64,000 nt of DNA, from positions 62,001-126,000 of the forward strand of contig NZ_JAKFHA010000021.1 in the NCBI RefSeq assembly GCF_021502675.1. The letters run 5' to 3'. Below the pieces are notes generated by a model, which saw only the letters and a list, made by a program, of their open reading frames with translations, made no database searches and was not told where the DNA came from. Of this stretch, positions 1 to 64,000 are shown piece after piece (position 1 is the first letter of the stretch; each line of letters begins with the position of its first letter). The position numbers and the translations under genes are program-made. This stretch comes from Yinghuangia soli. GTDB taxonomy: Bacteria; Actinomycetota; Actinomycetes; Streptomycetales; Streptomycetaceae.

Positions 1-591
1 GTCGTGCAGGTGTACGGCCGCGACGTGGTCGGCCGCACCGTACGGCCGGCCCGCGTGCTGGTGGCCTTCCGCAGGATCCCGCTGGCGGCCGGAGCTGCTG
101 CCCGGGTGACGGTCGAGGTACCGGCGAGCATGTTCGCACTGTGGGACGAGCCGGACGGCTGGGTCGTCGAGCCCGGTGAGGTGCGTTTCGTCATCGGCAG
201 TTCGTCGACCGACGCACGGCTGCGCCATGCCGTGACACTGGTCGGCGACGAGGTCCGACTCGGCGGAGACCGCGCGCTGTTCAGCACCACGACGGTGCAG
301 GACGCGGCCACCGCCGTCGACGAGTTCGAAGACGCGACCCGCCCCCCTGCGCTCCACGGCACCCTCGTCCCGATCACCGCGGACAGCACCGTGCGGGAGT
401 GTCTGGATCACCCCCTCGCGGGCCCCGCGCTTCTGGAGCTGCTCGGCGGGCTGGACGAAGATGCCCTGGCGGCCGCCTTCGGAGTCTCCCTGACCCAGAT
501 GGTGACGTACAGCGCGGGACGGTTCACGCAGCCGATGCTTGATGACCTTCTCGTCAAGGCCAACCCTCGGGCCGGCGCCGCCGAAGCCTGA
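1..591 (+). CDS. Glycoside hydrolase family 3 beta-glucosidase, C-terminal part (partial)
   Basis: The reading frame is already open at base 1, so the gene begins outside the window. The visible 196 residues start with the fibronectin-III-like module that closes GH3 enzymes (VLVAFRRIPLAAGAAARVTVEV, then the W-V-V-E-PGEVRFVIGSSS strand near residues 60-70). This module packs against the catalytic barrel and is not itself catalytic. About 90 further residues (from around residue 105) form an alpha-rich tail that I cannot assign. The enzyme would release glucose or xylose from oligosaccharides, which fits the GH2, GH43 and GH78 genes that follow. A strong bidirectional terminator lies just after the stop. 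The family call is good, but substrate cannot be judged without the catalytic half. Confidence 0.75.
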   Translation, partial: VVQVYGRDVVGRTVRPARVLVAFRRIPLAAGAAARVTVEVPASMFALWDEPDGWVVEPGEVRFVIGSSSTDARLRHAVTLVGDEVRLGGDRALFSTTTVQDAATAVDEFEDATRPPALHGTLVPITADSTVRECLDHPLAGPALLELLGGLDEDALAAAFGVSLTQMVTYSAGRFTQPMLDDLLVKANPRAGAAEA

Positions 592-618
592 ACCCACGGC
601 GCAACCGGCGGCCCGCTT

Positions 619-663
619 GCAGGCGCCACGATCCGACTTCCCCGCCAGGATCGTGGCGCCTGC
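619..663 (+). terminator. Hairpin terminator after the GH3 gene
   Basis: Perfect 16-bp inverted repeat (619-634 with 648-663, arms GCAGGCGCCACGATCC) around a 13-nt loop, 28 bp after the GH3 stop. There is no long T tract, as is usual for actinobacterial terminators. Confidence 0.75.
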
Positions 664-685
664 GTCTTGCCGTGTGACAGCGGAA

Positions 686-718
686 AGCCTCGCCCCCGAT
701 GCCGGCGGGGGCGAGGCT
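686..718 (-). terminator. Hairpin terminator of the minus-strand oxygenase gene
   Basis: Perfect 13-bp inverted repeat (686-698 with 706-718, arms AGCCTCGCCCCCG) with a 7-nt loop, 12 bp past the stop of the converging minus-strand gene. With the 619-663 hairpin it insulates the two convergent units. Confidence 0.75.
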
Positions 719-729
719 GTCTGCGGTGG

Positions 730-1776
730 TCAGGCGGTCGGTGTGGCCCAGTCGGTGGCCGGGCTGATGGAGTATGCGGAGATCAGCGCGCGGATGAACT
801 CCTTGTCGTGCAGCGGGTCCGAGGGCTCGGCGACGTTCATGCCGCGGGCGTGCATGTCGGCGAGCAGGCGCTCGAACACGACGTCATGCGTGAGGTCGTC
901 GGAGTGATCCATGCTCTTCTTCACCTCGTCGAGGTCCTTGTAGACCTCGGCGTTCCAGTGGACCAACAGGCGCATCTGGTTCGGCTGGTAGGTGTGCACG
1001 GTCGCGCCGTCAGTGGTGACGGCCCACTCGTCGCGGGCAGCGTCGTAGCCGATGAGCGACCGATGTTTCATGCCGGTGACATCGCGCTCGTCGGGGCGGC
1101 CGACGGGGTCGCCGCGGTGGAACATCATCTCGTTCTGGACGACGACGCCCTTGTTCCACAGCGGGTGTTCGAGGCGCTGCGGTTCCCCGAGAGGCCCGTC
1201 GGGCCAGTACGTGAACGTCCCGTTCTCGCCGAGATACCACCACGTGATCACCTGCGCCATCTTGACGACGTGCTCGGTGAACAGGCCGGAGCGGCCCATG
1301 ACGTTCTGCAGCCAGATCGGCGAGTTCTCGAAGCGGACACCGCGGAACGTGACCGCGTCGAGGTGAGACGACAGGCCGCTGTGGTGGGGGCCGCACAGGT
1401 TGAACAGCATCATGGTCGGGCGGGCATACTGCGCACCCCAGTAGTCTTTGGCCAGTTCGAGGAACCGGGCGTTGTAGAAGCAGTCGTGCAGTTCCGGGTA
1501 GTGGAGCACGGAGTTCTCGGCGAAGAATCCGCGGAAGTGCGCCGATGCGATGTCGTCGAGGGTGAAGTCGATACGCTCGGGAACGCCCCCGTTCGAGGTT
1601 GCCAACAACTCCTCGACGGAGTCGAAGTGGTGGGCGGTGATCGTGGGCCACGGCCCCCGCTCCTTGAGTACGCCCAGTATGCGTTCGTGCTGGTCGTCCG
1701 AGTAGAGGTCCTGGACCACCCGCGGTGCGGATGCGGGCCTGAGCACGTTGTTGAGGTGCTGAATGTCGATGGTCAT
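730..1776 (-). CDS. Putative non-haem Fe(II) oxygenase (phytanoyl-CoA dioxygenase-like)
   Basis: 348 aa. The start at 1776 is chosen over the longer frame (1881) because a clear AGGAG lies upstream of this ATG and the protein then begins MTIDIQHLNN. No signal peptide or membrane segment is visible. A candidate facial triad for a 2-oxoglutarate/Fe(II) oxygenase is H138-x-D140 (in SGLSSHLDAV) with a distal H220 (in MMFHRGDP), and a downstream KHRSL could supply the 2OG-binding arginine. Spacing and length fit the PhyH type, but overall similarity is too weak for a firm family call. It sits between a GH3 gene and an esterase/GH2 pair on the same strand, so it may act on a plant-derived glycoside aglycone or sugar. 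This is inference from motif and context. Confidence 0.45.
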   Translation of the reverse strand: MTIDIQHLNNVLRPASAPRVVQDLYSDDQHERILGVLKERGPWPTITAHHFDSVEELLATSNGGVPERIDFTLDDIASAHFRGFFAENSVLHYPELHDCFYNARFLELAKDYWGAQYARPTMMLFNLCGPHHSGLSSHLDAVTFRGVRFENSPIWLQNVMGRSGLFTEHVVKMAQVITWWYLGENGTFTYWPDGPLGEPQRLEHPLWNKGVVVQNEMMFHRGDPVGRPDERDVTGMKHRSLIGYDAARDEWAVTTDGATVHTYQPNQMRLLVHWNAEVYKDLDEVKKSMDHSDDLTHDVVFERLLADMHARGMNVAEPSDPLHDKEFIRALISAYSISPATDWATPTA

Positions 1777-1910
1777 CGCGATTTTCTCCTGGCCTGCCTC
1801 TGCAAAGGTACCGACGGCCGGCGGGCGCATGAACAGGTAAGGCTCCAAACCGAGCCTGGGCGCCCCTGCACGGCTGATCATGTACGAGAGGCTTTAGTGT
1901 ATGACATCCG

Positions 1911-2909
1911 CTAAATATCTGGGGTGGTCTCTCCCGACTGATCCACGGATGCGCCAGGCTCTCGCGGGCCGAGCGCCTTGCGGATGTGACCGCAGCACTC
2001 GTCGAGTGCGTCCAAGCATCCTGAGACCTGGCCGTGGAACGACAGGAATCCGTGGCACATGCCGTCGAACGACGCGAACGTGACACGGACGCCGCTGTCG
2101 TGCAGCCGCTGGGCGTACGCCGCCGCGTCGTCGTGTCCGTGGTCGTGCTGCGGAGTGACGATCAGCGCAGGCGGGAGACCGGACAGGTCGGCGGCATGCA
2201 GCGGGGAAAGATGCGGATGTCGGAGGTCGACGGCGCCGGCGTACATCTTCCACATGACCCGGGCATTGGCCGCACTCACGACGGGACCGTCGGCGTACGT
2301 GCTCCAGGACGAGCGTTCCGAGGCGCCGTCGAGGCCCGGATAGGCCAGCCACTGGAACGCGAACTGGCGCTCGCCGCGATCCCGTGCGAGCAGGCAGGCC
2401 GCGCCGGCGAGATTGCCGCCCGCGCTGTCGCCGCCCACGGCGACCCGTGCGGAATCGCCACCGACCTGAGTGGCATTGCCGGCGACCCATTGCGCCGCGG
2501 CGTAGAAGTCCTCCAGCGGTCCGGGGAAGGGGCTTTCCGGGGCCAGTCGGTAGTCGACCGAGACCACGACGACGCCGGCGCGCTCGGCAACCTCGCGGCA
2601 CAGCGCGTCGTGAGTCTCCAGACCGCCCATCACCCACCCGCCTCCGTGCGCGTACACCAGGACGGGAAGGCCGTTCTCGCGGCGGGGCTTGTAGGCACGG
2701 ATCGGGATGGGACCGGCCGGTCCTGGGAGGTTGCGGTCGATCACTGCGTACACCGGACGCGGCGCGGCCGCGCGTACCATCTGCCTGTGGACGCGCCGCC
2801 GCGTCTCCGGGAGGGAATCCGGCGTCAGCGGCCAGCTCGGCGGCGCTGCGGCGACGAGCGCGGCCAGTTCGGGGATCAGCCATGGACTCTGCGTACCGCT
2901 GTGGGACAT
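1911..2909 (-). CDS. Alpha/beta hydrolase, HSL (hormone-sensitive lipase) family esterase
   Basis: 332 aa, with ATG at 2909 preceded by GGGAG. The oxyanion-hole motif HGGGW is at residues 88-92 and the nucleophile elbow GDSAGG at 160-165 (Ser162). A C-terminal Asp (in PQHDHGHDD) and His (in CHGFLSF) complete a Ser-Asp-His triad. These are the signature motifs of bacterial HSL/acetylhydrolase-type esterases. No signal peptide is seen, so it acts in the cytoplasm. It lies 47 bp after the GH2 gene on the same strand and is probably co-transcribed. A likely role is removing acetyl or other acyl groups from imported glycosides before the glycosidases act. The family is certain and the substrate is inferred. 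Confidence 0.85.
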   Translation of the reverse strand: MSHSGTQSPWLIPELAALVAAAPPSWPLTPDSLPETRRRVHRQMVRAAAPRPVYAVIDRNLPGPAGPIPIRAYKPRRENGLPVLVYAHGGGWVMGGLETHDALCREVAERAGVVVVSVDYRLAPESPFPGPLEDFYAAAQWVAGNATQVGGDSARVAVGGDSAGGNLAGAACLLARDRGERQFAFQWLAYPGLDGASERSSWSTYADGPVVSAANARVMWKMYAGAVDLRHPHLSPLHAADLSGLPPALIVTPQHDHGHDDAAAYAQRLHDSGVRVTFASFDGMCHGFLSFHGQVSGCLDALDECCGHIRKALGPREPGASVDQSGETTPDI

Positions 2910-2956
2910 GAGTACTCCCGCGTGGGGCGAGCTCGGCAGGACGACTTCGGTACGGC

Positions 2957-5380
2957 TCACCTGGCGTGGATCTCGACGGTGACGTCGTCGCAATCCGCCG
3001 CCGAAGCAGTGACGGTGATCCGTCCGGGCGCTGTCGGACGGACGACGGCGAGTGCCCGGCCCTCATAGGTGGTGTGGCCAGGGTCGATGAACGACTCCTC
3101 GGTCACCGGGTTGGCGCTGCCGAATCCCTGGAGCACGGCCGGGCCGGACACCTGTACCTCCACCAGGCGGTCACGGTTGCGTTGGACGTTCCCATCGGCG
3201 TCGCGCAACTCGATTGCGACGTATGCAAGATCGGAATCGTCCGCACGCACCACTGTGCGGTCCGCAGCTGCCACCATTACCAGGGGCCCCGTGGCGGTGA
3301 CCAGACGGTGCCTGCCCTGCTCACGTCCACCGCGGTACGCCACGGCGATGAGCTCGCCAGGGTCGAAGGTGGTGTCGAACTCGGCGCGGAAGCGGTGCTT
3401 TTCCCCGGCCGGCGCCCTGCCGACGGTCTCCCCGTTGCACACGAGTTCTACTTCGTCGGCGTCACTGTAGACATCGATCCTGACCGGGGAGCCTGCAGGA
3501 TCGTCCCACGTCCAACTCGACACCGTGTCCGTCCAGGCCCACGGCGATGACATGGTCTCTCGTCCATAGCCGGACGGACGCTGCACCGCGATGTAAGGGT
3601 CTTTGCGCAGTCCGAAGACAATCTCGCGGTAGTACGAGGCGGGGCGCCGGTGGCCGGTGATGTCGATGTCTCCGGCCGACGCGGTCAGCAGCAACGGGAA
3701 CTGCCCGGACTCGGCGAAGGCCGCGGCCTGGTCCGCATAGCCGACGAGGCCGATGCCGGGTTCCCCGAGATAGTCCCAGCCGGTCCAGGTGAAGTCGCCG
3801 AGCACGTGGCCGTTGTCGAGGACCAGGCGCCAGTTGGTGTCGATCGACTTCGCGAGCGTTTCGGTGCCGACAATGATCCGGCTGGGGAACAGCTCGCGAT
3901 CCAGTTCGTAGCGTGCGTCCGCGTAGTTCATGCCTGCCACGTCCAGGACCGCGAAGGCCTCCTCGGTCCGCCTCGTGGCGAGTTCGGACGCGCTGATGGT
4001 GTTCACCGCGTCGTCCATCTCGGCCATCATCTCGTTGAGGTTCGCGTGGTCCGCTCCGCTGCTGTTGACCTCGGCGACGACGTCGCGCAGCAGCGGCAGC
4101 AGGCAGTTGACGCCGTTCGTGACGTAGCGGGTGCCGTCGAGGAGACGGGTCTTCTCGGCGAGTCGTCGCGCCCAGGCAGCTCCGCTGGGATTTCCCAGTT
4201 CGAGGATCTCGTTGCCGATCGAGTACATGACGACGCTGGGGCGGTTGAAGTCCTTGCGCACCAGGGCCTCGAGGTCGCGCTCCCACCACGTGGGGAAGTC
4301 CAGGGCGTAGTCGTGATCGGTCTTGTTGTGCGTCCACATGTCGAACGCTTCGTCGATCACCAGCATGCCCAAGCGGTCACACGCGTCGAGCATCGCCTTG
4401 CTCAGCGGGTTGTGGGCGCTTCGGATCGCGTTGAAGCCGGCGGCCTTGAGCAGTTGGACGCGGCGCTCTTCCGCGCGAGCGATGGTGGCGGCGCCGATGA
4501 CGCCGTTGTCGTGGTGCACACAGGCGCCCCGCAGTTTGACCGGCTCGCCGTTGATGCGGAGACCGTGCTGCGGGTCCAGACGCAGTGTGCGGATGCCGAA
4601 CGTGGCCTGGTCCTCGTCGACGACCCCGGCACTGTCGCGCAAGGAGACGTTCACCGCGTAGAGAGCGGGGGTGTCGACGTTCCACAGTGCCGGGTCGGTG
4701 ACGTAGAGCCGCCGGCGGACGGTGGCAGGCTCTCCGGGGAAGACGGAAACGACAGTGTTGTCGGTAGCCACCACCGCGCCCTCGGCGTCGCAGATTTGTA
4801 TCGCCACGTCGACCGTCGCGCGCGTGGGGCCGTGATGCTCGACCACCGTGGCAACGTCGACCACGGCGCGCTCCTCGTCGACGTCCGGCGTGGTGACCTG
4901 GATGCCGTCCAAGGGGATGTGGGTCATGCCACCGACCGCGAGGTGGACGTCACGGTAGATCCCCGCACCGCAGTACCAGCGCGAGTCATGGTGGGTACGG
5001 CACTCCACGCGGATCTCGTTGTCCTCGCCGTACCGGAGGAAGTTGTCCGCAGCGACCGCGAACGACGAGTAGCCGAAAGGCCGTTGCCCGGCGAATTCGT
5101 CGTTGATGTAGACCATCGCGCTCCGATAGACGCCCTCGAACTCGATCGCAACCCGCCGCCCGCGGTGCTCCTCGGGCACATGGAACGTCTTGCGGTACTC
5201 GTAAGCGCCTTCGGGAAAGAACCCCAGGGTGGCCGTCCCACCGGCGTGGCGCTCCCGAGCGAACATCGCGTCGTGCGGCAGCGTGACAGCCTCGAACGGT
5301 CCTGGCGGGCCCATGAACTCGGCGAACGGGCCAGACCTCGGGCGAAACTCCCAGTCCCGGTTGAAGGCACTGCGGATCAT
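2957..5380 (-). CDS. Glycoside hydrolase family 2 (beta-galactosidase/beta-glucuronidase-like)
   Basis: 807 aa. The ATG at 5380 has an excellent upstream GGGAGGAA, better than the longer frame from 5476. The GH2 order is present: an N-terminal jelly-roll (roughly residues 1-170, with WYCGAGIYRDVHL), an Ig-like domain (about 175-280), a TIM barrel (about 285-580, with RSAHNP and DEAFDMW) and C-terminal Ig-like modules. The acid/base Glu is E391 (in IGNEIL) and the nucleophile is most likely E507 (in IIVGTETL). There is no signal peptide, so it should act on imported oligosaccharides. Its promoter region, shared with the divergent GH43 gene, carries two strong palindromes (5505-5533 and 5641-5660). 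Beta-galactosidase, beta-glucuronidase or another GH2 activity cannot be separated from sequence alone. Confidence 0.9.
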   Translation of the reverse strand: MIRSAFNRDWEFRPRSGPFAEFMGPPGPFEAVTLPHDAMFARERHAGGTATLGFFPEGAYEYRKTFHVPEEHRGRRVAIEFEGVYRSAMVYINDEFAGQRPFGYSSFAVAADNFLRYGEDNEIRVECRTHHDSRWYCGAGIYRDVHLAVGGMTHIPLDGIQVTTPDVDEERAVVDVATVVEHHGPTRATVDVAIQICDAEGAVVATDNTVVSVFPGEPATVRRRLYVTDPALWNVDTPALYAVNVSLRDSAGVVDEDQATFGIRTLRLDPQHGLRINGEPVKLRGACVHHDNGVIGAATIARAEERRVQLLKAAGFNAIRSAHNPLSKAMLDACDRLGMLVIDEAFDMWTHNKTDHDYALDFPTWWERDLEALVRKDFNRPSVVMYSIGNEILELGNPSGAAWARRLAEKTRLLDGTRYVTNGVNCLLPLLRDVVAEVNSSGADHANLNEMMAEMDDAVNTISASELATRRTEEAFAVLDVAGMNYADARYELDRELFPSRIIVGTETLAKSIDTNWRLVLDNGHVLGDFTWTGWDYLGEPGIGLVGYADQAAAFAESGQFPLLLTASAGDIDITGHRRPASYYREIVFGLRKDPYIAVQRPSGYGRETMSSPWAWTDTVSSWTWDDPAGSPVRIDVYSDADEVELVCNGETVGRAPAGEKHRFRAEFDTTFDPGELIAVAYRGGREQGRHRLVTATGPLVMVAAADRTVVRADDSDLAYVAIELRDADGNVQRNRDRLVEVQVSGPAVLQGFGSANPVTEESFIDPGHTTYEGRALAVVRPTAPGRITVTASAADCDDVTVEIHAR

Positions 5381-5504
5381 GCTATTCCTCCCTGGGGCCG
5401 TACATCGCGAGGGCTGGCTCGCGCCCGCGCGATAGGCGCTGTCGGCGTCGCTCGATTCGGGCACGGGGCCATCCACCCGGACAGCCTCGAAGAACGTCGA
5501 TGTT

Positions 5505-5533
5505 CGATATTTCGTAAGACTTACGAAATATCG
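5505..5533. promoter_or_regulatory. Perfect 14-bp-arm palindromic operator (ATTTCG-N9-CGAAAT)
   Basis: Arms CGATATTTCGTAAG (5505-5518) and its exact reverse complement (5520-5533) flank one central base, in the divergent GH2/GH43 promoter region. The core ATTTCG-N9-CGAAAT recurs with the same spacing at 20582-20602 before the enolase-superfamily operon. A dimeric repressor is implied, and the IclR protein encoded at 23895-24665 is the nearest candidate. Confidence 0.75.
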
Positions 5534-5640
5534 CTGACGACACTAGGCAATGCGACTCCGGACAGTCAACGCATGCCGCGCAACCCCTGCACAAAGTCGA
5601 CCGACCGCGCACGGCACCCTCTGCGCTCCCTCCAGCCACG

Positions 5641-5660
5641 CAGGTTGCGCGCGCAACCTG
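5641..5660. promoter_or_regulatory. LacI-type operator, perfect 20-bp palindrome
   Basis: CAGGTTGCGCGCGCAACCTG is a perfect palindrome with the central CG typical of LacI-family sites. It lies between the divergent GH2 and GH43 genes. Related 14-bp cores (GTWGCGCGYGCWAC) occur at 11068-11081, 11110-11123 and 14039-14052, all upstream of carbohydrate genes. No LacI-family regulator is encoded in the window. Confidence 0.75.
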
Positions 5661-5742
5661 ACCAGTCTAGGGTCCCGGTTGGCGCGGCAGGTACCGCCTG
5701 CTTGGCTTCGTGCGTCGGGGCATGCCCCGGAAAGGACGCGTC

Positions 5743-7215
5743 ATGAACGTGAACCCCATCCTGCCCGGCTTCTATCCGGATCCCACGATCTGCCGAGCGG
5801 GCGACGGGTACTACCTCGCTGCGTCCACGTTCGAGTACTTCCCCGGCGTCCCGGTGTTCCACAGCACCGACCTGATCCACTGGGAGCAGATCGGCAACGC
5901 ACTCGACCGGCCGGAGCAACTGCGGGTCCTCGGCGGCCTCGCGGCAGCCAGCACCGGGGTCTACGCCCCGACACTCCGCCACCGGGAGGGGAAGTTCTGG
6001 CTCGTCACCACCAACGTGCTGGAGCACGCCAAGGGGCAGTTGATCGTGCACTCCACCGATCCCGCGAAGGGTTGGTCGGACCCGGTGTACGCCCCTGGCG
6101 CGATAGGCATCGATCCGGACTTGGCGTGGGACGAGGACGGAACCTGTCATCTCACCTGGGCCGGCGCGGGCGGCATCACCCAGGCCGCGGTCGATCCGGA
6201 GACCGGTGAACTGCTCTCCGAGCCCAAATCCCTGTGGAGCGGCACCGGCCTCGCATACCCGGAAGCGCCCCACCTCTACAGCAGGAACGGGTGGTGGTAC
6301 CTGGTCATAGCCGAAGGCGGGACGGAGCGCGGCCACGCCGTATCTGTCGCCCGCTCCCGGTCCATCACAGGGCCGTTCGAGCCCCATCCGGACAACCCGA
6401 TCCTGTCCCACCGAAGCACCGGCCATCCCGTACAAAACACCGGGCACGCAGACCTCGTCGAACTGCTCGACGGTAGCTGGGCGATGGTCCACCTCGGCGT
6501 CCGCCCGCGCGGCAGCACCCCCATGTTCCACGTCAACGGACGCGAGACCTTCCTCGCCGGCGTCGACTGGATCGACGACTGGCCGGCGGTGAACGAAGAC
6601 GCCTTCTCCGTGCCCGCGACGCAGACCTCTTTCACTGACGACTTCGCCGACCCGGTTCTCCACCCTCGATGGATCTCCCCTGGTGCCGTCCCCGGCGCAT
6701 TCGCCCGCCGCCATGGCCGCAACGGGGTGACCCTCGCCGCAGGCCGCGCGCCCGATGAACGCGAGGCGCGGCGCCTACTGGCCGTGCGGGCCCGAGACGC
6801 ACGGTGGGAGGCTGCGGCAACCGTCTCCTCAGGGGACGTGGCACTCGTCGTGCGGATCGACGACGACCACTGGGCCGGCGTACAACGGCACGGCGACGTC
6901 GTCACCGCACGCGCGGTCGTCGGCCCCTTCGACCAGACCTTCGCGGCCGCGCACGGCATACCGGAGGACCGCCCGTTGGTCATCCGCAGCGTCGACAACG
7001 CGGACATGCCCAGCCCGCACAACGGCCCGGACCGCCTCCGACTCGGCTATCTCGCAGACGACGGGTTCCAGGCCCTTGCCGACATCGACGGCCGCTATAT
7101 CTCGACCGAGGTAGCCAGCGGCTTCACCGGCCGCGTCATCGGCGTGGAAGCCCTCGCCGTCGAAGCCGTGCTCACCACGTTCACCTACACTGCCATTGCC
7201 GAACCGACCGGCTGA
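5743..7215 (+). CDS. Glycoside hydrolase family 43, xylan 1,4-beta-xylosidase / arabinofuranosidase type
   Basis: 490 aa. The ATG at 5743 follows GGAAAGGA, and the protein begins with the GH43 signature NPILPGFYPDP. The three carboxylates of the five-bladed propeller can be placed: D13 (YPDP), D126 (IDPDLAWDEDG) and E174 (YPEAPHLY). From about residue 300 (TDDFADPVLHPRW) a beta-sandwich domain follows, as in long GH43 beta-xylosidases. There is no signal peptide, so it is cytoplasmic and acts on imported xylo- or arabino-oligosaccharides. It is divergent from the GH2 gene, and both palindromic operators lie in its promoter region. Family and fold are secure. Xylosidase versus arabinofuranosidase is not decided. 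Confidence 0.9.
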   Translation: MNVNPILPGFYPDPTICRAGDGYYLAASTFEYFPGVPVFHSTDLIHWEQIGNALDRPEQLRVLGGLAAASTGVYAPTLRHREGKFWLVTTNVLEHAKGQLIVHSTDPAKGWSDPVYAPGAIGIDPDLAWDEDGTCHLTWAGAGGITQAAVDPETGELLSEPKSLWSGTGLAYPEAPHLYSRNGWWYLVIAEGGTERGHAVSVARSRSITGPFEPHPDNPILSHRSTGHPVQNTGHADLVELLDGSWAMVHLGVRPRGSTPMFHVNGRETFLAGVDWIDDWPAVNEDAFSVPATQTSFTDDFADPVLHPRWISPGAVPGAFARRHGRNGVTLAAGRAPDEREARRLLAVRARDARWEAAATVSSGDVALVVRIDDDHWAGVQRHGDVVTARAVVGPFDQTFAAAHGIPEDRPLVIRSVDNADMPSPHNGPDRLRLGYLADDGFQALADIDGRYISTEVASGFTGRVIGVEALAVEAVLTTFTYTAIAEPTG

Positions 7216-7278
7216 GGTCCGGCCGCAGCCCCGTTCACGCGCGGCGCACCCCGACCCACGCGAAAGGCCGCTCAGCTC

Positions 7279-8148
7279 GTGACCGAGGCATCGATCCCCG
7301 TCTGGGAACCGGTGCTGTGCTCGGCGACCCTGCGCAGTGCGGGACTGCCGGAGACCGCGCGGGCCGCGGCGGCCGCGGGCTTCAGCAGCATCTCCGTCTA
7401 CGTGAGCGAATACGACCAGGCCCGCGCCGAAGGCTGGCGCGATGAGGACCTGCGCGGGCTGCTCGCCGATCTCGGCCTGCGCGTCGCCGAGATCGACGGC
7501 CCGATGGCATGGCTGCCCGAGCACACGGCCGTCACCGCGTACCGCCTGCACACCCCCGAGCGTTTCGCCGAGGTCGCCGCCGCTCTCGGCGCGCGATCGC
7601 TCACCGTCATCGACGTCGCCGGCATCGCGGTCTCCGACGCTCCCGCAGCCGCCGCCCGTGCCTTTTCCCGCGTCTGTGACATCGCCCGCGACGCCGGCGC
7701 ACTGGCGCACATCGAGCCGTTCGGCTGGTCCGGCATCCGGGACCTCGGCGAAGCCTACGAAGTCGTCGAGCGGGCCGGGCACGACAACGGCGGCATCCTC
7801 CTCGACACCTGGCATGCCCAACGAGGGCCCGACCGTCACGGGCTGCCCACACACGTACCCACCGAAGCCGTGTTCGGTATCCAAGTCAGCGGCGCCGCCC
7901 AGATACCCGCGCGCGACCTCCGACGCGAAGCTGTGACAGCACGCGAGTTGCCGTCCTCGTCGGACAGCCGATTGGTGAGCTTGCTCGCCGACCTCTCCGA
8001 ACGCGGCTGTACCGCCCCGTGGGGCATCGAGGTGTTCTCAACGGTTCTAGACGGCCAGGAGCCCACCACCACCGCCCACGCCGCCGCCCGCGCACTGGGG
8101 GAACTTCGTGCCGCAATCGACGGGGCGAGCCCACCCAGGAACCGGTGA
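7279..8148 (+). CDS. Sugar phosphate isomerase/epimerase-like TIM barrel (AP_endonuc_2 family)
   Basis: 289 aa from GTG 7279, 63 bp after the GH43 stop and probably in the same operon. The sequence has the xylose-isomerase-like TIM-barrel pattern: CSATLRSAG at the first strand, GFSSISVYVSEYD, LGARSLTVID, then AHIEPFGWSG with a metal-ligand Glu and GGILLDTWHAQRG with Asp and His ligands, and a final WGIEVFST. Such proteins isomerise or epimerise free or phosphorylated sugars, or keto-acids, with a divalent metal. The neighbouring glycosidase suggests a role in processing its monosaccharide product. The exact reaction cannot be read from the sequence. Confidence 0.75.
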   Translation: MTEASIPVWEPVLCSATLRSAGLPETARAAAAAGFSSISVYVSEYDQARAEGWRDEDLRGLLADLGLRVAEIDGPMAWLPEHTAVTAYRLHTPERFAEVAAALGARSLTVIDVAGIAVSDAPAAAARAFSRVCDIARDAGALAHIEPFGWSGIRDLGEAYEVVERAGHDNGGILLDTWHAQRGPDRHGLPTHVPTEAVFGIQVSGAAQIPARDLRREAVTARELPSSSDSRLVSLLADLSERGCTAPWGIEVFSTVLDGQEPTTTAHAAARALGELRAAIDGASPPRNR

Positions 8149-8273
8149 CACAAGGCCTGATGGACCATCAGCCACACCCGACTCGCCGACCGCTGCCAAA
8201 CCGCGCGTACTGCCTGGCGATGCCTGTGGCCTGGCACATGGGCGCCTTCTTCTGCGGCAGTCCTCGGCGCCGC

Positions 8274-9767
8274 CTAGGCGGACACTGCCTGGGGCTCCAG
8301 TGTGAAGTCGAGGAAGTCGATGCTGTCGCTGCCCCGGAACCGGAAATACAGGGCGCTGCACGCGCCACCGCCGGCCAGTGCTGCGCCCGCCTGGCGTGGC
8401 TCCACGGCCGAGGCGGAAGCCGGAGCCGGGGCCAGCTTGATCGTGGCGATGGGCGGCCCGTCAGGGGCCGTGCTGACGATGATCGTTCCTGATCCGGGGC
8501 CGCGGACGGAGACCGAGACCCGTGCGGTCCCGCTGAGATCGAAGTACCGGAATCCGGCAGTCGCACCATCACGCATGTTGGCGATGTACTGGTCGCCGTC
8601 GCCCTCTCGGTCCGCCCCGGTCTGTGTGAGGTACGGCTGGGCACGCCAATGCCGGGATCCGACCGCCCGGAACGGGTAGGGGAATGCTCCGTCCCCGCTT
8701 TGCAGGGTGCAGGCGATCCGTGCCGAGTACGTACCGCTGCCCGCCAGCGGCCCGCCGTTCAGGCCGCAACTGGTCATCTCCGCCTGGCGGAAGCCGCCGT
8801 CGACGGTGCGCTCCAGCGGTTCGGCGCAACCTTGGCGGCTGAGTTGGCTGCGGTTGGTGTGCCGGTGGTAGAAGATGTGCCACCGGTCGCCGAGTTCGAC
8901 GAGCCCGCCGTGGTTGTTCGCCGTGTAGTTGAGTGCATCGGCTTCGCTGCGGCCGTCGATACCGATGTCGCCGTTGCTGACCAGCGTGCCCTCGAACGCG
9001 AAACCGCGATCAGGGAACTCGCTGATTGCGTAGCACAGCTCGTGCCCCAATGCGGACGAGTAGACCAGGTAGTAGCGGCCGTCGATCCTCCGGGGAGAGG
9101 CGGCTTCGAAGAAGGCGTGCTGCTCGAAGCTCGTGCCTGCCGCACGGCGGACCCCAGGTAGCACCGGGAGGGATGCGGAGCGAAGCGTGCACATGTCGGG
9201 CTCCAACTCCATCGCGTACGCACCATCGTGCCGTAGGCCCTTGACGGCGATCCTCGCGCGCAGGAACGGGGTATGGGGCGCGAAGCCGCAGTAGAGATAT
9301 ATGCGGCCGTCGTCGTCCACCAGGACACCGGGGTCGAACGGAAAGACGTCACCGCGGCGCTCGCCCAACGCTGCGCCACCGGGGTGGCGTACATGCGCGT
9401 GGAAGCGATATGGGCCTGCCGGCGAGTCGGCAACCGCAACCGACATTCGGGGAACGAAGCTGAGTGCGTAAAAGAGGTAGTAGCGGCCGTCCGGCCCCTG
9501 GACAACATCGGGTGCCCATAGCTGCTTTCGGCCGTCGCGGTTGAGCGGATCCTCGGTCGCCCGGTACAGAACTCCTTCGTGGCGCCACGCGGACAGGTCG
9601 TCCAGCGGCGCCGACCATCCCACGTAGTCGTTGGGGCAGTATGTGCTCCCGGCGAACTGGTCATGCGAGCCGAACACGTAGAGCCGGTCGCCGAACACCC
9701 GCGGTTCCCCGTCGGGGACATACTCCCAATCGGGGAGGTACGGGTTGAAGGTCTGGGCCTGCTGCAT
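8274..9767 (-). CDS. Glycoside hydrolase family 43 with C-terminal carbohydrate-binding-like domain
   Basis: 497 aa, ATG at 9767 after AGGAA. The N-terminal about 300 residues form a GH43 propeller: DGEPRVFGDRLYVFGSHD holds the first Asp, FDPGVLVDDDGRIYLYCG the second, and EAASPRRIDGRYYLVYS the catalytic Glu. From about residue 370 (YSARIACTLQSGDGAF) a beta-sandwich resembling a CBM6-type module runs to the end. There is no signal peptide. It is on the minus strand, 118 bp downstream of the SGNH esterase gene and likely in its operon. Typical partners are arabinoxylan or arabinan side chains. It differs clearly from the GH43 at 5743, so the locus carries two distinct GH43 types. Confidence 0.85.
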   Translation of the reverse strand: MQQAQTFNPYLPDWEYVPDGEPRVFGDRLYVFGSHDQFAGSTYCPNDYVGWSAPLDDLSAWRHEGVLYRATEDPLNRDGRKQLWAPDVVQGPDGRYYLFYALSFVPRMSVAVADSPAGPYRFHAHVRHPGGAALGERRGDVFPFDPGVLVDDDGRIYLYCGFAPHTPFLRARIAVKGLRHDGAYAMELEPDMCTLRSASLPVLPGVRRAAGTSFEQHAFFEAASPRRIDGRYYLVYSSALGHELCYAISEFPDRGFAFEGTLVSNGDIGIDGRSEADALNYTANNHGGLVELGDRWHIFYHRHTNRSQLSRQGCAEPLERTVDGGFRQAEMTSCGLNGGPLAGSGTYSARIACTLQSGDGAFPYPFRAVGSRHWRAQPYLTQTGADREGDGDQYIANMRDGATAGFRYFDLSGTARVSVSVRGPGSGTIIVSTAPDGPPIATIKLAPAPASASAVEPRQAGAALAGGGACSALYFRFRGSDSIDFLDFTLEPQAVSA

Positions 9768-9885
9768 ACGGCATTCCTGGGGGGTCGGGCTCGGTCGGTG
9801 CAGACCGGGCTTTAGGCGGCGGCTCGGGAGACCGGGACGGCACGGGGCCGACGATCGACCGGCCGCAGATGGACCGGACTGGCGA

Positions 9886-11025
9886 TTACCGAGCAGCTTC
9901 GGCCGGTACGGGGATGCGCATGCGCTCGGCCATGCGCCGGTAGCCCGCCGTATTGGGGTGGAGACCGTCGGGGAGGTCCGCGCTGTCGCCTGGTCCGAAC
10001 AGGGTCAGTCCGTCGACGATCGTCAGGGCGCCATCACCTTCTGTGCGTCGGATATCGACGTGGTGGTGGAGCAGTTCGCGAATGCGGCCCAGTGACAGTG
10101 CGCCCGCAGCAAGTGCGGGTGCGCGTTCGACCGTGCCGACTTGGGAGACCGAAGCGGGAACGGTGGGCCCAGGATGGTGCTCCACGGCATGGCAGAAGAT
10201 CGGCGTGATGATCGTGATCGGCGTGGTCGGGTGCTTGTCGCGGATCGTGTCGATGAAGCCGTGGAACGCAGCGACAAAGGCGCGTTCGCGCATCGTGTCG
10301 CCATTGACGATGTTGATCCCGATGCAGAGGCTGATGGTCGCCGCAGGCAGGTCCCGAATGGTGCGGGCCATGCAGGGGTCGAGGTGGCACTGTCCGCCCA
10401 GTCCGAGATTCAGCAGGGACATCCCGTCCCGGCGGGCGACGATGGCCGGCCAGGTCGCGGTGGGGCGGTCGGCCTCCGAGCACTGGCTGATCGAGCTTCC
10501 GTGATGGACCCACAGCGGGCCGGACGGCGGCGCCGGACGCAGCGATGCGCCGGTCGAAATGCGCACGTCGAGGAGTCTGACGTGCGCGGCAGCGGCGAAC
10601 CAGATCTCCACGCGCCGCTCCGCGGCACCGGCGTCGCCGCCGATGTCGAACCGCAATGTCGCGACTCCTGCGGGTTCGACCGCAACGGCTCCCGTGTCGG
10701 GGTCGACCCGGACGACGGTCTGCACGGACGTCCCGGCCGGCGCGCGCAACACCCCGTCCACCACGAGATCGAAGAGAGTGTCGGCCACGGGAAGGCCCGG
10801 CGGGACGAGGGTGGTCAGGACGACGTCCAGTTCCACCTGAGCGGCCGTCGTGAGCATCTCGATGCGGACCCCGGAAGGTGTGGCACTCACGAAGTCGAAG
10901 GCGGGGTCCGCGAACCGCACGCGTGCGGAGTGCCGGGTGCGGTGGAAGGTGACACCGGTGGCCTCGACGTCGGTCTCCAAGGCGCCGACCACACAGTCGA
11001 GTGCCGGTGCGAGGACGGATTGCAC
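9886..11025 (-). CDS. SGNH/GDSL-type esterase with N-terminal beta domain
   Basis: 379 aa from GTG 11025 (VQSVLAPALD). A longer frame to 11109 would run through two LacI-like operator sites, so the shorter start is preferred. About 180 N-terminal residues are beta-rich. A flavodoxin-like SGNH domain follows, with block I HGSSIS carrying the nucleophile Ser, block II Gly in NLGLGGQ, block III as a glycine-isoleucine-asparagine (CIGINIVNG), and block V DGLHPNTAGY with the catalytic Asp and His. Such enzymes are carbohydrate acetyl esterases or rhamnogalacturonan acetylesterases. Divergent transcription from the GH78 rhamnosidase makes deacetylation of rhamnose-containing pectin or glycosides a sensible inference. 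Confidence 0.8.
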   Translation of the reverse strand: MQSVLAPALDCVVGALETDVEATGVTFHRTRHSARVRFADPAFDFVSATPSGVRIEMLTTAAQVELDVVLTTLVPPGLPVADTLFDLVVDGVLRAPAGTSVQTVVRVDPDTGAVAVEPAGVATLRFDIGGDAGAAERRVEIWFAAAAHVRLLDVRISTGASLRPAPPSGPLWVHHGSSISQCSEADRPTATWPAIVARRDGMSLLNLGLGGQCHLDPCMARTIRDLPAATISLCIGINIVNGDTMRERAFVAAFHGFIDTIRDKHPTTPITIITPIFCHAVEHHPGPTVPASVSQVGTVERAPALAAGALSLGRIRELLHHHVDIRRTEGDGALTIVDGLTLFGPGDSADLPDGLHPNTAGYRRMAERMRIPVPAEAAR

Positions 11026-11067
11026 GGGATGGGGTCCCTTCCGAAGGGCGCGATGGCACAACGAGTG

Positions 11068-11081
11068 GTAGCGCGTGCTAC
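11068..11081. promoter_or_regulatory. LacI-type operator site
   Basis: GTAGCGCGTGCTAC, near-palindromic (one mismatch pair), in the SGNH/GH78 divergent promoter region. It matches the GTWGCGCGYGCWAC core also found at 5644-5657, 11110-11123 and 14039-14052. Confidence 0.65.
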
Positions 11082-11109
11082 TGAGGTTGTCGTACGGTAA
11101 TCGGCGCAA

Positions 11110-11123
11110 GTAGCGCGCGCAAC
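11110..11123. promoter_or_regulatory. LacI-type operator site (second of a pair)
   Basis: GTAGCGCGCGCAAC lies 42 bp (about four helical turns) from the site at 11068. One site for each divergent promoter, or a looping pair, is plausible. Confidence 0.65.
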
Positions 11124-11227
11124 CATCGCGGCAGGATCCATGGGCGGCAGCGCGCGACGATCTCCCGAGGAACAGGACCGAGTACCGACTGCCCGACGGT
11201 CCTGGCCTGGCGAAACGGAAGTGGCCA

Positions 11228-13882
11228 ATGCACGCTCCTGATCACCTTCGCGTCGAGCACCTTGAGGTGCCGCTCGGTCTGCACCTGCGCCGTCCCCGCC
11301 TGTCATGGCGGCTCCCCCGCATGGCGGTGAAGCAGATCGCCTATCAACTTCGCACCGCCACCTGGGACTCCGGCCGCGTGACGTCCGAGCAGTCCGTCCT
11401 GGTCCCGTACACGGGTCCCGAGGCCCGGTCCGCGGAGCGCACCGAGTGGCAGGTCAAGGTCTGGACCGATGCCGGCGAGAGTGCCTGGTCCCAGCTGTCC
11501 TGGTGGGAGACAGGTCTCCTCGATCCGGCGGACTGGACGTCCCGGTGGATCGAACCGCACGAAGGCGAAGAGCCGCCTGCCGCCGGGTCCCGCCCTGCCT
11601 ACCTGCTGCGCCGCGCGTTCACCGTCCCGGCCTCGGTCGTCCGCGCCCGGCTGTATGCGACCGCGCACGGCGTGTACGAGGCGTTCCTCAACGGCCACAG
11701 GGTCGGCGACCTCGAGCTGACGCCTGGCTTCACGGCGTACCGCGACAACCTTCATGTGCAGACATACGACGTGACCGACCTGGTCGCGGCGGGGCCGAAC
11801 GCACTCGGCGCGGTCCTGTCCGACGGCTGGTTCCGCGGCCGCGCCGGCGCCATGCGCCTTGCCGACAATTTCGGGAACCGCACGGCGCTGCTCTGCCAAC
11901 TGCACCTGGAGCACGGCGACGGAACAACCACCGTCATCGGGACGGACGACACCTGGACCTGCGCCACCGGAGAAATCACGGCGGCGGATCTGATGGACGG
12001 CGAGACGCATGATCTCCGGCTGGCCCGACCTGGTTGGCCCGGGCCGGGTTTCGACGACTCGGGGTGGGCCAAGGTACGCGAGGTCGGCGATGGCCTCTAC
12101 GCGGACTTCGCCCGGCTGACCGCCTCGCCGGCACCGGGCATGCGGCGGGTCACGGAACTGACCCCCATCTCCTCCACCCGGTTGGCGTCCGGCGCGCAGG
12201 TGATCGACCTCGGCCAGAACATCAACGGGTGGATCCGCCTGAACGTCCCGGCGGGCGACGAACTGACCCTGCATCACGGCGAGGCGCTCGGCGAAGGCGG
12301 CAGCGTCGACATGGACCACTTCCGCGCCGTCGACTTCATGAGCGATGGCGTGCTACTCCCTGGAGGCCAGGTGGACCGAGTGATCGGCGCGGGTCGTCCG
12401 GACGAGGTGTTCGAGCCCCGGCACACGACCCACGGATTCCGCTACGTCCAAGTCGACGGTGCCAGTCGGGACCTCTCGGCAAACGACGTGACCGGCGTGG
12501 TGGTGCACACCGACCTGCGCCGCACCGGGCGCTTCGAGTGCAGCGACGAGCGCGTCAACCGGCTCCACGACATCGCCGATTGGAGCTTCCGGGGCAACGC
12601 GTGCGACATCCCGACCGACTGTCCCCAGCGGGAGCGCGCGGGGTGGACCGGCGACTGGATGCTGTACGTGCCCACCGCCGCATTCTTGTATGACGTCGCT
12701 GGCTTCTCCGTCAAATGGCTGCGGGACCTGGCGGTCGACCAGTGGGACGACGGATGCCTCACCAACTTCGCACCCGACCCCGGGGGCCGAGCGGTCCAGC
12801 ACCTGCCTTCCGAACTGCTCGACCAGTTCGCGGGCTCGTCCGGCTGGGGCGACGCGTCGGTGATAGTCCCGTGGGAGCTGTACCGGGTGTACGGCGATCT
12901 GGAGATCCTGCGCGAATTCCGCCCCATGATGGTCCGCTGGGTCGACTTCGCCGCCGAGCGCGCCCGCACCCGCCGCCACCCCGACCGGGCAGCAAACCGC
13001 GCCGAACCCGAGCCGCACGAGGAGTTCCTCTGGGATGCCGGCTTCCACTGGGGTGAATGGTGCGAACCCGATGGTGGGCAGGGCGACTTCCGCACGATGG
13101 ACCAAGGAGCCGTCGCGACTGCCTACCTCTACCGCTCAGCGCACTTGCTGTCCCGCATCTCCACGCTGACCGGACACATCGACGACGCCGCGCGCTTCCA
13201 TCGCCTGGCCGAGAACGTGCTGCGCGCGTGGCGCACGGAGTACATCACCGAGGACGGCACGCTCACCCTTGGCACCCAGGCCACACATGTCCGGGCCCTT
13301 GCCTTCGGCCTGGTGCCCGACGAACTCCGCGGCGCGACCGCGGATCGGCTTGTCACGTTGATCCGCGCAGCCGGCACCACGGTGGGCACTGGCTTTCTCG
13401 CCACTCCGCTGCTTCTGCCGGTGCTCGCCGACACCGGCCACCTCGATGTCGCCTACGAGCTCCTCCTGCAGAGCAAGGAGCCCTCCTGGCTGACGATGCT
13501 CGACCGCGGTGCGACGACGGTCTGGGAGGAATGGGGTGGCATCGATGCCGCCGGGAAGGCGCACGCGTCCCTCAACCACTACAGCAAGGGCGCAGTGATC
13601 TCGTTCCTGCACACCCGCGTCGCCGGCATCCGTCCCCCCGAGGATCCCGATCAAGGATCGGCCGGCTATCGGAGGTTCACCATCGCCCCGACGCCCGGCG
13701 GCGGACTCACCAGTGCCCGGGCAGAGTTCGCGTCGCCGTATGGAACCATCGCCTCCGGTTGGCGGGTCGAGGGGAACGCCTTCGCCCTTGAGGTCACAGT
13801 CCCGCCAGGCACCGAAGCCGACGTACGGTTGCCGGACGGCCGCTCCTTCCGCGCGTTGCCCGGGAAGCACCGGTTCTCTTGA
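11228..13882 (+). CDS. Alpha-L-rhamnosidase, glycoside hydrolase family 78
   Basis: 884 aa. The multi-domain order of GH78 is clear: an N-terminal Ig-like domain (about 1-115, ending in WWETGLL), a rhamnosidase N domain (about 120-320, with AHGVYEAFLNGHRVGD and TYDVTDLV), a concanavalin-like domain with DLGQNINGW, then an (alpha/alpha)6 barrel from about 415. The barrel contains DIPTDCPQRERAGWTGDW, whose Glu is the general acid, and DRGATTVWEEWGG with the second active-site Glu. A C-terminal beta-sandwich ends the protein. It removes terminal alpha-L-rhamnose from pectin fragments or plant glycosides. No signal peptide is seen, so the substrates are imported. The divergent promoter region holds two LacI-type sites. 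Confidence 0.95.
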   Translation: MHAPDHLRVEHLEVPLGLHLRRPRLSWRLPRMAVKQIAYQLRTATWDSGRVTSEQSVLVPYTGPEARSAERTEWQVKVWTDAGESAWSQLSWWETGLLDPADWTSRWIEPHEGEEPPAAGSRPAYLLRRAFTVPASVVRARLYATAHGVYEAFLNGHRVGDLELTPGFTAYRDNLHVQTYDVTDLVAAGPNALGAVLSDGWFRGRAGAMRLADNFGNRTALLCQLHLEHGDGTTTVIGTDDTWTCATGEITAADLMDGETHDLRLARPGWPGPGFDDSGWAKVREVGDGLYADFARLTASPAPGMRRVTELTPISSTRLASGAQVIDLGQNINGWIRLNVPAGDELTLHHGEALGEGGSVDMDHFRAVDFMSDGVLLPGGQVDRVIGAGRPDEVFEPRHTTHGFRYVQVDGASRDLSANDVTGVVVHTDLRRTGRFECSDERVNRLHDIADWSFRGNACDIPTDCPQRERAGWTGDWMLYVPTAAFLYDVAGFSVKWLRDLAVDQWDDGCLTNFAPDPGGRAVQHLPSELLDQFAGSSGWGDASVIVPWELYRVYGDLEILREFRPMMVRWVDFAAERARTRRHPDRAANRAEPEPHEEFLWDAGFHWGEWCEPDGGQGDFRTMDQGAVATAYLYRSAHLLSRISTLTGHIDDAARFHRLAENVLRAWRTEYITEDGTLTLGTQATHVRALAFGLVPDELRGATADRLVTLIRAAGTTVGTGFLATPLLLPVLADTGHLDVAYELLLQSKEPSWLTMLDRGATTVWEEWGGIDAAGKAHASLNHYSKGAVISFLHTRVAGIRPPEDPDQGSAGYRRFTIAPTPGGGLTSARAEFASPYGTIASGWRVEGNAFALEVTVPPGTEADVRLPDGRSFRALPGKHRFS

Positions 13883-14038
13883 TGCGCCCTCTGCCGCGCG
13901 TGTCCCGAGGCCCCGACCGTCAACGCGGACGAGCCTGTCAAACCCAGCGAGCGTAACGCCTACACAAAAATCGGCCCACACCGCCGAGTCCGCAGCGCCG
14001 GCCGCTACAGCGGCCCCGAGAAATTCCAGCAGCAAGTG

Positions 14039-14052
14039 GTAGCGCGTGCAAC
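14039..14052. promoter_or_regulatory. LacI-type operator site upstream of the solute-binding lipoprotein
   Basis: GTAGCGCGTGCAAC, the fourth copy of the GTWGCGCGYGCWAC core, lies in the 440-bp gap before the lipoprotein gene, 271 bp from its start. The rest of the gap (13883-14322) holds no gene that I can support. Confidence 0.6.
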
Positions 14053-14322
14053 CTACAGGGGCTACGCTCCACCCACTCCCGCAGTAAATACGTACGACAC
14101 GACTTCTGATGATTTAGACGCCTTCGTTCAGGTACGTCGATTCATCCCGTTGCGCCTCTCGACTTCGGCATCGACAGGCGGGCTGTCGCACTCAGCGTCG
14201 TCATGCCGGACTACCTCGGCGCCCTGGCCGTTCCACCGGGCATCACCGCGCCCGCTCAAGGCGGCCGCCTTCCCTTCCGCAGTCCTCCGTACCGCGCCAC
14301 GACCAGAAACGGACCACGCCTC

Positions 14323-15627
14323 ATGTCCACTCCGCACCGCGCCAGACGTCGGGCCGCAATCGCGATCGCGACGGCCGCCGCCCTCGCCGTCGCCGGCTGC
14401 ACAGCCGAGAAGAAAGACGACGCGACCGGTCCGTCCGGCCCCGCCGCAGCACCGCCGGCGCCCAAGGTCTCCCCTGGCGTCAGCTACGACACCATCAGGA
14501 TCGGCATCACCTACCCGGACCTGGAGAGCATTCGGCAGTTCGTCAACATCGACCGCGGCGACCAAGAAGGGGCATACAACGCACTGATCAAGCAGATCAA
14601 CGACGCCGGCGGGATCAACGGGCGCAAGATCGTCCCGGTGTACGCCAAGATCAACCTGATCTCGCCCGCGGCAGCGCAGGAGACCTGCGTCAAACTCACC
14701 CAGGACGAGAAGGTCTTCGCGGTCCTCGGCAGCTTCAACGGCGACGAGCCGCTGTGCTACGTGCAGACCAACAAGACCGCGATCATCGGGGGCGCGCTCA
14801 CCGCCAAACGGTATGCCCAAGCCCAGGCACCGTGGTTCGCCTTCTACCGGGGCGGCGACGAACTCGCCGAAGGCATGCCCCTTCTCGCCGCGAACAACTC
14901 TCTCGCCGGCAAGAAGGTCGCCGTCATCTCCAACGTCTACGAGCAGGCGGTGATGAAGGACAGCGTCATCCCCGCGCTCCAAAAGCTCGGCGTCACACCG
15001 GTCGAGACGGCCGTCCTGGACGCGCCTCCGCAGGACCCGGCAGCGGTCGGCCAGCAGACCGGCGTGTTCATCCAGAAGTTCCAGGCGTCGGGCGTCGACA
15101 CCATCGTCGTGGTCGGCAACATGGGTGCCTCCTTCCCGCCGGTCCTCGAACAGACCAAGTACCGACCGCGCCTGTTGTTCACCGACATGGGTCAGGCCGC
15201 GGGGTACACCGGCGACAAGGGCAAGCACGACTTCACGACCCTGACCGACGCGATGGCGCTCGGCTTCCGCAGCGACTGGCTGGGCTCCGGCAACCGCGAG
15301 TGCGTCGCCACCGTGGAGGCAGCCTCCCCGGAGCTCAAGGGGAAGCTCGTCGATCCCGCGACGCTGGCCCCGGGTGCGCCTGACCTGGGCGCCGCCGTCT
15401 CTACGGCCTGCCAGAACCTGGGCCTGTTCAAGGCCATCGCCGAGAAGGCCGGGAAGGACCTCAACTACGAGACCTTCCAGAACGCGGGCTTCGCTCTCGG
15501 GTCCTTCCCCATCCCGACGTACGCGGAGCCGGCGACTTACTCGAAGGAGACACCCGCCGGCAATATCCCGGTCCGAACGTCGAAGTACGATCCCGCGACC
15601 CAGAAGTTCGTCATCAGCAGCAGCTGA
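14323..15627 (+). CDS. Solute-binding lipoprotein, branched-chain amino-acid/amide type (Peripla_BP_6)
   Basis: 434 aa from ATG 14323. The N-terminus is a lipoprotein signal: RARRR, a hydrophobic alanine-rich core and the lipobox AVAGC, with lipidated Cys near residue 23. A low-complexity Ala/Pro linker is followed by a type I periplasmic-binding fold (IRIGITYPD; GGINGRKIVPVYAKIN; QDEKVFAVLGSFNG; KVAVISNVYEQAV; DTIVVVGNMGASFPP). This is the LivJ/amide-binding class. No permease or ATPase gene is adjacent, which is unusual, so the partner transporter must be encoded elsewhere. The upstream LacI-like site links it to the glycosidase genes, suggesting a glycoside or degradation product rather than an amino acid as ligand. 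The ligand is inference. Confidence 0.85.
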   Translation: MSTPHRARRRAAIAIATAAALAVAGCTAEKKDDATGPSGPAAAPPAPKVSPGVSYDTIRIGITYPDLESIRQFVNIDRGDQEGAYNALIKQINDAGGINGRKIVPVYAKINLISPAAAQETCVKLTQDEKVFAVLGSFNGDEPLCYVQTNKTAIIGGALTAKRYAQAQAPWFAFYRGGDELAEGMPLLAANNSLAGKKVAVISNVYEQAVMKDSVIPALQKLGVTPVETAVLDAPPQDPAAVGQQTGVFIQKFQASGVDTIVVVGNMGASFPPVLEQTKYRPRLLFTDMGQAAGYTGDKGKHDFTTLTDAMALGFRSDWLGSGNRECVATVEAASPELKGKLVDPATLAPGAPDLGAAVSTACQNLGLFKAIAEKAGKDLNYETFQNAGFALGSFPIPTYAEPATYSKETPAGNIPVRTSKYDPATQKFVISSS

Positions 15628-15703
15628 ACGTCGTCCCCGAAGGCGCCGGAGAAGCATCCGGCCCAGGGCGGGAGCGACCGGCAGCAGCCAGCAGGGCGCC
15701 GGT

Positions 15704-15723
15704 CCCGGGGGCCTGCCCCCGGG
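15704..15723 (+). terminator. GC-rich hairpin after the lipoprotein gene
   Basis: CCCGGGGGC (15704-15712) pairs perfectly with GCCCCCGGG (15715-15723), followed by more GC-rich repeats (GGCCGGGGGCGCCCC). Probable terminator of the lipoprotein gene. Confidence 0.55.
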
Positions 15724-15808
15724 CGGCGGCCGGGGGCGCCCCCCACCCCCCGCCCGCACTGTTGCGTAGCGCATACACAAAAACGGGGCCAAGCTCCTTG
15801 TTCAATCA

Positions 15809-15849
15809 TAGCCATGATGGCTAACATGCAAGAACTGACGCAGCGTCAG
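15809..15849. promoter_or_regulatory. Two adjacent perfect inverted repeats upstream of the PLP-fold enzyme gene
   Basis: TAGCCAT-G-ATGGCTA (15809-15823) and CTGACGC-A-GCGTCAG (15835-15849) each have 7-bp arms and one central base, and their centres are 26 bp apart. They lie about 160 bp upstream of the start at 16008. They look like operators for one or two dimeric regulators. The rest of the 15628-16007 gap shows no gene. Confidence 0.5.
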
Positions 15850-16007
15850 ATCTTGGGTGCGTGTCGTTTCGCCACCACGGGCCGGCCCCGGGTGAGCGCC
15901 CGGCCTGCTGCCGCCCCGAAGCGCGGCCGGCGATCGTCCGGGCAGGGCAGGTTCGAGCTCGGCGCACCCCTGACCGCCTTCATCACTCGATCCGACAGGG
16001 ACGTCCC

Positions 16008-17213
16008 ATGACTGACGACGACAAGCGCGTGCTCTACATCTCCGCCGTCTACGACGAAGCCGAAATCGAGGCGGTCAACCGCGTCCTGCGCAGCGGGAAG
16101 CTGGGCATCGGCGCGAACGTCGCGGAGATGGAGCGGCGGGTGGCGGAGATGACCGGCAAGCGGCACGGCATCATGTGCAACTCCGGTTCTTCGGCTCTGT
16201 ACCTCGCCGTCGAACTGCTCGGCCTCCAGCCCGGCGACGAGGTCATCACCTCGCCGCTGACCTTCTCCACCGACGTCGCACCGATCGTCCGTGCCGGGCT
16301 GGTGCCGGTGTTCGTGGACGTCGAGCCGGACACCTTCAACGTCGACGTCTCCCTGCTGGAAGCCGCGGTCTCCGACAAGACCAAGGCGATCCTGCTTCCC
16401 AACCTTGTCGGCAACGCTCCGGACTGGGACGTCGTACGCGAAGTCGCCGACCGTCACGGCCTCAAGGTCATCGAGGACGGCTGCGACTCGCTCGGCCCCA
16501 AACTGCGCGGTACCCCGACCGCCACCCGCGCCGACATCTCGGTCACCAGCTTCGCGCTGTCGCACATCATCACCGCGGGCGGCACCGGCGGCATGGTCCT
16601 GCTCGACGACGACGAACTGCGCGAGCGCTGCCTGCTGCTGCGCCGCTGGGGGCGCCGCTCCGAGGTCCAGGTCTTCGGCGGCAAGGGCGAGCGCAGCTAC
16701 TGGGAGGACCTGGACGGCGTCGCGTACGACAGCGGGTTCATCTTCGACGAGCTGGGCTGGAACTTCGAGCCCAATGAGATCAGCGCGGCCTTCGGCGTCG
16801 AGCAGCTGAAGAAGGTGCCGGTGAACTTCGCCCGCAGGCGCCGCAACTTCCAGCTCTACACCGAGTTCCTCGGGCAGTACCCGGAGTACTTCATCCTCCC
16901 GCGCGAACTGGAGGGTCTCGAAACCGCCTGGCACACCTACACGTTCCAGATCCGCCCGGACGCCCCGTTCACGCGTGGCGACCTCCAGCAGTACCTGGAG
17001 CCGCGCGGCGTCGACACGCGCACGGTGTGGACCGGCAACGTGACCCGGCACCCGATGCTGAAGAACGCGGCGTACCGCATCGCCGGCGGCGGACTGCCGA
17101 ACGCCGACCAGGTCATGAAGCAGGGCATCCTCGTCTCCGGCAACCATGGCCTCGACGACGACGCCATCGCCCGTGTCACCGGCCACATCTCCGACTTCCT
17201 GAAGACGCTGTGA
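16008..17213 (+). CDS. DegT/DnrJ/EryC1-fold PLP/PMP enzyme with His in place of the catalytic Lys (ColD/RfbH-like dehydratase candidate)
   Basis: 401 aa, ATG at 16008 after ACAGGGA. The type I PLP fold of sugar aminotransferases is clear: CNSGSSALYLAV, the phosphate/ring segment GDEVITSPLTFSTD, and IEDGCDSLGPK with the pyridine-binding D157. At the position where aminotransferases carry the Schiff-base lysine (SF-x3-K), this protein has SFALSH, that is His186. The same Lys-to-His change defines ColD and RfbH (E1), which use PMP or PLP for 3-dehydration of a keto-sugar instead of transamination. It heads a unit with two SDR genes, and a hairpin lies at 17215-17257. A dehydrase role in sugar metabolism is likely. 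The substrate is unknown, since no nucleotide-sugar genes are nearby. Confidence 0.8.
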   Translation: MTDDDKRVLYISAVYDEAEIEAVNRVLRSGKLGIGANVAEMERRVAEMTGKRHGIMCNSGSSALYLAVELLGLQPGDEVITSPLTFSTDVAPIVRAGLVPVFVDVEPDTFNVDVSLLEAAVSDKTKAILLPNLVGNAPDWDVVREVADRHGLKVIEDGCDSLGPKLRGTPTATRADISVTSFALSHIITAGGTGGMVLLDDDELRERCLLLRRWGRRSEVQVFGGKGERSYWEDLDGVAYDSGFIFDELGWNFEPNEISAAFGVEQLKKVPVNFARRRRNFQLYTEFLGQYPEYFILPRELEGLETAWHTYTFQIRPDAPFTRGDLQQYLEPRGVDTRTVWTGNVTRHPMLKNAAYRIAGGGLPNADQVMKQGILVSGNHGLDDDAIARVTGHISDFLKTL

Positions 17214-17214
17214 C

Positions 17215-17257
17215 CTTCGGCGGGGGCGCTGTGACAGGGACCGCGCCCCCGCCGAAG
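17215..17257 (+). terminator. Hairpin between the PLP-fold enzyme and SDR genes
   Basis: A perfect 15-bp stem (17215-17229 with 17243-17257, arm CTTCGGCGGGGGCGC) and 13-nt loop begin just after the stop codon. It may be a partial terminator or an RNA-stability element inside the operon, because the next gene follows at 17300 in the same direction. Confidence 0.6.
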
Positions 17258-17299
17258 ACTCCCGGGGCAACTCGACGACCAGGACAGGAAGAAGCATCC

Positions 17300-18109
17300 A
17301 TGCCACGCCTCCAGAATCACGTTGCGGTGATCACGGGCTCCGGCGCGGGTATCGGAAGGGGCATCGCCCGCCGATTCGCGTCCGAAGGCTGCCGGATCGT
17401 CGTGAACGACCTTCGTGACCAGCCTGCGCACGACGTCGCACGGCAGCTCGGCGACGAGTTCGGCGTCGAGACGCTCACGCTCGTCGGGGATGTGACCGAC
17501 CGCGAGTTCGCCATCGGCCTGGTCGACTCCGCCGTACAGCGATGGGGGCGCATCGACGTCCTGGTCAACAACGCGTGGGGCGGCGGTCACACCAACCGCC
17601 TGGAGAACAAGACCGACGCCATGTTCGCCCACGGGCTCGACATGGGGTTGTGGGCAGGCTGGTGGACGATGCGTGCCGCATTCGAACCCATGCGCGACGC
17701 CGGTGGCGGCTCCATCATCAACATCTGCTCCCTCAACGGGGTCAACGCCCACCTCTACACAGCCGAATACAACGTCGGCAAAGAAGCCCTCCGGGCGCTC
17801 ACCCGTTCGGCGGCACGCGAGTGGGCGCACCATCAGATCCGCGCCAACGTGATCTGCCCGGGGGCCAAGACCGAAGCCTTCGCCGCATTTGCCGCAGCCA
17901 ATCCCGAGCTGGCGGCTGCTGCCGAGGCGAACAATCCCATGGGCCGCATGGGCGACCCGGAGGCCGACATCGGCGGTGCCGCGCTGTTCCTCGCCTCCGA
18001 CGACTCCCGCTACGTCACCGGCAACACCCTCTTCGTCGGCGGCGGCAGTCACATCAACGGCGTCGTCTGGAAGCCTGTCCCCGAAGAGGACTTGGCGGCG
18101 GACGCATGA
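17300..18109 (+). CDS. Short-chain dehydrogenase/reductase (SDR)
   Basis: 269 aa from ATG 17300, preceded by AGGACAGGAAG. A classical SDR: the cofactor loop TGSGAGIGRG near the N-terminus, the NNAWGG segment (NNAG position), the catalytic Ser in NICSLNG, and Tyr-x3-Lys in AEYNVGKEAL. The acidic residue after the glycine loop (VVNDLRD) favours NAD(H). It overlaps the next SDR gene by ATGA, so the two are translationally coupled. The pair, after a sugar dehydrase-like enzyme and near lactonase and sugar-acid dehydratase genes, suggests oxidation of a free sugar or reduction of a keto-sugar. Confidence 0.85.
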   Translation: MPRLQNHVAVITGSGAGIGRGIARRFASEGCRIVVNDLRDQPAHDVARQLGDEFGVETLTLVGDVTDREFAIGLVDSAVQRWGRIDVLVNNAWGGGHTNRLENKTDAMFAHGLDMGLWAGWWTMRAAFEPMRDAGGGSIINICSLNGVNAHLYTAEYNVGKEALRALTRSAAREWAHHQIRANVICPGAKTEAFAAFAAANPELAAAAEANNPMGRMGDPEADIGGAALFLASDDSRYVTGNTLFVGGGSHINGVVWKPVPEEDLAADA

Positions 18110-18933
18110 CCTCGAACACTCAGAGGGGTTCGGCAGGCTTGCAGCCTCTCGGCGTCTTGGACGGCCGCGTCGCCGTCGTGGCAGGCGTCGGCCCGGGCAT
18201 CGGACGCGCCACCGCGGCTGCCCTTGCGGAGGCAGGCGCCGACCTTGTCCTCGCCGCACGCCGGCCCGAGCCGCTCCGCGCACTCGCGCACGAGATCGCA
18301 GAGACCACCGGGCGATACGTCCTCGCCGTGCCCACCGACATCGCGGCGCCGGATGCAGTGCACGCAATGATCGACGCCGGCGTGGCCGAACTCGGACGCC
18401 TGGACATCGTCGTCAACGTCGCGACGTACTGCCCGCGAGGCGTTGTAGAGCACCTGGCCCGCGAGGAGTTTCGTCGCGCGTTCGAAGTCAACGTCCTCGG
18501 AGTATTGGAGGTCAGCCGTGCCGCGCTCCCCCATCTGCGCAAGTCGGACTGCGGGTCGATCGTGCAGATCAGCAGCGAGGCACCGCGGCTGAAGGCCCCC
18601 GAGCTGGCTGCCTACTCGGCCACCAAGGCGGCCATGGAGATCGCCTCGGCCACCATGGCTCGGGAAGTCGGTCCGGACGGCGTGCGTGTCAACGTCGTCT
18701 CGGCCGGCAGCACCGACAACGAGAAGCTCGCGGCCTGGATCGAAACCCTCGCCCAGGAGCAAGGCCGATCCGCGGAAGCGGTGCGTCGGGAGATGGCCGA
18801 AGACGCCGCTCTGCGCCGCATCACCACCGCAGAGGACGTCGCCGCGACCGTCCTGTTCCTCTCCTCTCCTGCCGCCCGCGGCATCACCGGCACCGTGACC
18901 CGTGTGACCTCCGGCCTCCTCCTGGAGCCGTGA
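18106..18933 (+). CDS. Short-chain dehydrogenase/reductase (SDR), second copy
   Basis: 275 aa. It starts at ATG 18106 within the stop of the preceding SDR (ATGA). The cofactor loop is AGVGPGIGRA, the NNAG motif is degenerate (VNVATYCPR), Ser is in VQISSEAP and the Tyr-x3-Lys is in AYSATKAAME. VLAARRPEPL after the glycine loop, with Arg, favours NADP(H), unlike its neighbour. The two SDRs differ strongly, so they are not a recent duplication. It probably works in the same sugar pathway. Convergent with the aldehyde dehydrogenase gene, with only 57 bp between stops. Confidence 0.85.
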   Translation: MTSNTQRGSAGLQPLGVLDGRVAVVAGVGPGIGRATAAALAEAGADLVLAARRPEPLRALAHEIAETTGRYVLAVPTDIAAPDAVHAMIDAGVAELGRLDIVVNVATYCPRGVVEHLAREEFRRAFEVNVLGVLEVSRAALPHLRKSDCGSIVQISSEAPRLKAPELAAYSATKAAMEIASATMAREVGPDGVRVNVVSAGSTDNEKLAAWIETLAQEQGRSAEAVRREMAEDAALRRITTAEDVAATVLFLSSPAARGITGTVTRVTSGLLLEP

Positions 18934-18990
18934 ACGCGTTCGTGCGACGCAAGCCCGAGGTCCGCTGTGGCTCGCCGACCGGAGGCGGGT

Positions 18991-20520
18991 TCAGGCTTCC
19001 CGGCGTCCGTTCACACGGCGCGGAAGGCCCATCGGGTTGGTGTCGCGCAGTTCCGGCGGGAGCAGCGGGTCCGGCGTGTTCTGGAAGGCGACCGGACGCA
19101 GCCAACGCTCGATTGCCGTGGCCCCCACCGACGTGGATGTCGATGTGGTCGCGGGGTAGGGCCCGCCGTGGTGCTGTGCCTCGGCGACCGCGACACCGGT
19201 CGGCCAGCCGTTCACGACTACGCGACCGGCGAGTCCGGTGAGCCTGGTGAGCAGGTCCGCGGTCTGGGAGTCCCCGGCGCGGGCCTCGTCGGCGGACACG
19301 TGAAGCGTCGCCGTCAGGTTGCCCGGAAGCCGGTCGAGCACCGCGTCGACCTGGGCCGTGTGGGCGTAACGGACGACGACGGTGACGGGACCGAAGCACT
19401 CCTCAAAGAGCGCGTCATGCTCCGACCCTTCCCCCAGAGTGCCCCCGGACACGACCAAGAGACCTGCTCGGACGGCGTGTTCTCCTTCCGGCCCAGGGAG
19501 CACCGGTGCCTCCACACCCGCCAGCCCCGAGCGCTCGGCCACACCGTCGAGGAAGTTATCGCGCATGCGGTGGTCCAGCAGGGCTCCGGGGGTGACATCG
19601 GCGAGTGCCTCGGCCAGCGCGGCCACGAGGCGGTCACCCGGCTCTCCGGCAGGCACGAGCACCAGGCCGGGCTTGACGCAGAACTGACCGAGCCCGAGGG
19701 TCGCGGACGCCGCGAGGCCCGAGCCGATCTCGTCGGCGCGCTCGGCCGCTGCTGCCGCAGTGACGACGACCGGGTTGAGCGAGCCGAGTTCGCCATGGAA
19801 CGGGATCGGCGTGGGACGGGCGGCCGCAGCATCGAAGAGCGCGCGGCCCCCGCGGACCGAGCCGGTGAACCCGGCCGCGGCCACGAGCGGGTGGCGGATC
19901 AGATGGAGGCCGGCGTCGAAGCCGTGCACCACGGAGACAACGGCTTCCGGCAGGCCCCCCGCGGCGGCGGCCCGCCGCAAGGCGGCGAGGACGAGTTCGG
20001 AGGTCGCCGGGTGGTCCGGGTGGGCCTTGATCACGACCGGGCAGCCGGCGGCAATGGCGCTGGCGGTGTCGCCGCCTGGGACGGAAAAGGCGAGGGGGAA
20101 GTTGGAGGCGGCGTAGACCGCGACAACGCCGAGGGGGATCTTGTAGCGGCGCAGGTCGGGCACCGGCGGGGCAATGGAGTCGTCCGGGTGGTCGATGATG
20201 ACGTCCAGAAAGCCGCCCTCGTCCACGACGTCGGCGAAGGCGCGCAACTGCGTACAGGTTCGAGCGAGTTCACTCGCGAGTCGAGCCTCGCCGAGTGCGG
20301 TCTCCGAATCTCCGGTGACGACGATCGCATCACGGGCGGCCTCCAGTTCCGCGGCGCAGCCGCGAAGGAAGGCGGCGCGCGCCACACGGTCGGCGAGGGC
20401 GCCGCCGGCCAAGTGGGCGGCGCGCACGGCGGCGTCGACGTCGGCGGCGGTCGCCTCTACGGCCACCTGAACCCGGCGCGCCGCGGTGCGCGGGTCGATG
20501 CTCCAGACGGATGTACGCAA
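18991..20520 (-). CDS. Aldehyde dehydrogenase, 2-oxoglutarate-semialdehyde dehydrogenase type
   Basis: 509 aa. Matches the ALDH subgroup that oxidises 2-oxoglutarate semialdehyde to 2-oxoglutarate, the last step of non-phosphorylative pentose catabolism. The cofactor segment is PLGVVAVYAASNFPLAF, the general base Glu is in FHGELGSLNP and the catalytic Cys in GLGQFCVKPG. These three blocks are characteristic of that subgroup (other ALDHs have different Glu and Cys contexts). It is divergent from the enolase-superfamily dehydratase at 20637, with the ATTTCG-N9-CGAAAT site between them, so both are probably co-regulated. With the lactonase at 24662 it outlines an oxidative sugar pathway ending in 2-oxoglutarate. 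Confidence 0.85.
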   Translation of the reverse strand: MRTSVWSIDPRTAARRVQVAVEATAADVDAAVRAAHLAGGALADRVARAAFLRGCAAELEAARDAIVVTGDSETALGEARLASELARTCTQLRAFADVVDEGGFLDVIIDHPDDSIAPPVPDLRRYKIPLGVVAVYAASNFPLAFSVPGGDTASAIAAGCPVVIKAHPDHPATSELVLAALRRAAAAGGLPEAVVSVVHGFDAGLHLIRHPLVAAAGFTGSVRGGRALFDAAAARPTPIPFHGELGSLNPVVVTAAAAAERADEIGSGLAASATLGLGQFCVKPGLVLVPAGEPGDRLVAALAEALADVTPGALLDHRMRDNFLDGVAERSGLAGVEAPVLPGPEGEHAVRAGLLVVSGGTLGEGSEHDALFEECFGPVTVVVRYAHTAQVDAVLDRLPGNLTATLHVSADEARAGDSQTADLLTRLTGLAGRVVVNGWPTGVAVAEAQHHGGPYPATTSTSTSVGATAIERWLRPVAFQNTPDPLLPPELRDTNPMGLPRRVNGRREA

Positions 20521-20581
20521 CGGAACAGCCCTTCCCGGCTCGTTGACATCTTCGTTTTCGACACCCTAGCGTCATGACGGG

Positions 20582-20602
20582 ATTTCGAACCAGTGACGAA
20601 AT
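20582..20602. promoter_or_regulatory. Operator ATTTCG-N9-CGAAAT, second copy
   Basis: ATTTCG at 20582-20587 and CGAAAT at 20597-20602 have the same 9-bp spacing as the core of the perfect palindrome at 5505-5533. The right half extends to ACGAAATATCGAA (20596-20608), identical to a 13-bp stretch (reverse strand) at 5503-5515. It lies 35 bp upstream of the dehydratase start, between it and the divergent ALDH gene. Confidence 0.7.
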
Positions 20603-20636
20603 ATCGAACAAGGTCGATCAGCGAGGGAGTCTGGCC

Positions 20637-21794
20637 ATGCGGATCACGCGGGTCGATACGCACGTCGTCGGCACGCCGTGGCGGAATCTGACGTACGTCG
20701 TGGTGCACACCGACGAGGGCCTGACCGGCCTGGGCGAGACGCGCATGCTTGGCCACACCGATGCCCTGCTCGGCTACCTGAAGGAAGCCCAGGCCAACCA
20801 CATCCTCGGGTCCGACCCATTCGCCACCGAGGACCTGGTGCGGCGGATGAAGTACGGCGACTACGGCCGGGCCGGCGAGATCGTGATGTCGGGCATCGCG
20901 TGCGTCGAGATGGCGTGCTGGGACATCAAGGGCAAGGCCCTGGGCGTACCGGTGTGGCAGCTGCTCGGCGGCCAGGTGACCGACAAGGTCAAGGCATACG
21001 CCAACGGCTGGTACACCACCGAGCGCACGCCCGAGGCGTACGCGGAGGCCGCCCGCGGGGTGATGGCGCACGGGTACCAGGCGCTGAAGATCGACCCGTT
21101 CGGGGCCGGCCAATTCGAGCTCTCGCACCGGGAGACGCTGGACGCGGTCGCCCTCATCGAGGCGGTGCGCGACGCGATCGGACCGGACGCCGAGCTGATG
21201 CTGGAGATGCACGGCCGGTTCAACCCGTCCACCGCGGTGCGGCTGGCGCGCGAGATGGCGCCGTTCCGTCCCGCATGGTTGGAGGAACCGGTGCCGCCGG
21301 AGAATCTCAAGGCGCTCGCCAAGGTCGCCGAGAAGGTCGAGATGCCGGTCGCGACCGGTGAGCGCATCCATGACCGGATCGAGTTCCGCGAGCTGTTCGA
21401 ATCTCAGGCGGCCGACATCATCCAACCCGACCTGGGACACATCGGCGGCATTGCGGAGACCCGCAAACTCGCGGCGACCGCGGAGACGCACTACATGCTC
21501 ATCGCACCGCACAACGTCGGCGGATCGGTGCTGACCGCAGCATCGCTCCAAGTCGGCTTCAGTACACCGAACTTCAAGGTGCTGGAGCACTTCAACGACT
21601 TCGCCGACGCCGAGATCAAGGCAGTCGTCAAGAACGCCCCGCAGGTCGTCGACGGATACTTCGAGATCAGTGACGCTCCCGGCCTGGGCGTGGAGTTCGA
21701 CGCCGACGCCGCGGCGGAGTTCCCACAACAGCAGGCACACTTCGACCTGTTCGCCGACGGCTGGGAGAAGCGCGAGCCCGAGGCGCGCCGATGA
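20637..21794 (+). CDS. Enolase-superfamily sugar-acid dehydratase (mandelate racemase/galactonate dehydratase type)
   Basis: 385 aa from ATG 20637 after AGGGAG. N-terminal capping domain with LGETRMLGH, then the barrel: ALKIDPFG carries the KxD base, LMLEMHGRF and WLEEPVPPEN supply metal ligands, ATGERIH the third ligand Glu, and the Asp-His dyad is in IIQPDLGHIGG and IAPHNVGG. The His next to the first ligand (EMHGR) is typical of sugar-acid dehydratases of the D-galactonate/D-gluconate group. It would convert an aldonate to a 2-keto-3-deoxy acid. First gene of a unit through 25510 with ATGA coupling to the next gene. Which aldonate is used is not clear, though xylonate, arabinonate or galactonate are all possible. 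Confidence 0.85.
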   Translation: MRITRVDTHVVGTPWRNLTYVVVHTDEGLTGLGETRMLGHTDALLGYLKEAQANHILGSDPFATEDLVRRMKYGDYGRAGEIVMSGIACVEMACWDIKGKALGVPVWQLLGGQVTDKVKAYANGWYTTERTPEAYAEAARGVMAHGYQALKIDPFGAGQFELSHRETLDAVALIEAVRDAIGPDAELMLEMHGRFNPSTAVRLAREMAPFRPAWLEEPVPPENLKALAKVAEKVEMPVATGERIHDRIEFRELFESQAADIIQPDLGHIGGIAETRKLAATAETHYMLIAPHNVGGSVLTAASLQVGFSTPNFKVLEHFNDFADAEIKAVVKNAPQVVDGYFEISDAPGLGVEFDADAAAEFPQQQAHFDLFADGWEKREPEARR

Positions 21795-22843
21795 GCGGCG
21801 GGCACGAGAGCGGCGTCGTGGCGCCTGGCAGCGCCACCGGAACGGCTCTCGTCATCGAGCGCCCCGGTGCCTTCCGGCTGACCGAGCACTCGCCCAGGCC
21901 CCCCGGCCCCGGAGAGGCGCTGGTCCGCGTGCGCGCGGTCGGCATCTGCGGAAGCGACCGGGAGGTCTACCAAGGCACCCGGCCGTCCGGCTACGTCCGC
22001 TACCCGCTCACACCCGGCCACGAGTGGTCCGGCGTCGTGGAAGCCGTCGGCTCCGGAGTGGCCACCTCGCTGGTCGGGCGCAAGGTGGTCGGTGAGGGCT
22101 TCCGCAACTGCCAGGTCTGCGAACGCTGCCGCGAAGGCGAGACCACACTGTGCGCGGCAGCATACGAGGAGACAGGCTTCACCCAACCGGGTGCGATGGC
22201 ACCCACGCTCACTCTGCCCGCCCGCCTGCTGCACGTCCTGCCCGACCATGTGGACCTGGACTGCGCAGCCCTCCTCGAGCCCGCCGCGTGCGCCGCGGCC
22301 GCCGCACTGCGCGGCGAGGTACGGCCCGGCGATCGCGTCGCCGTGGTCGGCACGGGAACACTCGGTCTGCTGGCCCTGCAACTGCTCGCGGCATCCTCGC
22401 CGGCCGAACTGCTCGCGGTGGGACGATGGCCCGAACAGCGGGCGCGCGCGGAGGCATGCCGTGCGACCGCCTACATCGACGCCGGGCATCGGCAAGACGT
22501 CGGCGGGTTCGACGTGGTGGTGGAAGCAGCGGGCGCACCGGATTCCGCCCGTACGGCAGCCTCCCTGCTGCGCCGCGGAGGACGCCTCGTGCTCACCGGC
22601 ATCCCGGCGCCCGGCGCGACCGGCCTCGACCCGACAGACCTGGTCGTCCGGCGGATCGACGTCCGGACGGTCTTCGGCGCACCGCCCGCCGCCTGGGCGC
22701 ACGCCGTACGGGCCTTCTCCGCAGGGCTGATCGACCCGAGCCCGCTGATCACCCACCGCCTGCCTCTGCCGGACTTCGCGCAGGCCCTCGACCTGGTGGG
22801 CAGCGGGTCTCCCGCGGTCGGCAAAGTCCTGCTCTTCCCCTGA
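21791..22843 (+). CDS. Zinc-dependent medium-chain alcohol/sorbitol dehydrogenase (MDR family)
   Basis: 350 aa, start overlapping the dehydratase stop (ATGA at 21791). Catalytic zinc ligands are in GICGSD and GHEWSG, the structural-zinc loop is NCQVCERCREGETTLC with four cysteines, and the nucleotide loop is VVGTGTLGLLALQL. About the first 15 residues are extra and polar. The family oxidises sugar alcohols, threonine or the C1 hydroxyl of aldoses such as glucose and galactose. In this operon it could be the sugar 1-dehydrogenase that makes the lactone for the SMP-30 protein, or oxidise a later hydroxy intermediate. The choice is inference. Confidence 0.85.
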   Translation: MSGGHESGVVAPGSATGTALVIERPGAFRLTEHSPRPPGPGEALVRVRAVGICGSDREVYQGTRPSGYVRYPLTPGHEWSGVVEAVGSGVATSLVGRKVVGEGFRNCQVCERCREGETTLCAAAYEETGFTQPGAMAPTLTLPARLLHVLPDHVDLDCAALLEPAACAAAAALRGEVRPGDRVAVVGTGTLGLLALQLLAASSPAELLAVGRWPEQRARAEACRATAYIDAGHRQDVGGFDVVVEAAGAPDSARTAASLLRRGGRLVLTGIPAPGATGLDPTDLVVRRIDVRTVFGAPPAAWAHAVRAFSAGLIDPSPLITHRLPLPDFAQALDLVGSGSPAVGKVLLFP

Positions 22844-22902
22844 CTCCGCACACTCGCCCACACCGTTGCCGGAATCGCCGAACACCCCCTGAGGCTCACT
22901 TC

Positions 22903-23895
22903 ATGACTGCCCACCACGCATACCGCCGTCCTGCCGAAAGTCCGCTGGCCGCGCTCGGCCTCGCCGCTCCGGCGCCGGACCCCGCGGACGCCTCACCGCA
23001 CCGGTTCCCCGACGGGGGCTCCTGGCGCACCGAGCTCCCCTCCGTGGAGGGCCCCGAGGCACTTGCCGTCGTGCTCGAGGAGTCGGAGCGGCAAGCAGTC
23101 CCCGTGCACCGGGTCAGTCAGGGCAGCGGCGTATGGATGCTCACCGACGCGGAGATAGCCGAGATGGTGGCGGCGTGCGCCGAACGCCGCGTCGAACTGT
23201 GCCTGTTCACCGGACCGCGCGGTACCTGGGATATCGGGGCCGGTACGCGTACGAACTCCGGCGGCGCCGGTTTGCGCGCCCGGGGCCACGACGCGCTCGC
23301 GGGATGCGCCGAAGACGCCGTGCGAGCGACGGAGTTGGGCGTTCGGTGCCTGCTCGTCGCCGACGAAGGCGTGCTCTGGACGCTGCACCGCGCCAGGGAC
23401 GCCGGCATCCTGCCCGGCGACACCACGTTCAAGGTCTCCGCACTCATCGGCCCGGTCAACCCGGCCTCCTACGCCGTCTTCGAAGGCCTCGGCGCGGACT
23501 CGCTCAACATCCCGTCGGATCTGACGCTGGAGCACATCACGGAGATCCGCCGGGTGAGCCGCGCGCCCATGGACCTGTACCTCGAGGCCCCGGACGACTT
23601 GGGCGGCTACGTACGGATGTACGACGCCGCGGAGCTGATCCGTCGCGGTGCACCGCTCTACCTGAAGTTCGGCTTGTCGAAGGCACCTGCCCTCTACCCC
23701 TCGGGCGAACACTTGCGCAGCACAGTCGTAGCGGCCGCACGCGAACGCGTGCGACGCGGACGGCTCGCCCTCGACCTGTTGGAACGCCTGGGCGCGGCGG
23801 GCGGCATGTCGCCCCTGGGGGCTCGGCTACCGGGCGACCTCGTACGCTTCCCGGTGCCCGACCCGCAGGACACGATCACCGGAGGCAAGCACTAG
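22903..23895 (+). CDS. Unrecognised operon protein, possible U32-peptidase-like / TIM-barrel enzyme
   Basis: 330 aa from ATG 22903 with GAGG upstream. I do not recognise it with certainty. The middle shows alternating strands and helices (RVELCLFTGPRG; VRCLLVADEGVLW; TTFKVSALIGPVNPAS; ADSLNIPSDLTLEHI; MDLYLEAPD; APLYLKFGLSKAP), as in a barrel, and the strand order is reminiscent of U32-family proteins. No signal peptide or membrane segment is seen. It is tightly placed, its stop TAG overlapping the GTG of the IclR gene. The oxidative sugar pathway here lacks an obvious 2-keto-3-deoxy-acid dehydratase or aldolase, and this is the leading unassigned candidate by position only. Confidence 0.5.
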   Translation: MTAHHAYRRPAESPLAALGLAAPAPDPADASPHRFPDGGSWRTELPSVEGPEALAVVLEESERQAVPVHRVSQGSGVWMLTDAEIAEMVAACAERRVELCLFTGPRGTWDIGAGTRTNSGGAGLRARGHDALAGCAEDAVRATELGVRCLLVADEGVLWTLHRARDAGILPGDTTFKVSALIGPVNPASYAVFEGLGADSLNIPSDLTLEHITEIRRVSRAPMDLYLEAPDDLGGYVRMYDAAELIRRGAPLYLKFGLSKAPALYPSGEHLRSTVVAAARERVRRGRLALDLLERLGAAGGMSPLGARLPGDLVRFPVPDPQDTITGGKH

Positions 23896-24665
23896 TGGGA
23901 CGACTCGTTCCGGCCGTGACCAGGGCGTTCGACATCCTGGAACTGTTCCTCGACGAGGACGCGGCGTTGTCGGCGCCGGACATCGTGCGACGGACCCAAC
24001 TGCCCCGTACCACAGCGCACGAGTTGCTGGCGACGCTCGTGACGCGCGGGTACCTGGCCCAGGACCCGGCGGGGCACTACGCGCTGGGAGTGCGGGTGTA
24101 CCAACTCGGCAGCCGGTACGCCGAGCAGTTGGACCTCGCCGCGGAGGGCCAACAGGTCGCCCGACAGGTCGCCGACGCCTGCGGCGAGACCGTGCACGTG
24201 GCGATCCTGGAAGGCACTGATGTCATCTACATCGCCAAGGTCGACTCGACCCACGCGGTGCGCATGGTCTCGGCGGCCGGGCGCCGCCTGCCCGCGCACT
24301 GCACCGCGGTCGGCAAGATGCTGCTCGCCTCACTGCCCGAGGACGAGCTGCGCGCGCTGCTGCCCACGGACGTCCCCCTCGCGGCGCTGACCCAGCAGAG
24401 CATCACCGACCCTGCAGCGCTGCACACGGCACTCGCGGAGATCCGCGCCCGCGGCACAGCGTCCGAGAACCGCGAGTCCAACCCCGACGTCTCGTGTGTG
24501 GCCGCCCCGGTGCGCGACGAAACCGGCCGCGTGGTGGCGGCCCTGTCGATCTCCGCACCCACGATCCGCTGGGACGACAACCGCCACGCCGAACTCGAAC
24601 GCCTCGCCGCCACCGGCGCCGGCAACCTGTCGGCGCGGCTCGGCCACCGGCAGGCGGCGCCATGA
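23895..24665 (+). CDS. IclR-family transcriptional regulator
   Basis: 256 aa starting at GTG 23895, which overlaps the preceding TAG stop (TAGTG). The winged helix occupies residues about 1-65 (AFDILELFL, LSAPDIVRRTQLPRTTAHELLATL). The IclR effector domain follows, with TVHVAILEGTDVIYIAKVDS, RLPAHCTAVGKMLLA, the ENRESNPDVSCVAAPV segment and a final VVAALSISAP. The protein should bind a sugar acid or its product and control this operon. The ATTTCG-N9-CGAAAT sites at 5509-5529 and 20582-20602 are natural candidates for its operator, but no direct evidence links them. Confidence 0.9.
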   Translation: MGRLVPAVTRAFDILELFLDEDAALSAPDIVRRTQLPRTTAHELLATLVTRGYLAQDPAGHYALGVRVYQLGSRYAEQLDLAAEGQQVARQVADACGETVHVAILEGTDVIYIAKVDSTHAVRMVSAAGRRLPAHCTAVGKMLLASLPEDELRALLPTDVPLAALTQQSITDPAALHTALAEIRARGTASENRESNPDVSCVAAPVRDETGRVVAALSISAPTIRWDDNRHAELERLAATGAGNLSARLGHRQAAP

Positions 24666-25510
24666 CCGGCGACCTCCACGAAGCGGTACGCGCGGACGCC
24701 GCGCTCGGCGAAGGCCCCACCTGGGACCCTGCCGCGCAACACCTCCTGTGGGTCGACATCCTCGGCTCCCGCATCCACACCTTTGATCCCGCCTCAGGGC
24801 GTACCGGGGAGCTGACCACCGATCAACACGTCGGTGCCGTCAAGCCCCGCGCCGCAGGGGGCCTGGTGGCCAACCTGCGCGACGGGGTCGGACTCTACGA
24901 CGTGCACGGCGACTTCACCTGGCTCCTCCACCGACCGGTCCCAGGCCGACGCGGCAACGATGCCGCCATCGGCCCCGACGGCGCACTGTGGGCGGGGACC
25001 ATGCGCTACGACGAAGCCCCGGGCGGTGGAAGCCTGTTCCGCGTCACAGCCGACGGCTCGGCCGACACCGTCCTGGACGGCGTCACAGTCAGCAACGGCA
25101 TCGCGTGGAGCGGCGACCACCGCCTCATGTACTACGTCGACTCCCCCACGCGCCGCATCGACGTGTTCACCTACGCCGACGGGCACGCGTACGAACGCCG
25201 CCCGTGGGTCGAGATCGAACCCGGTGCGGGCTTTCCCGATGGCATCACGGTCGACGCCGACGGAGCCGTGTGGGTGGCCCTCTGGGATGGGGCCGCGGTA
25301 CGTCGCTACACCCCCGACGGACGCCTGGACCGGACCGTCGACCTTCCCGTACTGCGCCCGACCGCGTGTGCCTTCGGCGGCGTAGGACTCAACGACCTGT
25401 ACATCACGACCGCCCGCACCGGGATCGCCGATCCGCATCCCCTCTGCGGCTCGCTTTTGGTCATCGGCGACGCCGGGCACGGCCTGCCGCAGCCGCCGTT
25501 CGCGGGCTGA
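24662..25510 (+). CDS. SMP-30/gluconolactonase-family sugar lactonase
   Basis: 282 aa, ATGA-coupled to the IclR gene. Six-bladed propeller of the SMP-30/regucalcin family: LGEGPTWDPAAQHLLWVDI contains the first metal-ligand Glu, GRRGNDAAIGPDGALWAGTM the Asn/Asp region, VSNGIAWSGDHRLMYYVDSPTRRI the second Asn and an Asp, and FPDGITVDADGAVWVALWDG the final Asp. It hydrolyses an aldono-lactone to the open acid, feeding the dehydratase at 20637. The C-terminus is normal in length (LYITTAR near residue 250). It is the last gene of the operon, followed 46 bp later by the converging ROK gene. Confidence 0.9.
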   Translation: MTGDLHEAVRADAALGEGPTWDPAAQHLLWVDILGSRIHTFDPASGRTGELTTDQHVGAVKPRAAGGLVANLRDGVGLYDVHGDFTWLLHRPVPGRRGNDAAIGPDGALWAGTMRYDEAPGGGSLFRVTADGSADTVLDGVTVSNGIAWSGDHRLMYYVDSPTRRIDVFTYADGHAYERRPWVEIEPGAGFPDGITVDADGAVWVALWDGAAVRRYTPDGRLDRTVDLPVLRPTACAFGGVGLNDLYITTARTGIADPHPLCGSLLVIGDAGHGLPQPPFAG

Positions 25511-25556
25511 CTCGAACGATCTGGCAACTCCTCGACGCAGAAGCTCCGCGACGGCG

Positions 25557-26756
25557 TCAGGCGAGCGCAGACGGGTCGGCCAAGACCGCGGCAAGGACGG
25601 TCCCGGCCGCACCGCGTACCGCACTCTCCGCCGCCAATGCGGATGCACGAATGGCAGGCCTGCCGCCCCGCAGCTTGCCGCCGCCGTGGGCCACCGCGGC
25701 CTCGATCGCGGGAGTCAGCCACGGCGCAAGGTGGGCATGCAGCCCCCCAAGGACGATGGTGTCCGGATCCAGCAGATTGACCGCTCCCACGAGCGCCGTC
25801 GCAAGTCCTTGCCCCGCCGCCTCGATCGCCCCACGTGCCGCTCGGTCGCCGTCATCGAGGCGACGCAACAGCTCGGCCAGCCCCGGCTCGGATGCGCCCA
25901 CGTCATCGGCTAGGCCCGCGGCGAGCAGGACGGCGTCGATACCGGCCACCAGTTCGAGGCAGCCGGTGCCACCGCAACGGCACGTGGTTCCCCTTGGGTC
26001 GACGACGACGTGGCCGATTTCACCGGCAGAGCCGTGGGCTCCTCGGAAGAGTTCACCGTCGACCACGATGCCGGCGCCGATGCCGGTCTCGCCGGAGAGG
26101 TAGAGATAGCTGCCGGCGCCTTGCCCTGCGCCGTACCAGAGTTCTCCCAACGCCCCGAGGTTGGCCTCGTTGTCCACGATGACGCCGAAGACCTGCCCGT
26201 GCAGAGCGCCACTGATCAGCGCCGCGGCGGGCACCGACTCCCACCCCAGATTGGGTGCGTTGACGTTGCCCTCGGTGATCACCCCTGGCAGCGCGACGCC
26301 CGTCCCGACCACGTCCAGCCCGGTTTCGGCCGCTCTGGCGATCACCCATTGCGCCAACGTGCCCAGCGCTTCCAAAGTCTCGCGGGCATCACGGCCGCGG
26401 TTGTCGCACGCCACGGTCTGGCTCAGGCGCACCTCTCCGGTCGGATCCAGGACACACGCGGCCAGGTAGTGCCCGTTGATCTCCAGCCCCAGGCCGGCGA
26501 CGGGCCCCGCGGCCAAGGAGACCGGAGCCCCAGGACGACCCCGGCCCCCCTCGCGTACCGGGCCCGCGGTCGTGACCAGCCGCAGTTCCTCCAGAAGCGC
26601 CACCTGGCTGGCGACCGTGGTTTTCGTCAGCCCGGTGACCTCCGCGAGCCGGGCGCGCGTGACCGGCTGCCCACGGGCGACTTCGCGCAACACGAGGGCG
26701 AGGTTCCGCTCGCGCATGGTGTCGATACGGGTCGGGCGGCTGGGTGGCACGGTCAT
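25557..26756 (-). CDS. xylR: ROK-family transcriptional repressor, XylR type
   Basis: 399 aa, ATG at 26756 after GAAAGGA. An N-terminal winged helix (about 10-75, VTRARLAEVTGLTKTTVASQVALL) precedes a ROK sugar-kinase-like domain with GLGLEINGHYLAACVLD, VGTGVALPGVI, VDNEANLGALGE and the zinc-binding CRCGGTGCLE. Divergent from xylA, with a TTTAGTC/GACTTAA inverted repeat between them, the arrangement known for actinobacterial XylR. It should repress xylAB in the absence of xylose. The symbol rests on family and position. Confidence 0.85.
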   Translation of the reverse strand: MTVPPSRPTRIDTMRERNLALVLREVARGQPVTRARLAEVTGLTKTTVASQVALLEELRLVTTAGPVREGGRGRPGAPVSLAAGPVAGLGLEINGHYLAACVLDPTGEVRLSQTVACDNRGRDARETLEALGTLAQWVIARAAETGLDVVGTGVALPGVITEGNVNAPNLGWESVPAAALISGALHGQVFGVIVDNEANLGALGELWYGAGQGAGSYLYLSGETGIGAGIVVDGELFRGAHGSAGEIGHVVVDPRGTTCRCGGTGCLELVAGIDAVLLAAGLADDVGASEPGLAELLRRLDDGDRAARGAIEAAGQGLATALVGAVNLLDPDTIVLGGLHAHLAPWLTPAIEAAVAHGGGKLRGGRPAIRASALAAESAVRGAAGTVLAAVLADPSALA

Positions 26757-26845
26757 GACGCCGATCCTTTCAGGGGCCCCGAACCGGTCCTGCGGGACGT
26801 GGTGCCTTGACATCCGGGTCGCATGCCCGGTTAGCTGACGATCAC

Positions 26846-26868
26846 TTTAGTCCAGTCATTAGACTTAA
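26846..26868. promoter_or_regulatory. Probable XylR (ROK) operator between xylR and xylA
   Basis: TTTAGTC (26846-26852) and GACTTAA (26862-26868) form an inverted repeat with one internal mismatch and a 9-bp spacer, an AT-rich island directly before the xylA ribosome-binding site. It fits the TTTAGTC-type operators described for ROK regulators of xylose genes. Confidence 0.7.
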
Positions 26869-26884
26869 TCGACCGGGAGGCGCC

Positions 26885-28042
26885 GTGACTGACCTGACCC
26901 CCAACCCCGAGGACCGATTCACCTTCGGCTTGTGGACGGTCGGCTGGCAGGCGCGCGACCCCTTCGGCGACGCGACCCGAGCGCCCCTGGACCCCGTCGA
27001 GGCCGTGCACCGGCTGGCAGAGCTGGGGGCCTACGGCGTCACCTTCCACGACGACGACCTGATCCCCTTCGGCGCCGACGACGCCGACCGTGCGAAGCGC
27101 ATCACCGCCTTCCGCACTGCGCTCGACGCGACCGGCATGACCGTCCCCATGGCGACCACGAATCTGTTCACCCACCCGGTCTTCAAGGACGGCGCGTTCA
27201 CCGCCAACGATCGCTCCGTACGCCGGTTCGCACTGCGCAAGGTCATCCGCAACATCGATCTCGCCGCCGAACTCGGGGCCCGGACCTACGTGTTCTGGGG
27301 CGGCCGCGAGGGCGCGGAGACGGACGCAGCCAAGGACGGCCGGGTCGCTCTCGACCGCTTCAAGGAAGCGCTCGACGTGCTGTGCGGATACGTCCGCGAT
27401 CAGGGCTACGACATGCGCTTCGCACTCGAACCCAAGCCCAACGAACCGCGCGGCGACATCTTCCTGCCCACGATCGGCCACGCCCTCGCCTTCATCGAGC
27501 GTCTCGAGCACCCCGAGATGGTCGGCCTCAACCCCGAGGTCGGGCACGAGCAGATGGCCGGGCTCAACATGGTGCACGGCGTCGCCCAGGCGTTGTGGGC
27601 CGGGAAGCTCTTCCACATCGACCTCAACGGCCAGCACGGTCCCAAATACGACCAAGACCTGGTCTTCGGCCACGGCGACCTGAAGAGCGCGTTCTTCCTG
27701 GTCGATCTCCTCGAGCACGCCGGGTACGACGGCCCGCGGCACTTCGACTACAAGCCGCTGCGCACCGAATCCGCGGACGGGGTCTGGGCCTCGGCGGCCG
27801 CGAACATGCGCACCTACCTGCTCCTCCGCGAACGCGCCCGCGCCTTCCGCGCCGACACCGAGGTCCAGGCGGCCATGATCGCGGCCGGCCTGGACCAGCT
27901 CGCGGTGCCGACGCTCGCCCCCGGCGAGACGTGCGCCGACCTCACCAAGGACGACTTCGACCCGGAGACGGCCGCGGCTCCCGGGCTGGGCTACGAGCGG
28001 CTGGACCAGCTGGCCATCGAGCACATCCTCGGCGCACGCTGA
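26885..28042 (+). CDS. xylA: Xylose isomerase
   Basis: 385 aa from GTG 26885 with GGGAGG upstream. It starts in the family signature ([19 protein letters not shown]) and has the full actinobacterial class I length. Active-site blocks are [12 protein letters not shown] (His and Asp of ring opening), [23 protein letters not shown] (metal Glu and substrate Lys), [15 protein letters not shown] (Glu and His ligands) and [15 protein letters not shown] with the metal aspartates. It converts D-xylose to D-xylulose. xylB starts one base after its stop, so the two are one operon under the ROK repressor. Confidence 0.97.
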
Positions 28043-28043
28043 C

Positions 28044-29486
28044 ATGGCCGCCGCACCCCATCTGGTCGCGGGCGTCGACTCCTCGACCCAGTCCTGCAAA
28101 GTCGTGGTGTGCGACGCGCGCACAGGCGCCGTTGTACGCCACGGGCGCGCGCCGCACCCGGACGGAACCGAGGTCGCTCCCGACGCCTGGTGGCAGGCCC
28201 TCCATCGCGCGATCGACGACGCTGGCGGACTCGCCGACGTGGCGGCGGTCGCCGTCGCCGGCCAGCAGCACGGCCTGGTCTGCCTCGACGAGGACGGCCG
28301 GGTCGTCCGCGACGCCCTCCTGTGGAACGACACCCGCTCCGCCCAAGCCGCCGACGACCTGGTCGCCGAGCTCGGCGGACCGCAGGCGTGGGCAGACGCG
28401 GTCGGCAGTGTCCCCGTCGCGTCCTTCACCGTCACCAAGCTGCGCTGGCTCGCAGAACATGAGCCCGAAACCGCAGCACGAGTCGCAGCCGTCTGCCTCC
28501 CCCACGACTACCTCACCTGGCGTCTACGCGGCACCTGCGACATCTCCGACCTGACCACCGACCGGGGCGACGCATCCGGCACCGGCTACTGGTCGCCCAC
28601 CGACGAGGCGTACCGCGAGGACATCCTGCGCCTTGCCTTCGGCCGTGCCCCCGCCCTCCCGAAGGTGCTGGGACCGCGCGAAGCAGCAGGCGTCACCCCA
28701 GAAGGCCTGAGCGTCGGACCGGGAACCGGCGACAACATGGCCGCCGCCCTAGGCCTGGGCATCACTGCCGGCGACGTCGTCGTTTCCCTGGGCACGTCCG
28801 GGACCGCATACGGCACGACCACCACCCCGCCTGCCGACGCCACTGGCTCCGTCGCCGGATTCGCCGACGCCACCGGTGAGTTCCTACCGCTGGCGTGCAC
28901 CCTCAACGCCGCGCGCGTCCTGGACGCCGCCGCCCACATGCTCGGCGTCACCCACGACCGCCTCGCCGAACTCGCCCTGTCCGCACCCGCGGGCGCGGAC
29001 GGCCTCGTCCTCGTCCCCTATCTCGACGGCGAACGCACACCCAACCTTCCCCACGCCACCGGAGCCGTACACGGCCTCACCGGCCGCAATGCCACCCCCG
29101 CCCATTTCGCCCGCGCCGCCGTCGAAGGCATGCTCTGCGGCCTCGCCGACGCCCTTACCGCACTCACCGCGACCGGCCTGACCGCCGAACGCGTACTCCT
29201 CACCGGCGGCGCGGCCCGCTCCCCCGCCGTCACCGCGATCGCCCCCAGCTTGTTCGAGCTTCCGGTCGTACGACCTGAACCAGCCGAATACGTCGCGGTC
29301 GGCGCTGCCCGCCAGGCCGCCTGGATTCTGCAGTCACCCGGCAGCCCCCCACCCACTTGGCGAACCAGCCGCAGCGGACTCCCCGGTCAATTCCCCGAAA
29401 CGTCGGTCCGTGCCCGGTACGCGTCAGCGCGCACCCTCCACCTGGCAAGGCCCGGGCTCGGCAACGCTGCCTTGGTGAAGAACTAG
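28044..29486 (+). CDS. xylB: Xylulokinase
   Basis: 480 aa, FGGY family. N-terminal ATPase-like lobe [14 protein letters not shown], substrate segment [22 protein letters not shown], and the [12 protein letters not shown] block. The C-terminal lobe has [30 protein letters not shown] and the FGGY-like [11 protein letters not shown]. It phosphorylates D-xylulose to D-xylulose 5-phosphate. It follows xylA by a single base. The last about 50 residues ([12 protein letters not shown] onwards) are a little longer than in common homologues. Confidence 0.95.
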
Positions 29487-29946
29487 CCGGGCCTCGCTCC
29501 GGTTCGCCCACCATGGGTCATAAGCGGGCCTGGCTGGCGGCTATCAGCCGGGCCCGCCGCCGTCGCCAGGTAGTCCATGCTCTTGCCGATCACGGCCATC
29601 GCGTCGAGCAGGTGCAGCAGTTACTGCACCTTGGCCAAGGCCGAGTCCGGGCGATTCGTTGTGTGGGTCGGGACCGTCCTCATCCGCGGGTTCTCTGTGG
29701 GCTCGGATATCGCATCACCACCCTTTTGGCCGGGGTGCCGGGCCAGTCGCCCCACGCGGAAATCGACCGGGACACGCCCGCCGGAGGGCGGTCTCGCACC
29801 TTCACCCAAGACGCTCCGAGCCAACGCGCCTGGTGAGACCCAGCACAACCAGCCCCGTGTGCCGAGTGAGCAGCCATCGATCACAGGTAGTCCAGGAGTA
29901 AGCCAGGTGGCTTGCGACTATCCGAGCGGGTCAGAAGACTTCGCCC
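29487..29946. other. 460-bp gap with no supported gene
   Basis: The region after xylB has short open frames in all phases but none with convincing composition or a recognisable domain. One small hairpin (AGGTGCAG at 29610-29617 with CTGCACCT at 29624-29631) is visible. It may be remnant DNA at the edge of the catabolic island. Confidence 0.4.
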
Positions 29947-30858
29947 GTGAGCGACGATCAGCGCAGAAGGCCATTCGACGAGTCGACGGCACGTTCCGCC
30001 CTCAGCACTGCGGCCGAAAAATGCGGCGTCCCATACAGACCGGCCGTGCTGATCAGTCCTGTCGCCGACAACGCCCTGTTCCGCTTGCCCGACAACGTCG
30101 TCGGTCGGGTGTCGTCCACAGACCGCACCTTGGCACGGGCTGCCCGCGACGTGCAGATCGGACGATGGCTCAACAACAAGGGCTTTCCCGCTGTGGCGCC
30201 CGTGGAAGGCGTCGTGCAGCCCGTGGTGAGCCAGGGGCGCGTGGTCACGTTCTGGCACGAAGTCCCGGACGCCGTCATGGCGTCCACGCGCGAACTCGGA
30301 TCACTGCTCCACCACTTGCACAGCATGGCGGTGCCACCCGACGTGGACATCGAGCCGTTGCAGCCTTTCGTCAGGATCGACGCTCATCTCGAGGCTGCGG
30401 CCCCTCACCTCGCCGACCACGACGTCGCCTTTCTTGCCCAGCACCTGGCCGAGCTGCACATCGCATACGACGCACTCGATTTCGACCATCCGGTCGGGCT
30501 CATCCACGGCGACGCGAACCGGAAGAACGCCGTGCGGGGCTCGGACGGGCGGGCGGTGCTGCTGGACTTGGAGCGGTTCAGCGTCGGGCCGCGCCAGTGG
30601 GACCTCACAGTGTCCGAGGTGTACCGGCGGCTCGGCTGGTACACCGAGGCCGAGTACGACGACTTCGTGGACGCGTACGGGTGGGATGTCCGTGGGTGGG
30701 ATGGCCTGCCGATCCTGGTGGCCATCCGAGAGTTCCGGATGACCGCGTGGCTGGCGTCCCGCGTCGGCCGGGAACCCGCGCTGCGGTCCGAGGCGGAGAA
30801 GCGGATCGCTTCGTTACGTGCCCCCGATGCGCGACGAACTTGGACACCGGGCGATTGA
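29947..30858 (+). CDS. APH-fold phosphotransferase (aminoglycoside/choline kinase-like)
   Basis: 303 aa from GTG 29947. A protein-kinase-like small-molecule phosphotransferase: LFRLPDNVVGRVS in the nucleotide lobe, LGSLLHHLHSM, the catalytic loop LIHGDANRKN (Asp as base, Asn metal ligand) and the metal Asp in VLLDLERFSVGPRQWDL. There is no signal peptide. Neighbours do not define its substrate, which could be an aminoglycoside, a sugar or a lipid head group. It contains a TTA codon (30814). Its 3' end is only 7 bp from the converging TPR regulator, and it may belong functionally to that regulatory group. Confidence 0.8.
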   Translation: MSDDQRRRPFDESTARSALSTAAEKCGVPYRPAVLISPVADNALFRLPDNVVGRVSSTDRTLARAARDVQIGRWLNNKGFPAVAPVEGVVQPVVSQGRVVTFWHEVPDAVMASTRELGSLLHHLHSMAVPPDVDIEPLQPFVRIDAHLEAAAPHLADHDVAFLAQHLAELHIAYDALDFDHPVGLIHGDANRKNAVRGSDGRAVLLDLERFSVGPRQWDLTVSEVYRRLGWYTEAEYDDFVDAYGWDVRGWDGLPILVAIREFRMTAWLASRVGREPALRSEAEKRIASLRAPDARRTWTPGD

Positions 30859-30865
30859 CCAGCAC

Positions 30866-32233
30866 TCACGCAGCGTCAAAAGCCTCCCGCGCCCGCTCGC
30901 GGAACTCGGAGACCGCAGTGAGGCACGCATACGGCTGCAGTTCGCGGTTGAACGCCGTCAGATAGGACCGCACACGCGCCGACTCGATCCGGCCGGCCAT
31001 CGCCAGGCCCTCGGCAGCGGTGGCACAGGCCTGTTCGACGTCCTTGCCGTGGAGTTGGGCGGTGGCGAGCGAGACGCGGCAGAACACGCGGCTGCGCGGG
31101 TAGGCGTCCGAGAGTCCGCCGAGCGAGAGGCCTGCGTGGTACTCGGCGTCGGCCCTGGCGCGGAGCCCGGTGAAGCAGTGACCGAGTTCGTCGTGGAGTT
31201 CGGCGGCGTCGAAGTAGGCGATCCAGTCCGGGTTCTCTCCGACCACGCCGCGGTCGAAGGAGGTCTCGGCTTCGCGCATCACGCGGATGCACCCGCGCTT
31301 GTCGCCGATGCTGGCCAACGCGCGGGCCTCCATGGCGCAGTACATGGCGTGGACGGTTGGCGTCGCGTGCCCAGCGGCACCGAGCTTGGCGGCGCGAGCG
31401 AAATCGAGAGCCTGCTGGTACTCGCCGAGGAAGTTGGCCTGGTGGCTCATCAGGGCCAGAGCCTTGCCCCCGAGTGCGCGGTCACCCGAGGCGTGGGCGA
31501 AGTTGAGGGCTTGGACGAAGTACCGACGCGCGAGGCCGTGCAGGCCGATGTCGTAGGCCATCGCGCCGGTCTTGTAGGTGAACTGGGCAGCGACCGCGAA
31601 CAGTCGTCGCCCGACGCCATCGGTGTAGGCACCGTGCAGCAGAGGCACGACGTGATCGGCGAGGTACTGCACCGCGGCGGTCCGGGCGTGCCCACCGCCG
31701 TACTGGTGGTCGAGGTCCTCGAACATGCGGGTAGTGGCGCGGACGGCGTCTACGTCCCGGTCGCCGACTTTGACGGTGCGGCCCGGCCTGTAAGCGGGTT
31801 CGGCCGGCGGCGCCAAGAGCCAGCGTGTCATAGGTGTTGCGAGCATCGCGGCGGAGACCACGCCGTGGCGCAGGAAGTCGGTTCGCTTCAAGTCTTCGTT
31901 CCACAGGGTGCGGGCCGTGCGTAGTACGGCGGTTCGGTCCTCCGCGAAGTCAAGCGCGAGGTTGATCGGCGGGCCACCGCGTCCGGACATGCCAACCTCC
32001 GCAAGCGTGAGCGGCCGACCGAGGCGCCGCCCCAAAGCGGCGGCGAGCAGTTCGGGCTTCTCTCCGCGGGGCCGCATGCCCGACAGCCAGCGACCCACGT
32101 CCACGTGGTCGCACCGCACGTCGGTCAGTCCGCGTGCGGCGGCCATTGCCCGCACGTCGCGGGCGAGGGCAGAGCGTGAGTACTGGGCCTCGTCCATCAA
32201 CGCGGCCAAGTCGTCGTTCGGGGTGCCGGCCAT
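30866..32233 (-). CDS. TPR-containing transcriptional regulator (XRE-like N-terminus, Streptomyces type)
   Basis: 455 aa. ATG 32233 (MAGTPNDDLAALM) is preferred to the longer frame from 32377, which runs into the GTGCAC repeats. Residues about 1-85 resemble an HTH (SALARDVRAMAAARG, VDVGRWLSGMRPRG), typical of actinobacterial regulators that lack a canonical signature. From about residue 180 come alpha-helical TPR-like repeats (HARTAAVQYLADHVVPLLHG; YDIGLHGLARRYFVQALNFA; LGEYQQALDFARAAK; MYCAMEARALASIGD). Such proteins are thought to respond to peptides or other ligands through the TPR array. It is divergent from a small primase-like gene, and the repeats between are its likely operators. Confidence 0.75.
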   Translation of the reverse strand: MAGTPNDDLAALMDEAQYSRSALARDVRAMAAARGLTDVRCDHVDVGRWLSGMRPRGEKPELLAAALGRRLGRPLTLAEVGMSGRGGPPINLALDFAEDRTAVLRTARTLWNEDLKRTDFLRHGVVSAAMLATPMTRWLLAPPAEPAYRPGRTVKVGDRDVDAVRATTRMFEDLDHQYGGGHARTAAVQYLADHVVPLLHGAYTDGVGRRLFAVAAQFTYKTGAMAYDIGLHGLARRYFVQALNFAHASGDRALGGKALALMSHQANFLGEYQQALDFARAAKLGAAGHATPTVHAMYCAMEARALASIGDKRGCIRVMREAETSFDRGVVGENPDWIAYFDAAELHDELGHCFTGLRARADAEYHAGLSLGGLSDAYPRSRVFCRVSLATAQLHGKDVEQACATAAEGLAMAGRIESARVRSYLTAFNRELQPYACLTAVSEFRERAREAFDAA

Positions 32234-32330
32234 GTGCTGCTCCGGTCCGTGCCATTCGGTGGGGATGCACTCACCGTAGCTACGCCGACGCAATTCAGTT
32301 AGGGCATTCGAGTCATCCGATCGGGCTGGT

Positions 32331-32377
32331 GTGCACGGGAAGTGCACGGGGCGATGCCAAGTGCACGGGTTGTGCAC
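32331..32377. repeat. Four GTGCAC motifs in two 11-bp-spaced pairs
   Basis: The palindrome GTGCAC occurs at 32331, 32342, 32361 and 32372. Within each pair the spacing is 11 bp and the pairs repeat at 30 bp, so all four lie close to the same face of the helix. They sit between the TPR regulator and the divergent gene starting at 32416, and look like a cooperative operator. Confidence 0.65.
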
Positions 32378-32415
32378 GCTGCCACGACCGCCTTACAAGC
32401 GGTTGCGTGGTGCCT

Positions 32416-33027
32416 ATGACCTCACCGACACCGCGAACACGGAACTCGCTTCCTGTGGCGACCACTTGGACGCCCCAGCGCACCGCGGACCTGTACGCCT
32501 CGTTCGGGTGGCGTCTGGCTCGTGGGACCTACCGCACATACGACGGTTGCTCGTGTCGGAACCCGCAGTGCGCTGCCCCAGGCCTGCACGCAGCGGATGC
32601 GGACTGGACTCAGACGGCGAGCAGTGATCCGCAGTTCGTAAGAGCGTGGCTGCGACGGCACCGCCGGGCATGCATGGGAACGCCAGCCGGCGAGTGCTTC
32701 GACGTCCTCGAGCTGCCGAGGGCCACTGGTCTCCAGCTCATGAGGCGCTGGGAGTTCGCGGAGTTCCTCACCGGGCCGGTGCTCGCGTTGACTGGGCATC
32801 TGTTGGTCTTCACCGCGCTGCGTTCTTCGGGTACGGATGAAACGGGCATCGGCCGGTGGCTCCCGCAGACCGAGTTCCTCGTACTGCCGCCGGCCGGGCG
32901 CGCTTCTGCACCCGTGCGGTGGGTGGTGCCGCCGACCTCCGCCAACACGGTGCGCCTGCCGGACCCGGCGAACGTACTGGGGCTGATCGTCCGGTCGCCC
33001 CGACGCCGGCGAACGGCAAGCCCATGA
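32416..33027 (+). CDS. Small primase-polymerase-like (Prim-Pol N-terminal domain) protein
   Basis: 203 aa from ATG 32416 (in-frame GTGs at 32407 and 32410 are alternatives). The opening LYASFGWRL followed by GCSCRNPQCAAPGLH resembles the N-terminal domain of bifunctional DNA primase/polymerases, including its zinc-binding cysteines. Length equals that of the short stand-alone actinobacterial forms with no helicase part. The usual catalytic Asp pair is not convincing here (CFDVLELP), so enzyme activity is doubtful. Such proteins are common beside XRE/TPR regulators and ATP-binding proteins in Streptomyces, as here. It is ATGA-coupled to the next gene. Confidence 0.55.
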   Translation: MTSPTPRTRNSLPVATTWTPQRTADLYASFGWRLARGTYRTYDGCSCRNPQCAAPGLHAADADWTQTASSDPQFVRAWLRRHRRACMGTPAGECFDVLELPRATGLQLMRRWEFAEFLTGPVLALTGHLLVFTALRSSGTDETGIGRWLPQTEFLVLPPAGRASAPVRWVVPPTSANTVRLPDPANVLGLIVRSPRRRRTASP

Positions 33028-33477
33028 GTCCCCGGCAGCCGGTTGCCTTCGAGGCACGTGTGCCCTCCGTGCCGGAGTCGGTGGCGGTTGCACGCCGCAT
33101 GGTCACCGACCAGCTCAACGTCTGGGGCCTCGGCGGCAACGCCACACTCACAGATGTCGTGGTGCTCGGGGTGAGCGAACTGGTCACCAATGTCGTGCAG
33201 CACGCCGCCTCGTGTTCGCCCTTCGCAGACCTGACTCTGTACCTCGACGACCACCTTCTCGAACTGCGCGTCCATGACCGGCACCCTCAGCTGCCAAAGC
33301 TGCTTGCGCAGCCGCATCCTGAGAGCTTGGGAGGGCGCGGACTGGCGATTCTTGCTGCGCTCTGCACCGAAGCCGGTGGGGACATCCGCGTCATCCAGGA
33401 CCACCACGGAGTAGGTAAGGCGGTCACCCTGCGCTTGCCGTTGGACGGATACGGCGAGGTCGGTCCGAGTCCGGTCC
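33024..33477 (+). CDS. ATP-binding (HATPase, anti-sigma-like) protein, 3' end uncertain
   Basis: Starts at ATG 33024 within the stop of the upstream gene (ATGA). A GHKL ATPase of the RsbW/SpoIIAB-like actinobacterial type is clear over about 150 residues: the N-box VLGVSELVTNVVQHA, LELRVHDRHP at G1 and GGRGLAILAALC at G2, ending around PLDGYGEVGPS. In this frame no stop occurs until 34376, and everything past about 33478 overlaps a better-composed frame and reads as Arg/Gly-rich shadow. Either the protein has a long unstructured tail or there is a frameshift. I give the domain extent, not a true stop. Likely a regulatory kinase or sensor partner of the TPR regulator. Confidence 0.6.
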
Positions 33478-34089
33478 GTGCTGCCGAGGCACAACCAACA
33501 GACAGAGCTCGATGCGCCGCAGCTGTCGGTGTCGGAGGCCTTGATGAGCCGCTTGTTCCTACCGGGCGGAAACGTCCACGTCGTCGAGCCCCAGCTTCCG
33601 GAGGACGAGCCGTTCAAGGTCAGGCACGACACGGCAAGCCGCGAGACCATCTTGCTGGTGCGCCACAAGACCCCTGGCTCGACCCGCACCAACGTCGTGC
33701 CCACGACGTACCGCAACGCCAAGGAACTGTTCCAGGCTGCCGCGGATTTCGAGCGGTCGAGCGTCCAGCTGGGTCGGATCGCCACCATTTTCCAGAATCT
33801 GCTGGTCACCGAGTACGGCGTTCCCGAGAGCGAACTCGAGAAGAGCCTAGACGCGGTGCTGGCCGACCTGTACGCCGACGAGTCTGCGCACGCACCTTCC
33901 CAGAACGAGCAGGAGCAGGCCGCACCGCCGGCCGCCCCGCCCTTGCCTGGCACGGAGTCACGCATCGCGTTGCTCATCGAGAGCAGCACCCGCTTGGCCG
34001 ACGAACTCGACCTACGGGACCGCGAGGCCCTCGCGTCGCAAGTCGCCGAGGCGCTTGGTTGCGCACCCACTCGCGAGCGATCCGGCTGA
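33478..34089 (+). CDS. Hypothetical protein upstream of the lanthipeptide cluster
   Basis: 203 aa from GTG 33478, though ATG 33544 (MSRLFLPGG) is an equally good start. I do not recognise a family. It has a beta-rich N-terminal half (ETILLVRHKTPGSTRTNVVPTTYRNAKE), a helical middle (LFQAAADFERSSVQLGRIATIFQNLL, SELEKSLDAVLADLY) and an acidic/proline-rich linker near residue 145, then a helix (IALLIESSTRLADELDLRDREA). It is soluble, with no signal. It overlaps the open tail of the ATP-binding frame and is followed by a terminator-like hairpin, so it is probably the last gene of the regulatory unit rather than part of the lanthipeptide operon. Confidence 0.55.
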   Translation: MLPRHNQQTELDAPQLSVSEALMSRLFLPGGNVHVVEPQLPEDEPFKVRHDTASRETILLVRHKTPGSTRTNVVPTTYRNAKELFQAAADFERSSVQLGRIATIFQNLLVTEYGVPESELEKSLDAVLADLYADESAHAPSQNEQEQAAPPAAPPLPGTESRIALLIESSTRLADELDLRDREALASQVAEALGCAPTRERSG

Positions 34090-34093
34090 TACC

Positions 34094-34125
34094 GGCGGAC
34101 TCTGCAGGCGGGCAACGAGTCCGCC
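34094..34125 (+). terminator. Hairpin terminator before the lanthipeptide precursor gene
   Basis: GGCGGACTC (34094-34102) and GAGTCCGCC (34117-34125), a perfect 9-bp stem starting 5 bp after the stop codon at 34089. It separates the regulatory genes from the lanthipeptide operon. The remaining gap to 34403 should hold the operon promoter, but I see no clear consensus there. Confidence 0.6.
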
Positions 34126-34403
34126 CTTGCTCGGGACGCGTGCCCTCGTCCGGCGTTGCCGCCGGTTCGGGGCTGGTTCGAGGCCGTGGACAGCGCTTCG
34201 ACTCACCCGCCCGCAAGGCGGAAGCAGGCAACAGGGTGACTTCGGGGACAAGTGCCGTGCGCCTGATGGACAGTTCCGGCGCTGCACCCAGAACTCCCGG
34301 AAGCTGGCCTTCTCACCCGGGTTCCGGGGCCGCCGACGGCGGCGCTCTCTGGCTCCGAAAGGCCGGAGATTCCTGATCAGCCCACTGCGAAAGGACCTCC
34401 TTC

Positions 34404-34556
34404 ATGCTCGACGACGAGATCACGCCCGAGGTCGACGAGTTCGACCTCGACATCCGCGTCATCGAATCCGGTGACGACGGTGCCGACCTGATCACCATCA
34501 CGGACGACAACTGCGGCAGCACGTGCGCGAGCCCGTGTGCCACCAACGTCGCCTGA
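34404..34556 (+). CDS. lanA: FxLD-family lanthipeptide precursor
   Basis: 50 aa from ATG 34404 with AAGGA upstream. The leader is acidic and contains FDLD at residues 13-16, the FxLD motif that names this precursor family. The C-terminal core (about 31-50) is rich in Ser/Thr and Cys: Thr31, Thr33, Ser39, Thr40, Ser43 and Thr47 can be dehydrated, and Cys37, Cys41 and Cys45, spaced every four residues, can form thioether rings. Asp34-Asp35-Asn36 lies in the likely first ring and is a candidate site for the isoaspartate-type modification. The downstream LanB, LanC and methyltransferase-like genes fit. Ring topology and leader cleavage site are not predictable here. Confidence 0.85.
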   Translation: MLDDEITPEVDEFDLDIRVIESGDDGADLITITDDNCGSTCASPCATNVA

Positions 34557-34583
34557 CCGATCCGCAGTAGCGGCTGGTGCCGT

Positions 34584-34614
34584 GCCCGTACACCGGAATG
34601 AACCGCGTACGGGC
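34584..34614 (+). promoter_or_regulatory. Inverted repeat between precursor and LanB genes (possible attenuator)
   Basis: GCCCGTAC (34584-34591) and GTACGGGC (34607-34614), 8 bp with a 15-nt loop, in the 105-bp gap between the precursor stop and the lanB start. A partial terminator or processing hairpin here would raise precursor over enzyme levels, as in other lanthipeptide operons. Function is inferred. Confidence 0.45.
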
Positions 34615-34661
34615 CGGTACCGGTCGCCTGCGGAGCATCGCCATCCTGAGGAGGGAGCCAC

Positions 34662-37600
34662 ATGCCCGCCGCGCGCCGTCGCACGCTCTACCACACCGCC
34701 AACACGCTGCTCGTCCGCGCGACCGCGAACACGACGCCGCCGGTGGCCTCCTGGCCGGACCTGATGGCCGAATCGCCGGCCGACGTTCGGCGCCTATGTG
34801 CGTGGCTGCGCACGGTATGGGCTGTGGAGGCGGTCGCAGAGGCGGTCGAACACGCCAGTCCCGCACTAGCGGATGCGGTGGCAGCCGTGTGTGCTGCATC
34901 TGCCCCGGAGAACGGGAAGGTCCGTCGTGTGGCCCTGTCGTTGACCCGGTACCTGCTGCGTCTCGAACATCGGCCGACACCGTTCGGCCTCTTCGCCGGG
35001 GTCTGTCCGGCAGCGTTCGGGTCGTCGCTGACGGTGCGCTGGGGCACTGGGCACCGTGCTGTGGCCCGCGTCGGCGCTGCATGGCTCGGCGACGTCGTCG
35101 AGCAGTTGGAGGCGTGTCCGGTACTGCTGGCCAGGCTGCCGCTGATGGTCAACAACACGGCGTTCGTCCGGGGGAACCTGCTGATCGTCCCATACCCCGC
35201 ACAGACTGGAAGCGCCCGCCGCACCGGGGTGTCGATGCGCCTGACTGCGCCGCTGCGGACAGCATTGGATACGGCCCAGACACCAATCCTGTGCGGTGAC
35301 CTGCAGGACAAGCTTGGCGCGGAGTTCCCCGCCGCCAAACCCTCCAAAGTCGCCGGGCTGCTGTCCGACCTCGTCGGCCGCGGGGCGCTCCTGAGCAGCC
35401 TGCACGCCCCGTCCACCGTCATGTCCGCGTTCGGCCATCTCATGGCCGAGTTGCACGCCGCAAAAGCCGCAGAGATTCCGGCAGTGAAGGAGTTGGTGAA
35501 CCAGCTCGCCGACGTGCAGGACCTATTGGTGGAACACGAGCGCGCGCAGGAAGCGGCCGTACGACGCACTGTCCGCGCTGGCCTTCGTCGCACGATGACG
35601 GCGGTCAGTGCCGTCGCCGAACAGCCCGTGGCCGTGGACCTGATCACGGACTGCTCGCTCACGCTGCCCCAATCGGTGGCCCGAGAGGTCGAACGGGCTG
35701 CGACGTTACTGGCGCGGCTGACGCCCTACCCATTTGGTACCGCGGCGTGGCAGGAGTGGCACAACCGGTTCTTCGAACGCTACGGGGTCGGATCGGTGGT
35801 CCCGGTCCAGGACGCCATCGACCCGGACGTCGGCCTCGGATTCCCCGCCGGCTACCTCGACACGGACTCGCCGCGGCCTCCGTCACTGTCGGACCGCGAC
35901 CGACGGCTCCTCTCCATGGCCCAATCCGCGGCCTTGGACGGCGCCCGGGAAGTCGTCCTCGACGATGCGCTGCTCGGTGAACTCATCGACGACCAAGCCA
36001 CCGCACGGATGCAGCTCGCGCAGCACCTCGAACTCCGGTTCCACGTCAGTGCGGCCTCCCAAGAAGCCGTAGATCGCGGGGACTTCCAAATCGAGGTCGT
36101 CAGCGCATCGCGCGGCATCGGGACGACCACCGGGCGCTTCCTGGGCCTCCTGGACCCGGCCGACCACGAGATGGCCGCTGTCCTTGACGACCTCCCCACC
36201 GCCGACCCGGGAACGCTCCCAGTCCAGCTCTGCTTTCCCCCGCTGGCACGCAAGGACGGTCACGTCATCCGTGTTCCCGAACTGCTGCGTGCTGTGATCA
36301 GCCTCGGCGAGCACCGCGCTCCTGCTGATGACGTCATCCCCATCGACGACTTGGCAGTGGGCTGCGACCGACGACGGCTCTTTCTGGCCTCGATCGCCCG
36401 CGGATGCCGTGTGGAAGCGACGACACTGCACGCTCTGGACCTGCGTGCACACACCCCGCCGCTGGCACGATTCCTGGCCGATATCGGCCGCGCCCAGACA
36501 GCGGTGGTGGCCGCGTTCGACTGGGGCGCAGCCGCCCGGTTGCCGTTCCTCCCGCGCCTGCGCCAGGGCCGCATCGTCGTGTCCGCCGCCCGCTGGCGGC
36601 TGGATGCAACCGACCTGCCGGGCCCGGAGGCTGCCTGGCGCGACTGGCATCAGGCGATCCACGCGTGGCGGGAACGCCGCCGCCTGCCCAGGTGTGTGCT
36701 CCTGGCCGAAGGCGACCAACAGTTGCGGCTCGACCTGGACATCGACGCCCACCTGGTGCTTCTGCGCACGGCGCTGGACCGTACTGGGCATGCCTTCCTG
36801 GTTGAGGCCGGTACCTCGGACGCACGCGGCTGGTTCGCTGGGCACGCGCACGAGATCGTCGCACCTCTGACCGTCGCGGAGCCGGCAACCTGGCCTGCCG
36901 CGCCTCCGGTGACAGCAACTCGAGTGCTGAGCCGCGACCACGGCCACATCCCCGGGGATTCGCCGTGGCTACTGGCCAAGCTCTACGGTCACCCGGGCCG
37001 CCAGGCGGAGATCGTCGCCGACCACCTACCCGGTCTCTGGACGCTCTGGGACGAGCCTCCGGTGTGGTGGTTCATGCGCTACAAGGATCCACGACCGCAC
37101 CTGCGGCTGCGGATCGCGCTGCCCGATCCCACCGCGTTCGGGGAAGCAGCCGCACACGTCGGCGCCTGGGCAACGCGGCTGCGCAACAACGGGCTGCTGA
37201 ACGACCTCCAGTTCGCCACCTCCTATCCGGAAACCGGGCGGTGGGGCTCCGGAGTGCTGATGCGCGCGGCCGACGACGTCTTCGCCGCGGACTCTCGGGT
37301 ACTCGCCGTCCAATTCGCCCAGCGCTCCCGTTCGCATTGGCAGGCGTTGACCGCGGCGAACTTCGTGGCCATCGCGTGCGCCTTCACGGGCAGCCCCGAG
37401 GCGGGGATGCAGTGGCTGGTCCGCTTCGCAGCCGCCGACGCACCGGGGCCCATCGACCGTGCCGTTCATCGTGAGGCGATCCGGCTGGCCGACCCGAGCG
37501 ACGACTGGGCGGCGCTGCGCACGACACCGACGGGACCGGCGATCGTGCAGGCCTGGGGGCCTCGGGAACGAGCGTTGCGACGCTATCGCGGACTCCTGAG

Positions 37601-37757
37601 GGACGAAGACGGCCTCGGCCCCGACCTCATCCTGGATTCCCTGCTGCACGCTCACCACATCCGGGCCGCAGGCATCGCCAAGGACGATGAGCGCGTGTGC
37701 GTGCGCCTGGCCCGCGCTGCCGCGCTGGCGTGGACCCACCGCGCGGAACAGGGGTGA
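34662..37757 (+). CDS. lanB: Lanthipeptide dehydratase LanB (full length with C-terminal elimination domain)
   Basis: 1031 aa, ATG after GAGGAGGGAG. The glutamylation domain opens with the signature RPTPFGLFAGV at residues 104-114 and continues through LTRYLLRLEH and FFERYGVGSVVPVQ. The C-terminal SpaB-C/thiopeptide-type domain (from about residue 765, SPWLLAKLYG) contains WWFMRYKDPRPHLRLRIAL, part of the glutamate-elimination module. It uses glutamyl-tRNA to dehydrate Ser/Thr of the precursor to Dha/Dhb, in the cytoplasm with LanC. It contains a TTA codon (codon 349, 35706). LanC starts within its stop codon. Confidence 0.95.
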   Translation: MPAARRRTLYHTANTLLVRATANTTPPVASWPDLMAESPADVRRLCAWLRTVWAVEAVAEAVEHASPALADAVAAVCAASAPENGKVRRVALSLTRYLLRLEHRPTPFGLFAGVCPAAFGSSLTVRWGTGHRAVARVGAAWLGDVVEQLEACPVLLARLPLMVNNTAFVRGNLLIVPYPAQTGSARRTGVSMRLTAPLRTALDTAQTPILCGDLQDKLGAEFPAAKPSKVAGLLSDLVGRGALLSSLHAPSTVMSAFGHLMAELHAAKAAEIPAVKELVNQLADVQDLLVEHERAQEAAVRRTVRAGLRRTMTAVSAVAEQPVAVDLITDCSLTLPQSVAREVERAATLLARLTPYPFGTAAWQEWHNRFFERYGVGSVVPVQDAIDPDVGLGFPAGYLDTDSPRPPSLSDRDRRLLSMAQSAALDGAREVVLDDALLGELIDDQATARMQLAQHLELRFHVSAASQEAVDRGDFQIEVVSASRGIGTTTGRFLGLLDPADHEMAAVLDDLPTADPGTLPVQLCFPPLARKDGHVIRVPELLRAVISLGEHRAPADDVIPIDDLAVGCDRRRLFLASIARGCRVEATTLHALDLRAHTPPLARFLADIGRAQTAVVAAFDWGAAARLPFLPRLRQGRIVVSAARWRLDATDLPGPEAAWRDWHQAIHAWRERRRLPRCVLLAEGDQQLRLDLDIDAHLVLLRTALDRTGHAFLVEAGTSDARGWFAGHAHEIVAPLTVAEPATWPAAPPVTATRVLSRDHGHIPGDSPWLLAKLYGHPGRQAEIVADHLPGLWTLWDEPPVWWFMRYKDPRPHLRLRIALPDPTAFGEAAAHVGAWATRLRNNGLLNDLQFATSYPETGRWGSGVLMRAADDVFAADSRVLAVQFAQRSRSHWQALTAANFVAIACAFTGSPEAGMQWLVRFAAADAPGPIDRAVHREAIRLADPSDDWAALRTTPTGPAIVQAWGPRERALRRYRGLLRDEDGLGPDLILDSLLHAHHIRAAGIAKDDERVCVRLARAAALAWTHRAEQG

Positions 37758-39010
37758 CCACGATGACGGCCGCCCGGAACGCGGCCGACCTGATCGCCGA
37801 ACGGCTAGCTTCGCCGGACGATGCCCGCCGCTTGGTCCTGAAGAACGGCTGGGTGCCGCAGTCCCTCGCCTACGGAGCCGTCGGCGTCGCCCTGCTGCAC
37901 ATCGAACGCGCCCTCACCGGTGACGGCCCCTGGCAGCGCGCCCACGACTGGCTGTCCTGCGCCACCCACCAGCCACTCGTCGGCATCGACGCGAGCCACC
38001 TGTTCTTCGGGGTACCCGCACTGGCCTTCGCCCTCGACGCCGCAGGCCCTGGCCGCTACACCCGAGCCTTGGACGCCCTCGACCACCGGATCGGCGGCAT
38101 CGTCCGTGAGCGCGTCCAGCGCGCTCACGCTCGTATGGATCGCAGCGAACTGCCCGCGCTCGCGGAGTTCGACGCGATCCGCGGACTGACCGGCCTGGGC
38201 AGCTTGCTTCTGCGCCGTGACGTACACGCAGTATCGGCCCGCGCGGTCTTGGACTGCCTGGTACGGCTTACCGAACCGGTCACGGTCCACGGCGAGGCCC
38301 TGCCCGGCTGGTGGAGCCTGCTCGCTCCGTCCGGCAAGTCGTCACCGGACTTCCCTGGAGGGCATGCGAACTCCGGGATCGCCCACGGCATCGGCGCCGT
38401 TCTCGCCCTGCTGGGCTCTGCGGCCCGGCGCGGCATCACCGTAGACGGGCAAGACGCGGCTATCGCTCGGATCTTCGCCTGGCTCGACGAGTGGCGCCAG
38501 GACGGACCCACCGGACCATGGTGGCCCTACTGGGTCACCCGTGGGCAACTGCGCACCGGCAAGATCGGCAACGGGCCATCCCGACCATCGTGGTGTTACG
38601 GCACCGCGGGGCTGGCCCGTGCCCAGCAGATCGCCGCACTCGCCGCCGGAGACACGGCGCGCCAGCTCGCCGCCGAAGCCGCCCTTGCGCAAGCGATGAC
38701 CGACCCCGGACAACTCCAGCAGACCGCCGACCTGTCGCTGTGCCACGGCTACGCCGGACTGGCCCACATCACCCGCCTCGCCGCCAACGACGCCGGGACC
38801 TCTAACCTCGCCGGCTGCCTGCCCCGCCTCCTCGCGCCGATGACCGACATCAGCCCCGAAGCACTGTTCAGGCAGTTGCTGCACCCGTCGGACCGGCCCG
38901 GGGACATCGGGTTCCTCGACGGCGCTGCAGGCGTCGCCTTGGCCATGCACTCCGTCGCCGCAGCTACGCCGCCGATATCCGGTTGGGACGCCTGTCTCCT
39001 GATCACCTGA
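37754..39010 (+). CDS. lanC: Lanthionine synthetase C-like cyclase LanC
   Basis: 418 aa from GTG 37754 (GTGA overlap with lanB). ATG 37763 is an alternative start. The zinc ligands of the family are present: C281 in SWCYGTAG and C330-H331 in LCHGYAG. Repeating double-helix motifs with glycine turns (AYGAVGVALLHIERAL; IRGLTGLGSLLLRRD; FPGGHANSGIAHGIGAVLALLG; LDGAAGVALAMHS) build the alpha/alpha toroid. It catalyses Michael addition of cysteine thiols to Dha/Dhb to close the lanthionine rings. Size and motif order are complete. Confidence 0.95.
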   Translation: MTTMTAARNAADLIAERLASPDDARRLVLKNGWVPQSLAYGAVGVALLHIERALTGDGPWQRAHDWLSCATHQPLVGIDASHLFFGVPALAFALDAAGPGRYTRALDALDHRIGGIVRERVQRAHARMDRSELPALAEFDAIRGLTGLGSLLLRRDVHAVSARAVLDCLVRLTEPVTVHGEALPGWWSLLAPSGKSSPDFPGGHANSGIAHGIGAVLALLGSAARRGITVDGQDAAIARIFAWLDEWRQDGPTGPWWPYWVTRGQLRTGKIGNGPSRPSWCYGTAGLARAQQIAALAAGDTARQLAAEAALAQAMTDPGQLQQTADLSLCHGYAGLAHITRLAANDAGTSNLAGCLPRLLAPMTDISPEALFRQLLHPSDRPGDIGFLDGAAGVALAMHSVAAATPPISGWDACLLIT

Positions 39011-39037
39011 ACGCACCGCGACGAGAAGAGGTAGCCC

Positions 39038-41170
39038 GTGGGACCGGACGAATGGCCGCAGTACCTCGTTGAGTTCACCGACTGGAACGGTGCCGAAGCC
39101 ACAACCGCGGCACGTCTCCTGCCCGTTCTGAACGCGGCGACGGCGGCCGGTGACATCACGCGGTGGTCCTTCCTGCGCAAGCACCCGCACTGGCGACTGC
39201 GCTACCACTCGCCTCATCAGACCGCGTCTGCTGGGTCCGCGCTCCTGCGGCAGGCCCTCGACTCCCTGGTCACCGAAGGCCTGGCCACCCGCTGCACGCC
39301 CAGCATCCACGAACCCGAGACCACCGCGTTCGGCGGCCCCGAGGGCATCGAGGTGGCGCACGACCTGTTCCACCACGACAGCGGAGCCGTCCTGGCCCAC
39401 GGCGCCCGGCAGCGCGCAGGAGGCGCAAACTCCCCGAGCCTGGGGCGCCGCGAACTCGCCGTCCTACTGCCCAGTGTGCTCATGCGCGCCGCCCGCCTGG
39501 ACTGGTACGAGCAAGGCGACGTCTGGGCCAAGGTCGCCCACCAACGTCCTGGTCCTGACGGCCCGCGCACCTCGGCGCGGCAACGCAGTTCCGTCCAGCG
39601 GCTCATGACCATCGACGCCGGCCCCAGCAGCGCCTTGGTCACCTCCGGTGCGCTCACCCACCTGGCCGCCTGGGTCGCCGCATTCGATCACGCCGGGAGC
39701 CGTCTGGCAGAACTGGCCGGGCGGGGGCGGCTGGGGCGGGGCCTGCGGGCGGTGATCGCCCACCACGTGATCTTCCACTGGAACCGGCTTGGACTGCCCC
39801 GCGCGGACCAGCACATCCTGTCCACCCTCACGAAAGAAGCCGTCATGGGAACGAGTGAATCTCACGCATCACCGAGCACGTCAGCCCCTGTCCAGACGGA
39901 TGCCGACCATAGCCTCGGGAAGGTGAACACCGACCTGATCGACAACGCCGCACCCCACGCCGAGAACCTGCGGAACACGCTGGTCGACCAACTCCTCGCT
40001 GACGGGCACGTGCGCTCGTCCCGCGTCGAGCACGCGCTGAGGAACGTACCTCGTCACCTGTTCGTACCCCAGGCCCCGTTGGAAGCCGCCTACGCGAACA
40101 GCACTGTGGACACCAAGTTCGACGATGCCGGAGCTCCGATCAGCTGCGCGTCCCAGCCCGGCATCGTCGCCATGATGCTCGAGCAGCTCGATGTCCAACC
40201 GGGCCACCGGGTGTTGGAGCTCGGTGCCGGCACCGGCTACAACGCGGGACTGCTCGCCCACCTGGTCGGTCCCGAAGGCCACGTCACCACCGTCGACGTC
40301 GACGCTGACATCGTGGACGATGCCCGCGCTGGCCTGGCCGCCGCAGGCTTCGACAACGTGACCGTAGTCCTCGCCGACGGAGCCATCGGCCACGCCGTGA
40401 ACGCACCATACGACCGCATCATCGCCACCGTCGGCGCGCACGGCGTCCCCCAAGCATGGCTGGACCAACTCGTCCCCGACGGACGCCTCCTGGCGCCGTT
40501 GCGACTGCGTGGCAGCGTTTCGCGGTCGATCGCGTTCGAGCAGCACAACGGAGTCTGGCGAAGCGTCGGCAGCGAGATGAACACCTTCATGCCCCTCCGG
40601 CGCGGAATCGCCGACGACCCGCGCACCACCATCCCGCTCACCGCCGACCGCACGGTGACCCTGGTGACCAACAGCGACCAGGTCGTGGACGCGGCCGCGC
40701 TCGCCGACGTCCTGGACCACCCCCGAGCACAGACCTGGACCGGAGTCACCTTCCGCGGACCGGAGTCGGCCGAGTGGCTGGAGCTGTGGCTGACGTGCCT
40801 GCTGCCCAACGGCCTGAGCCGCATGCCCGCCAACAAGCGGGCCCTGGAAAGCGGCGTGCTCACCAACCCCTACCCCAGCGCCACCGCGTCGTTCGACAAG
40901 GGCGCGCTGACCTACCTCACCCGGCGTAAGGCCGACCAGGTCGCGCAGGACGGCGCTGCACTGCACGAGTTCGGCGTCGTCGGACACGGCCCGGGCAGCG
41001 ACGAACTCGCGGAACGCGTCACGGAGGCGATCCGTGCCTGGGACCACGAGCACCGCGGCCAGGAAGTCCGCTTCGAGATCCAGGCGCTCGACGCGGTACC
41101 CCCATCACCGCGTCCTGGACGGTTCGCCTTCGCCAATGCGATCAACCGGATCGTCATCGAGTGGCTGTGA
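39038..41170 (+). CDS. Fusion of thiopeptide-type (SpaB-C-like) domain and protein-L-isoaspartate-methyltransferase-like domain (FxLD system)
   Basis: 710 aa from GTG 39038, GAAGAGG upstream. Residues about 1-262 form a stand-alone SpaB-C/thiopeptide-type bacteriocin domain (QYLVEFTDWNGAEAT, WSFLRKHPHWRLRYH). After a Ser/Pro-rich linker (about 270-290), residues about 295-710 are a PIMT-like methyltransferase: the substrate region SCASQPGIVAMMLEQL, SAM-binding VLELGAGTGYNAGLLA near residue 392, TVDVDADIVDDA and YDRIIATVGAHGVP, plus an extra C-terminal domain. PIMT-type partners of FxLD lanthipeptides methylate an Asp, leading to succinimide or isoaspartate. A likely target is the Asp-Asp of the core. 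The fusion order is the notable feature. Confidence 0.88.
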   Translation: MGPDEWPQYLVEFTDWNGAEATTAARLLPVLNAATAAGDITRWSFLRKHPHWRLRYHSPHQTASAGSALLRQALDSLVTEGLATRCTPSIHEPETTAFGGPEGIEVAHDLFHHDSGAVLAHGARQRAGGANSPSLGRRELAVLLPSVLMRAARLDWYEQGDVWAKVAHQRPGPDGPRTSARQRSSVQRLMTIDAGPSSALVTSGALTHLAAWVAAFDHAGSRLAELAGRGRLGRGLRAVIAHHVIFHWNRLGLPRADQHILSTLTKEAVMGTSESHASPSTSAPVQTDADHSLGKVNTDLIDNAAPHAENLRNTLVDQLLADGHVRSSRVEHALRNVPRHLFVPQAPLEAAYANSTVDTKFDDAGAPISCASQPGIVAMMLEQLDVQPGHRVLELGAGTGYNAGLLAHLVGPEGHVTTVDVDADIVDDARAGLAAAGFDNVTVVLADGAIGHAVNAPYDRIIATVGAHGVPQAWLDQLVPDGRLLAPLRLRGSVSRSIAFEQHNGVWRSVGSEMNTFMPLRRGIADDPRTTIPLTADRTVTLVTNSDQVVDAAALADVLDHPRAQTWTGVTFRGPESAEWLELWLTCLLPNGLSRMPANKRALESGVLTNPYPSATASFDKGALTYLTRRKADQVAQDGAALHEFGVVGHGPGSDELAERVTEAIRAWDHEHRGQEVRFEIQALDAVPPSPRPGRFAFANAINRIVIEWL

Positions 41171-41171
41171 C

Positions 41172-42551
41172 ATGGACGCCGGCCAAGTAGCCCGCTGGTT
41201 CCCGCTCGTCGCCCGCCCGCGGCCGACCTGCCCGCCACTGACCACGCGAATCGACGAAGTCTGCGAGCTCGCGCGCTCCGCGGCAACCGCTGGTGGCGAC
41301 GCCCTGGCGCGTGCCGCGGCCACTCACAACAAGGCAGCGTTAATCGCGAGCGACTGCGGGATGCCCGAACTGGCCCGCTCGCTGTGCTGGCGCCAAGCCG
41401 AAATCTTCCTGCGCGCCCAGCCTCTGGGCGCGCAGCAGGCCCGCTGCGCCCTCGAGCCCCTGGTCAACCTCGCCCGCCTGCGGATCCGCAATGGCGACGG
41501 CGATGATGCTTACCAACTGCTCGACGCGCTTGCCCGCGCCGTCCGAGCCCGAACCGCGGCAACGATCGACAGCCGACGGCTGTCCTTCCACGACCTCACC
41601 GCCACAGACCAAGACCACCAGACCCTCTGCCGGTGGCTTTGGACGGTCCTGTTGGCAGACGGCACCCGCGCCCTCGCGGCAGCCGGCCGCTGGCACGATG
41701 CGGCCACACACGCAGCAATCTTCAAGGGAGTCGGTGCACGGCTCCTCGACGGCCGACAAGTCACCATCTTGGCGCTGGCCTACGACAAGCAACTCGACTT
41801 GGCCGCCGCCTTGTTGGAACAGAGCGCCATCACCGAGCCCTGGGAACACGCCGTCCAGGGCCTGCTCCACATCTTCTGTCAGAGGATGGCCGGAGGCACA
41901 ACCCAGCCCAACGCACAGCGGATGCTCTACGCCGCGCACACGCTGCTTCAGGAGCACGCACCCGCGACGGCCGTCTTCCGCACTCGGGTCGCCCTTACCG
42001 CACTTGCCCTCAGCGACGCCATCGATGGCCCGCTGACAAACCAAGTGCGCGACGCACTGATCACCGCTGCCTCGAACGACGCCTACACCGCGCGCGATGT
42101 ACTCGGGCATCCGCACCTGCACACAGCACTGACGGCCGACCAAAGGCTCAACCTGGCCACGGTCTGCCAAGCTGCCGGATTCGACACCAGGGCAATCGCC
42201 GTCCCGTTCCACAACAGGCTGATCGCTGCAGTGGAATTGGCCGAATGCCACCTGCGGGGGCTACTTGGCCGTGGCGTTGAGGAGGACCGCCAACCGAACG
42301 TCGCCACGAACTCGGACACTCTGGCAGGCAACAGCACCGCTGGTCGAAGAAGCACGCAACCGCAAAGTTGTGAGCTCCGTTTGCTATGCGGCCGGAATCA
42401 GCATCACCGCTGCCAGCGCGCCTGCGAGCAAGAACGGCCCCAGAGCGATGGTTCGAGGCCTGGGCCGTCTTCGCAGGAAGGAGCTGACGGCCAGCAGTGC
42501 TACCCCGGAAGCGGCAAATACGAAGCCGAGCAACAGAGCCCCCAAAGCTGA
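41172..42551 (+). CDS. Hypothetical helical protein at the end of the lanthipeptide operon
   Basis: 459 aa from ATG 41172, one base after the previous stop, so clearly in the operon. The family is not recognised. Residues about 30-370 are almost entirely helical with Ala/Leu-rich pairs (DALARAAATHNKAALIA; LARSLCWRQAEIFLR; YQLLDALARAVRARTA; GTRALAAAGRWHDAATHAAIF), like a TPR-type scaffold. No catalytic motif, signal or membrane segment is seen. Past about residue 370 (42280 onward) the composition changes to Arg/Ser/Gln-rich and the frame overlaps the opposite-strand prepilin peptidase, so the last about 90 residues are doubtful. It has a TTA codon (codon 57). Could be a regulator, or a partner in peptide handling. 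Confidence 0.6.
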   Translation: MDAGQVARWFPLVARPRPTCPPLTTRIDEVCELARSAATAGGDALARAAATHNKAALIASDCGMPELARSLCWRQAEIFLRAQPLGAQQARCALEPLVNLARLRIRNGDGDDAYQLLDALARAVRARTAATIDSRRLSFHDLTATDQDHQTLCRWLWTVLLADGTRALAAAGRWHDAATHAAIFKGVGARLLDGRQVTILALAYDKQLDLAAALLEQSAITEPWEHAVQGLLHIFCQRMAGGTTQPNAQRMLYAAHTLLQEHAPATAVFRTRVALTALALSDAIDGPLTNQVRDALITAASNDAYTARDVLGHPHLHTALTADQRLNLATVCQAAGFDTRAIAVPFHNRLIAAVELAECHLRGLLGRGVEEDRQPNVATNSDTLAGNSTAGRRSTQPQSCELRLLCGRNQHHRCQRACEQERPQSDGSRPGPSSQEGADGQQCYPGSGKYEAEQQSPQS

Positions 42552-42902
42552 ACGCCATCCGAGTGGTCCAAGGCACAGCGCGATGAGACCTGCCAACTTT
42601 GCGTCTCCGCCTCCGAGGTCGCCGAAGACTGCGATCAATGCGAACACCAGCAGGACGAACATCCCGATGATGGACGAAGTCACCATGCGCGTCGCCGAAC
42701 CAGAGCACACGGCTGCCGAAGCGAGCAGCATGAGACTCGCGCCTCCTGCAGGAGCCAGGATCCGATTCGGGAGCCTGCGCGCCGTGACGTCCGTGTAGGT
42801 GAGAGCCGGTGCGACGGCCACGATCACCAACTGCGGTCCCAGCCAAGGGTTCCAGCCGCGGCAGAGAACGACGCCACCGCTGAGCGCAGCACCGACAGCC
42901 AC
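42384..42902 (-). CDS. tadV: Prepilin peptidase, A24/TadV-CpaA type
   Basis: At least 172 aa. The two catalytic aspartates of type IV prepilin peptidases are visible: TYTDVTARRLPN near the second helix and the GxGD motif as DLGGGDAKLAG. Five to six hydrophobic segments make it an inner-membrane protein. The start is uncertain: GTG 42902 has no Shine-Dalgarno, while a strong AGGAGG (complement of 42961-42966) lies further upstream where the frame is still open (reading DEGRRSLAIAALVAV) but without ATG, GTG or TTG at the right distance. It should process the Flp pilin and pseudopilins of the tad operon at 44-55 kb. Confidence 0.85.
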   Translation of the reverse strand: MAVGAALSGGVVLCRGWNPWLGPQLVIVAVAPALTYTDVTARRLPNRILAPAGGASLMLLASAAVCSGSATRMVTSSIIGMFVLLVFALIAVFGDLGGGDAKLAGLIALCLGPLGWRSALGALLLGFVFAASGVALLAVSSFLRRRPRPRTIALGPFLLAGALAAVMLIPAA

Positions 42903-42989
42903 TAGCGCAGCTATGGCCAGCGATCGACGGCCTTCGTCTGTCCCCCGGATCGTGAGTGCACCTCCTGTTGCGTCGGCACCGCGCCTGGC

Positions 42990-43772
42990 TCAACTCAGGG
43001 CGCGCGGCGGGAATCCGATCAAGAATTGCTTGCCGTTGGTGAACTCGGCGATGGCCCAGGTGAGTTCTTCGACAGCTCCCTCAGCGGTCCGGACGTGTGT
43101 CGTGAACACGGTGTGGTTCACGGTGGCCCGCTCGGTCTTCCAGTGGAGGGCCGCTTCGGGCAGGGCAAGTACTCGTTGGATCACGTCCACCGCGGTAGGA
43201 CCGGCGCCGTGGCGCAGGAACATCGCTTTCAGGTGGGCGATTCTCAGCGCACGGAGTTCTCCCAGATTCAGGATCCGCTCGGCGGCTTCGGGTTCGAAGA
43301 GGCACAACGTGATGTTCGGGGTGTCGTGGGAGTTCTCCAGGTCGGGGAAATAGGCGACCGCGGCCGTGTTGCGGGCGAGCACATTGCCGACGTGGTCCGT
43401 AACGATCGCCGGCAATGGATGAGCTCTCAGGACCAGTTCGTGGTCCTGAGGTTCGGCCTGTACGGGCGCCGTTGAGATAGCCGTCGTCGTGTGGCCGACC
43501 GCGAGGAAGTACAAGTCGGCGCGCTGGTCTGTACTCATGCGCAGCGCGGTCGCGACGGCGTCGAGCATCTCCGGATGCGGCGTCTGCAAGCCGTTCTCGA
43601 GATCCGACCACCATCGAACGGACACTCCGGCCAGATGCGCGGCATCCTCCTGGCTGAGGCCTTCGGAGCGTCGGTGCTGCTTGGGCGGAAGGCCCATTCT
43701 TTGGGGCTCAAGCCCTTTCCGGCAGGACCTGAGCAGGGTTTTGAGGCTCTCTTTTCGAATTTCCTCGTACAT
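42990..43772 (-). CDS. XRE-family regulator with MmyB-like ligand-binding domain
   Basis: 260 aa from ATG 43772 (GTG 43778 also possible). N-terminal HTH over residues about 35-85: RRSEGLSQEDAAHLAGVSVRWWSDLENG. A C-terminal PAS-like domain typical of MmyB-type regulators begins near LVLRAHPLPAIVTDHVGNVLARN, with LPEAALHWKT and the closing IAEFTNGKQFLIGF. It lies directly upstream of the prepilin peptidase on the same strand (87-bp gap) and divergent from the tad operon, so it may control pilus genes. The 10-bp inverted repeat at 43992-44026 lies in the divergent promoter region. Confidence 0.8.
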   Translation of the reverse strand: MYEEIRKESLKTLLRSCRKGLEPQRMGLPPKQHRRSEGLSQEDAAHLAGVSVRWWSDLENGLQTPHPEMLDAVATALRMSTDQRADLYFLAVGHTTTAISTAPVQAEPQDHELVLRAHPLPAIVTDHVGNVLARNTAAVAYFPDLENSHDTPNITLCLFEPEAAERILNLGELRALRIAHLKAMFLRHGAGPTAVDVIQRVLALPEAALHWKTERATVNHTVFTTHVRTAEGAVEELTWAIAEFTNGKQFLIGFPPRALS

Positions 43773-43991
43773 CTCCACCCCCGTGAAGTTGCGGTGAGGC
43801 GACGTACGAAGCCGGGACCTGCGGTACGCCGCGCCGACCGAGGCGGGACAGTGGCAGGCTCGCGTGAGGTGTCCGCAAGCCTTGCCGCACCCGGCGGTCG
43901 ATGCTCGACGGAGGGTCGCCGCGGCATCGTGTCGGGCTCTTCGGGCTCCCGAGTGTCGGGGTGCCGCACCGGGCGGCGAAGTCGCCGGAGG

Positions 43992-44026
43992 CCCGAGTTC
44001 AGGACAGCAGCATGCATGAACTCGGG
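43992..44026. promoter_or_regulatory. Inverted repeat in the tad/XRE divergent promoter region
   Basis: CCCGAGTTCA (43992-44001) and TGAACTCGGG (44017-44026) are perfect 10-bp arms around 15 bp. TGCATGAAC is also directly repeated at 44013 and 44028. The 379-bp gap 43773-44151 has no gene, and this is its only strong structure. Possible operator for the XRE regulator. Confidence 0.55.
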
Positions 44027-44151
44027 ATGCATGAACAGATGTCGCCTTACTAATGGTTGGGATTCACACCAGCATGGGCGACGTGGCCGTGCCGCACACG
44101 GCCGGCAATCGACGGACGCCAGCATGCCCTCACGGGATGGGGTGAAGCCGA

Positions 44152-44754
44152 GTGAGTCGTCAGCTACGGCGACCGCCCGCCGTTCTGCTGGCCGTGTGCT
44201 TGCTCGCGGTTCCGGCGTGCAATGGCTCTGGCTCAGAGAAGCAACAGGCAAGCCCGACAGTCACCTCGCCGTTGATCGGCAGCACCGCTCCACCGTCCGG
44301 ACCTTCCGAGACACGGAGCACCCCGGCCAGTCCGCCCGTCAGTCCACCGTCTACTCCGAGCGCACCCGAGGACGCGCCGTTGGCTGCCTACCGCCAGATG
44401 TGGGCTGCGATGCTCACTGCGGCACTCACGTCGGACCCGACATTCGCCGACCTGGAGCGCTTCGCTGCTGGTGAGGCTCTCGCCAAACTTCGTTACTCAC
44501 TCACCGTCGACCAACAGAACGGGCTCACGACCAAGGGGCCCCTGCACATCTCGGCACAAGCGACGCTGACCTCGGGGACGACCGCAACTATCAATGACTG
44601 CTTGGACGACACTCAGTGGCTCAAGTACAAGGCCGACGGCTCCTTGAAGGACAACATTCCCGGGTCCAAGCACCATGCCGAAGCAGTAGCAACGCTCGCA
44701 GACGGGCTCTGGAAGATCACGCAGCTTCGGGTGGACGGAGCCGGCACATGCTGA
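44152..44754 (+). CDS. Lipoprotein of the tad locus
   Basis: 200 aa from GTG 44152. An N-terminal signal with a lipobox (LLAVPAC, lipidated Cys near residue 23), then about 50 residues of Ser/Pro/Thr-rich linker, then a compact domain from residue 75 (LAAYRQMWAAMLTAALTSDP, GLTTKGPLHISAQATLTS, INDCLDDTQWLKYKADG, TLADGLWKITQLRVDG). The globular part resembles small NTF2-like secreted domains, but the match is weak. It is the first gene of the tad operon and overlaps the next gene by 7 bp. Probably an envelope component of the pilus system. Confidence 0.75.
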   Translation: MSRQLRRPPAVLLAVCLLAVPACNGSGSEKQQASPTVTSPLIGSTAPPSGPSETRSTPASPPVSPPSTPSAPEDAPLAAYRQMWAAMLTAALTSDPTFADLERFAAGEALAKLRYSLTVDQQNGLTTKGPLHISAQATLTSGTTATINDCLDDTQWLKYKADGSLKDNIPGSKHHAEAVATLADGLWKITQLRVDGAGTC

Positions 44755-45647
44755 CGCTCTTTCGGTCGCCGTTGCATCGGTTTGCCAACGGGGTAGGACT
44801 CGCCGCCCTACTCACCCTCGGATCCCTCTCCGTAGCCCGCGGTGCCGGCGACCCCGGCGGCGACAAACCGGAACCGGTCGTCTGTTCTGGCCAGTTCTGC
44901 ACAATTACGGCAACCAGCCCGGGGCGGAACCCGAGCACCGCCGGCCCGAGCCGCCCCGCTGGTTCAGCCGGCACAGCGACGCGTCCCGTAGCGCCTGGGA
45001 GCGGTGGCGTGTCCGAGGTCTCATTCCTGGAGCTCCTGCTCGCTTCGGGCCCGGGGCCGATCTACCGCCTCACCGAGAACGGTCCCAACTGGTACCTCCC
45101 AGGGTTTCCGAACTTTGGCCGCGACCAAGCCCCCCTTCCTGCCGGCGTTGCTCCTGTGGTGACCCCCGCCGAGCTGGCGCTCCAGGCCGTGTCGAGGCTG
45201 AGCCTGCCCGCGCCTCGCATCGGCACGAACCCAGCCGGCGAGCAGACGGTGAACTTCCCGACATGGCTCTGGATCCAGGCTGCTTTGTGGCAACCGGTGT
45301 CCGGCACTGCGTCAGTCCCAGGCGTGTCGGTGACGGCGACCGCAGTGCCGCAGAAGGTCGACTGGTCAATGGGAGACGGGACGACCGTGACCTGTCGCGG
45401 TGCCGGTACTCCCTACTCGGCCGCGGCGGACCCGGCCGGCTCATCCCCTGACTGCGGGCACACCTACGTCCGGTCGTCGGCTTCGCGGCCAGGTCACGTC
45501 TACTCAGTCGTCGCGACGGTGACTTGGACCGTCTCCTGGGCAGGTGCCGGACAGTCCGGCGCGTTCCCAGGTCTGCAGACCGCAGCGCAAATCCAGGTGC
45601 GGGTCGGCGAGGTCCAGGGAGTCGTCGTTCCGGGCAACGGAGGTTAG
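44748..45647 (+). CDS. Secreted or membrane-anchored tad-locus protein
   Basis: 299 aa from ATG 44748, overlapping the lipoprotein gene. An N-terminal hydrophobic segment (LAALLTLGSLSVARG) with a signal-peptidase-like end precedes a mature protein with CSGQFCTITATSP, a Gly/Pro/Ser-rich stretch and a beta-rich region (TVNFPTWLWIQAALWQPVSG; VDWSMGDGTTVTCRGAGTPY; HVYSVVATVTWTVSW). Four cysteines in the mature part could pair outside the cell. The family is not recognised with confidence. Position in the operon suggests an extracytoplasmic part of the Tad apparatus. Confidence 0.7.
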   Translation: MLTLFRSPLHRFANGVGLAALLTLGSLSVARGAGDPGGDKPEPVVCSGQFCTITATSPGRNPSTAGPSRPAGSAGTATRPVAPGSGGVSEVSFLELLLASGPGPIYRLTENGPNWYLPGFPNFGRDQAPLPAGVAPVVTPAELALQAVSRLSLPAPRIGTNPAGEQTVNFPTWLWIQAALWQPVSGTASVPGVSVTATAVPQKVDWSMGDGTTVTCRGAGTPYSAAADPAGSSPDCGHTYVRSSASRPGHVYSVVATVTWTVSWAGAGQSGAFPGLQTAAQIQVRVGEVQGVVVPGNGG

Positions 45648-45658
45648 GTGAGCCCCCG

Positions 45659-46372
45659 ATGACATCCCCCAGCGCGCGGCTGACCGGTGGCCCTGCCACC
45701 TCGCGCTCTGGGCGCCCGCTGGCCACAAGTCGCGGCAGCAACGCCGCCAGTCGTCCGAATCCACCTGGCAGCCGACGTCGCCGCACCGGCCTGGTCTGGG
45801 CCGGGCTCGCGCTCGCGGTGCTGTCCGCACTCGCCTTCGTCCTGTTCGCTCGGCAGCTCGACGATCGTCGCGACGTCCTCGTACTCACGCGTGACGTACC
45901 GCGCGGCGAAGCCCTGCAGTCGGGCGACCTTCGTGTTGCCCGAGTCGGTGTCGGCTCCGACGTAAGCGTGGTCCTGGGCTCGGAACGGTCGTCCGTGACG
46001 GGTCAGGCCACTACGCGCAATCTCGTCTCGGGACAGTTGCTGCAACCTGGCGACACCGAAGCCGCTGCCCAGTACCCGCCCGCCGGGAAGGCCGAGATCG
46101 CGATCGTGCTCAAGCCGGGAGCGGCACCGCCTGCCGTACGGGAGGGCCAGCGTGCGGCCGTACTCGAAGGACCTGCGGTCAGCACTCCGGCAAGTCCTGG
46201 CCCACCTCCTGCCGTGGTCGTGGGCGAGGTCGTCCGTGTCGACGCGGTTCCCGATTCCAGCGGCAGCACCATCGTGACTCTGCTCGTCGACACCGCGGCC
46301 ACGCGCACCCTCGCCGTACTTCGCGAGCCGCATCTGGCCGTTCTGTCTCCGTCCGGCGGCGAGGCGCCATGA
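45659..46372 (+). CDS. cpaB: SAF-domain protein, CpaB/RcpC-like pilus assembly
   Basis: 237 aa. A 48-residue Arg/Ser-rich cytoplasmic tail, a single membrane helix (LVWAGLALAVLSALAFVLF, about residues 45-64), then a SAF domain (VLVLTRDVPRGEALQSGDLRVARV) and a following CpaB-type domain (VREGQRAAVLEGPAV; VVVGEVVRVDAV; VTLLVDTAATRTLAVL). CpaB is an envelope component needed for Flp pilus assembly. It overlaps the TadZ-like gene by 4 bp (ATGA). The family is secure and the symbol follows the function in Caulobacter. Confidence 0.8.
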   Translation: MTSPSARLTGGPATSRSGRPLATSRGSNAASRPNPPGSRRRRTGLVWAGLALAVLSALAFVLFARQLDDRRDVLVLTRDVPRGEALQSGDLRVARVGVGSDVSVVLGSERSSVTGQATTRNLVSGQLLQPGDTEAAAQYPPAGKAEIAIVLKPGAAPPAVREGQRAAVLEGPAVSTPASPGPPPAVVVGEVVRVDAVPDSSGSTIVTLLVDTAATRTLAVLREPHLAVLSPSGGEAP

Positions 46373-47187
46373 CCAGGAACGTCGTGGTGATCGCGTCAGC
46401 GAAGGGGTCTCCTGGCGTGACGACGATTGCGCTGGCGCTATCCGCTCGATGGTCCGAACGGCAAGAGGACGTAGTGCTGGTGGAGGCAGATCCGGCCGGA
46501 GGTGATCTATCAGCATGGCTGGGCGCTTCGGACACTCCAGGGTTACTCGAGGTCGCTGCATCGTCCCGGCTTGGGTCCACTCGCGACCACCTCGTGCTGG
46601 GTGGCCAGCCTCTGCCGAACGGCGTCATCCTTGTGCCAGCTCCTGCGGCCGCTGCGCAGTGCCGAGCAGCGCTTGACATGCTGAACCAGTACGACAGCCG
46701 ACTCATGCTGCGCGGCCCCGCGACAAGCACGGGAGTGACTTTCGTCGATGTGGGACGCCTGGACCCGAGCACGCAGCAACTGGTGGAGATCGCGGATGTA
46801 GTCCTCATTGTCTGCCGCGGCGGCGTCGACTCCCTGTCCCATGCTGCGGCCGAAGTCGAGTTGCTACGGCCGAAGCACCACTGGCTGGGGTTGATCACGG
46901 TTGGACCGTGTCCCTTTCCGGTCGGCGAGATAGCCCGGACACTCGGGCTGGGCTGGGTGCACCGCCTGCCCTCGGAGCCATCGAGTACCCCGAAGGCGTT
47001 GTCGCTGGCCCTCCGCACAGGCAGGCGACAACGGCGCTCGGGTTGGTTGACGTCGATTGATGCCCTGGTGGGGGATCTCGAACGTCGACTCGACCTGAGG
47101 AGATCGGAGGTTGTTGCCCCCGGGCTGTCTGCTGACCCCGCGCCGGTGACAGCGAGCCGTGAGGGAGGTGCTGCATGGGATCCGTAG
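46369..47187 (+). CDS. tadZ: TadZ/CpaE-like MinD/ParA-family ATPase
   Basis: 272 aa. Starts with a MinD/ParA fold (VVVIASAKGSPGVTTIALALSARW) and has the switch-like VVLVEADPAGGDLSAWLG, VTFVDVGRLD and ADVVLIVCRGGVDSL. The P-loop reads KGSPGVTT, so the usual Walker Lys of GKT is replaced by Val, while the upstream signature Lys is kept. ATP hydrolysis may be impaired. TadZ proteins place the pilus machine at the cell pole or membrane. It has a TTA codon (codon 59, 46543) and its 3' end overlaps tadA by 13 bp. Confidence 0.82.
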   Translation: MTRNVVVIASAKGSPGVTTIALALSARWSERQEDVVLVEADPAGGDLSAWLGASDTPGLLEVAASSRLGSTRDHLVLGGQPLPNGVILVPAPAAAAQCRAALDMLNQYDSRLMLRGPATSTGVTFVDVGRLDPSTQQLVEIADVVLIVCRGGVDSLSHAAAEVELLRPKHHWLGLITVGPCPFPVGEIARTLGLGWVHRLPSEPSSTPKALSLALRTGRRQRRSGWLTSIDALVGDLERRLDLRRSEVVAPGLSADPAPVTASREGGAAWDP

Positions 47188-48545
47188 ACCCTGCAGGCCT
47201 GCCTTGGCCCCAGGGCATTGATCCGGATCGTTCTGGTGAGCAGGAACTCGCTGCGCGCGTGCGTCTTCGTGTGAGCGAACGGGCGGCAAACCACGCGGAG
47301 AGCCTCACCGCCGCAGGCTTGCCGCCGCAGACGTCCACCCGGTTCCGGGAGATGGTCGAGGCCCTGGTCGAAGAAGAACTCGCTATGGAGACGGCCAGTC
47401 GACTCGGCAGCACGGCAAAGCCTCTTGACATCATGGCGAGCCGACGAATAGCCCGCACCGTGTTCGATGGCCTACTCGGCCTCGGGGGCCTGCAGCGGCT
47501 ACTCGACGACCAGCGCGTCGAGAACATCAACGTCAATGGCCATGACCAGGTTTTCGTCCGCTACGCCGACGGCACCAAGCACCAAGTGGCGCCCGTGGCC
47601 GATTCTGATGCCGACCTGATCGAACTGGTCAGGACAGTTGCCGCGCGTTCCGGGCTGGAAGAGCGGCGCTTTGATCGAGCTGTACCTCGACTGAACGTCC
47701 AACTCCCCGATGGGAGTCGACTCTTCGCCGTGATGTCGGTGACCGGGCGGGTATCGATCTCCATTCGGCGGCATCGACATCCGCGAGTGACGCTCGGCGA
47801 GCTGCAGCGGCTGGGGGTGTGTGATCCGGGCCTCACCGCTTTCCTCGCGGCACTCGTACGGGCGCGCAAGAACGTGATCGTGGCCGGCGGGCCGAACGTC
47901 GGCAAGACCACCATGCTCCGCGCACTTGCCTCCGAAATCCCCGCGAAGGAACGGCTGATCACCATCGAGGACACTTTCGAACTCGGCCTCGACAGGGATC
48001 CCGAGGCGCACCCCGACGTAGTGGCGATGCAGGCCCGCGAAGCGAACATCGAAGGTGTCGGCGCCATCGACCAGGACGTGCTGGTCCGATGGGGGCTTCG
48101 CATGGCGCCCGATCGTGTGATCGTCGGGGAGATCAGGGGCTCTGAGGTCGTTCCCATGTGCAACGCGATGAGCCAGGGCAGCGATGGCTCCTTGTCCACG
48201 ATCCATGCGTCGACAAGCAGCGGCACCTTCGCCAAGTTGGCCGCCTACGCTGCGCAATCCCCGGAACGGCTCTCGCTGGAGGCAACAAACCTCCTGGTCG
48301 CTGCCGCGCTGGACGTCGTGGTGCACCTCGCCTGGTCCGCGGACCGAGTGCGCGTGGTCGATTCCGTACGCGAGGTCGTCGGAGCCGACGGAACCCAGGT
48401 CATCTCCAACGAGGTCTATCGCCCTGGACCCGATGGCCGAGCTGTTCCCGCCACACCGCCCAGGGCCGAGCTCATGGGTGAACTGGTCACGGCAGGCCTC
48501 GACGAGCAACTCATCCGCCAAGCCTGGTGGGGGCGGTCCCCGTGA
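47175..48545 (+). CDS. tadA: Tad/CpaF secretion ATPase
   Basis: 456 aa. CpaF-type T2/T4 secretion ATPase: N-terminal helical domain, LGGLQRLLDDQRVENINVNG, VAARSGLEERRFDRAVPRLN, Walker A GGPNVGKTTML at about 238-248, the Asp-box ERLITIEDTFELGL, and the Walker B region DRVIVGEIRGSEVVPM with STIHASTSSGTFAKL (His box). A hexameric motor that powers assembly of the Flp pilus. Its start is in the end of tadZ, and tadB starts within its stop (GTGA). Confidence 0.93.
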   Translation: MGSVDPAGLPWPQGIDPDRSGEQELAARVRLRVSERAANHAESLTAAGLPPQTSTRFREMVEALVEEELAMETASRLGSTAKPLDIMASRRIARTVFDGLLGLGGLQRLLDDQRVENINVNGHDQVFVRYADGTKHQVAPVADSDADLIELVRTVAARSGLEERRFDRAVPRLNVQLPDGSRLFAVMSVTGRVSISIRRHRHPRVTLGELQRLGVCDPGLTAFLAALVRARKNVIVAGGPNVGKTTMLRALASEIPAKERLITIEDTFELGLDRDPEAHPDVVAMQAREANIEGVGAIDQDVLVRWGLRMAPDRVIVGEIRGSEVVPMCNAMSQGSDGSLSTIHASTSSGTFAKLAAYAAQSPERLSLEATNLLVAAALDVVVHLAWSADRVRVVDSVREVVGADGTQVISNEVYRPGPDGRAVPATPPRAELMGELVTAGLDEQLIRQAWWGRSP

Positions 48546-49429
48546 CCTCCACGACGATGCTCGCCGCATTGCTCGGGTCGGGCGCCGGACTGGGCATGGC
48601 CTTGGTCATGGTCGGCTGGCGGGGGCTCCCTGAACCAGGTGACAGCCGTAGGACCGAACGGTGGGCAAGGCGCCTTCGCTTGTTGTTCGACCAGCAGTAT
48701 TTGGTCCTCGGCGCTGTCGCTGCGGCAATCACGACCGGCATCGTGACCCACTGGCCGGTCGGAGCCCTGTTGGCCGGGTTCGCCGTCTTGCTCTTGCCCC
48801 AAGTACTTCGCCCCGAGAGGTCTACCCGCACACGAACTGAACGGCTCGAAGCAATCGCTGCCTGGACGGAAGCTCTGCGGGACACGCTGGCAGCTGCCGC
48901 GGGGATCGAGCAGGCGCTACGCGCCTCTGCGATCAGCCCTCCGCCGGCAGTGGCCTCAGAGGTTGCCCACCTGGTCGCTCGTTTGGAGCACGGCGATCGG
49001 CTGGCCGATGCGCTTCGCGACTTCGCCGACGAACTCGACGATGCCACCGGAGACCTGGTGGCTGCGGCACTCGTCATGGCTGCCGAACGTCAGGCCGGAC
49101 AACTCCGTCAACTCCTCGGGGCCCTGGCTGAGGCCGCGCGCGCCCAGGTCGCGGCGCGCTTGAAGATCGATGCCGAACGTGCCCGCGTCCGCACATCAGT
49201 ACGTGTGGTCATCGCCGTCACGCTGTCCATGGCAGTCGGTCTCGTCCTGCTCAACCGGCCGTACCTGGAGCCGTTCGACAGCGCGGGCGGTCAGGTCGCC
49301 CTGGCGCTTGTGGGCAGCTTGTTCGCTGCTGCCTTCGCCTGGATGGCGCGCATTGCCCGGCTGCGCGGCAACGTGCGCGTTCTCGCCGCGGATCGAGCCG
49401 AGGCGGAGGTCGGCCGACCATGGTCCTGA
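48542..49429 (+). CDS. tadB: TadB, inner-membrane platform protein (T2SS-F domain)
   Basis: 295 aa from GTG 48542, overlapping tadA. Membrane segments near the N-terminus (MLAALLGSGAGLGMALVMVG; YLVLGAVAAAITTGIV; GALLAGFAVLLLP) and a C-terminal pair (VVIAVTLSMAVGLVLL; VALALVGSLFAAAFAWM) flank a cytoplasmic T2SS-F domain (TEALRDTLAAAAGIEQALRAS; HLVARLEHGDRLADALRDFADEL). It forms the platform with TadC that TadA drives. It overlaps tadC by 10 bp. Confidence 0.88.
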   Translation: MTSTTMLAALLGSGAGLGMALVMVGWRGLPEPGDSRRTERWARRLRLLFDQQYLVLGAVAAAITTGIVTHWPVGALLAGFAVLLLPQVLRPERSTRTRTERLEAIAAWTEALRDTLAAAAGIEQALRASAISPPPAVASEVAHLVARLEHGDRLADALRDFADELDDATGDLVAAALVMAAERQAGQLRQLLGALAEAARAQVAARLKIDAERARVRTSVRVVIAVTLSMAVGLVLLNRPYLEPFDSAGGQVALALVGSLFAAAFAWMARIARLRGNVRVLAADRAEAEVGRPWS

Positions 49430-50316
49430 TTGCGCTGACGGGAGCGGGCTTCGGCCTCGGAATCGTCGTGATCGTCCGCGGACTCTTCCCTCCCAGAATG
49501 TCGCTTGCCGATGCGCTGGCGGCGCTTCACCGTCCGCCCGTTCCAGCGCCGATCGCCGAACAGGGCGAGGCTCGTTGGCTGTCCCGGGTCGGCAGGTTCG
49601 CAGTACCGCTCCTTCGCAGCACAGGCCTGCCCGGCGGGCGCCTGCGCCGAGATCTGCAGACTCTGGGACGGGACGTCGATCGTCATCTCGCCGAGAAGGT
49701 AGCTGCGGGCGCAGCCGGGCTGCTGATCCCCTCCATGCTGCTCTTCTCGTTGCAAGGCATGGGTGCTGCAGACCTCGGAATGGCTGCACCGCTTGCGGTG
49801 GTCTTGCTGTGTGGACTCGCGATGTTCGTTCTGCCCGACGCTGCTGTCCGTCGCGAGGCAGCAGAGCGCCGCCGGGAAATGCGGCACACGCTGTCAGCGC
49901 TTCTCGACCTTGCCGTCGTTGCCCTCGCCGGCGGAGCCGGCGTCGAGCAGTCGCTTGCTGACGCTTCCGCCGTGACCAAGGGCTGGGCGGCTACGCAGAT
50001 CCGGCGGGCCCTGGACACCGCCAGCCTGAGCCGCACCCCTCCGTGGGGAGCCCTGGCGCGACTTGGTGACGAATTGGACGTCACGGAGTTGCAGGAGTTC
50101 GCCGCCACAATCGCACTGGCCGGTTCCGAAGGCGCGAGGGTCCGGGAGTCCCTCTCGGCCAAGGCGGCAGGACTCAGGGAACGTCTGCAGTCGGAGGCCC
50201 AGGCAGAGGCCGTCGCAGCCACGGAACGTATGGCGCTGCCGTTGGCGATGTTGTTCCTGGCGTTCCTGATCTTCATCGGCTATCCCGCGCTGTCCCACGT
50301 CATGACCGGGCTCTAA
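49420..50316 (+). CDS. tadC: TadC, inner-membrane platform protein (T2SS-F domain)
   Basis: 298 aa. Same architecture as TadB: an N-terminal helix (GAGFGLGIVVIVRGLF), a middle pair (AAGAAGLLIPSMLLF; APLAVVLLCGLAMFVLP), a T2SS-F domain with ALLDLAVVALAGGAGVEQSLAD and GDELDVTELQEFAATIALAGSEGARV, and a terminal helix (PLAMLFLAFLIFIGYPAL). It is the usual partner of TadB. Confidence 0.88.
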   Translation: MVLIALTGAGFGLGIVVIVRGLFPPRMSLADALAALHRPPVPAPIAEQGEARWLSRVGRFAVPLLRSTGLPGGRLRRDLQTLGRDVDRHLAEKVAAGAAGLLIPSMLLFSLQGMGAADLGMAAPLAVVLLCGLAMFVLPDAAVRREAAERRREMRHTLSALLDLAVVALAGGAGVEQSLADASAVTKGWAATQIRRALDTASLSRTPPWGALARLGDELDVTELQEFAATIALAGSEGARVRESLSAKAAGLRERLQSEAQAEAVAATERMALPLAMLFLAFLIFIGYPALSHVMTGL

Positions 50317-50328
50317 GAAGGTGTCGCA

Positions 50329-50586
50329 GTGTCTACCACCGATACACGGCAAAGACGTCGCTGGTTGTCGCTCAAACAACGGCTAACGGCCGTTGCTCGG
50401 GACGATTCGGGCTACACGACGGAGACCATCGTCGTGACCGCGATTCTGGTGGCGATCGCCATCGCCGTCCTCGCTATCTTCCGGACGAAGCTCGTCGCGA
50501 AGGTGAACGGCCTCAACCTCGGAATGGGTCACCCCGTCCTCGAGGGCGTGCAGGCAGCAGCGTCGGCACTCGTCGCGATGCTCTAG
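50329..50586 (+). CDS. flp: Flp-family pilin (major pilin candidate)
   Basis: 85 aa from GTG 50329. A short positively charged leader (QRRRWLSLKQRL) ends at DDSGYTTET, where the prepilin peptidase would cut after Gly. The hydrophobic stalk TIVVTAILVAIAIAVLAIF follows, with the conserved Glu just after the cleavage site, and only about 30 residues remain (TKLVAKVNGLNLGMG). Size and layout are those of Flp pilins. It is placed right after tadC and before three TadE/G-type pseudopilins. Confidence 0.8.
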   Translation: MSTTDTRQRRRWLSLKQRLTAVARDDSGYTTETIVVTAILVAIAIAVLAIFRTKLVAKVNGLNLGMGHPVLEGVQAAASALVAML

Positions 50587-50595
50587 ACGGTTGCC

Positions 50596-51036
50596 ATGCG
50601 ACGCTTGCTTCGCGATGAATCCGGGGCCGTCTCGGCTGCGCTCGTCGTTGTGATGCCGCTGCTGATTCTGACTGCGATGTTCGTCGTGCAGTTCGCTCTG
50701 GCCGCCCATGCCCAGCACATCGCGCAGTCGGCCGCTTCGCGGGCGTTGGCAGCTGCCCGAGCGGATCGCAGCAGCGGCGATGACGGTCAGGCTCGGGCCG
50801 AGGCCATCTTGCAGGCGCTCGGCAGTGGAGTCCTGAAGAACACCAAGGTCTCGGTCGTACGCGACGCCGACCAGGTCCGCGTCGAGATCACGGGTACCGC
50901 AATCGAGGTCGTACCCGGCGTCCGCCTGTCCGTGAAGGCGATCGCTGTGGGACCCGTCGAGAAGTTCAGGCCGGACTCCCGCACGTTCACCGCCGCATCC
51001 CGGACGCGCATCCCCGGATCAGAGGCAGGGTGGTGA
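50596..51036 (+). CDS. TadE-like pseudopilin
   Basis: 146 aa. The leader MRRLLRDESG is followed by a hydrophobic segment (AVSAALVVVMPLLILTAMFVV), as in TadE proteins. The rest has alternating small residues (AARADRSSGDDGQARAEAIL) and a beta-rich end. The conserved Glu at +5 is replaced (AVSAA). Minor pilin role likely. Confidence 0.75.
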   Translation: MRRLLRDESGAVSAALVVVMPLLILTAMFVVQFALAAHAQHIAQSAASRALAAARADRSSGDDGQARAEAILQALGSGVLKNTKVSVVRDADQVRVEITGTAIEVVPGVRLSVKAIAVGPVEKFRPDSRTFTAASRTRIPGSEAGW

Positions 51037-51040
51037 TGAC

Positions 51041-51541
51041 GTGTGCTCAACCGCGCCGGAACGGGTCCTCCCGAGAGTGCACACGCGCTTCGCTCAGCTG
51101 CGCGAGCGATCCGAAGTTGGGTCAGCTGCAGCCGAGTTCGTAATAGTCGCACCACTGATGGTGCTCGTTCTCCTCCTTGTCGTCGCTTCCAGTCGGCTTG
51201 CCGGGAATCGGCAGGAGTTGCACGACGCCGCGCATCAGGCAGCGCGCGCGGCCTCCACTACCCGCGATCCGGCATCTGCCCAGCGGCGTGCCGGTGACAT
51301 CGCCCGGGCTGCCCTGTCATCCGCGGGGGTGTCGTGCCAGCGAGTGACAGTCGTGACGGACGTCAGCCGCTTCCGCCCCGGCGGGACCGTGCACGTCCAG
51401 GTCTCGTGCGAGGTGGCGCTCCACGGATTGGTCCCAGGCATGCCTGGCTCGCGGAGGCTTAGCGCCAGTGCTACTTCACCCGTTGACGCCTATCGAGGCG
51501 CCGTGGGGATTGCTTCAGGACAACCTGGAGACAGCAGATGA
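51041..51541 (+). CDS. tadE: TadE-like pseudopilin with canonical processing site
   Basis: 166 aa from GTG 51041. An approximately 30-residue leader ends in SEVGSAAAEFVIV, where Gly-1 and Glu+5 match the prepilin peptidase site. The hydrophobic stalk follows (APLMVLVLLLVVASSRL). The globular part has two cysteines (VSCQRVTVV, VQVSCEV) likely to be disulphide-linked outside the cell. Its stop overlaps the next start (ATGA). Confidence 0.82.
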   Translation: MCSTAPERVLPRVHTRFAQLRERSEVGSAAAEFVIVAPLMVLVLLLVVASSRLAGNRQELHDAAHQAARAASTTRDPASAQRRAGDIARAALSSAGVSCQRVTVVTDVSRFRPGGTVHVQVSCEVALHGLVPGMPGSRRLSASATSPVDAYRGAVGIASGQPGDSR

Positions 51542-52014
51542 TCCGTAGGTGGCGCTGGGCTGGACTGGAGACCCCGCAGCGGATCCGCTCAGCCCTTGGG
51601 AACGAAGTGGGCCAGGTCACCGCGTTCGTCGTCGCCCTCGTCAGCACGCTGATCCTGTGTGCGGGCCTGGTGCTGGACGGAGGGCTGGCTCTCGCCGCCA
51701 AGGTGGACGCGATGGACGCGGCGCAGGAGGCCGCGCGCGCGGGCACCCAGCCGGTCGATCCGCGGGGGCTGCGCGGATCGGCACCCTTCGCGCTGGAGCC
51801 TGCGAAGGCGCGCCAGGCAGCGATCGCCTCGCTGACAGCCGCGGGTTACCAAGGCACGGTCAACGTAGTCGGCCTGCGCGTCACAGTGCGAGTGACGCAC
51901 GAACAGCGGACACAGCTGCTGTCGCTGGCCGGCATACGAACCATTCAGGTGACTGCTGTCGCCACTGCCGAGGCCCAGCGTGGAGTGACCACGAGCACAC
52001 AAGGCGGGGGTTAA
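51538..52014 (+). CDS. TadG/TadE-like pilus protein
   Basis: 158 aa. The leader (RRWRWAGLETPQRIRSALGNEVGQ) is followed by a hydrophobic segment (VTAFVVALVSTLILCAGLVLDGGLAL), then DAMDAAQEAARAGTQPVD and a small C-terminal domain. The pattern 'GQVTAFVV...LDGGLALAAK' is that of putative Flp pilus-assembly TadE/G-like proteins in actinobacteria. It ends 2 bp before the LysM-BTAD gene. Confidence 0.75.
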   Translation: MIRRWRWAGLETPQRIRSALGNEVGQVTAFVVALVSTLILCAGLVLDGGLALAAKVDAMDAAQEAARAGTQPVDPRGLRGSAPFALEPAKARQAAIASLTAAGYQGTVNVVGLRVTVRVTHEQRTQLLSLAGIRTIQVTAVATAEAQRGVTTSTQGGG

Positions 52015-52016
52015 TC

Positions 52017-54779
52017 GTGTTCACAAGACTCGTTCGAGCTTCGGTTCGCTGCCTACTGGCCGCCGGCGGCCTCCTGCTGCGAGCTGTCGCGCTGGCGTTG
52101 GTCGTGCTGGGCATCCCGTGGGCGCTGGTGTACTTCGTCGGGAATCCGATCGCTGCCTTCGACCGATCGCACTCAGCTGGAGACGCATGGGCGCAGCTCT
52201 CCCAACCACTTGGCGATGCAACTCTTATCTATCTGCTCGCCGCTGTCGCCTGGGTCTGCTGGATCGGCATTGTCGTCAACGTTCTCCGCGAACTCGCTTG
52301 GTACGCCGTGCACATGCCGAACTTGGCGCGTCGAGTCGGTACTCGCTCTGCGCATGAGGCGCATGTCGAGGGCCTGTCCGCAGTGCGGAGCATGGTCGCG
52401 ATGCTTGTCGGGGGCATGGTCCTCACCCTGCTGCGGTCCAGCAGTGCATCGGCAATGCCGGTGGACGGACCGATGCGCGCGCCGGGAGTGGTGCGCACCG
52501 CCGTCTCCACGGCGTACGCAGGAACTCCGGAGTTGTCATTCGAGGGGCGCGGCACAGCTCCGACCTCGGCAACAACCCCATACGTCGTCCAGCGAGGAGA
52601 CACACTCTGGGACATCGCCAAGCAAGAACTTGGGGATCCGTGGCGCTGGCCGGAGATCTACCAAGCCAGCAAGGAAGTCACGCAACCCGACGGCAGCCGA
52701 CTGCGTAATCCGGACCTGATCTATCCGGGGTGGACACTCCATTTGCCGACGCCCCAGGCAGATCCAGCCACTGACCCACCACCATCGGTCGATTCTCCCG
52801 TCGAACCACCGGAAGCAACGACGCCGCCCGTGCCACCGCCGAACGTCCCACAACCCTTCGTCCCGCCCAGTTCAGCCCCGTCTGCCGCTCCCTCGGCACC
52901 GTCGGCGCCGGCCGCACCACCTTCCGCGGCCGACCACGGGTTCGAACTTCCCGGCGGCGCCTACGTCGGTCTTGGACTTGTTGCAGCCGTTGCGGCAGCA
53001 GCGGCAACGGTACGACTCAGACGCCGCCGCAGGTACAAGCCGGGCAGCGGCAAACGAGACGACCTCGCGATGGAACCCATCGTCCGCGCCATGATTGGCA
53101 CTCACAGTCTGGCCAGTTCACCGACAGGCCCTGTCGGAGCGGGGGATGCCGCCAAGGCGCGCTCCCAGGACCCTCAGGTCGCGAGTGGTGCGCGCGCCAC
53201 GGCAACCCTTGCTCAGACCGAGTCGCAGGTTGGCCTGGCACTAGGCATCCTCGACGGCCGCTCAGAAGCCCTCACCATCGCCCGTAGGAGCGGCCTGAGC
53301 GTCCTGGGGCCCGGCGCTCATGACGCGATCCGTGCGCTGCTTGCCAACGCCGTCGCGCTCGCAAGTAGCAGCACTCACAGCCCCGTTCAGGTAGGGCTGA
53401 CTACAAGCACAGCTGAAGAGCTATTCGGCGGCACAGCGTTAGGACCGCCCCCACCTGGCCTCGTGATCGCCGAATCTCTGAGGACAGTTCTGGATGCTCT
53501 CGATGAAGCCGGCGGCCCGCCGGCACAGAGCGCGGCTGGAACGCTGCAGGCTCCCCCGACGACATATCTGGTCGCAATGCCCGGTGAGGACGACGAGGAT
53601 TTGCTCACCGAAACGCTGTCCAGCCCGTCTCGGCCCACCGTGCTGCTCTTGGTCCGCTGGCCGGCGGTGCCCGAGATCACGGTTGATGCAGGCGGATACG
53701 TTCAAGCCGCCAGCGCGTCTATCACCAGGAGCGTGTCCGGCCTCCGATTGTTCGCCCTGGGAGTCACCGACACGACCGACGTTCTGCACCTCCTCCGCGA
53801 AGCGAGCCCACAGATCGGACCCGAGCCGGCATTGCCTGCAAGGCGCATCGCGGCACGCGGGTCTGGTACCGGTACAGCACCACCCTCCGGACGCCGTGCT
53901 GATGAGGCGCCTCCTCAGCCCCCAGGTCCGCCCAATTCAGGCCGCGGCCTTGGAGGTAGTCGGCCGGACGCCACAGCACCGCAGCCACGAGAGCCCACCC
54001 AGGATGGCGTCTCACTGGAACTGAGACTGTTGGGACCAAGGCGCCTGCTACTACGCGACGCCGGGGACGTCCAAGACATCACCGCAGCGCTTGCTCCCAA
54101 GCAGCACGAGATCCTTGCTTATCTGGCTGTCCACCAGGACGGCGCCACCCGGGCTGCTCTGGGTGCCGACTTGTGGCCATCGGCACCAACCACCAGGCCG
54201 TACAACAGCCTTCATGCCACGCTCAGCCAGATGCGCCAGGCGTTCCGCGCAACCACTGGGGAGCGCATTGACGACGTCATCATGCATCGTGCCGGACGGT
54301 ACGCACTTGATGCCGAGAGACTCGCCGTGGACCTGTGGCAGGTCCAGGCGGACATCGAGTTGTGCCGAGATACCCGCGCAACGGAGGATCGCCACGACAT
54401 CGTCGAGCGGGTGATTCAGTCCTATCGCGGTCATCTGGCCGTCGACGTGACCAGCGAATGGGCCGAGGCGCCTCGGGAAGCCTTGCGCCGCGACGTCCTG
54501 GATACCTTGAGCACCCACGCCCACGCGCTGCAATCAGCCGCTCCTGGTGACGCCTTGGCTCTGTTGGAGCAGGCACGTCAGCTCGACCCGTACAACGAAG
54601 CCCTGTACACGGGCATCATGCGCTTGCAACGGCGGCTTGGGCTACTTGACCACATTCCGCGCACGCTGGCCCTGCTCACGACAGCCCTCGCCGAGATCGA
54701 AGAGACGCCCAGCCCTGAAGTCCAGCACCTCAGCCGGCAGTTGCGTCGTCCACATGATGGCGAAGCCGCAGCGAGCTGA
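52017..54779 (+). CDS. Membrane-anchored LysM and BTAD (SARP-type) regulator
   Basis: 920 aa from GTG 52017, 2 bp after the preceding stop. Order: N-terminal helices (about 15-40 and 70-100, LLRAVALALVVLGIPWALVYF and IYLLAAVAWVCWIGIVVN), a third near 125-145, a LysM domain (about 185-240, YVVQRGDTLWDIAKQELG and NPDLIYPGWTLHLP), a long Pro/Ser-rich linker (about 245-305), another membrane helix (VGLGLVAAVAAAAATV, about 320), and a large cytoplasmic part. The last about 240 residues are an OmpR-type winged helix (LRLLGPRRLLLRD, TRAALGADLWP, HATLSQMRQAF) plus BTAD (WQVQADIELCRD, YNEALYTGIMRLQRRLG). A TTA codon (475, 53439) hints at bldA control. It may sense peptidoglycan and control pilus genes. 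Confidence 0.85.
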   Translation: MFTRLVRASVRCLLAAGGLLLRAVALALVVLGIPWALVYFVGNPIAAFDRSHSAGDAWAQLSQPLGDATLIYLLAAVAWVCWIGIVVNVLRELAWYAVHMPNLARRVGTRSAHEAHVEGLSAVRSMVAMLVGGMVLTLLRSSSASAMPVDGPMRAPGVVRTAVSTAYAGTPELSFEGRGTAPTSATTPYVVQRGDTLWDIAKQELGDPWRWPEIYQASKEVTQPDGSRLRNPDLIYPGWTLHLPTPQADPATDPPPSVDSPVEPPEATTPPVPPPNVPQPFVPPSSAPSAAPSAPSAPAAPPSAADHGFELPGGAYVGLGLVAAVAAAAATVRLRRRRRYKPGSGKRDDLAMEPIVRAMIGTHSLASSPTGPVGAGDAAKARSQDPQVASGARATATLAQTESQVGLALGILDGRSEALTIARRSGLSVLGPGAHDAIRALLANAVALASSSTHSPVQVGLTTSTAEELFGGTALGPPPPGLVIAESLRTVLDALDEAGGPPAQSAAGTLQAPPTTYLVAMPGEDDEDLLTETLSSPSRPTVLLLVRWPAVPEITVDAGGYVQAASASITRSVSGLRLFALGVTDTTDVLHLLREASPQIGPEPALPARRIAARGSGTGTAPPSGRRADEAPPQPPGPPNSGRGLGGSRPDATAPQPREPTQDGVSLELRLLGPRRLLLRDAGDVQDITAALAPKQHEILAYLAVHQDGATRAALGADLWPSAPTTRPYNSLHATLSQMRQAFRATTGERIDDVIMHRAGRYALDAERLAVDLWQVQADIELCRDTRATEDRHDIVERVIQSYRGHLAVDVTSEWAEAPREALRRDVLDTLSTHAHALQSAAPGDALALLEQARQLDPYNEALYTGIMRLQRRLGLLDHIPRTLALLTTALAEIEETPSPEVQHLSRQLRRPHDGEAAAS

Positions 54780-55316
54780 AGTACCGAATTGGCCCGTCCC
54801 ACATCCCATCCACCAGCCCCGGAGCAGGCTATCCGCAGGGGCATCCGACCAAGCGGATACCCCTGCGCACGGCAAACCTGCAGGTCGCGGCCGCCCTGAG
54901 CACATCCCGAGCCAGGTGCAACTCGCTACCAGGTACCGGACTGGTCAATCGGCTCGGCGACCGGCACTGGCTCCGCGAGGCGGGACTTCACCAGTTCACC
55001 TGCCCATTCAATTGCCTAACTCCTTCGCTGGTCCGCGATACATTCAGCACCCACTGAATCCCGAATCACGATCATCAAGAATACCCACTTGCGATGCATC
55101 AATTAGTTCCAATCCTGCAATCCGCCAAATACGCCAACTGATTACATCGGGGCCAATGGCTGACATTTGCAGCAACGTCAGCACATTCCCATCATGCCCT
55201 GAATTAACACACAAATAGATGACGCCGACGTCTTGCTTTCCCTGCCATTCGCGAGACAATGGAATTGCAAGGCATTGCGCAATAGGGCGCGTGCCGCGCA
55301 TGATCGGGGAATCTCG
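54780..55316. other. 537-bp gap: AT-richer boundary of the putative mobile segment
   Basis: The gap lacks a supported gene. Bases about 55000-55300 are visibly lower in GC than the flanks. A small inverted repeat (ATTCAG at 55042-55047 with CTGAAT at 55054-55059) is present. I see no recognisable attachment site or origin motif. Confidence 0.4.
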
Positions 55317-56129
55317 ATGCTGAACAAGTCGCCCGGAATTCGTGGACGATGCACCGACTCTGTGACGCCGGCAGACATGGCACGAGTCACGGAAGATGAT
55401 TTCTATGAATTGGCACGGATCGCGCGCGCGTACTGCCGCACCGTCGACGCATCGCGCGGGCGGAAGCGGATGGACGGAAGTGCGACCATGGCGCCGAACG
55501 GCGCGCCGCGCTACGGCACCGACGATGTGAGCGACGACGTCACCCAGGATGCGGTACTGATCTTCGCTCGCCGGCTTCGTCAGATCATCGACTCGTGCGA
55601 CCCGTCGGCCGTCTCCGTCGCGACGCGTGAGGCAGAGTCGTGGCAATACGTCCGCAAGGACGGTCGTACGATCATCGTCGGACGCACCAAGATCATGTAC
55701 TGGTCGGTCCGCGACGCTGCAGCGCAGAACGGATACCGCCTCGATGTTCCGGCAGAGCCCATCGACACCGTGCCCGGCGCGCAGATGATGCGCGGCGCGC
55801 CGCATGCTGACGTGCTGCCGACTCTTGCCATGGGTCCCGCGTTCGCGGCCAACAGTGCAACTATCTTCCGCTCCGCGTGGGGGGACGGGTCTGATTTCCG
55901 CACCCTGGGTGCGGTCATGCGCATCGCCGGCCGCGCGGACAACCTGAAGCGGGCCGGCATCATCGGGCAAGCTGCGCAAGAGCTTCACGGTGGGCCGCGC
56001 AACTCGTCGTGCAAGGTCCAGCGGACCGGCGACGATGCGCGCCGGGAGTGGCGGGAGCTGACGTCAAGGCTTGACGAAGTCCGGGAATCTCTCGTCTATC
56101 AGGGCGCGCAGCGGCCTGTTTCCGAATGA
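55317..56129 (+). CDS. Hypothetical protein, mobile-element type
   Basis: 270 aa from ATG 55317 after GGGGA. The frame opens earlier (55233) but the leader there is in AT-rich DNA. No family is recognised. Residues about 20-90 are charged and helical (ARVTEDDFYELARIARAYCRTVDASRG; DDVSDDVTQDAVLIFARRLRQII), resembling the region 2 layout of a sigma-factor-like protein, but the rest does not continue the match. There are no membrane segments or signal. It is followed by a true U-tract terminator at 56147-56181. Likely a DNA- or RNA-related protein of the element. Confidence 0.55.
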   Translation: MLNKSPGIRGRCTDSVTPADMARVTEDDFYELARIARAYCRTVDASRGRKRMDGSATMAPNGAPRYGTDDVSDDVTQDAVLIFARRLRQIIDSCDPSAVSVATREAESWQYVRKDGRTIIVGRTKIMYWSVRDAAAQNGYRLDVPAEPIDTVPGAQMMRGAPHADVLPTLAMGPAFAANSATIFRSAWGDGSDFRTLGAVMRIAGRADNLKRAGIIGQAAQELHGGPRNSSCKVQRTGDDARREWRELTSRLDEVRESLVYQGAQRPVSE

Positions 56130-56146
56130 TCAACCGAACAACGTTT

Positions 56147-56181
56147 GTGGCGCACCCAACCGGGTGCGCCACACATTTTTT
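56147..56181 (+). terminator. Rho-independent terminator with T tract
   Basis: GTGGCGCACCC (56147-56157) and GGGTGCGCCAC (56162-56172), 11-bp stem and 4-nt loop, then ACATTTTTT. A full T tract is unusual in such GC-rich DNA. Confidence 0.88.
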
Positions 56182-56239
56182 CGGCATTGAAGACTGACAG
56201 ATTTTCGCATTGATCGGTATTCAAGCACACGGGCCAACC

Positions 56240-56337
56240 GTATTTATGCAGAAGACCGGAAGCGCGCCGCTGGAATCAACCGTCCGTAGATTCTCGCACC
56301 GTGATCGGGATTTTAGGGCCACCGCACAACGTATTTA
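56240..56337. repeat. Two GTATTTA motifs, each after GGGCCA, in AT-richer DNA
   Basis: GTATTTA at 56240-56246 and 56331-56337, 91 bp apart, each preceded by GGGCCA and a short ACC-containing spacer. They lie in the AT-richer stretch between the terminator and the next genes and may be promoter or operator elements. Nothing else is seen in 56182-56338. Confidence 0.35.
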
Positions 56338-56338
56338 A

Positions 56339-56569
56339 GTGAAGGCGGAAACTGCGGCCACGGCATGCGGTTCCGACCTTTGCGCAACTCCTCTTTCTGA
56401 ACCGCCTGTCCGAGACGACAGAAATCGATGCTTGGCGCACAGAAGCGCAGCACATTTCCGACTCTCGACACCCTGCAGTGTCTGCGGTTCGCCGGTGCCC
56501 GCCTACCTATTCAAGGACATCCGAGGTGGGCCGGCGCCGGGGCACCGCAGGAAGGGAGATAACTCGTGA
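56339..56569 (+). CDS. Possible small protein with a zinc-knuckle-like Cys pair
   Basis: 76 aa from GTG 56339. Supported mainly by its GTGA overlap with the next gene at 56566. It contains CSVCGSPV, resembling half of a zinc ribbon, with further Cys and His residues (CGSDLCATP, CLAHRSAAH). No family is recognised, and the composition is only moderately coding-like. Confidence 0.35.
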   Translation: MKAETAATACGSDLCATPLSEPPVRDDRNRCLAHRSAAHFRLSTPCSVCGSPVPAYLFKDIRGGPAPGHRRKGDNS

Positions 56570-56910
56570 CCGTGGTTCAGACCGAGGATGAGCGCGCCGT
56601 TTTCACGGAATGCCGCGCTGCCCGCAAGTACGGATCGGTCATCAGCGATGCGTGTGCACGCACCATCGCAAGTTGGTACGTCGACGACAGCGATGCCGAG
56701 TCGCATGGGATCGCGTTCATGGCGACCGGCGAAGTGCCGGATTCCGGCGCGCTGTTCCGCGAGTTGACCGGGGACGGCGATCGCTACGTCGGCGCGTCCG
56801 CGCGACACCGTCGCGCAATCGAACAGTTCGCGGTCTACCTCTTGGCGCGCACGGCCGCCGGTCCCGTACCGGAGTGGTCGGCGCTCTGGGCTTCCGCCCG
56901 GCAGAGGTGA
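56566..56910 (+). CDS. Small hypothetical protein
   Basis: 114 aa from GTG 56566 with GGGAG upstream. Soluble and acidic, with helices (AVFTECRAARKYG; ACARTIASWYVDDSD; RRAIEQFAVYLLARTA). No family is recognised. Probably part of the same mobile segment. Its tail (PVPEWSALWASARQR) is followed by the 56920-56944 hairpin. Confidence 0.6.
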   Translation: MTVVQTEDERAVFTECRAARKYGSVISDACARTIASWYVDDSDAESHGIAFMATGEVPDSGALFRELTGDGDRYVGASARHRRAIEQFAVYLLARTAAGPVPEWSALWASARQR

Positions 56911-56919
56911 CCCCTCGCG

Positions 56920-56944
56920 CCGGCTCTGCCGGCGGCAGAGCCGG
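56920..56944 (+). terminator. Hairpin between small genes
   Basis: CCGGCTCTGCC (56920-56930) and GGCAGAGCCGG (56934-56944), a perfect 11-bp stem with 3-nt loop, 10 bp after a stop and 16 bp before the next start. Probable partial terminator or translational control element. Confidence 0.6.
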
Positions 56945-56960
56945 CGGAAGGGAGAGAAGC

Positions 56961-57353
56961 ATGCACTTGCACGTAGGGCAGAACATCCCCGGCTATCTCC
57001 CGGGGGCCGAACCGATGTGCTTCAGCGTTCTGGCGAGCGCAATCGAAGCCTATCGACACGAACTCCGCGACCTGCAGGGCGACTACGCCGAACTGTGCGC
57101 CGCAACCACCGATGAGCTGCAGAACGGTTGCTGCGAATGCGCGTGGTGCGACGTCGCCACTGACGTCGAAGCGGTGCTCTCTGCGATCGCCGACGGCGAC
57201 GTCGCCTACGCACTTACCCACGCGTCCGACGGCGAACAGCGCTCGTGGAACACGACGTTCCGGCCGCCCGAGGGCGCCGACGTGTGCGTCTGGATCACCG
57301 CAATGACCGACGCGCTCGAGCGGTGCGAGCTCGCTGAGGTCGACATCTGCTGA
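56961..57353 (+). CDS. Hypothetical protein, paralog of the IS-interrupted gene
   Basis: 130 aa from ATG 56961 after AAGGGAG. It has a CCECAWC motif (residues about 58-64), then DVEAVLSAIADGDVAYAL and a terminal PPEGADVCVW segment. The neighbouring gene, split by the IS, has CQCPWC, QVEAWLRHITSGDLSAEL and PPEGPTTVHC at the same positions, so the two are paralogs. The family is unknown. The Cys motif could bind metal. Confidence 0.6.
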   Translation: MHLHVGQNIPGYLPGAEPMCFSVLASAIEAYRHELRDLQGDYAELCAATTDELQNGCCECAWCDVATDVEAVLSAIADGDVAYALTHASDGEQRSWNTTFRPPEGADVCVWITAMTDALERCELAEVDIC

Positions 57354-57366
57354 CTGCCGCCGCCCG

Positions 57367-57434
57367 CTGTGCGGTTCGGCGCCTCCTCACCCGTCATCCC
57401 CCGTCCGCGGGTGAGGAGGTCCCGAACCGCACAG
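57367..57434 (+). terminator. Long hairpin with two perfect stem segments
   Basis: Outer arms CTGTGCGGTTCGG (57367-57379) with CCGAACCGCACAG (57422-57434) and inner arms CCTCCTCACCCG (57382-57393) with CGGGTGAGGAGG (57408-57419), separated by small bulges. It ends 13 bp before the ATG at 57448, so it may be both a terminator of the upstream gene and a leader structure for the next. Confidence 0.65.
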
Positions 57435-57576
57435 GAGGGAACTCAGGATGCATGTTCAGGTGTGCCGACTCGAGCACGGTCCCGCGGGGATCTTCACCTC
57501 GAGCTCGGCTGGGCTTGATCCGTTTTGACGGACACCCTGGCTGGGGGGCTGCGGCCTCTTGGGGAGGATGTCCATC

Positions 57577-57885
57577 ATGGAGAGCATGGGGAAGAAGAAG
57601 CCTCGGGCTCGCCGCTCGTTCACGCCGGAGTTCAAGGCCGAGATCGTCGGCTTGTGCCGGCAGGGCGACCGGTCGGTCGGCCAGGTCGCGAAGGACTTCG
57701 ACCTGACCGAGACCGCGGTGCGCGACTGGGTCAGGCAGGCCGAGGTCGACGCGGGCGAACGCGACGGCCTGACCAGCTCGGAGCGGGAGGAACTGGCCGC
57801 GCTGCGGCGGGAGAACACGCGGCTGCGCCAGGACGTGGAGATCCTCAAGCGGGCCACGGCTTTCTTCGCGAAGGAGACCCGGTGA
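57577..57885 (+). CDS. IS3-family transposase OrfA
   Basis: 102 aa from ATG 57577 with GGGAGG upstream. HTH_Tnp_1 domain (RRSFTPEFKAEIVGLCRQGD; VGQVAKDFDLTETAVRDWVRQAE) followed by a leucine-zipper-like coiled coil (EREELAALRRENTRLRQDVEIL). It binds the terminal repeats. Its TGA overlaps the GTG of OrfB, and the two are in the relation expected for -1 frameshifting to OrfAB, although no canonical slippery heptamer is evident. Confidence 0.9.
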   Translation: MESMGKKKPRARRSFTPEFKAEIVGLCRQGDRSVGQVAKDFDLTETAVRDWVRQAEVDAGERDGLTSSEREELAALRRENTRLRQDVEILKRATAFFAKETR

Positions 57886-58754
57886 CGGTCCACCCGTTCA
57901 TCGAGGCGGAGAACAGCGCAGGTCACAGCGTCAAACGCGCCTGTGAACTCCTCAAGGTCTCCCGAGCCGCCTACTACCACCGCCGCACCGCCGCCCCCGG
58001 CCCGCGCGCCGTCCGCGACGCCGAACTCACCGAGCAGATCACCGCGGCCCACCGGGCTTCGCGCGGCAGCTACGGCGCACCGCGGGTTCATGCGGTCCTG
58101 GTCCGCGACGGCGCCCGTGTCGGGCGCCGCCGCGTCGCCCGATTGATGCGCCAGGCCGGCCTTCAAGGCCGGCACCGCAGACGCGGGCACCGCACCACCG
58201 TCCCCGACCCGCACGCCGCAACCCGCCCGGACCTGATCGGCCGCGATTTCGCCCCCGGTCCGGCGACCGGATCGGCGCGGTGGTGCGGCGACATCACCTA
58301 CCTCGCGACCGGCGAAGGCTGGTTGTTCCTCGCCACCGTCATCGACTTCGCCACCCGCAAGGTCGTCGGCTGGGCCACCGCCGACCATCTGCGCACGTCC
58401 CTGGTCGCCGATGCCCTGCGCGACGCCGTCCGGCGGCAGCGACCCCAACCGGGGACGATCTTCCACGCCGACCGCGGCTGCCAATACACCAGCTACGAAC
58501 TCGCGCTCCTGGCCGCTGGGTTCGGCATCCGGCTGTCCGTCGGGCGGACCGGAATCTGCTGGGACAACGCGGTCGCCGAATCGTTCTTCGCCACCCTCAA
58601 GAGCGATCTCGACACCAGCCGGCCCTGGCCCAGTCGGGCCGCCGCCCACCGCGACGTCTTCGAATACATCGAAGGCTGGTACAACAACCGCAGGCTGCAC
58701 AGCAGCCTCGGCTACCGCACACCCGTCGAATACGAAGCCGCACTTGCGGCCTGA
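57882..58754 (+). CDS. IS3-family transposase OrfB (DDE integrase core)
   Basis: 290 aa from GTG 57882. Contains the HTH_21 region (RASRGSYGAPRVHAVL) and the rve core with the DDE residues: Asp in WCGDITYLATG, Asp in FHADRGCQYTSYE and Glu in DNAVAESFFATLK, plus YNNRRLHSSLGYRTPVEYE at the end. It appears intact, so the element may still be active. Confidence 0.93.
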   Translation: MTVHPFIEAENSAGHSVKRACELLKVSRAAYYHRRTAAPGPRAVRDAELTEQITAAHRASRGSYGAPRVHAVLVRDGARVGRRRVARLMRQAGLQGRHRRRGHRTTVPDPHAATRPDLIGRDFAPGPATGSARWCGDITYLATGEGWLFLATVIDFATRKVVGWATADHLRTSLVADALRDAVRRQRPQPGTIFHADRGCQYTSYELALLAAGFGIRLSVGRTGICWDNAVAESFFATLKSDLDTSRPWPSRAAAHRDVFEYIEGWYNNRRLHSSLGYRTPVEYEAALAA

Positions 58755-59127
58755 CCACCACAACGACGGTGTCCGTCAAAGCGAAACAAGCTCAGGCTTT
58801 CGGTGACATCCCTTCGGGTGTGGGCGCCTTGCGGGACGCCCTCGCAGAGGTCCTGCGCCGCTACCGCGCGTTCGGCCGGTGCGAAGGGTCGATGATCGGC
58901 GGTGTCCACGGGGTGTGCCAATGCCCGTGGTGCCTGGCACGGGCGCAAGTCGAAGCATGGCTGCGCCACATCACGAGCGGCGACCTATCGGCGGAGTTGG
59001 AGAACGTCCGCCGAGACGGCGGGGGCGCCCTGTCAGTGGTGTTCGAACCCCCCGAGGGGCCGACGACCGTTCACTGCATCGCAGTGCTGGCCGACGCGCT
59101 CGATCCCCCATCCAACGACTGATCTCT

Positions 59128-59169
59128 GCGTCGGTCGGCGCCGCGAGCCACCGCGGCGCCGACCGACGC
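59128..59169 (+). terminator. Perfect 18-bp-stem hairpin
   Basis: GCGTCGGTCGGCGCCGCG (59128-59145) with its complement (59152-59169), 6-nt loop, between the split gene and the Cys-rich gene. Probable terminator. Confidence 0.75.
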
Positions 59170-59184
59170 GGTCCGGAGCTGACC

Positions 59185-59517
59185 ATGAACGAGATCGACT
59201 GGCAGCCGATCACCCACGTGTGGTCGCAGTTCGGCCACCGGTTCTACTCGGCTGGCTGTGCTCACGACGACGGATCGTCGTGCGAACAGTGCATGACGTG
59301 CGGAGCGCGGTACGAACTCCGCCCGCGCGCCGACGACCCCGGCGGCGGCGACTACCAGACTGCGAACGGCGACGACCCGACGGACTGCACCGGCGACACG
59401 GCCATGTGCCACGGCGACCAGCCCTGCCAGGCCGACAACGGGCGCCCCTGCAACGACAGCACGGAGCCGTGCCCGCACGAATCGCATGAGTGCAACTGCC
59501 TGCTCTGCACCGGCTGA
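59185..59517 (+). CDS. Cysteine-rich hypothetical protein
   Basis: 110 aa from ATG 59185. Twelve cysteines: four in the first half (AGCAHDDGSSCEQCMTCGARYEL), a possible zinc-binding set, and eight in the second half in an Asp-rich context (DPTDCTGDTAMCHGDQPCQ, RPCNDSTEPCPH, ECNCLLCTG). There is no signal peptide, so the thiols probably bind metal in the cytoplasm rather than form disulphides. The family is unknown. Confidence 0.6.
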   Translation: MNEIDWQPITHVWSQFGHRFYSAGCAHDDGSSCEQCMTCGARYELRPRADDPGGGDYQTANGDDPTDCTGDTAMCHGDQPCQADNGRPCNDSTEPCPHESHECNCLLCTG

Positions 59518-59568
59518 ACACTCGTGCACTCTGCCGTCTGACGCCTGCCTTCAAGACCGCATACACAC

Positions 59569-59611
59569 CGCGGCCCCAGCGTTCTGAACTCCATACACCG
59601 GTGGGGCCGCG
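59569..59611 (+). terminator. Hairpin between the Cys-rich gene and the next gene
   Basis: CGCGGCCCCA (59569-59578) and TGGGGCCGCG (59602-59611), 10-bp perfect stem with a 23-nt loop, in the 115-bp gap. Partial terminator candidate. Confidence 0.5.
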
Positions 59612-59632
59612 CCGCGCACCGAGGAGATGAGA

Positions 59633-60262
59633 ATGGCCATACCCAGATTTGCCACGCACAGTTGGGCCGTGCGGCGTGCTCTGGCGAACCGCGAGTCCTT
59701 CCGGACGTACGGTGCGTTCCGAGCGGCGTTGGGCGAGCCCGCGAGCCGTGGCCGGCTGCCGGCGGAGTGGTGGGACGTGATCCGCGACCACCGCGGACGC
59801 ATCCGCTACACCGTGTACAGCTACGTGACCCCGATTGCGTGGGTTCTCGACGACGACACCGTCGTCGTCCCGCAAGTGCGCTATTCGATCACCACGAGTG
59901 GCCACCAGGGACTGCTCTACGCCCTTAACGCTGAGGCGGATTCGTTCCCGTTGGACATGCCGCGACGCGCCTGGGCACCCATGCGGGCCCCGGAGTCGTG
60001 GGGCTGGCCGCTCGCCACCGAGTGCCCGGCGGACCCCACAGCGCTGCCGCAGGAACCGATGTTCCCTGCCGCACCTATGCGCGCGCACGGCGACGACCCG
60101 GTTCCCCCCGCGGCCGTGGTCCTGGCACGCATTCAGGCTGCTCTGGAAGCGGTCGCAAGCGAACCGCCCCCGTCGCTGTTCTTCGACGGCCCGGACAGCC
60201 TCCTGGACGCGCCCGACCTGGCCTACAGCGCCGAGTGGTGCGGCACGGCATCCACCGGCTGA
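59633..60262 (+). CDS. Hypothetical protein
   Basis: 209 aa from ATG 59633 (GAGGAG 6 bp upstream; ATG 59627 is too close to it). The first 105 residues look like a compact domain (AIPRFATHSWAVRRALANRESF; IRDHRGRIRYTVYSYVTPIAWVLDDDTVVVPQVRYS). The strand-rich YTVYSYVTPIAWVL with TTSGHQGLLYAL recurs in plasmid and ICE hypotheticals. The second half is Pro/Ala-rich with a short helix (LARIQAALEAVASEP). The function is unknown. Confidence 0.6.
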   Translation: MAIPRFATHSWAVRRALANRESFRTYGAFRAALGEPASRGRLPAEWWDVIRDHRGRIRYTVYSYVTPIAWVLDDDTVVVPQVRYSITTSGHQGLLYALNAEADSFPLDMPRRAWAPMRAPESWGWPLATECPADPTALPQEPMFPAAPMRAHGDDPVPPAAVVLARIQAALEAVASEPPPSLFFDGPDSLLDAPDLAYSAEWCGTASTG

Positions 60263-60273
60263 CCGCGCTGGTC

Positions 60274-60295
60274 GCCCGGCTGCCGGTGGCCGGGC
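60274..60295 (+). terminator. Short hairpin before the methylase-like gene
   Basis: GCCCGGC (60274-60280) with GCCGGGC (60289-60295), 7 bp, in the 68-bp gap that also contains the strong AAGGAGG of the next gene. Confidence 0.4.
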
Positions 60296-60330
60296 TCCAA
60301 ACCCAACCCGACTACAAGGAGGTGATCACC

Positions 60331-61299
60331 GTGCGACCTGGAACTCCTGGTGGACACCGCGATCGGTACTCCGATCCGGAGCGCTGGGCTCGGCAGGTCA
60401 CGGACAAGGTGATCGCCGCATGGTGGCGCGCGCGAGTCGGTGGCGATATCGCCGTGCCGATCGGAACGGTCGCCGCACTGGCTTTGACCCGCCGTCAACC
60501 GCAGCTGGATCGCGACGGCGGCGGCCTCGAGCTTGGACTCGAAATCCAAGCCATGAGTCCCGCAAGGTTCGGCGCGTGGCTGAAGCTGGCCTGGGGCCTG
60601 CAGTGGTTCGAACGGCCCGACCTCGTTGAGCGAGCCCGCATCCTGCACGAATGGCTCCACCTCGATGACCGCTCAGCCGAACGGCGTCTTCGGGGAGCCC
60701 ACGACGTGGCGCTCGCTGCAATCGACGCCGGCTTGTTGGAGTTGGTCGCCGACACCGACTACCGGCATGCGGTGGACTTGTTCGGACCGCTCATCGAGCA
60801 ACTGCGTGCAGCGGACGACAAGCGTGCCCGCGGGGACTTCTACACCCCGGCTTCAGTGTCGCGAGCTGGAGTAGGAATCACCTTCGGTGGCGCGGCGTCC
60901 GACCTTGTTCCGGGCTCGGCCTTCATCGACCCAACCGCCGGTTCTGGCGGTCTACTGCGTGCTGCCGCGGAGGAATTGCGCGACCGAGGGCTCGATCCCG
61001 CGGACTTCGCCTGGCAGGCCAACGACATCGATCCGGTCGCTGCAGGGGCGTGCGCCGTCAACTGCATCCTTTGGGATCTGGGTCCGAACAGCGTCGTCGC
61101 TTGCTCCGACGTCCTGATGCGCGCCGACAGCATCCAGAAAGCACGAGCGGAGGCCAACGTGTGGCTCCGACGCCGTGACGCCGAGCTCGCACGGCTCCAG
61201 TCGCTGGCGGCGTTCCGCCATGCCAAAACCCTCCTTGCCGCGGTCATGCGACCCGACCAAGACGACCCCACAGACCGCGCCCAACAGCCCAAAGCCTGA
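60331..61299 (+). CDS. N6-adenine methylase-like protein lacking a visible NPPY motif
   Basis: 322 aa from GTG 60331 with a perfect AAGGAGG 9 nt upstream. N-terminal helical domain (about 1-165), then RARGDFYTPASVSRAG and the SAM-binding DPTAGSGGLLRAAAEEL (about 200-216), followed by the acidic loop QANDIDPVAAGACAVNC and VVACSDVLM. These correspond to motifs X, I and II of the type I/N6 MTases. The catalytic motif IV (NPPY/NPPF), expected about 30 residues later, is absent: the frame continues as a helical tail (KARAEANVWLRRRDAELARLQ). Either inactive, or works with another protein. It lies next to a DUF932 gene, a pairing seen on mobile elements. Confidence 0.7.
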   Translation: MRPGTPGGHRDRYSDPERWARQVTDKVIAAWWRARVGGDIAVPIGTVAALALTRRQPQLDRDGGGLELGLEIQAMSPARFGAWLKLAWGLQWFERPDLVERARILHEWLHLDDRSAERRLRGAHDVALAAIDAGLLELVADTDYRHAVDLFGPLIEQLRAADDKRARGDFYTPASVSRAGVGITFGGAASDLVPGSAFIDPTAGSGGLLRAAAEELRDRGLDPADFAWQANDIDPVAAGACAVNCILWDLGPNSVVACSDVLMRADSIQKARAEANVWLRRRDAELARLQSLAAFRHAKTLLAAVMRPDQDDPTDRAQQPKA

Positions 61300-61309
61300 A
61301 CTCACAGCC

Positions 61310-61336
61310 GCCGGGCCGGGCCACTCCCGGCCCGGC
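61310..61336 (+). terminator. Hairpin between the methylase-like and DUF932 genes
   Basis: GCCGGGCCGGG (61310-61320) and CCCGGCCCGGC (61326-61336), perfect 11-bp stem with 5-nt loop. Confidence 0.65.
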
Positions 61337-61375
61337 GTCCCGCAACCAACCACCGTCCCGACTGGGAGGTTCACC

Positions 61376-62398
61376 ATGTCCAAAGAGACCCTCGCCTGGC
61401 TCAACGCCAACGTGCTCATCGGCTTCACCGACCAGCGCGAGCACGCCTGGCACTACCGCGCCGCGCTCCAGGGGAACGAGCCCAACCACTACCCGGGCGC
61501 CATCCCCATCGACGACGTCAAGCGCCGGCTCTTCAGCTGGGTCCCCATCTCCAGCCCCCTGTTCGTGAGCGGCAGCGCGCCCGGCACCTTCGACGAGATC
61601 CCCGGGCGTCAGGCCATCCGGCGCAGCGACACCGGCCACGTCATGGGGATCTTCACCGACTCGTACGAACCCCACCAGTACGACGTCTGGCTCCTCGACA
61701 CCATCGGGCGACTCCTCGACGCCGACCTGTCGATCGGCTCCGCCGGACTGCTCCGCGACGGCGCCGTCGCCTGGGTCTCGGTCGAGGTCCCCGAGACGAT
61801 CAAGACCCCAGAGGGCGTCAGCTTCCGCCCGCACCTGTTCGGCGCCACGTCCTTCGACGGCTCGTTGGCCACCACGTTCAAGCGCGCGGTGACCAACATC
61901 GTCTGCGACAACACCATGGCCGCTGGCCTGGCCGAGCACGGCCAGCAGATCAAGATCAAGCACTCGCGGCACTCCATGCTGCGCCTGGACGAAGCCCGCG
62001 ACGCGCTGAACATCGTGTACGAGATCGCCGACGACTTCGCCGCGGAGGTCAGGCGGCTGTGCGAGATCACGGTGACCGACAAGCAGTGGGCCGGCTTCCT
62101 CGACGCGCACGCAGAGCTGCCCGAACAGCCGGGCCGGTCGCGCTCGATGGCCGAGCGCAAGCGCGAGACGCTCGCCCAACTGTGGAACCACGACATGCGC
62201 GTCGCCCCGTGGCGTGGCACCGCGTACGGCGTGGTCCAGGCGGTGAACACCTACGTGCACCACGAGCAGACCGTCCGCGGAGCCGAGCGCGCGGAACGGA
62301 ACATGCTCCGCGCCGTCACCGGCGGTGTCGAGGAACTCGACCTCGCCACCCTGACCACCCTCGACAAGGTGCTGGGCGGCCTTGCTCTGGCGGCCTGA
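61376..62398 (+). CDS. DUF932 (phage/plasmid-like) protein
   Basis: 340 aa from ATG 61376 after TGGGAGG. Typical family pattern: DVKRRLFSWVPISSPLF, RRSDTGHVMGIFTDSYEPHQYDVWLLDTIGRLLD, AGLLRDGAVAWVSVEVP, and the C-terminal VTNIVCDNTMAAGLAEH and RHSMLRLDEARDALNIV. DUF932 proteins are widespread on plasmids, phages and ICEs. Their function is unknown. This supports the mobile-element character of the region. Confidence 0.88.
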   Translation: MSKETLAWLNANVLIGFTDQREHAWHYRAALQGNEPNHYPGAIPIDDVKRRLFSWVPISSPLFVSGSAPGTFDEIPGRQAIRRSDTGHVMGIFTDSYEPHQYDVWLLDTIGRLLDADLSIGSAGLLRDGAVAWVSVEVPETIKTPEGVSFRPHLFGATSFDGSLATTFKRAVTNIVCDNTMAAGLAEHGQQIKIKHSRHSMLRLDEARDALNIVYEIADDFAAEVRRLCEITVTDKQWAGFLDAHAELPEQPGRSRSMAERKRETLAQLWNHDMRVAPWRGTAYGVVQAVNTYVHHEQTVRGAERAERNMLRAVTGGVEELDLATLTTLDKVLGGLALAA

Positions 62399-62409
62399 CG
62401 GCACGGCGA

Positions 62410-62451
62410 GGCCGGCGGTGCGGAACACAGCGTCATACCGCACCGCCGGCC
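62410..62451 (+). terminator. Hairpin terminator after the DUF932 gene
   Basis: GGCCGGCGGTGCGG (62410-62423) with CCGCACCGCCGGCC (62438-62451), perfect 14-bp stem and 14-nt loop, 11 bp past the stop. Confidence 0.75.
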
Positions 62452-62454
62452 CAA

Positions 62455-62480
62455 GGCTTCGGCTTCGGCTTCGGCTTCGG
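62455..62480 (+). repeat. Tandem GGCTTC hexamer repeat
   Basis: Four copies of GGCTTC plus GG directly after the terminator hairpin, non-coding. Copy number may vary between strains. Confidence 0.75.
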
Positions 62481-62539
62481 TCAACCTTGGTCTCACCACC
62501 CACGATGCGGAAGACTCAGCAGCGGCCAGGAGGTGAGCC

Positions 62540-62785
62540 ATGAAGATCGACCTTCGCGAAGCAGTCGAAACCGCCGAGACGCTACTCGCCGAGCTGCGCA
62601 AGTGGGACGGCCACGAGACCAACGACACCAAGTCCCGTGCAGCCACACGCGAACGCACGGAGCTCACACGCACGTTGCTCTACCTCTCCCATTTGGCAAA
62701 CAAGGTGGGTGTCGAGGTCATGGATGAGTACCACGCCTACAAAGCTCGTGGCGACAGCCCATTGAACGAGGCCGACGGCGCCTAA
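62540..62785 (+). CDS. Small hypothetical protein
   Basis: 81 aa, ATG after AGGAGGTGAG. Mostly helical and charged (REAVETAETLLAELRKWDGHE; RTELTRTLLYLSHLANKVGV). The family is unknown. Last gene of the plus-strand series before the GIY-YIG gene. The spacing to its neighbours suggests its own promoter. Confidence 0.6.
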   Translation: MKIDLREAVETAETLLAELRKWDGHETNDTKSRAATRERTELTRTLLYLSHLANKVGVEVMDEYHAYKARGDSPLNEADGA

Positions 62786-62943
62786 GCGGGCTCAGCGTTG
62801 TCGAGGGAAACGCTTCTTGACCGCGGCCTCGGCACCGCGCACGACGGCGTTGGCCCAAGGATGTAGAACAGCCTCGGCGCGCCAAGGCCACAAGCTTCAC
62901 TTCACTACCCTCTAAGCCGCGACAACCCCGAGGACAGACGCGC

Positions 62944-63909
62944 ATGGCCTCTTCGATCCCTGCCGATGTCGCGGCTGCCGACATGCGCCGACTGGGCAAG
63001 GCCGAACCTTTGGAGCCCTACCCTGGACGCGCTCGCGAACCGTGGATGTGCCGCCACATTCCATGCGGGCAGATCATCTACCCGAATCGCAACAACGTCA
63101 TGAGCGGTCAGGGTTCCTGCGTCTGGTGTGCACCAAACGCCCCAAAGAACCCGGAAGCAGCCCGGTCGGCGATGTTGGAGCACGGCTTCATCGTGCTTAT
63201 GGACTTCCCCGGTACAGGCAAGCCCTGGTTAGCGCAGTGCGTCACCGCTGAGCACGTCGTCGCCCCTCGGTACGACAACGTCATCGGCCGCAACGGCGGC
63301 TGCCGCTTCTGCAAGCGCCACGGACCTGGAGACCCGCTCGAGGCCGTCGCCGATATGCGCGCTGCCGACTTTCGTCCGCTGGAACCGTTCAAGAACATCG
63401 CGTCGCCCTGGCTGTCGGTGTGCGAGCGATGCGCGAAAACCTCCACGCCCCGACTCAACAACATCCGTACCAGAGGAGCGTGTTGCAGGCACCGTGCCCG
63501 CTACGGGCTGGATCCCGGTGCCCCGGCCCGCTTGTACATTCTCTCCCACTCCGGGCACGGAGCCGTGAAGATCGGCATCACAGGAGTGCGCACCCGCGAG
63601 AATCGCATCGCACGGTTCCAAGGCCAAGGCTGGGAGCTGTTCGCTCAACTTCCCTTCGCCACAGGCGCTGACGCATACCGCGTGGAACAGCACGTTATCC
63701 GGCACCTTCGAGCGAAGGGGCATCCCGCCTTCCTCAGCGACACAGAGATGCCAATCGGTGGCTACAAGGAGACCTTCGACAGCGCGTCCGTATCGGTTGA
63801 GCATTTGTTAGAGCTCGCGCGGGTAGAACAGCAAGCACGCAGCGAGAATCCGGTTGTCTTAGCCAACTTGACCCTGGTACATCAGGCGGCCGGGCGCGTG
63901 GCGCCGTAG
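62944..63909 (+). CDS. GIY-YIG-type protein with three N-terminal zinc-binding repeats
   Basis: 321 aa. Residues about 13-185 contain three repeats of about 62 residues, each ending in P-W-x(3)-C, a second Cys or His about five residues later and a closing C-x2-C or CC: units around 33-62 (C36, C41, C59, C62), 94-123 (C99, H104, C120, C123) and 155-181 (C160, C163, C180, C181). From residue 197 a GIY-YIG domain of the T5orf172/MUG113 type follows (LYILSHSGHGAVKIGIT, Arg in RENRIARF, Glu in VEQHVIRHLR). A DNA- or RNA-cleaving or repair role is likely. Three TTA codons (96, 289, 306) are unusual. The 3' end overlaps the converging NlpC/P60 gene by 28 bp. Confidence 0.78.
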   Translation: MASSIPADVAAADMRRLGKAEPLEPYPGRAREPWMCRHIPCGQIIYPNRNNVMSGQGSCVWCAPNAPKNPEAARSAMLEHGFIVLMDFPGTGKPWLAQCVTAEHVVAPRYDNVIGRNGGCRFCKRHGPGDPLEAVADMRAADFRPLEPFKNIASPWLSVCERCAKTSTPRLNNIRTRGACCRHRARYGLDPGAPARLYILSHSGHGAVKIGITGVRTRENRIARFQGQGWELFAQLPFATGADAYRVEQHVIRHLRAKGHPAFLSDTEMPIGGYKETFDSASVSVEHLLELARVEQQARSENPVVLANLTLVHQAAGRVAP

Positions 63910-64000
63910 TAATCGTCGCCGACGCGGCGGTAGGGCTCGGTGCGGACGAGGGCGCCGGTGTACGGGGCGTCCACCATGAGGCCGTTGCCGATGTAGAGAC
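63882..64000 (-). CDS. NlpC/P60-family peptidoglycan hydrolase, C-terminal end (partial)
   Basis: Only the last 38 codons are in the window (reading from 63998 down to the TGA at 63882-63884). LYIGNGLMVDAPYTGALVR followed by TEPYRRVGDDYYGATRP is the typical end of an NlpC/P60 domain, which carries the His-region strand and the terminal 'YYGA R' block. The enzyme would cleave cell-wall stem peptides, often secreted and sometimes part of conjugation machinery. The N-terminal part and catalytic Cys lie beyond the window. Confidence 0.75.
   Translation of the reverse strand, partial: LYIGNGLMVDAPYTGALVRTEPYRRVGDDYYGATRPAA

Follow-up and report, generated by a model that had tools for sequence, protein, structure and literature searches.

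Gene content and extent of the locus

The window analyzed here, a 64,000-nucleotide stretch of the Yinghuangia soli genome, contains five consecutive genes on the forward strand. The first, a coiA1-like gene (34404–34556), encodes a 50-residue precursor peptide, MLDDEITPEVDEFDLDIRVIESGDDGADLITITDDNCGSTCASPCATNVA, with FDLD at residues 13–16 of the leader and T33, D34, D35, N36, C37, T40, C41, C45, and T47 as the relevant core residues. An earlier note on this DNA had described this peptide, with its leader motif, its three cysteines, and the Asp34-Asp35-Asn36 stretch, and all of these features are present. The precursor scored 54.5 bits against TIGR04363, named "FxLD family lanthipeptide" (cut-off 30), and no solved structure resembling it by sequence was found. 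The same note had proposed searching the genome for further precursors; the window copy was the sole match in 9.7 Mb.

The next two genes encode a full-length LanB and a LanC. LanB (34662–37757, + strand; PF04738, PF14028) is predicted to be a Glu-tRNA-dependent dehydratase that carries an anti-type glutamyl lyase domain of its own: Lant_dehydr_N and Lant_dehydr_C were matched over their full length, and the lyase domain (residues ~769–1020) conserves the canonical anti-lyase residues R815, R817, E857, R860, and H996, as in coi-type systems. LanC (37754–39010, + strand; PF05147/LANC_like) is a predicted cyclase whose zinc ligands C300, C349, and H350, numbered from the long open reading frame that begins at 37697, are invariant in 68 of 68 relatives. 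Because homology to relatives begins at approximately residue 25 of the long reading frame, the true start is probably either GTG 37754, which overlaps the LanB stop, or ATG 37763. Pfam matches thus confirm the full-length LanB and LanC of the earlier note, with only the LanC start in need of correction.

LanSA (39038–41170, + strand) is a CoiSA-like protein of 710 residues, and directly 3′ of it lies a fifth gene (41172–42551, + strand) that we take to be probably coiH. The earlier note had placed an FxLD lanthipeptide cluster at 34404–41170. The identification is borne out by family matches above cut-off for the precursor, LanB, LanC, and LanSA, and the four genes lie where the note had put them. 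Its end point truncates the cluster, however, because a homologue of the fifth gene lies directly downstream of LanSA in 74 loci; the cluster therefore reaches 42551.

The order and spacing of these genes are conserved far beyond chance. Precursor, LanB, LanC, and LanSA follow one another in most of 80 loci from named actinobacterial genomes, and some 70 loci, drawn from many genera, share the gene order and spacing, with the A-B-C-SA-H order kept in Streptomyces, Frankia, Actinomadura, Micromonospora, Amycolatopsis, and others. Proteins scoring above the TIGR04364 cut-off are encoded by 138 of 298 genomes in the family, and a recognizable relative of the window precursor by 83 of 395 genomes, while public plasmid records already attach the names fxlM and FxLD family lanthipeptide to such genes. 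The cluster is thus an ordinary member of a widespread group, a fresh example of a known system with the standard set of five genes.

Several other reading frames lie upstream. Two overlapping ones on the forward strand (32134–33027 and 32856–34376), with matches to Prim-Pol and HATPase_c_2, end just before the precursor gene. Farther away, an APH-type phosphotransferase gene (29947–30858) and an adjacent reverse-strand frame with no Pfam match (30866–32377) both have weak homologues in a few coi-type loci (L075, L091, L102), which may reflect chance or a loose association.

Ring register and the fused LanSA enzyme

The rings of CoiA1 are formed by T43/C47, T50/C55, and C51/T57 (PMC9486935). 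Subtracting 10 from each position gives T33/C37, T40/C45, and C41/T47, all of which are present in the window precursor. We compared this register across 50 distinct related cores and found the full pattern, T-x3-C-x2-[TS]-C-x3-C-x-[TS], in 21. The last 14 residues of the precursor nearly match those of Streptomyces coi cores; a single substitution separates its end, CGSTCASPCATNVA, from the CGSTCSSPCATNVA of several Streptomyces cores. The closest precursor that we found was 76% identical, and none was identical. The earlier note had held the core sequence and ring pattern to be new; the CoiA1-like register and the near-identical core end place both in a known family.

The N-terminal domain of LanSA (residues ~1–275) matches Lant_dehydr_C and TIGR03891 (thiopep_ocin; residues 13–268), and residues 308–709 match TIGR04364, "methyltransferase, FxLD system." Across its full length the protein shares 60–63% identity with Streptomyces proteins, one of them from S. 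coelicoflavus, and it groups with Streptomyces LanSA in a tree (support 100/96). The fusion of a SpaB-C-type domain to a PIMT-type methyltransferase is therefore present as first described, but it is not new. In CoiSA of the S. coelicolor coi cluster, a methyltransferase is joined to a syn-glutamyl lyase (Sarksian and van der Donk, PMC9486935; PMC9011353), and stand-alone elimination domains frequently occur as fusions with PIMT proteins (Walker et al., PMC7268733).

The active-site residues mark the second SpaB-C domain as a likely syn-glutamyl lyase in particular. LanSA has K48 (equivalent to CoiSA K46), R53 and R55 (CoiSA R51 and R53), Glu94 within a conserved E-P-E motif, and Ala97, which is the set expected of a syn-lyase. 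Each of the 69 related fusions compared keeps Lys48 and Arg55; Ala97 occupies the site of the anti-lyase Arg, where every one of these fusions has Ala or Val, whereas the LanB lyase of the same clusters retains the Arg in 63 of 65. H247 falls near the aligned position of the His base, at a site where fused and LanB lyases align only with gaps. These Lys/Arg marks constitute a test on sequence, and the activity that they predict has been observed in relatives: the CoiSA lyase, acting beside the ordinary anti-lyase of a full-length LanB, gives one D-allo-L-methyllanthionine (MeLan) ring (PMC9486935), and the related SptBb performs a net syn-elimination as judged by NMR (PMC9890492).

A noneliminating role for this domain, either a thiopeptide-like [4+2] cycloaddition or recruitment of substrate for the methyltransferase, was raised for extra domains of this kind by Walker et al. 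(PMC7268733), and TIGR03891 is itself named for thiopeptide-type proteins. The residues nonetheless fit the syn-lyase group, with the Lys kept in every fusion, and CoiSA(ED), which shares these residues, carries out glutamate elimination in cells, where glutamylated peptide builds up with the K46A variant (PMC9011353). We regard a noneliminating domain as the least probable of the alternatives considered here. Scarcely more probable is a reading in which the methyltransferase half serves ordinary isoaspartate repair and the Asp of the product stays unmodified. This half does match PCMT, and its solved relatives are repair PIMTs. However, it retains the SAM motif and scores 487.7 bits against TIGR04364 (cut-off 320), covering model positions 1–394, the full length of the model, and its 131.6 bits against the repair family TIGR00080 fall short of that model's cut-off (159). 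It also has a long C-terminal extension like that of peptide aspartyl methyltransferases (PMC10787088), and an Asp is retained in ring A of most related cores. We take LanSA to be a putative syn-glutamyl lyase joined to a putative peptide aspartyl O-methyltransferase.

If so, the target of methylation is most likely Asp35. The Asp of the T-x-D-G-C motif is the methylation target (PMC13001092), and the window core has the corresponding T-x-D-G/N-C arrangement inside the predicted first ring. The earlier note had pointed to the whole Asp-Asp-Asn triad; an Asp within the first ring stands as the likely target, but the triad as such does not. The main departure of the window core is that Asn36 replaces the Gly that usually follows the target Asp, the residue at n+1 being Gly in 44 and Asn in 5 of the 50 distinct cores. 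Asn is also found at this position in a second species of the same genus (L141), and a tree of the fused enzymes requires at least four changes between Gly and Asn, so we consider Asn36 a recurrent variant. Aspartimide formation is generally slower without Gly at n+1, which makes the fate of Asp35 the main chemical uncertainty. In the coi literature that we examined, no report of isoAsp in a coi-type product was found, and the coi reconstitution employed CoiSA's lyase half alone (PMC9486935, PMC9011353).

An intact cluster could thus still yield a product whose Asp goes no further than the methyl ester, or is left unmodified, with Asn36 blocking the aspartimide. The rarity of Asn in related cores and its presence in this genus fit such an outcome, which we judge unlikely, though less so than either enzymatic alternative above. 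Against it, Asn recurs in several lineages that have intact enzymes, and a review mentions non-Gly residues at n+1, Asn among them (PMC13001092).

Three further loci were recorded among the relatives of these genes. The precursor of Pseudonocardia kunmingensis (L122:4318–4488), beside a fused LanSA, has TDNGC, in which Asn replaces the target Asp (position 35), and is a natural case of an Asn-Gly site. Streptomyces olivaceus NRRL B-3009 (L098) and locus L128 carry orphan FxLD methyltransferases, no LanB, LanC, or precursor having been found in the flanks retrieved. We considered whether L098 is olv itself and rejected this, as none of these three genes was found within the locus.

The fifth gene and its association with syn-lyases

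The assignment of the fifth gene as coiH comes from its position, the known CoiH having been compared by location, and is probable. We found a single mention of CoiH in the literature, as a protein of unknown function. The window gene is single-copy in the genome. Its product is conserved over residues ~1–365, with strongly conserved motifs FPLVxRxRPA at the N terminus and GxGxRLLDGRQ, while the last ~90 residues are unconserved. This tail (42310–42551) runs past the conserved end and lies partly antisense to a reverse-strand Peptidase_A24 (type IV leader peptidase) reading frame at 42384–42902; a lost stop or a frameshift is a possible cause of the overrun.

AlphaFold models the protein as a helical solenoid, and most of residues 20–370 have pLDDT above 90. 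The window copy received no Pfam or NCBIfam assignment, its relatives gave only scattered, weak TPR matches, no relative was found in the PDB by sequence, and Foldseek gave no match at E ≤ 0.001. VIA-align recovered a general TPR-like arrangement with Z up to 13.9; because this match is only generally TPR-like, we read no function from the fold. We also considered CoiH as the missing leader protease and found nothing to support it.

Among 101 Streptomycetaceae genomes, counted with kinship ignored, 41 of 44 CoiH copies lie within 3 kb of a syn-lyase. In the same counts, CoiH accompanies 29 of 31 fused syn-lyases versus 12 of 31 stand-alone ones, and 0 of 29 FxLD methyltransferases with no syn-lyase nearby. 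The clusters with a separate methyltransferase (MT) that we opened have the order MT, (A), B, C, syn-lyase, CoiH, and therefore CoiH follows the lyase, not the methyltransferase. A tight rule must be rejected, since 19 of 31 stand-alone syn-lyases have no CoiH, and 11 such clusters that we opened contained no diverged CoiH relative even at E = 1; CoiH is thus associated with syn-lyases, though not all of them require it. Nor is it essential for ring formation in E. coli, because the published coi reconstitution gave cyclized product without it (PMC9486935, PMC9011353). Our literature search, with many subscription papers beyond its reach, returned no paper reporting the association.

We tentatively postulate, while thinking it rather doubtful, that the CoiH family is a dedicated partner of the syn-glutamyl lyase, for example by holding the precursor, as a scaffold, such that syn-elimination is confined to the last Thr. 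If true, CoiH would be the missing determinant of which ring receives which stereochemistry. In any case, the link to the syn-lyase offers a lead that can be put to the test for a protein of unknown function encoded by many actinobacterial clusters.

Proposed biosynthesis and comparison with known systems

Together, the gene content, synteny, catalytic residues, and ring register observed in the window make it very likely that the cluster encodes a coi-type pathway to a class I lanthipeptide of the FxLD family, working as follows, with the rings and stereochemistry modeled on the published coi reconstitution and isoAsp on that of olv. With Glu-tRNA(Glu) as donor, LanB would glutamylate the precursor at Thr33, Thr40, and Thr47, and its lyase domain would eliminate glutamate in the anti sense at Thr33 and Thr40 to give (Z)-Dhb. 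Elimination at Thr47 by the syn-lyase domain of LanSA would instead give (E)-Dhb. LanC would then close three rings, Thr33-Cys37, Thr40-Cys45, and the backward Cys41-Thr47, the last of which is expected to be D-allo-L-MeLan; such a ring, which the earlier note does not mention, is the main consequence to be expected if the second SpaB-C domain is a syn-glutamyl lyase. The methyltransferase half of LanSA would subsequently methylate Asp35 inside the first ring, and the ester may collapse to an aspartimide and hydrolyze, at least partly, to isoAsp. The cluster adds to the coi-type lanthipeptides a slightly divergent one whose modification site reads Asp-Asn, and it offers a natural way to ask whether aspartimide formation can be driven by the methyltransferase when Gly is absent.

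The closest known system is the coi cluster of Streptomyces coelicolor A3(2), which has the same gene content (CoiA1, CoiB, CoiC, CoiSA, and CoiH; PMC9486935, PMC9011353). The window shares with it the fusion of a syn-glutamyl lyase to a methyltransferase and the Thr/Cys register, and with Streptomyces coi-type loci a near-identical core end; its fused enzyme is ~62% identical to that of S. coelicoflavus. It differs in having one precursor where coi has three, and in the residue that follows the target Asp, which is Asn here and Gly in related Streptomyces coi cores. The olv cluster of Streptomyces olivaceus NRRL B-3009 (OlvA, OlvB, OlvC, and OlvSA) likewise has an FxLD-type precursor, a LanB, a LanC, and an Asp in the first MeLan ring, and its methyltransferase, a relative of the one in the window, makes isoAsp (PMC9486935, PMC13001092). 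An olv-type cluster has a stand-alone methyltransferase and no second lyase, CoiH, or D-allo ring, whereas the window has a second, fused lyase and a probable CoiH; OlvA also has an extra Lan ring relative to the window precursor. Finally, the lyase domain of LanSA resembles the SapT lyase SptBb in its syn-lyase residues, with Lys in place of Tyr and loss of the anti-lyase Arg (PMC9011353, PMC9890492), but SptBb belongs to a split dehydratase and, unlike the window lyase, carries no fused methyltransferase.
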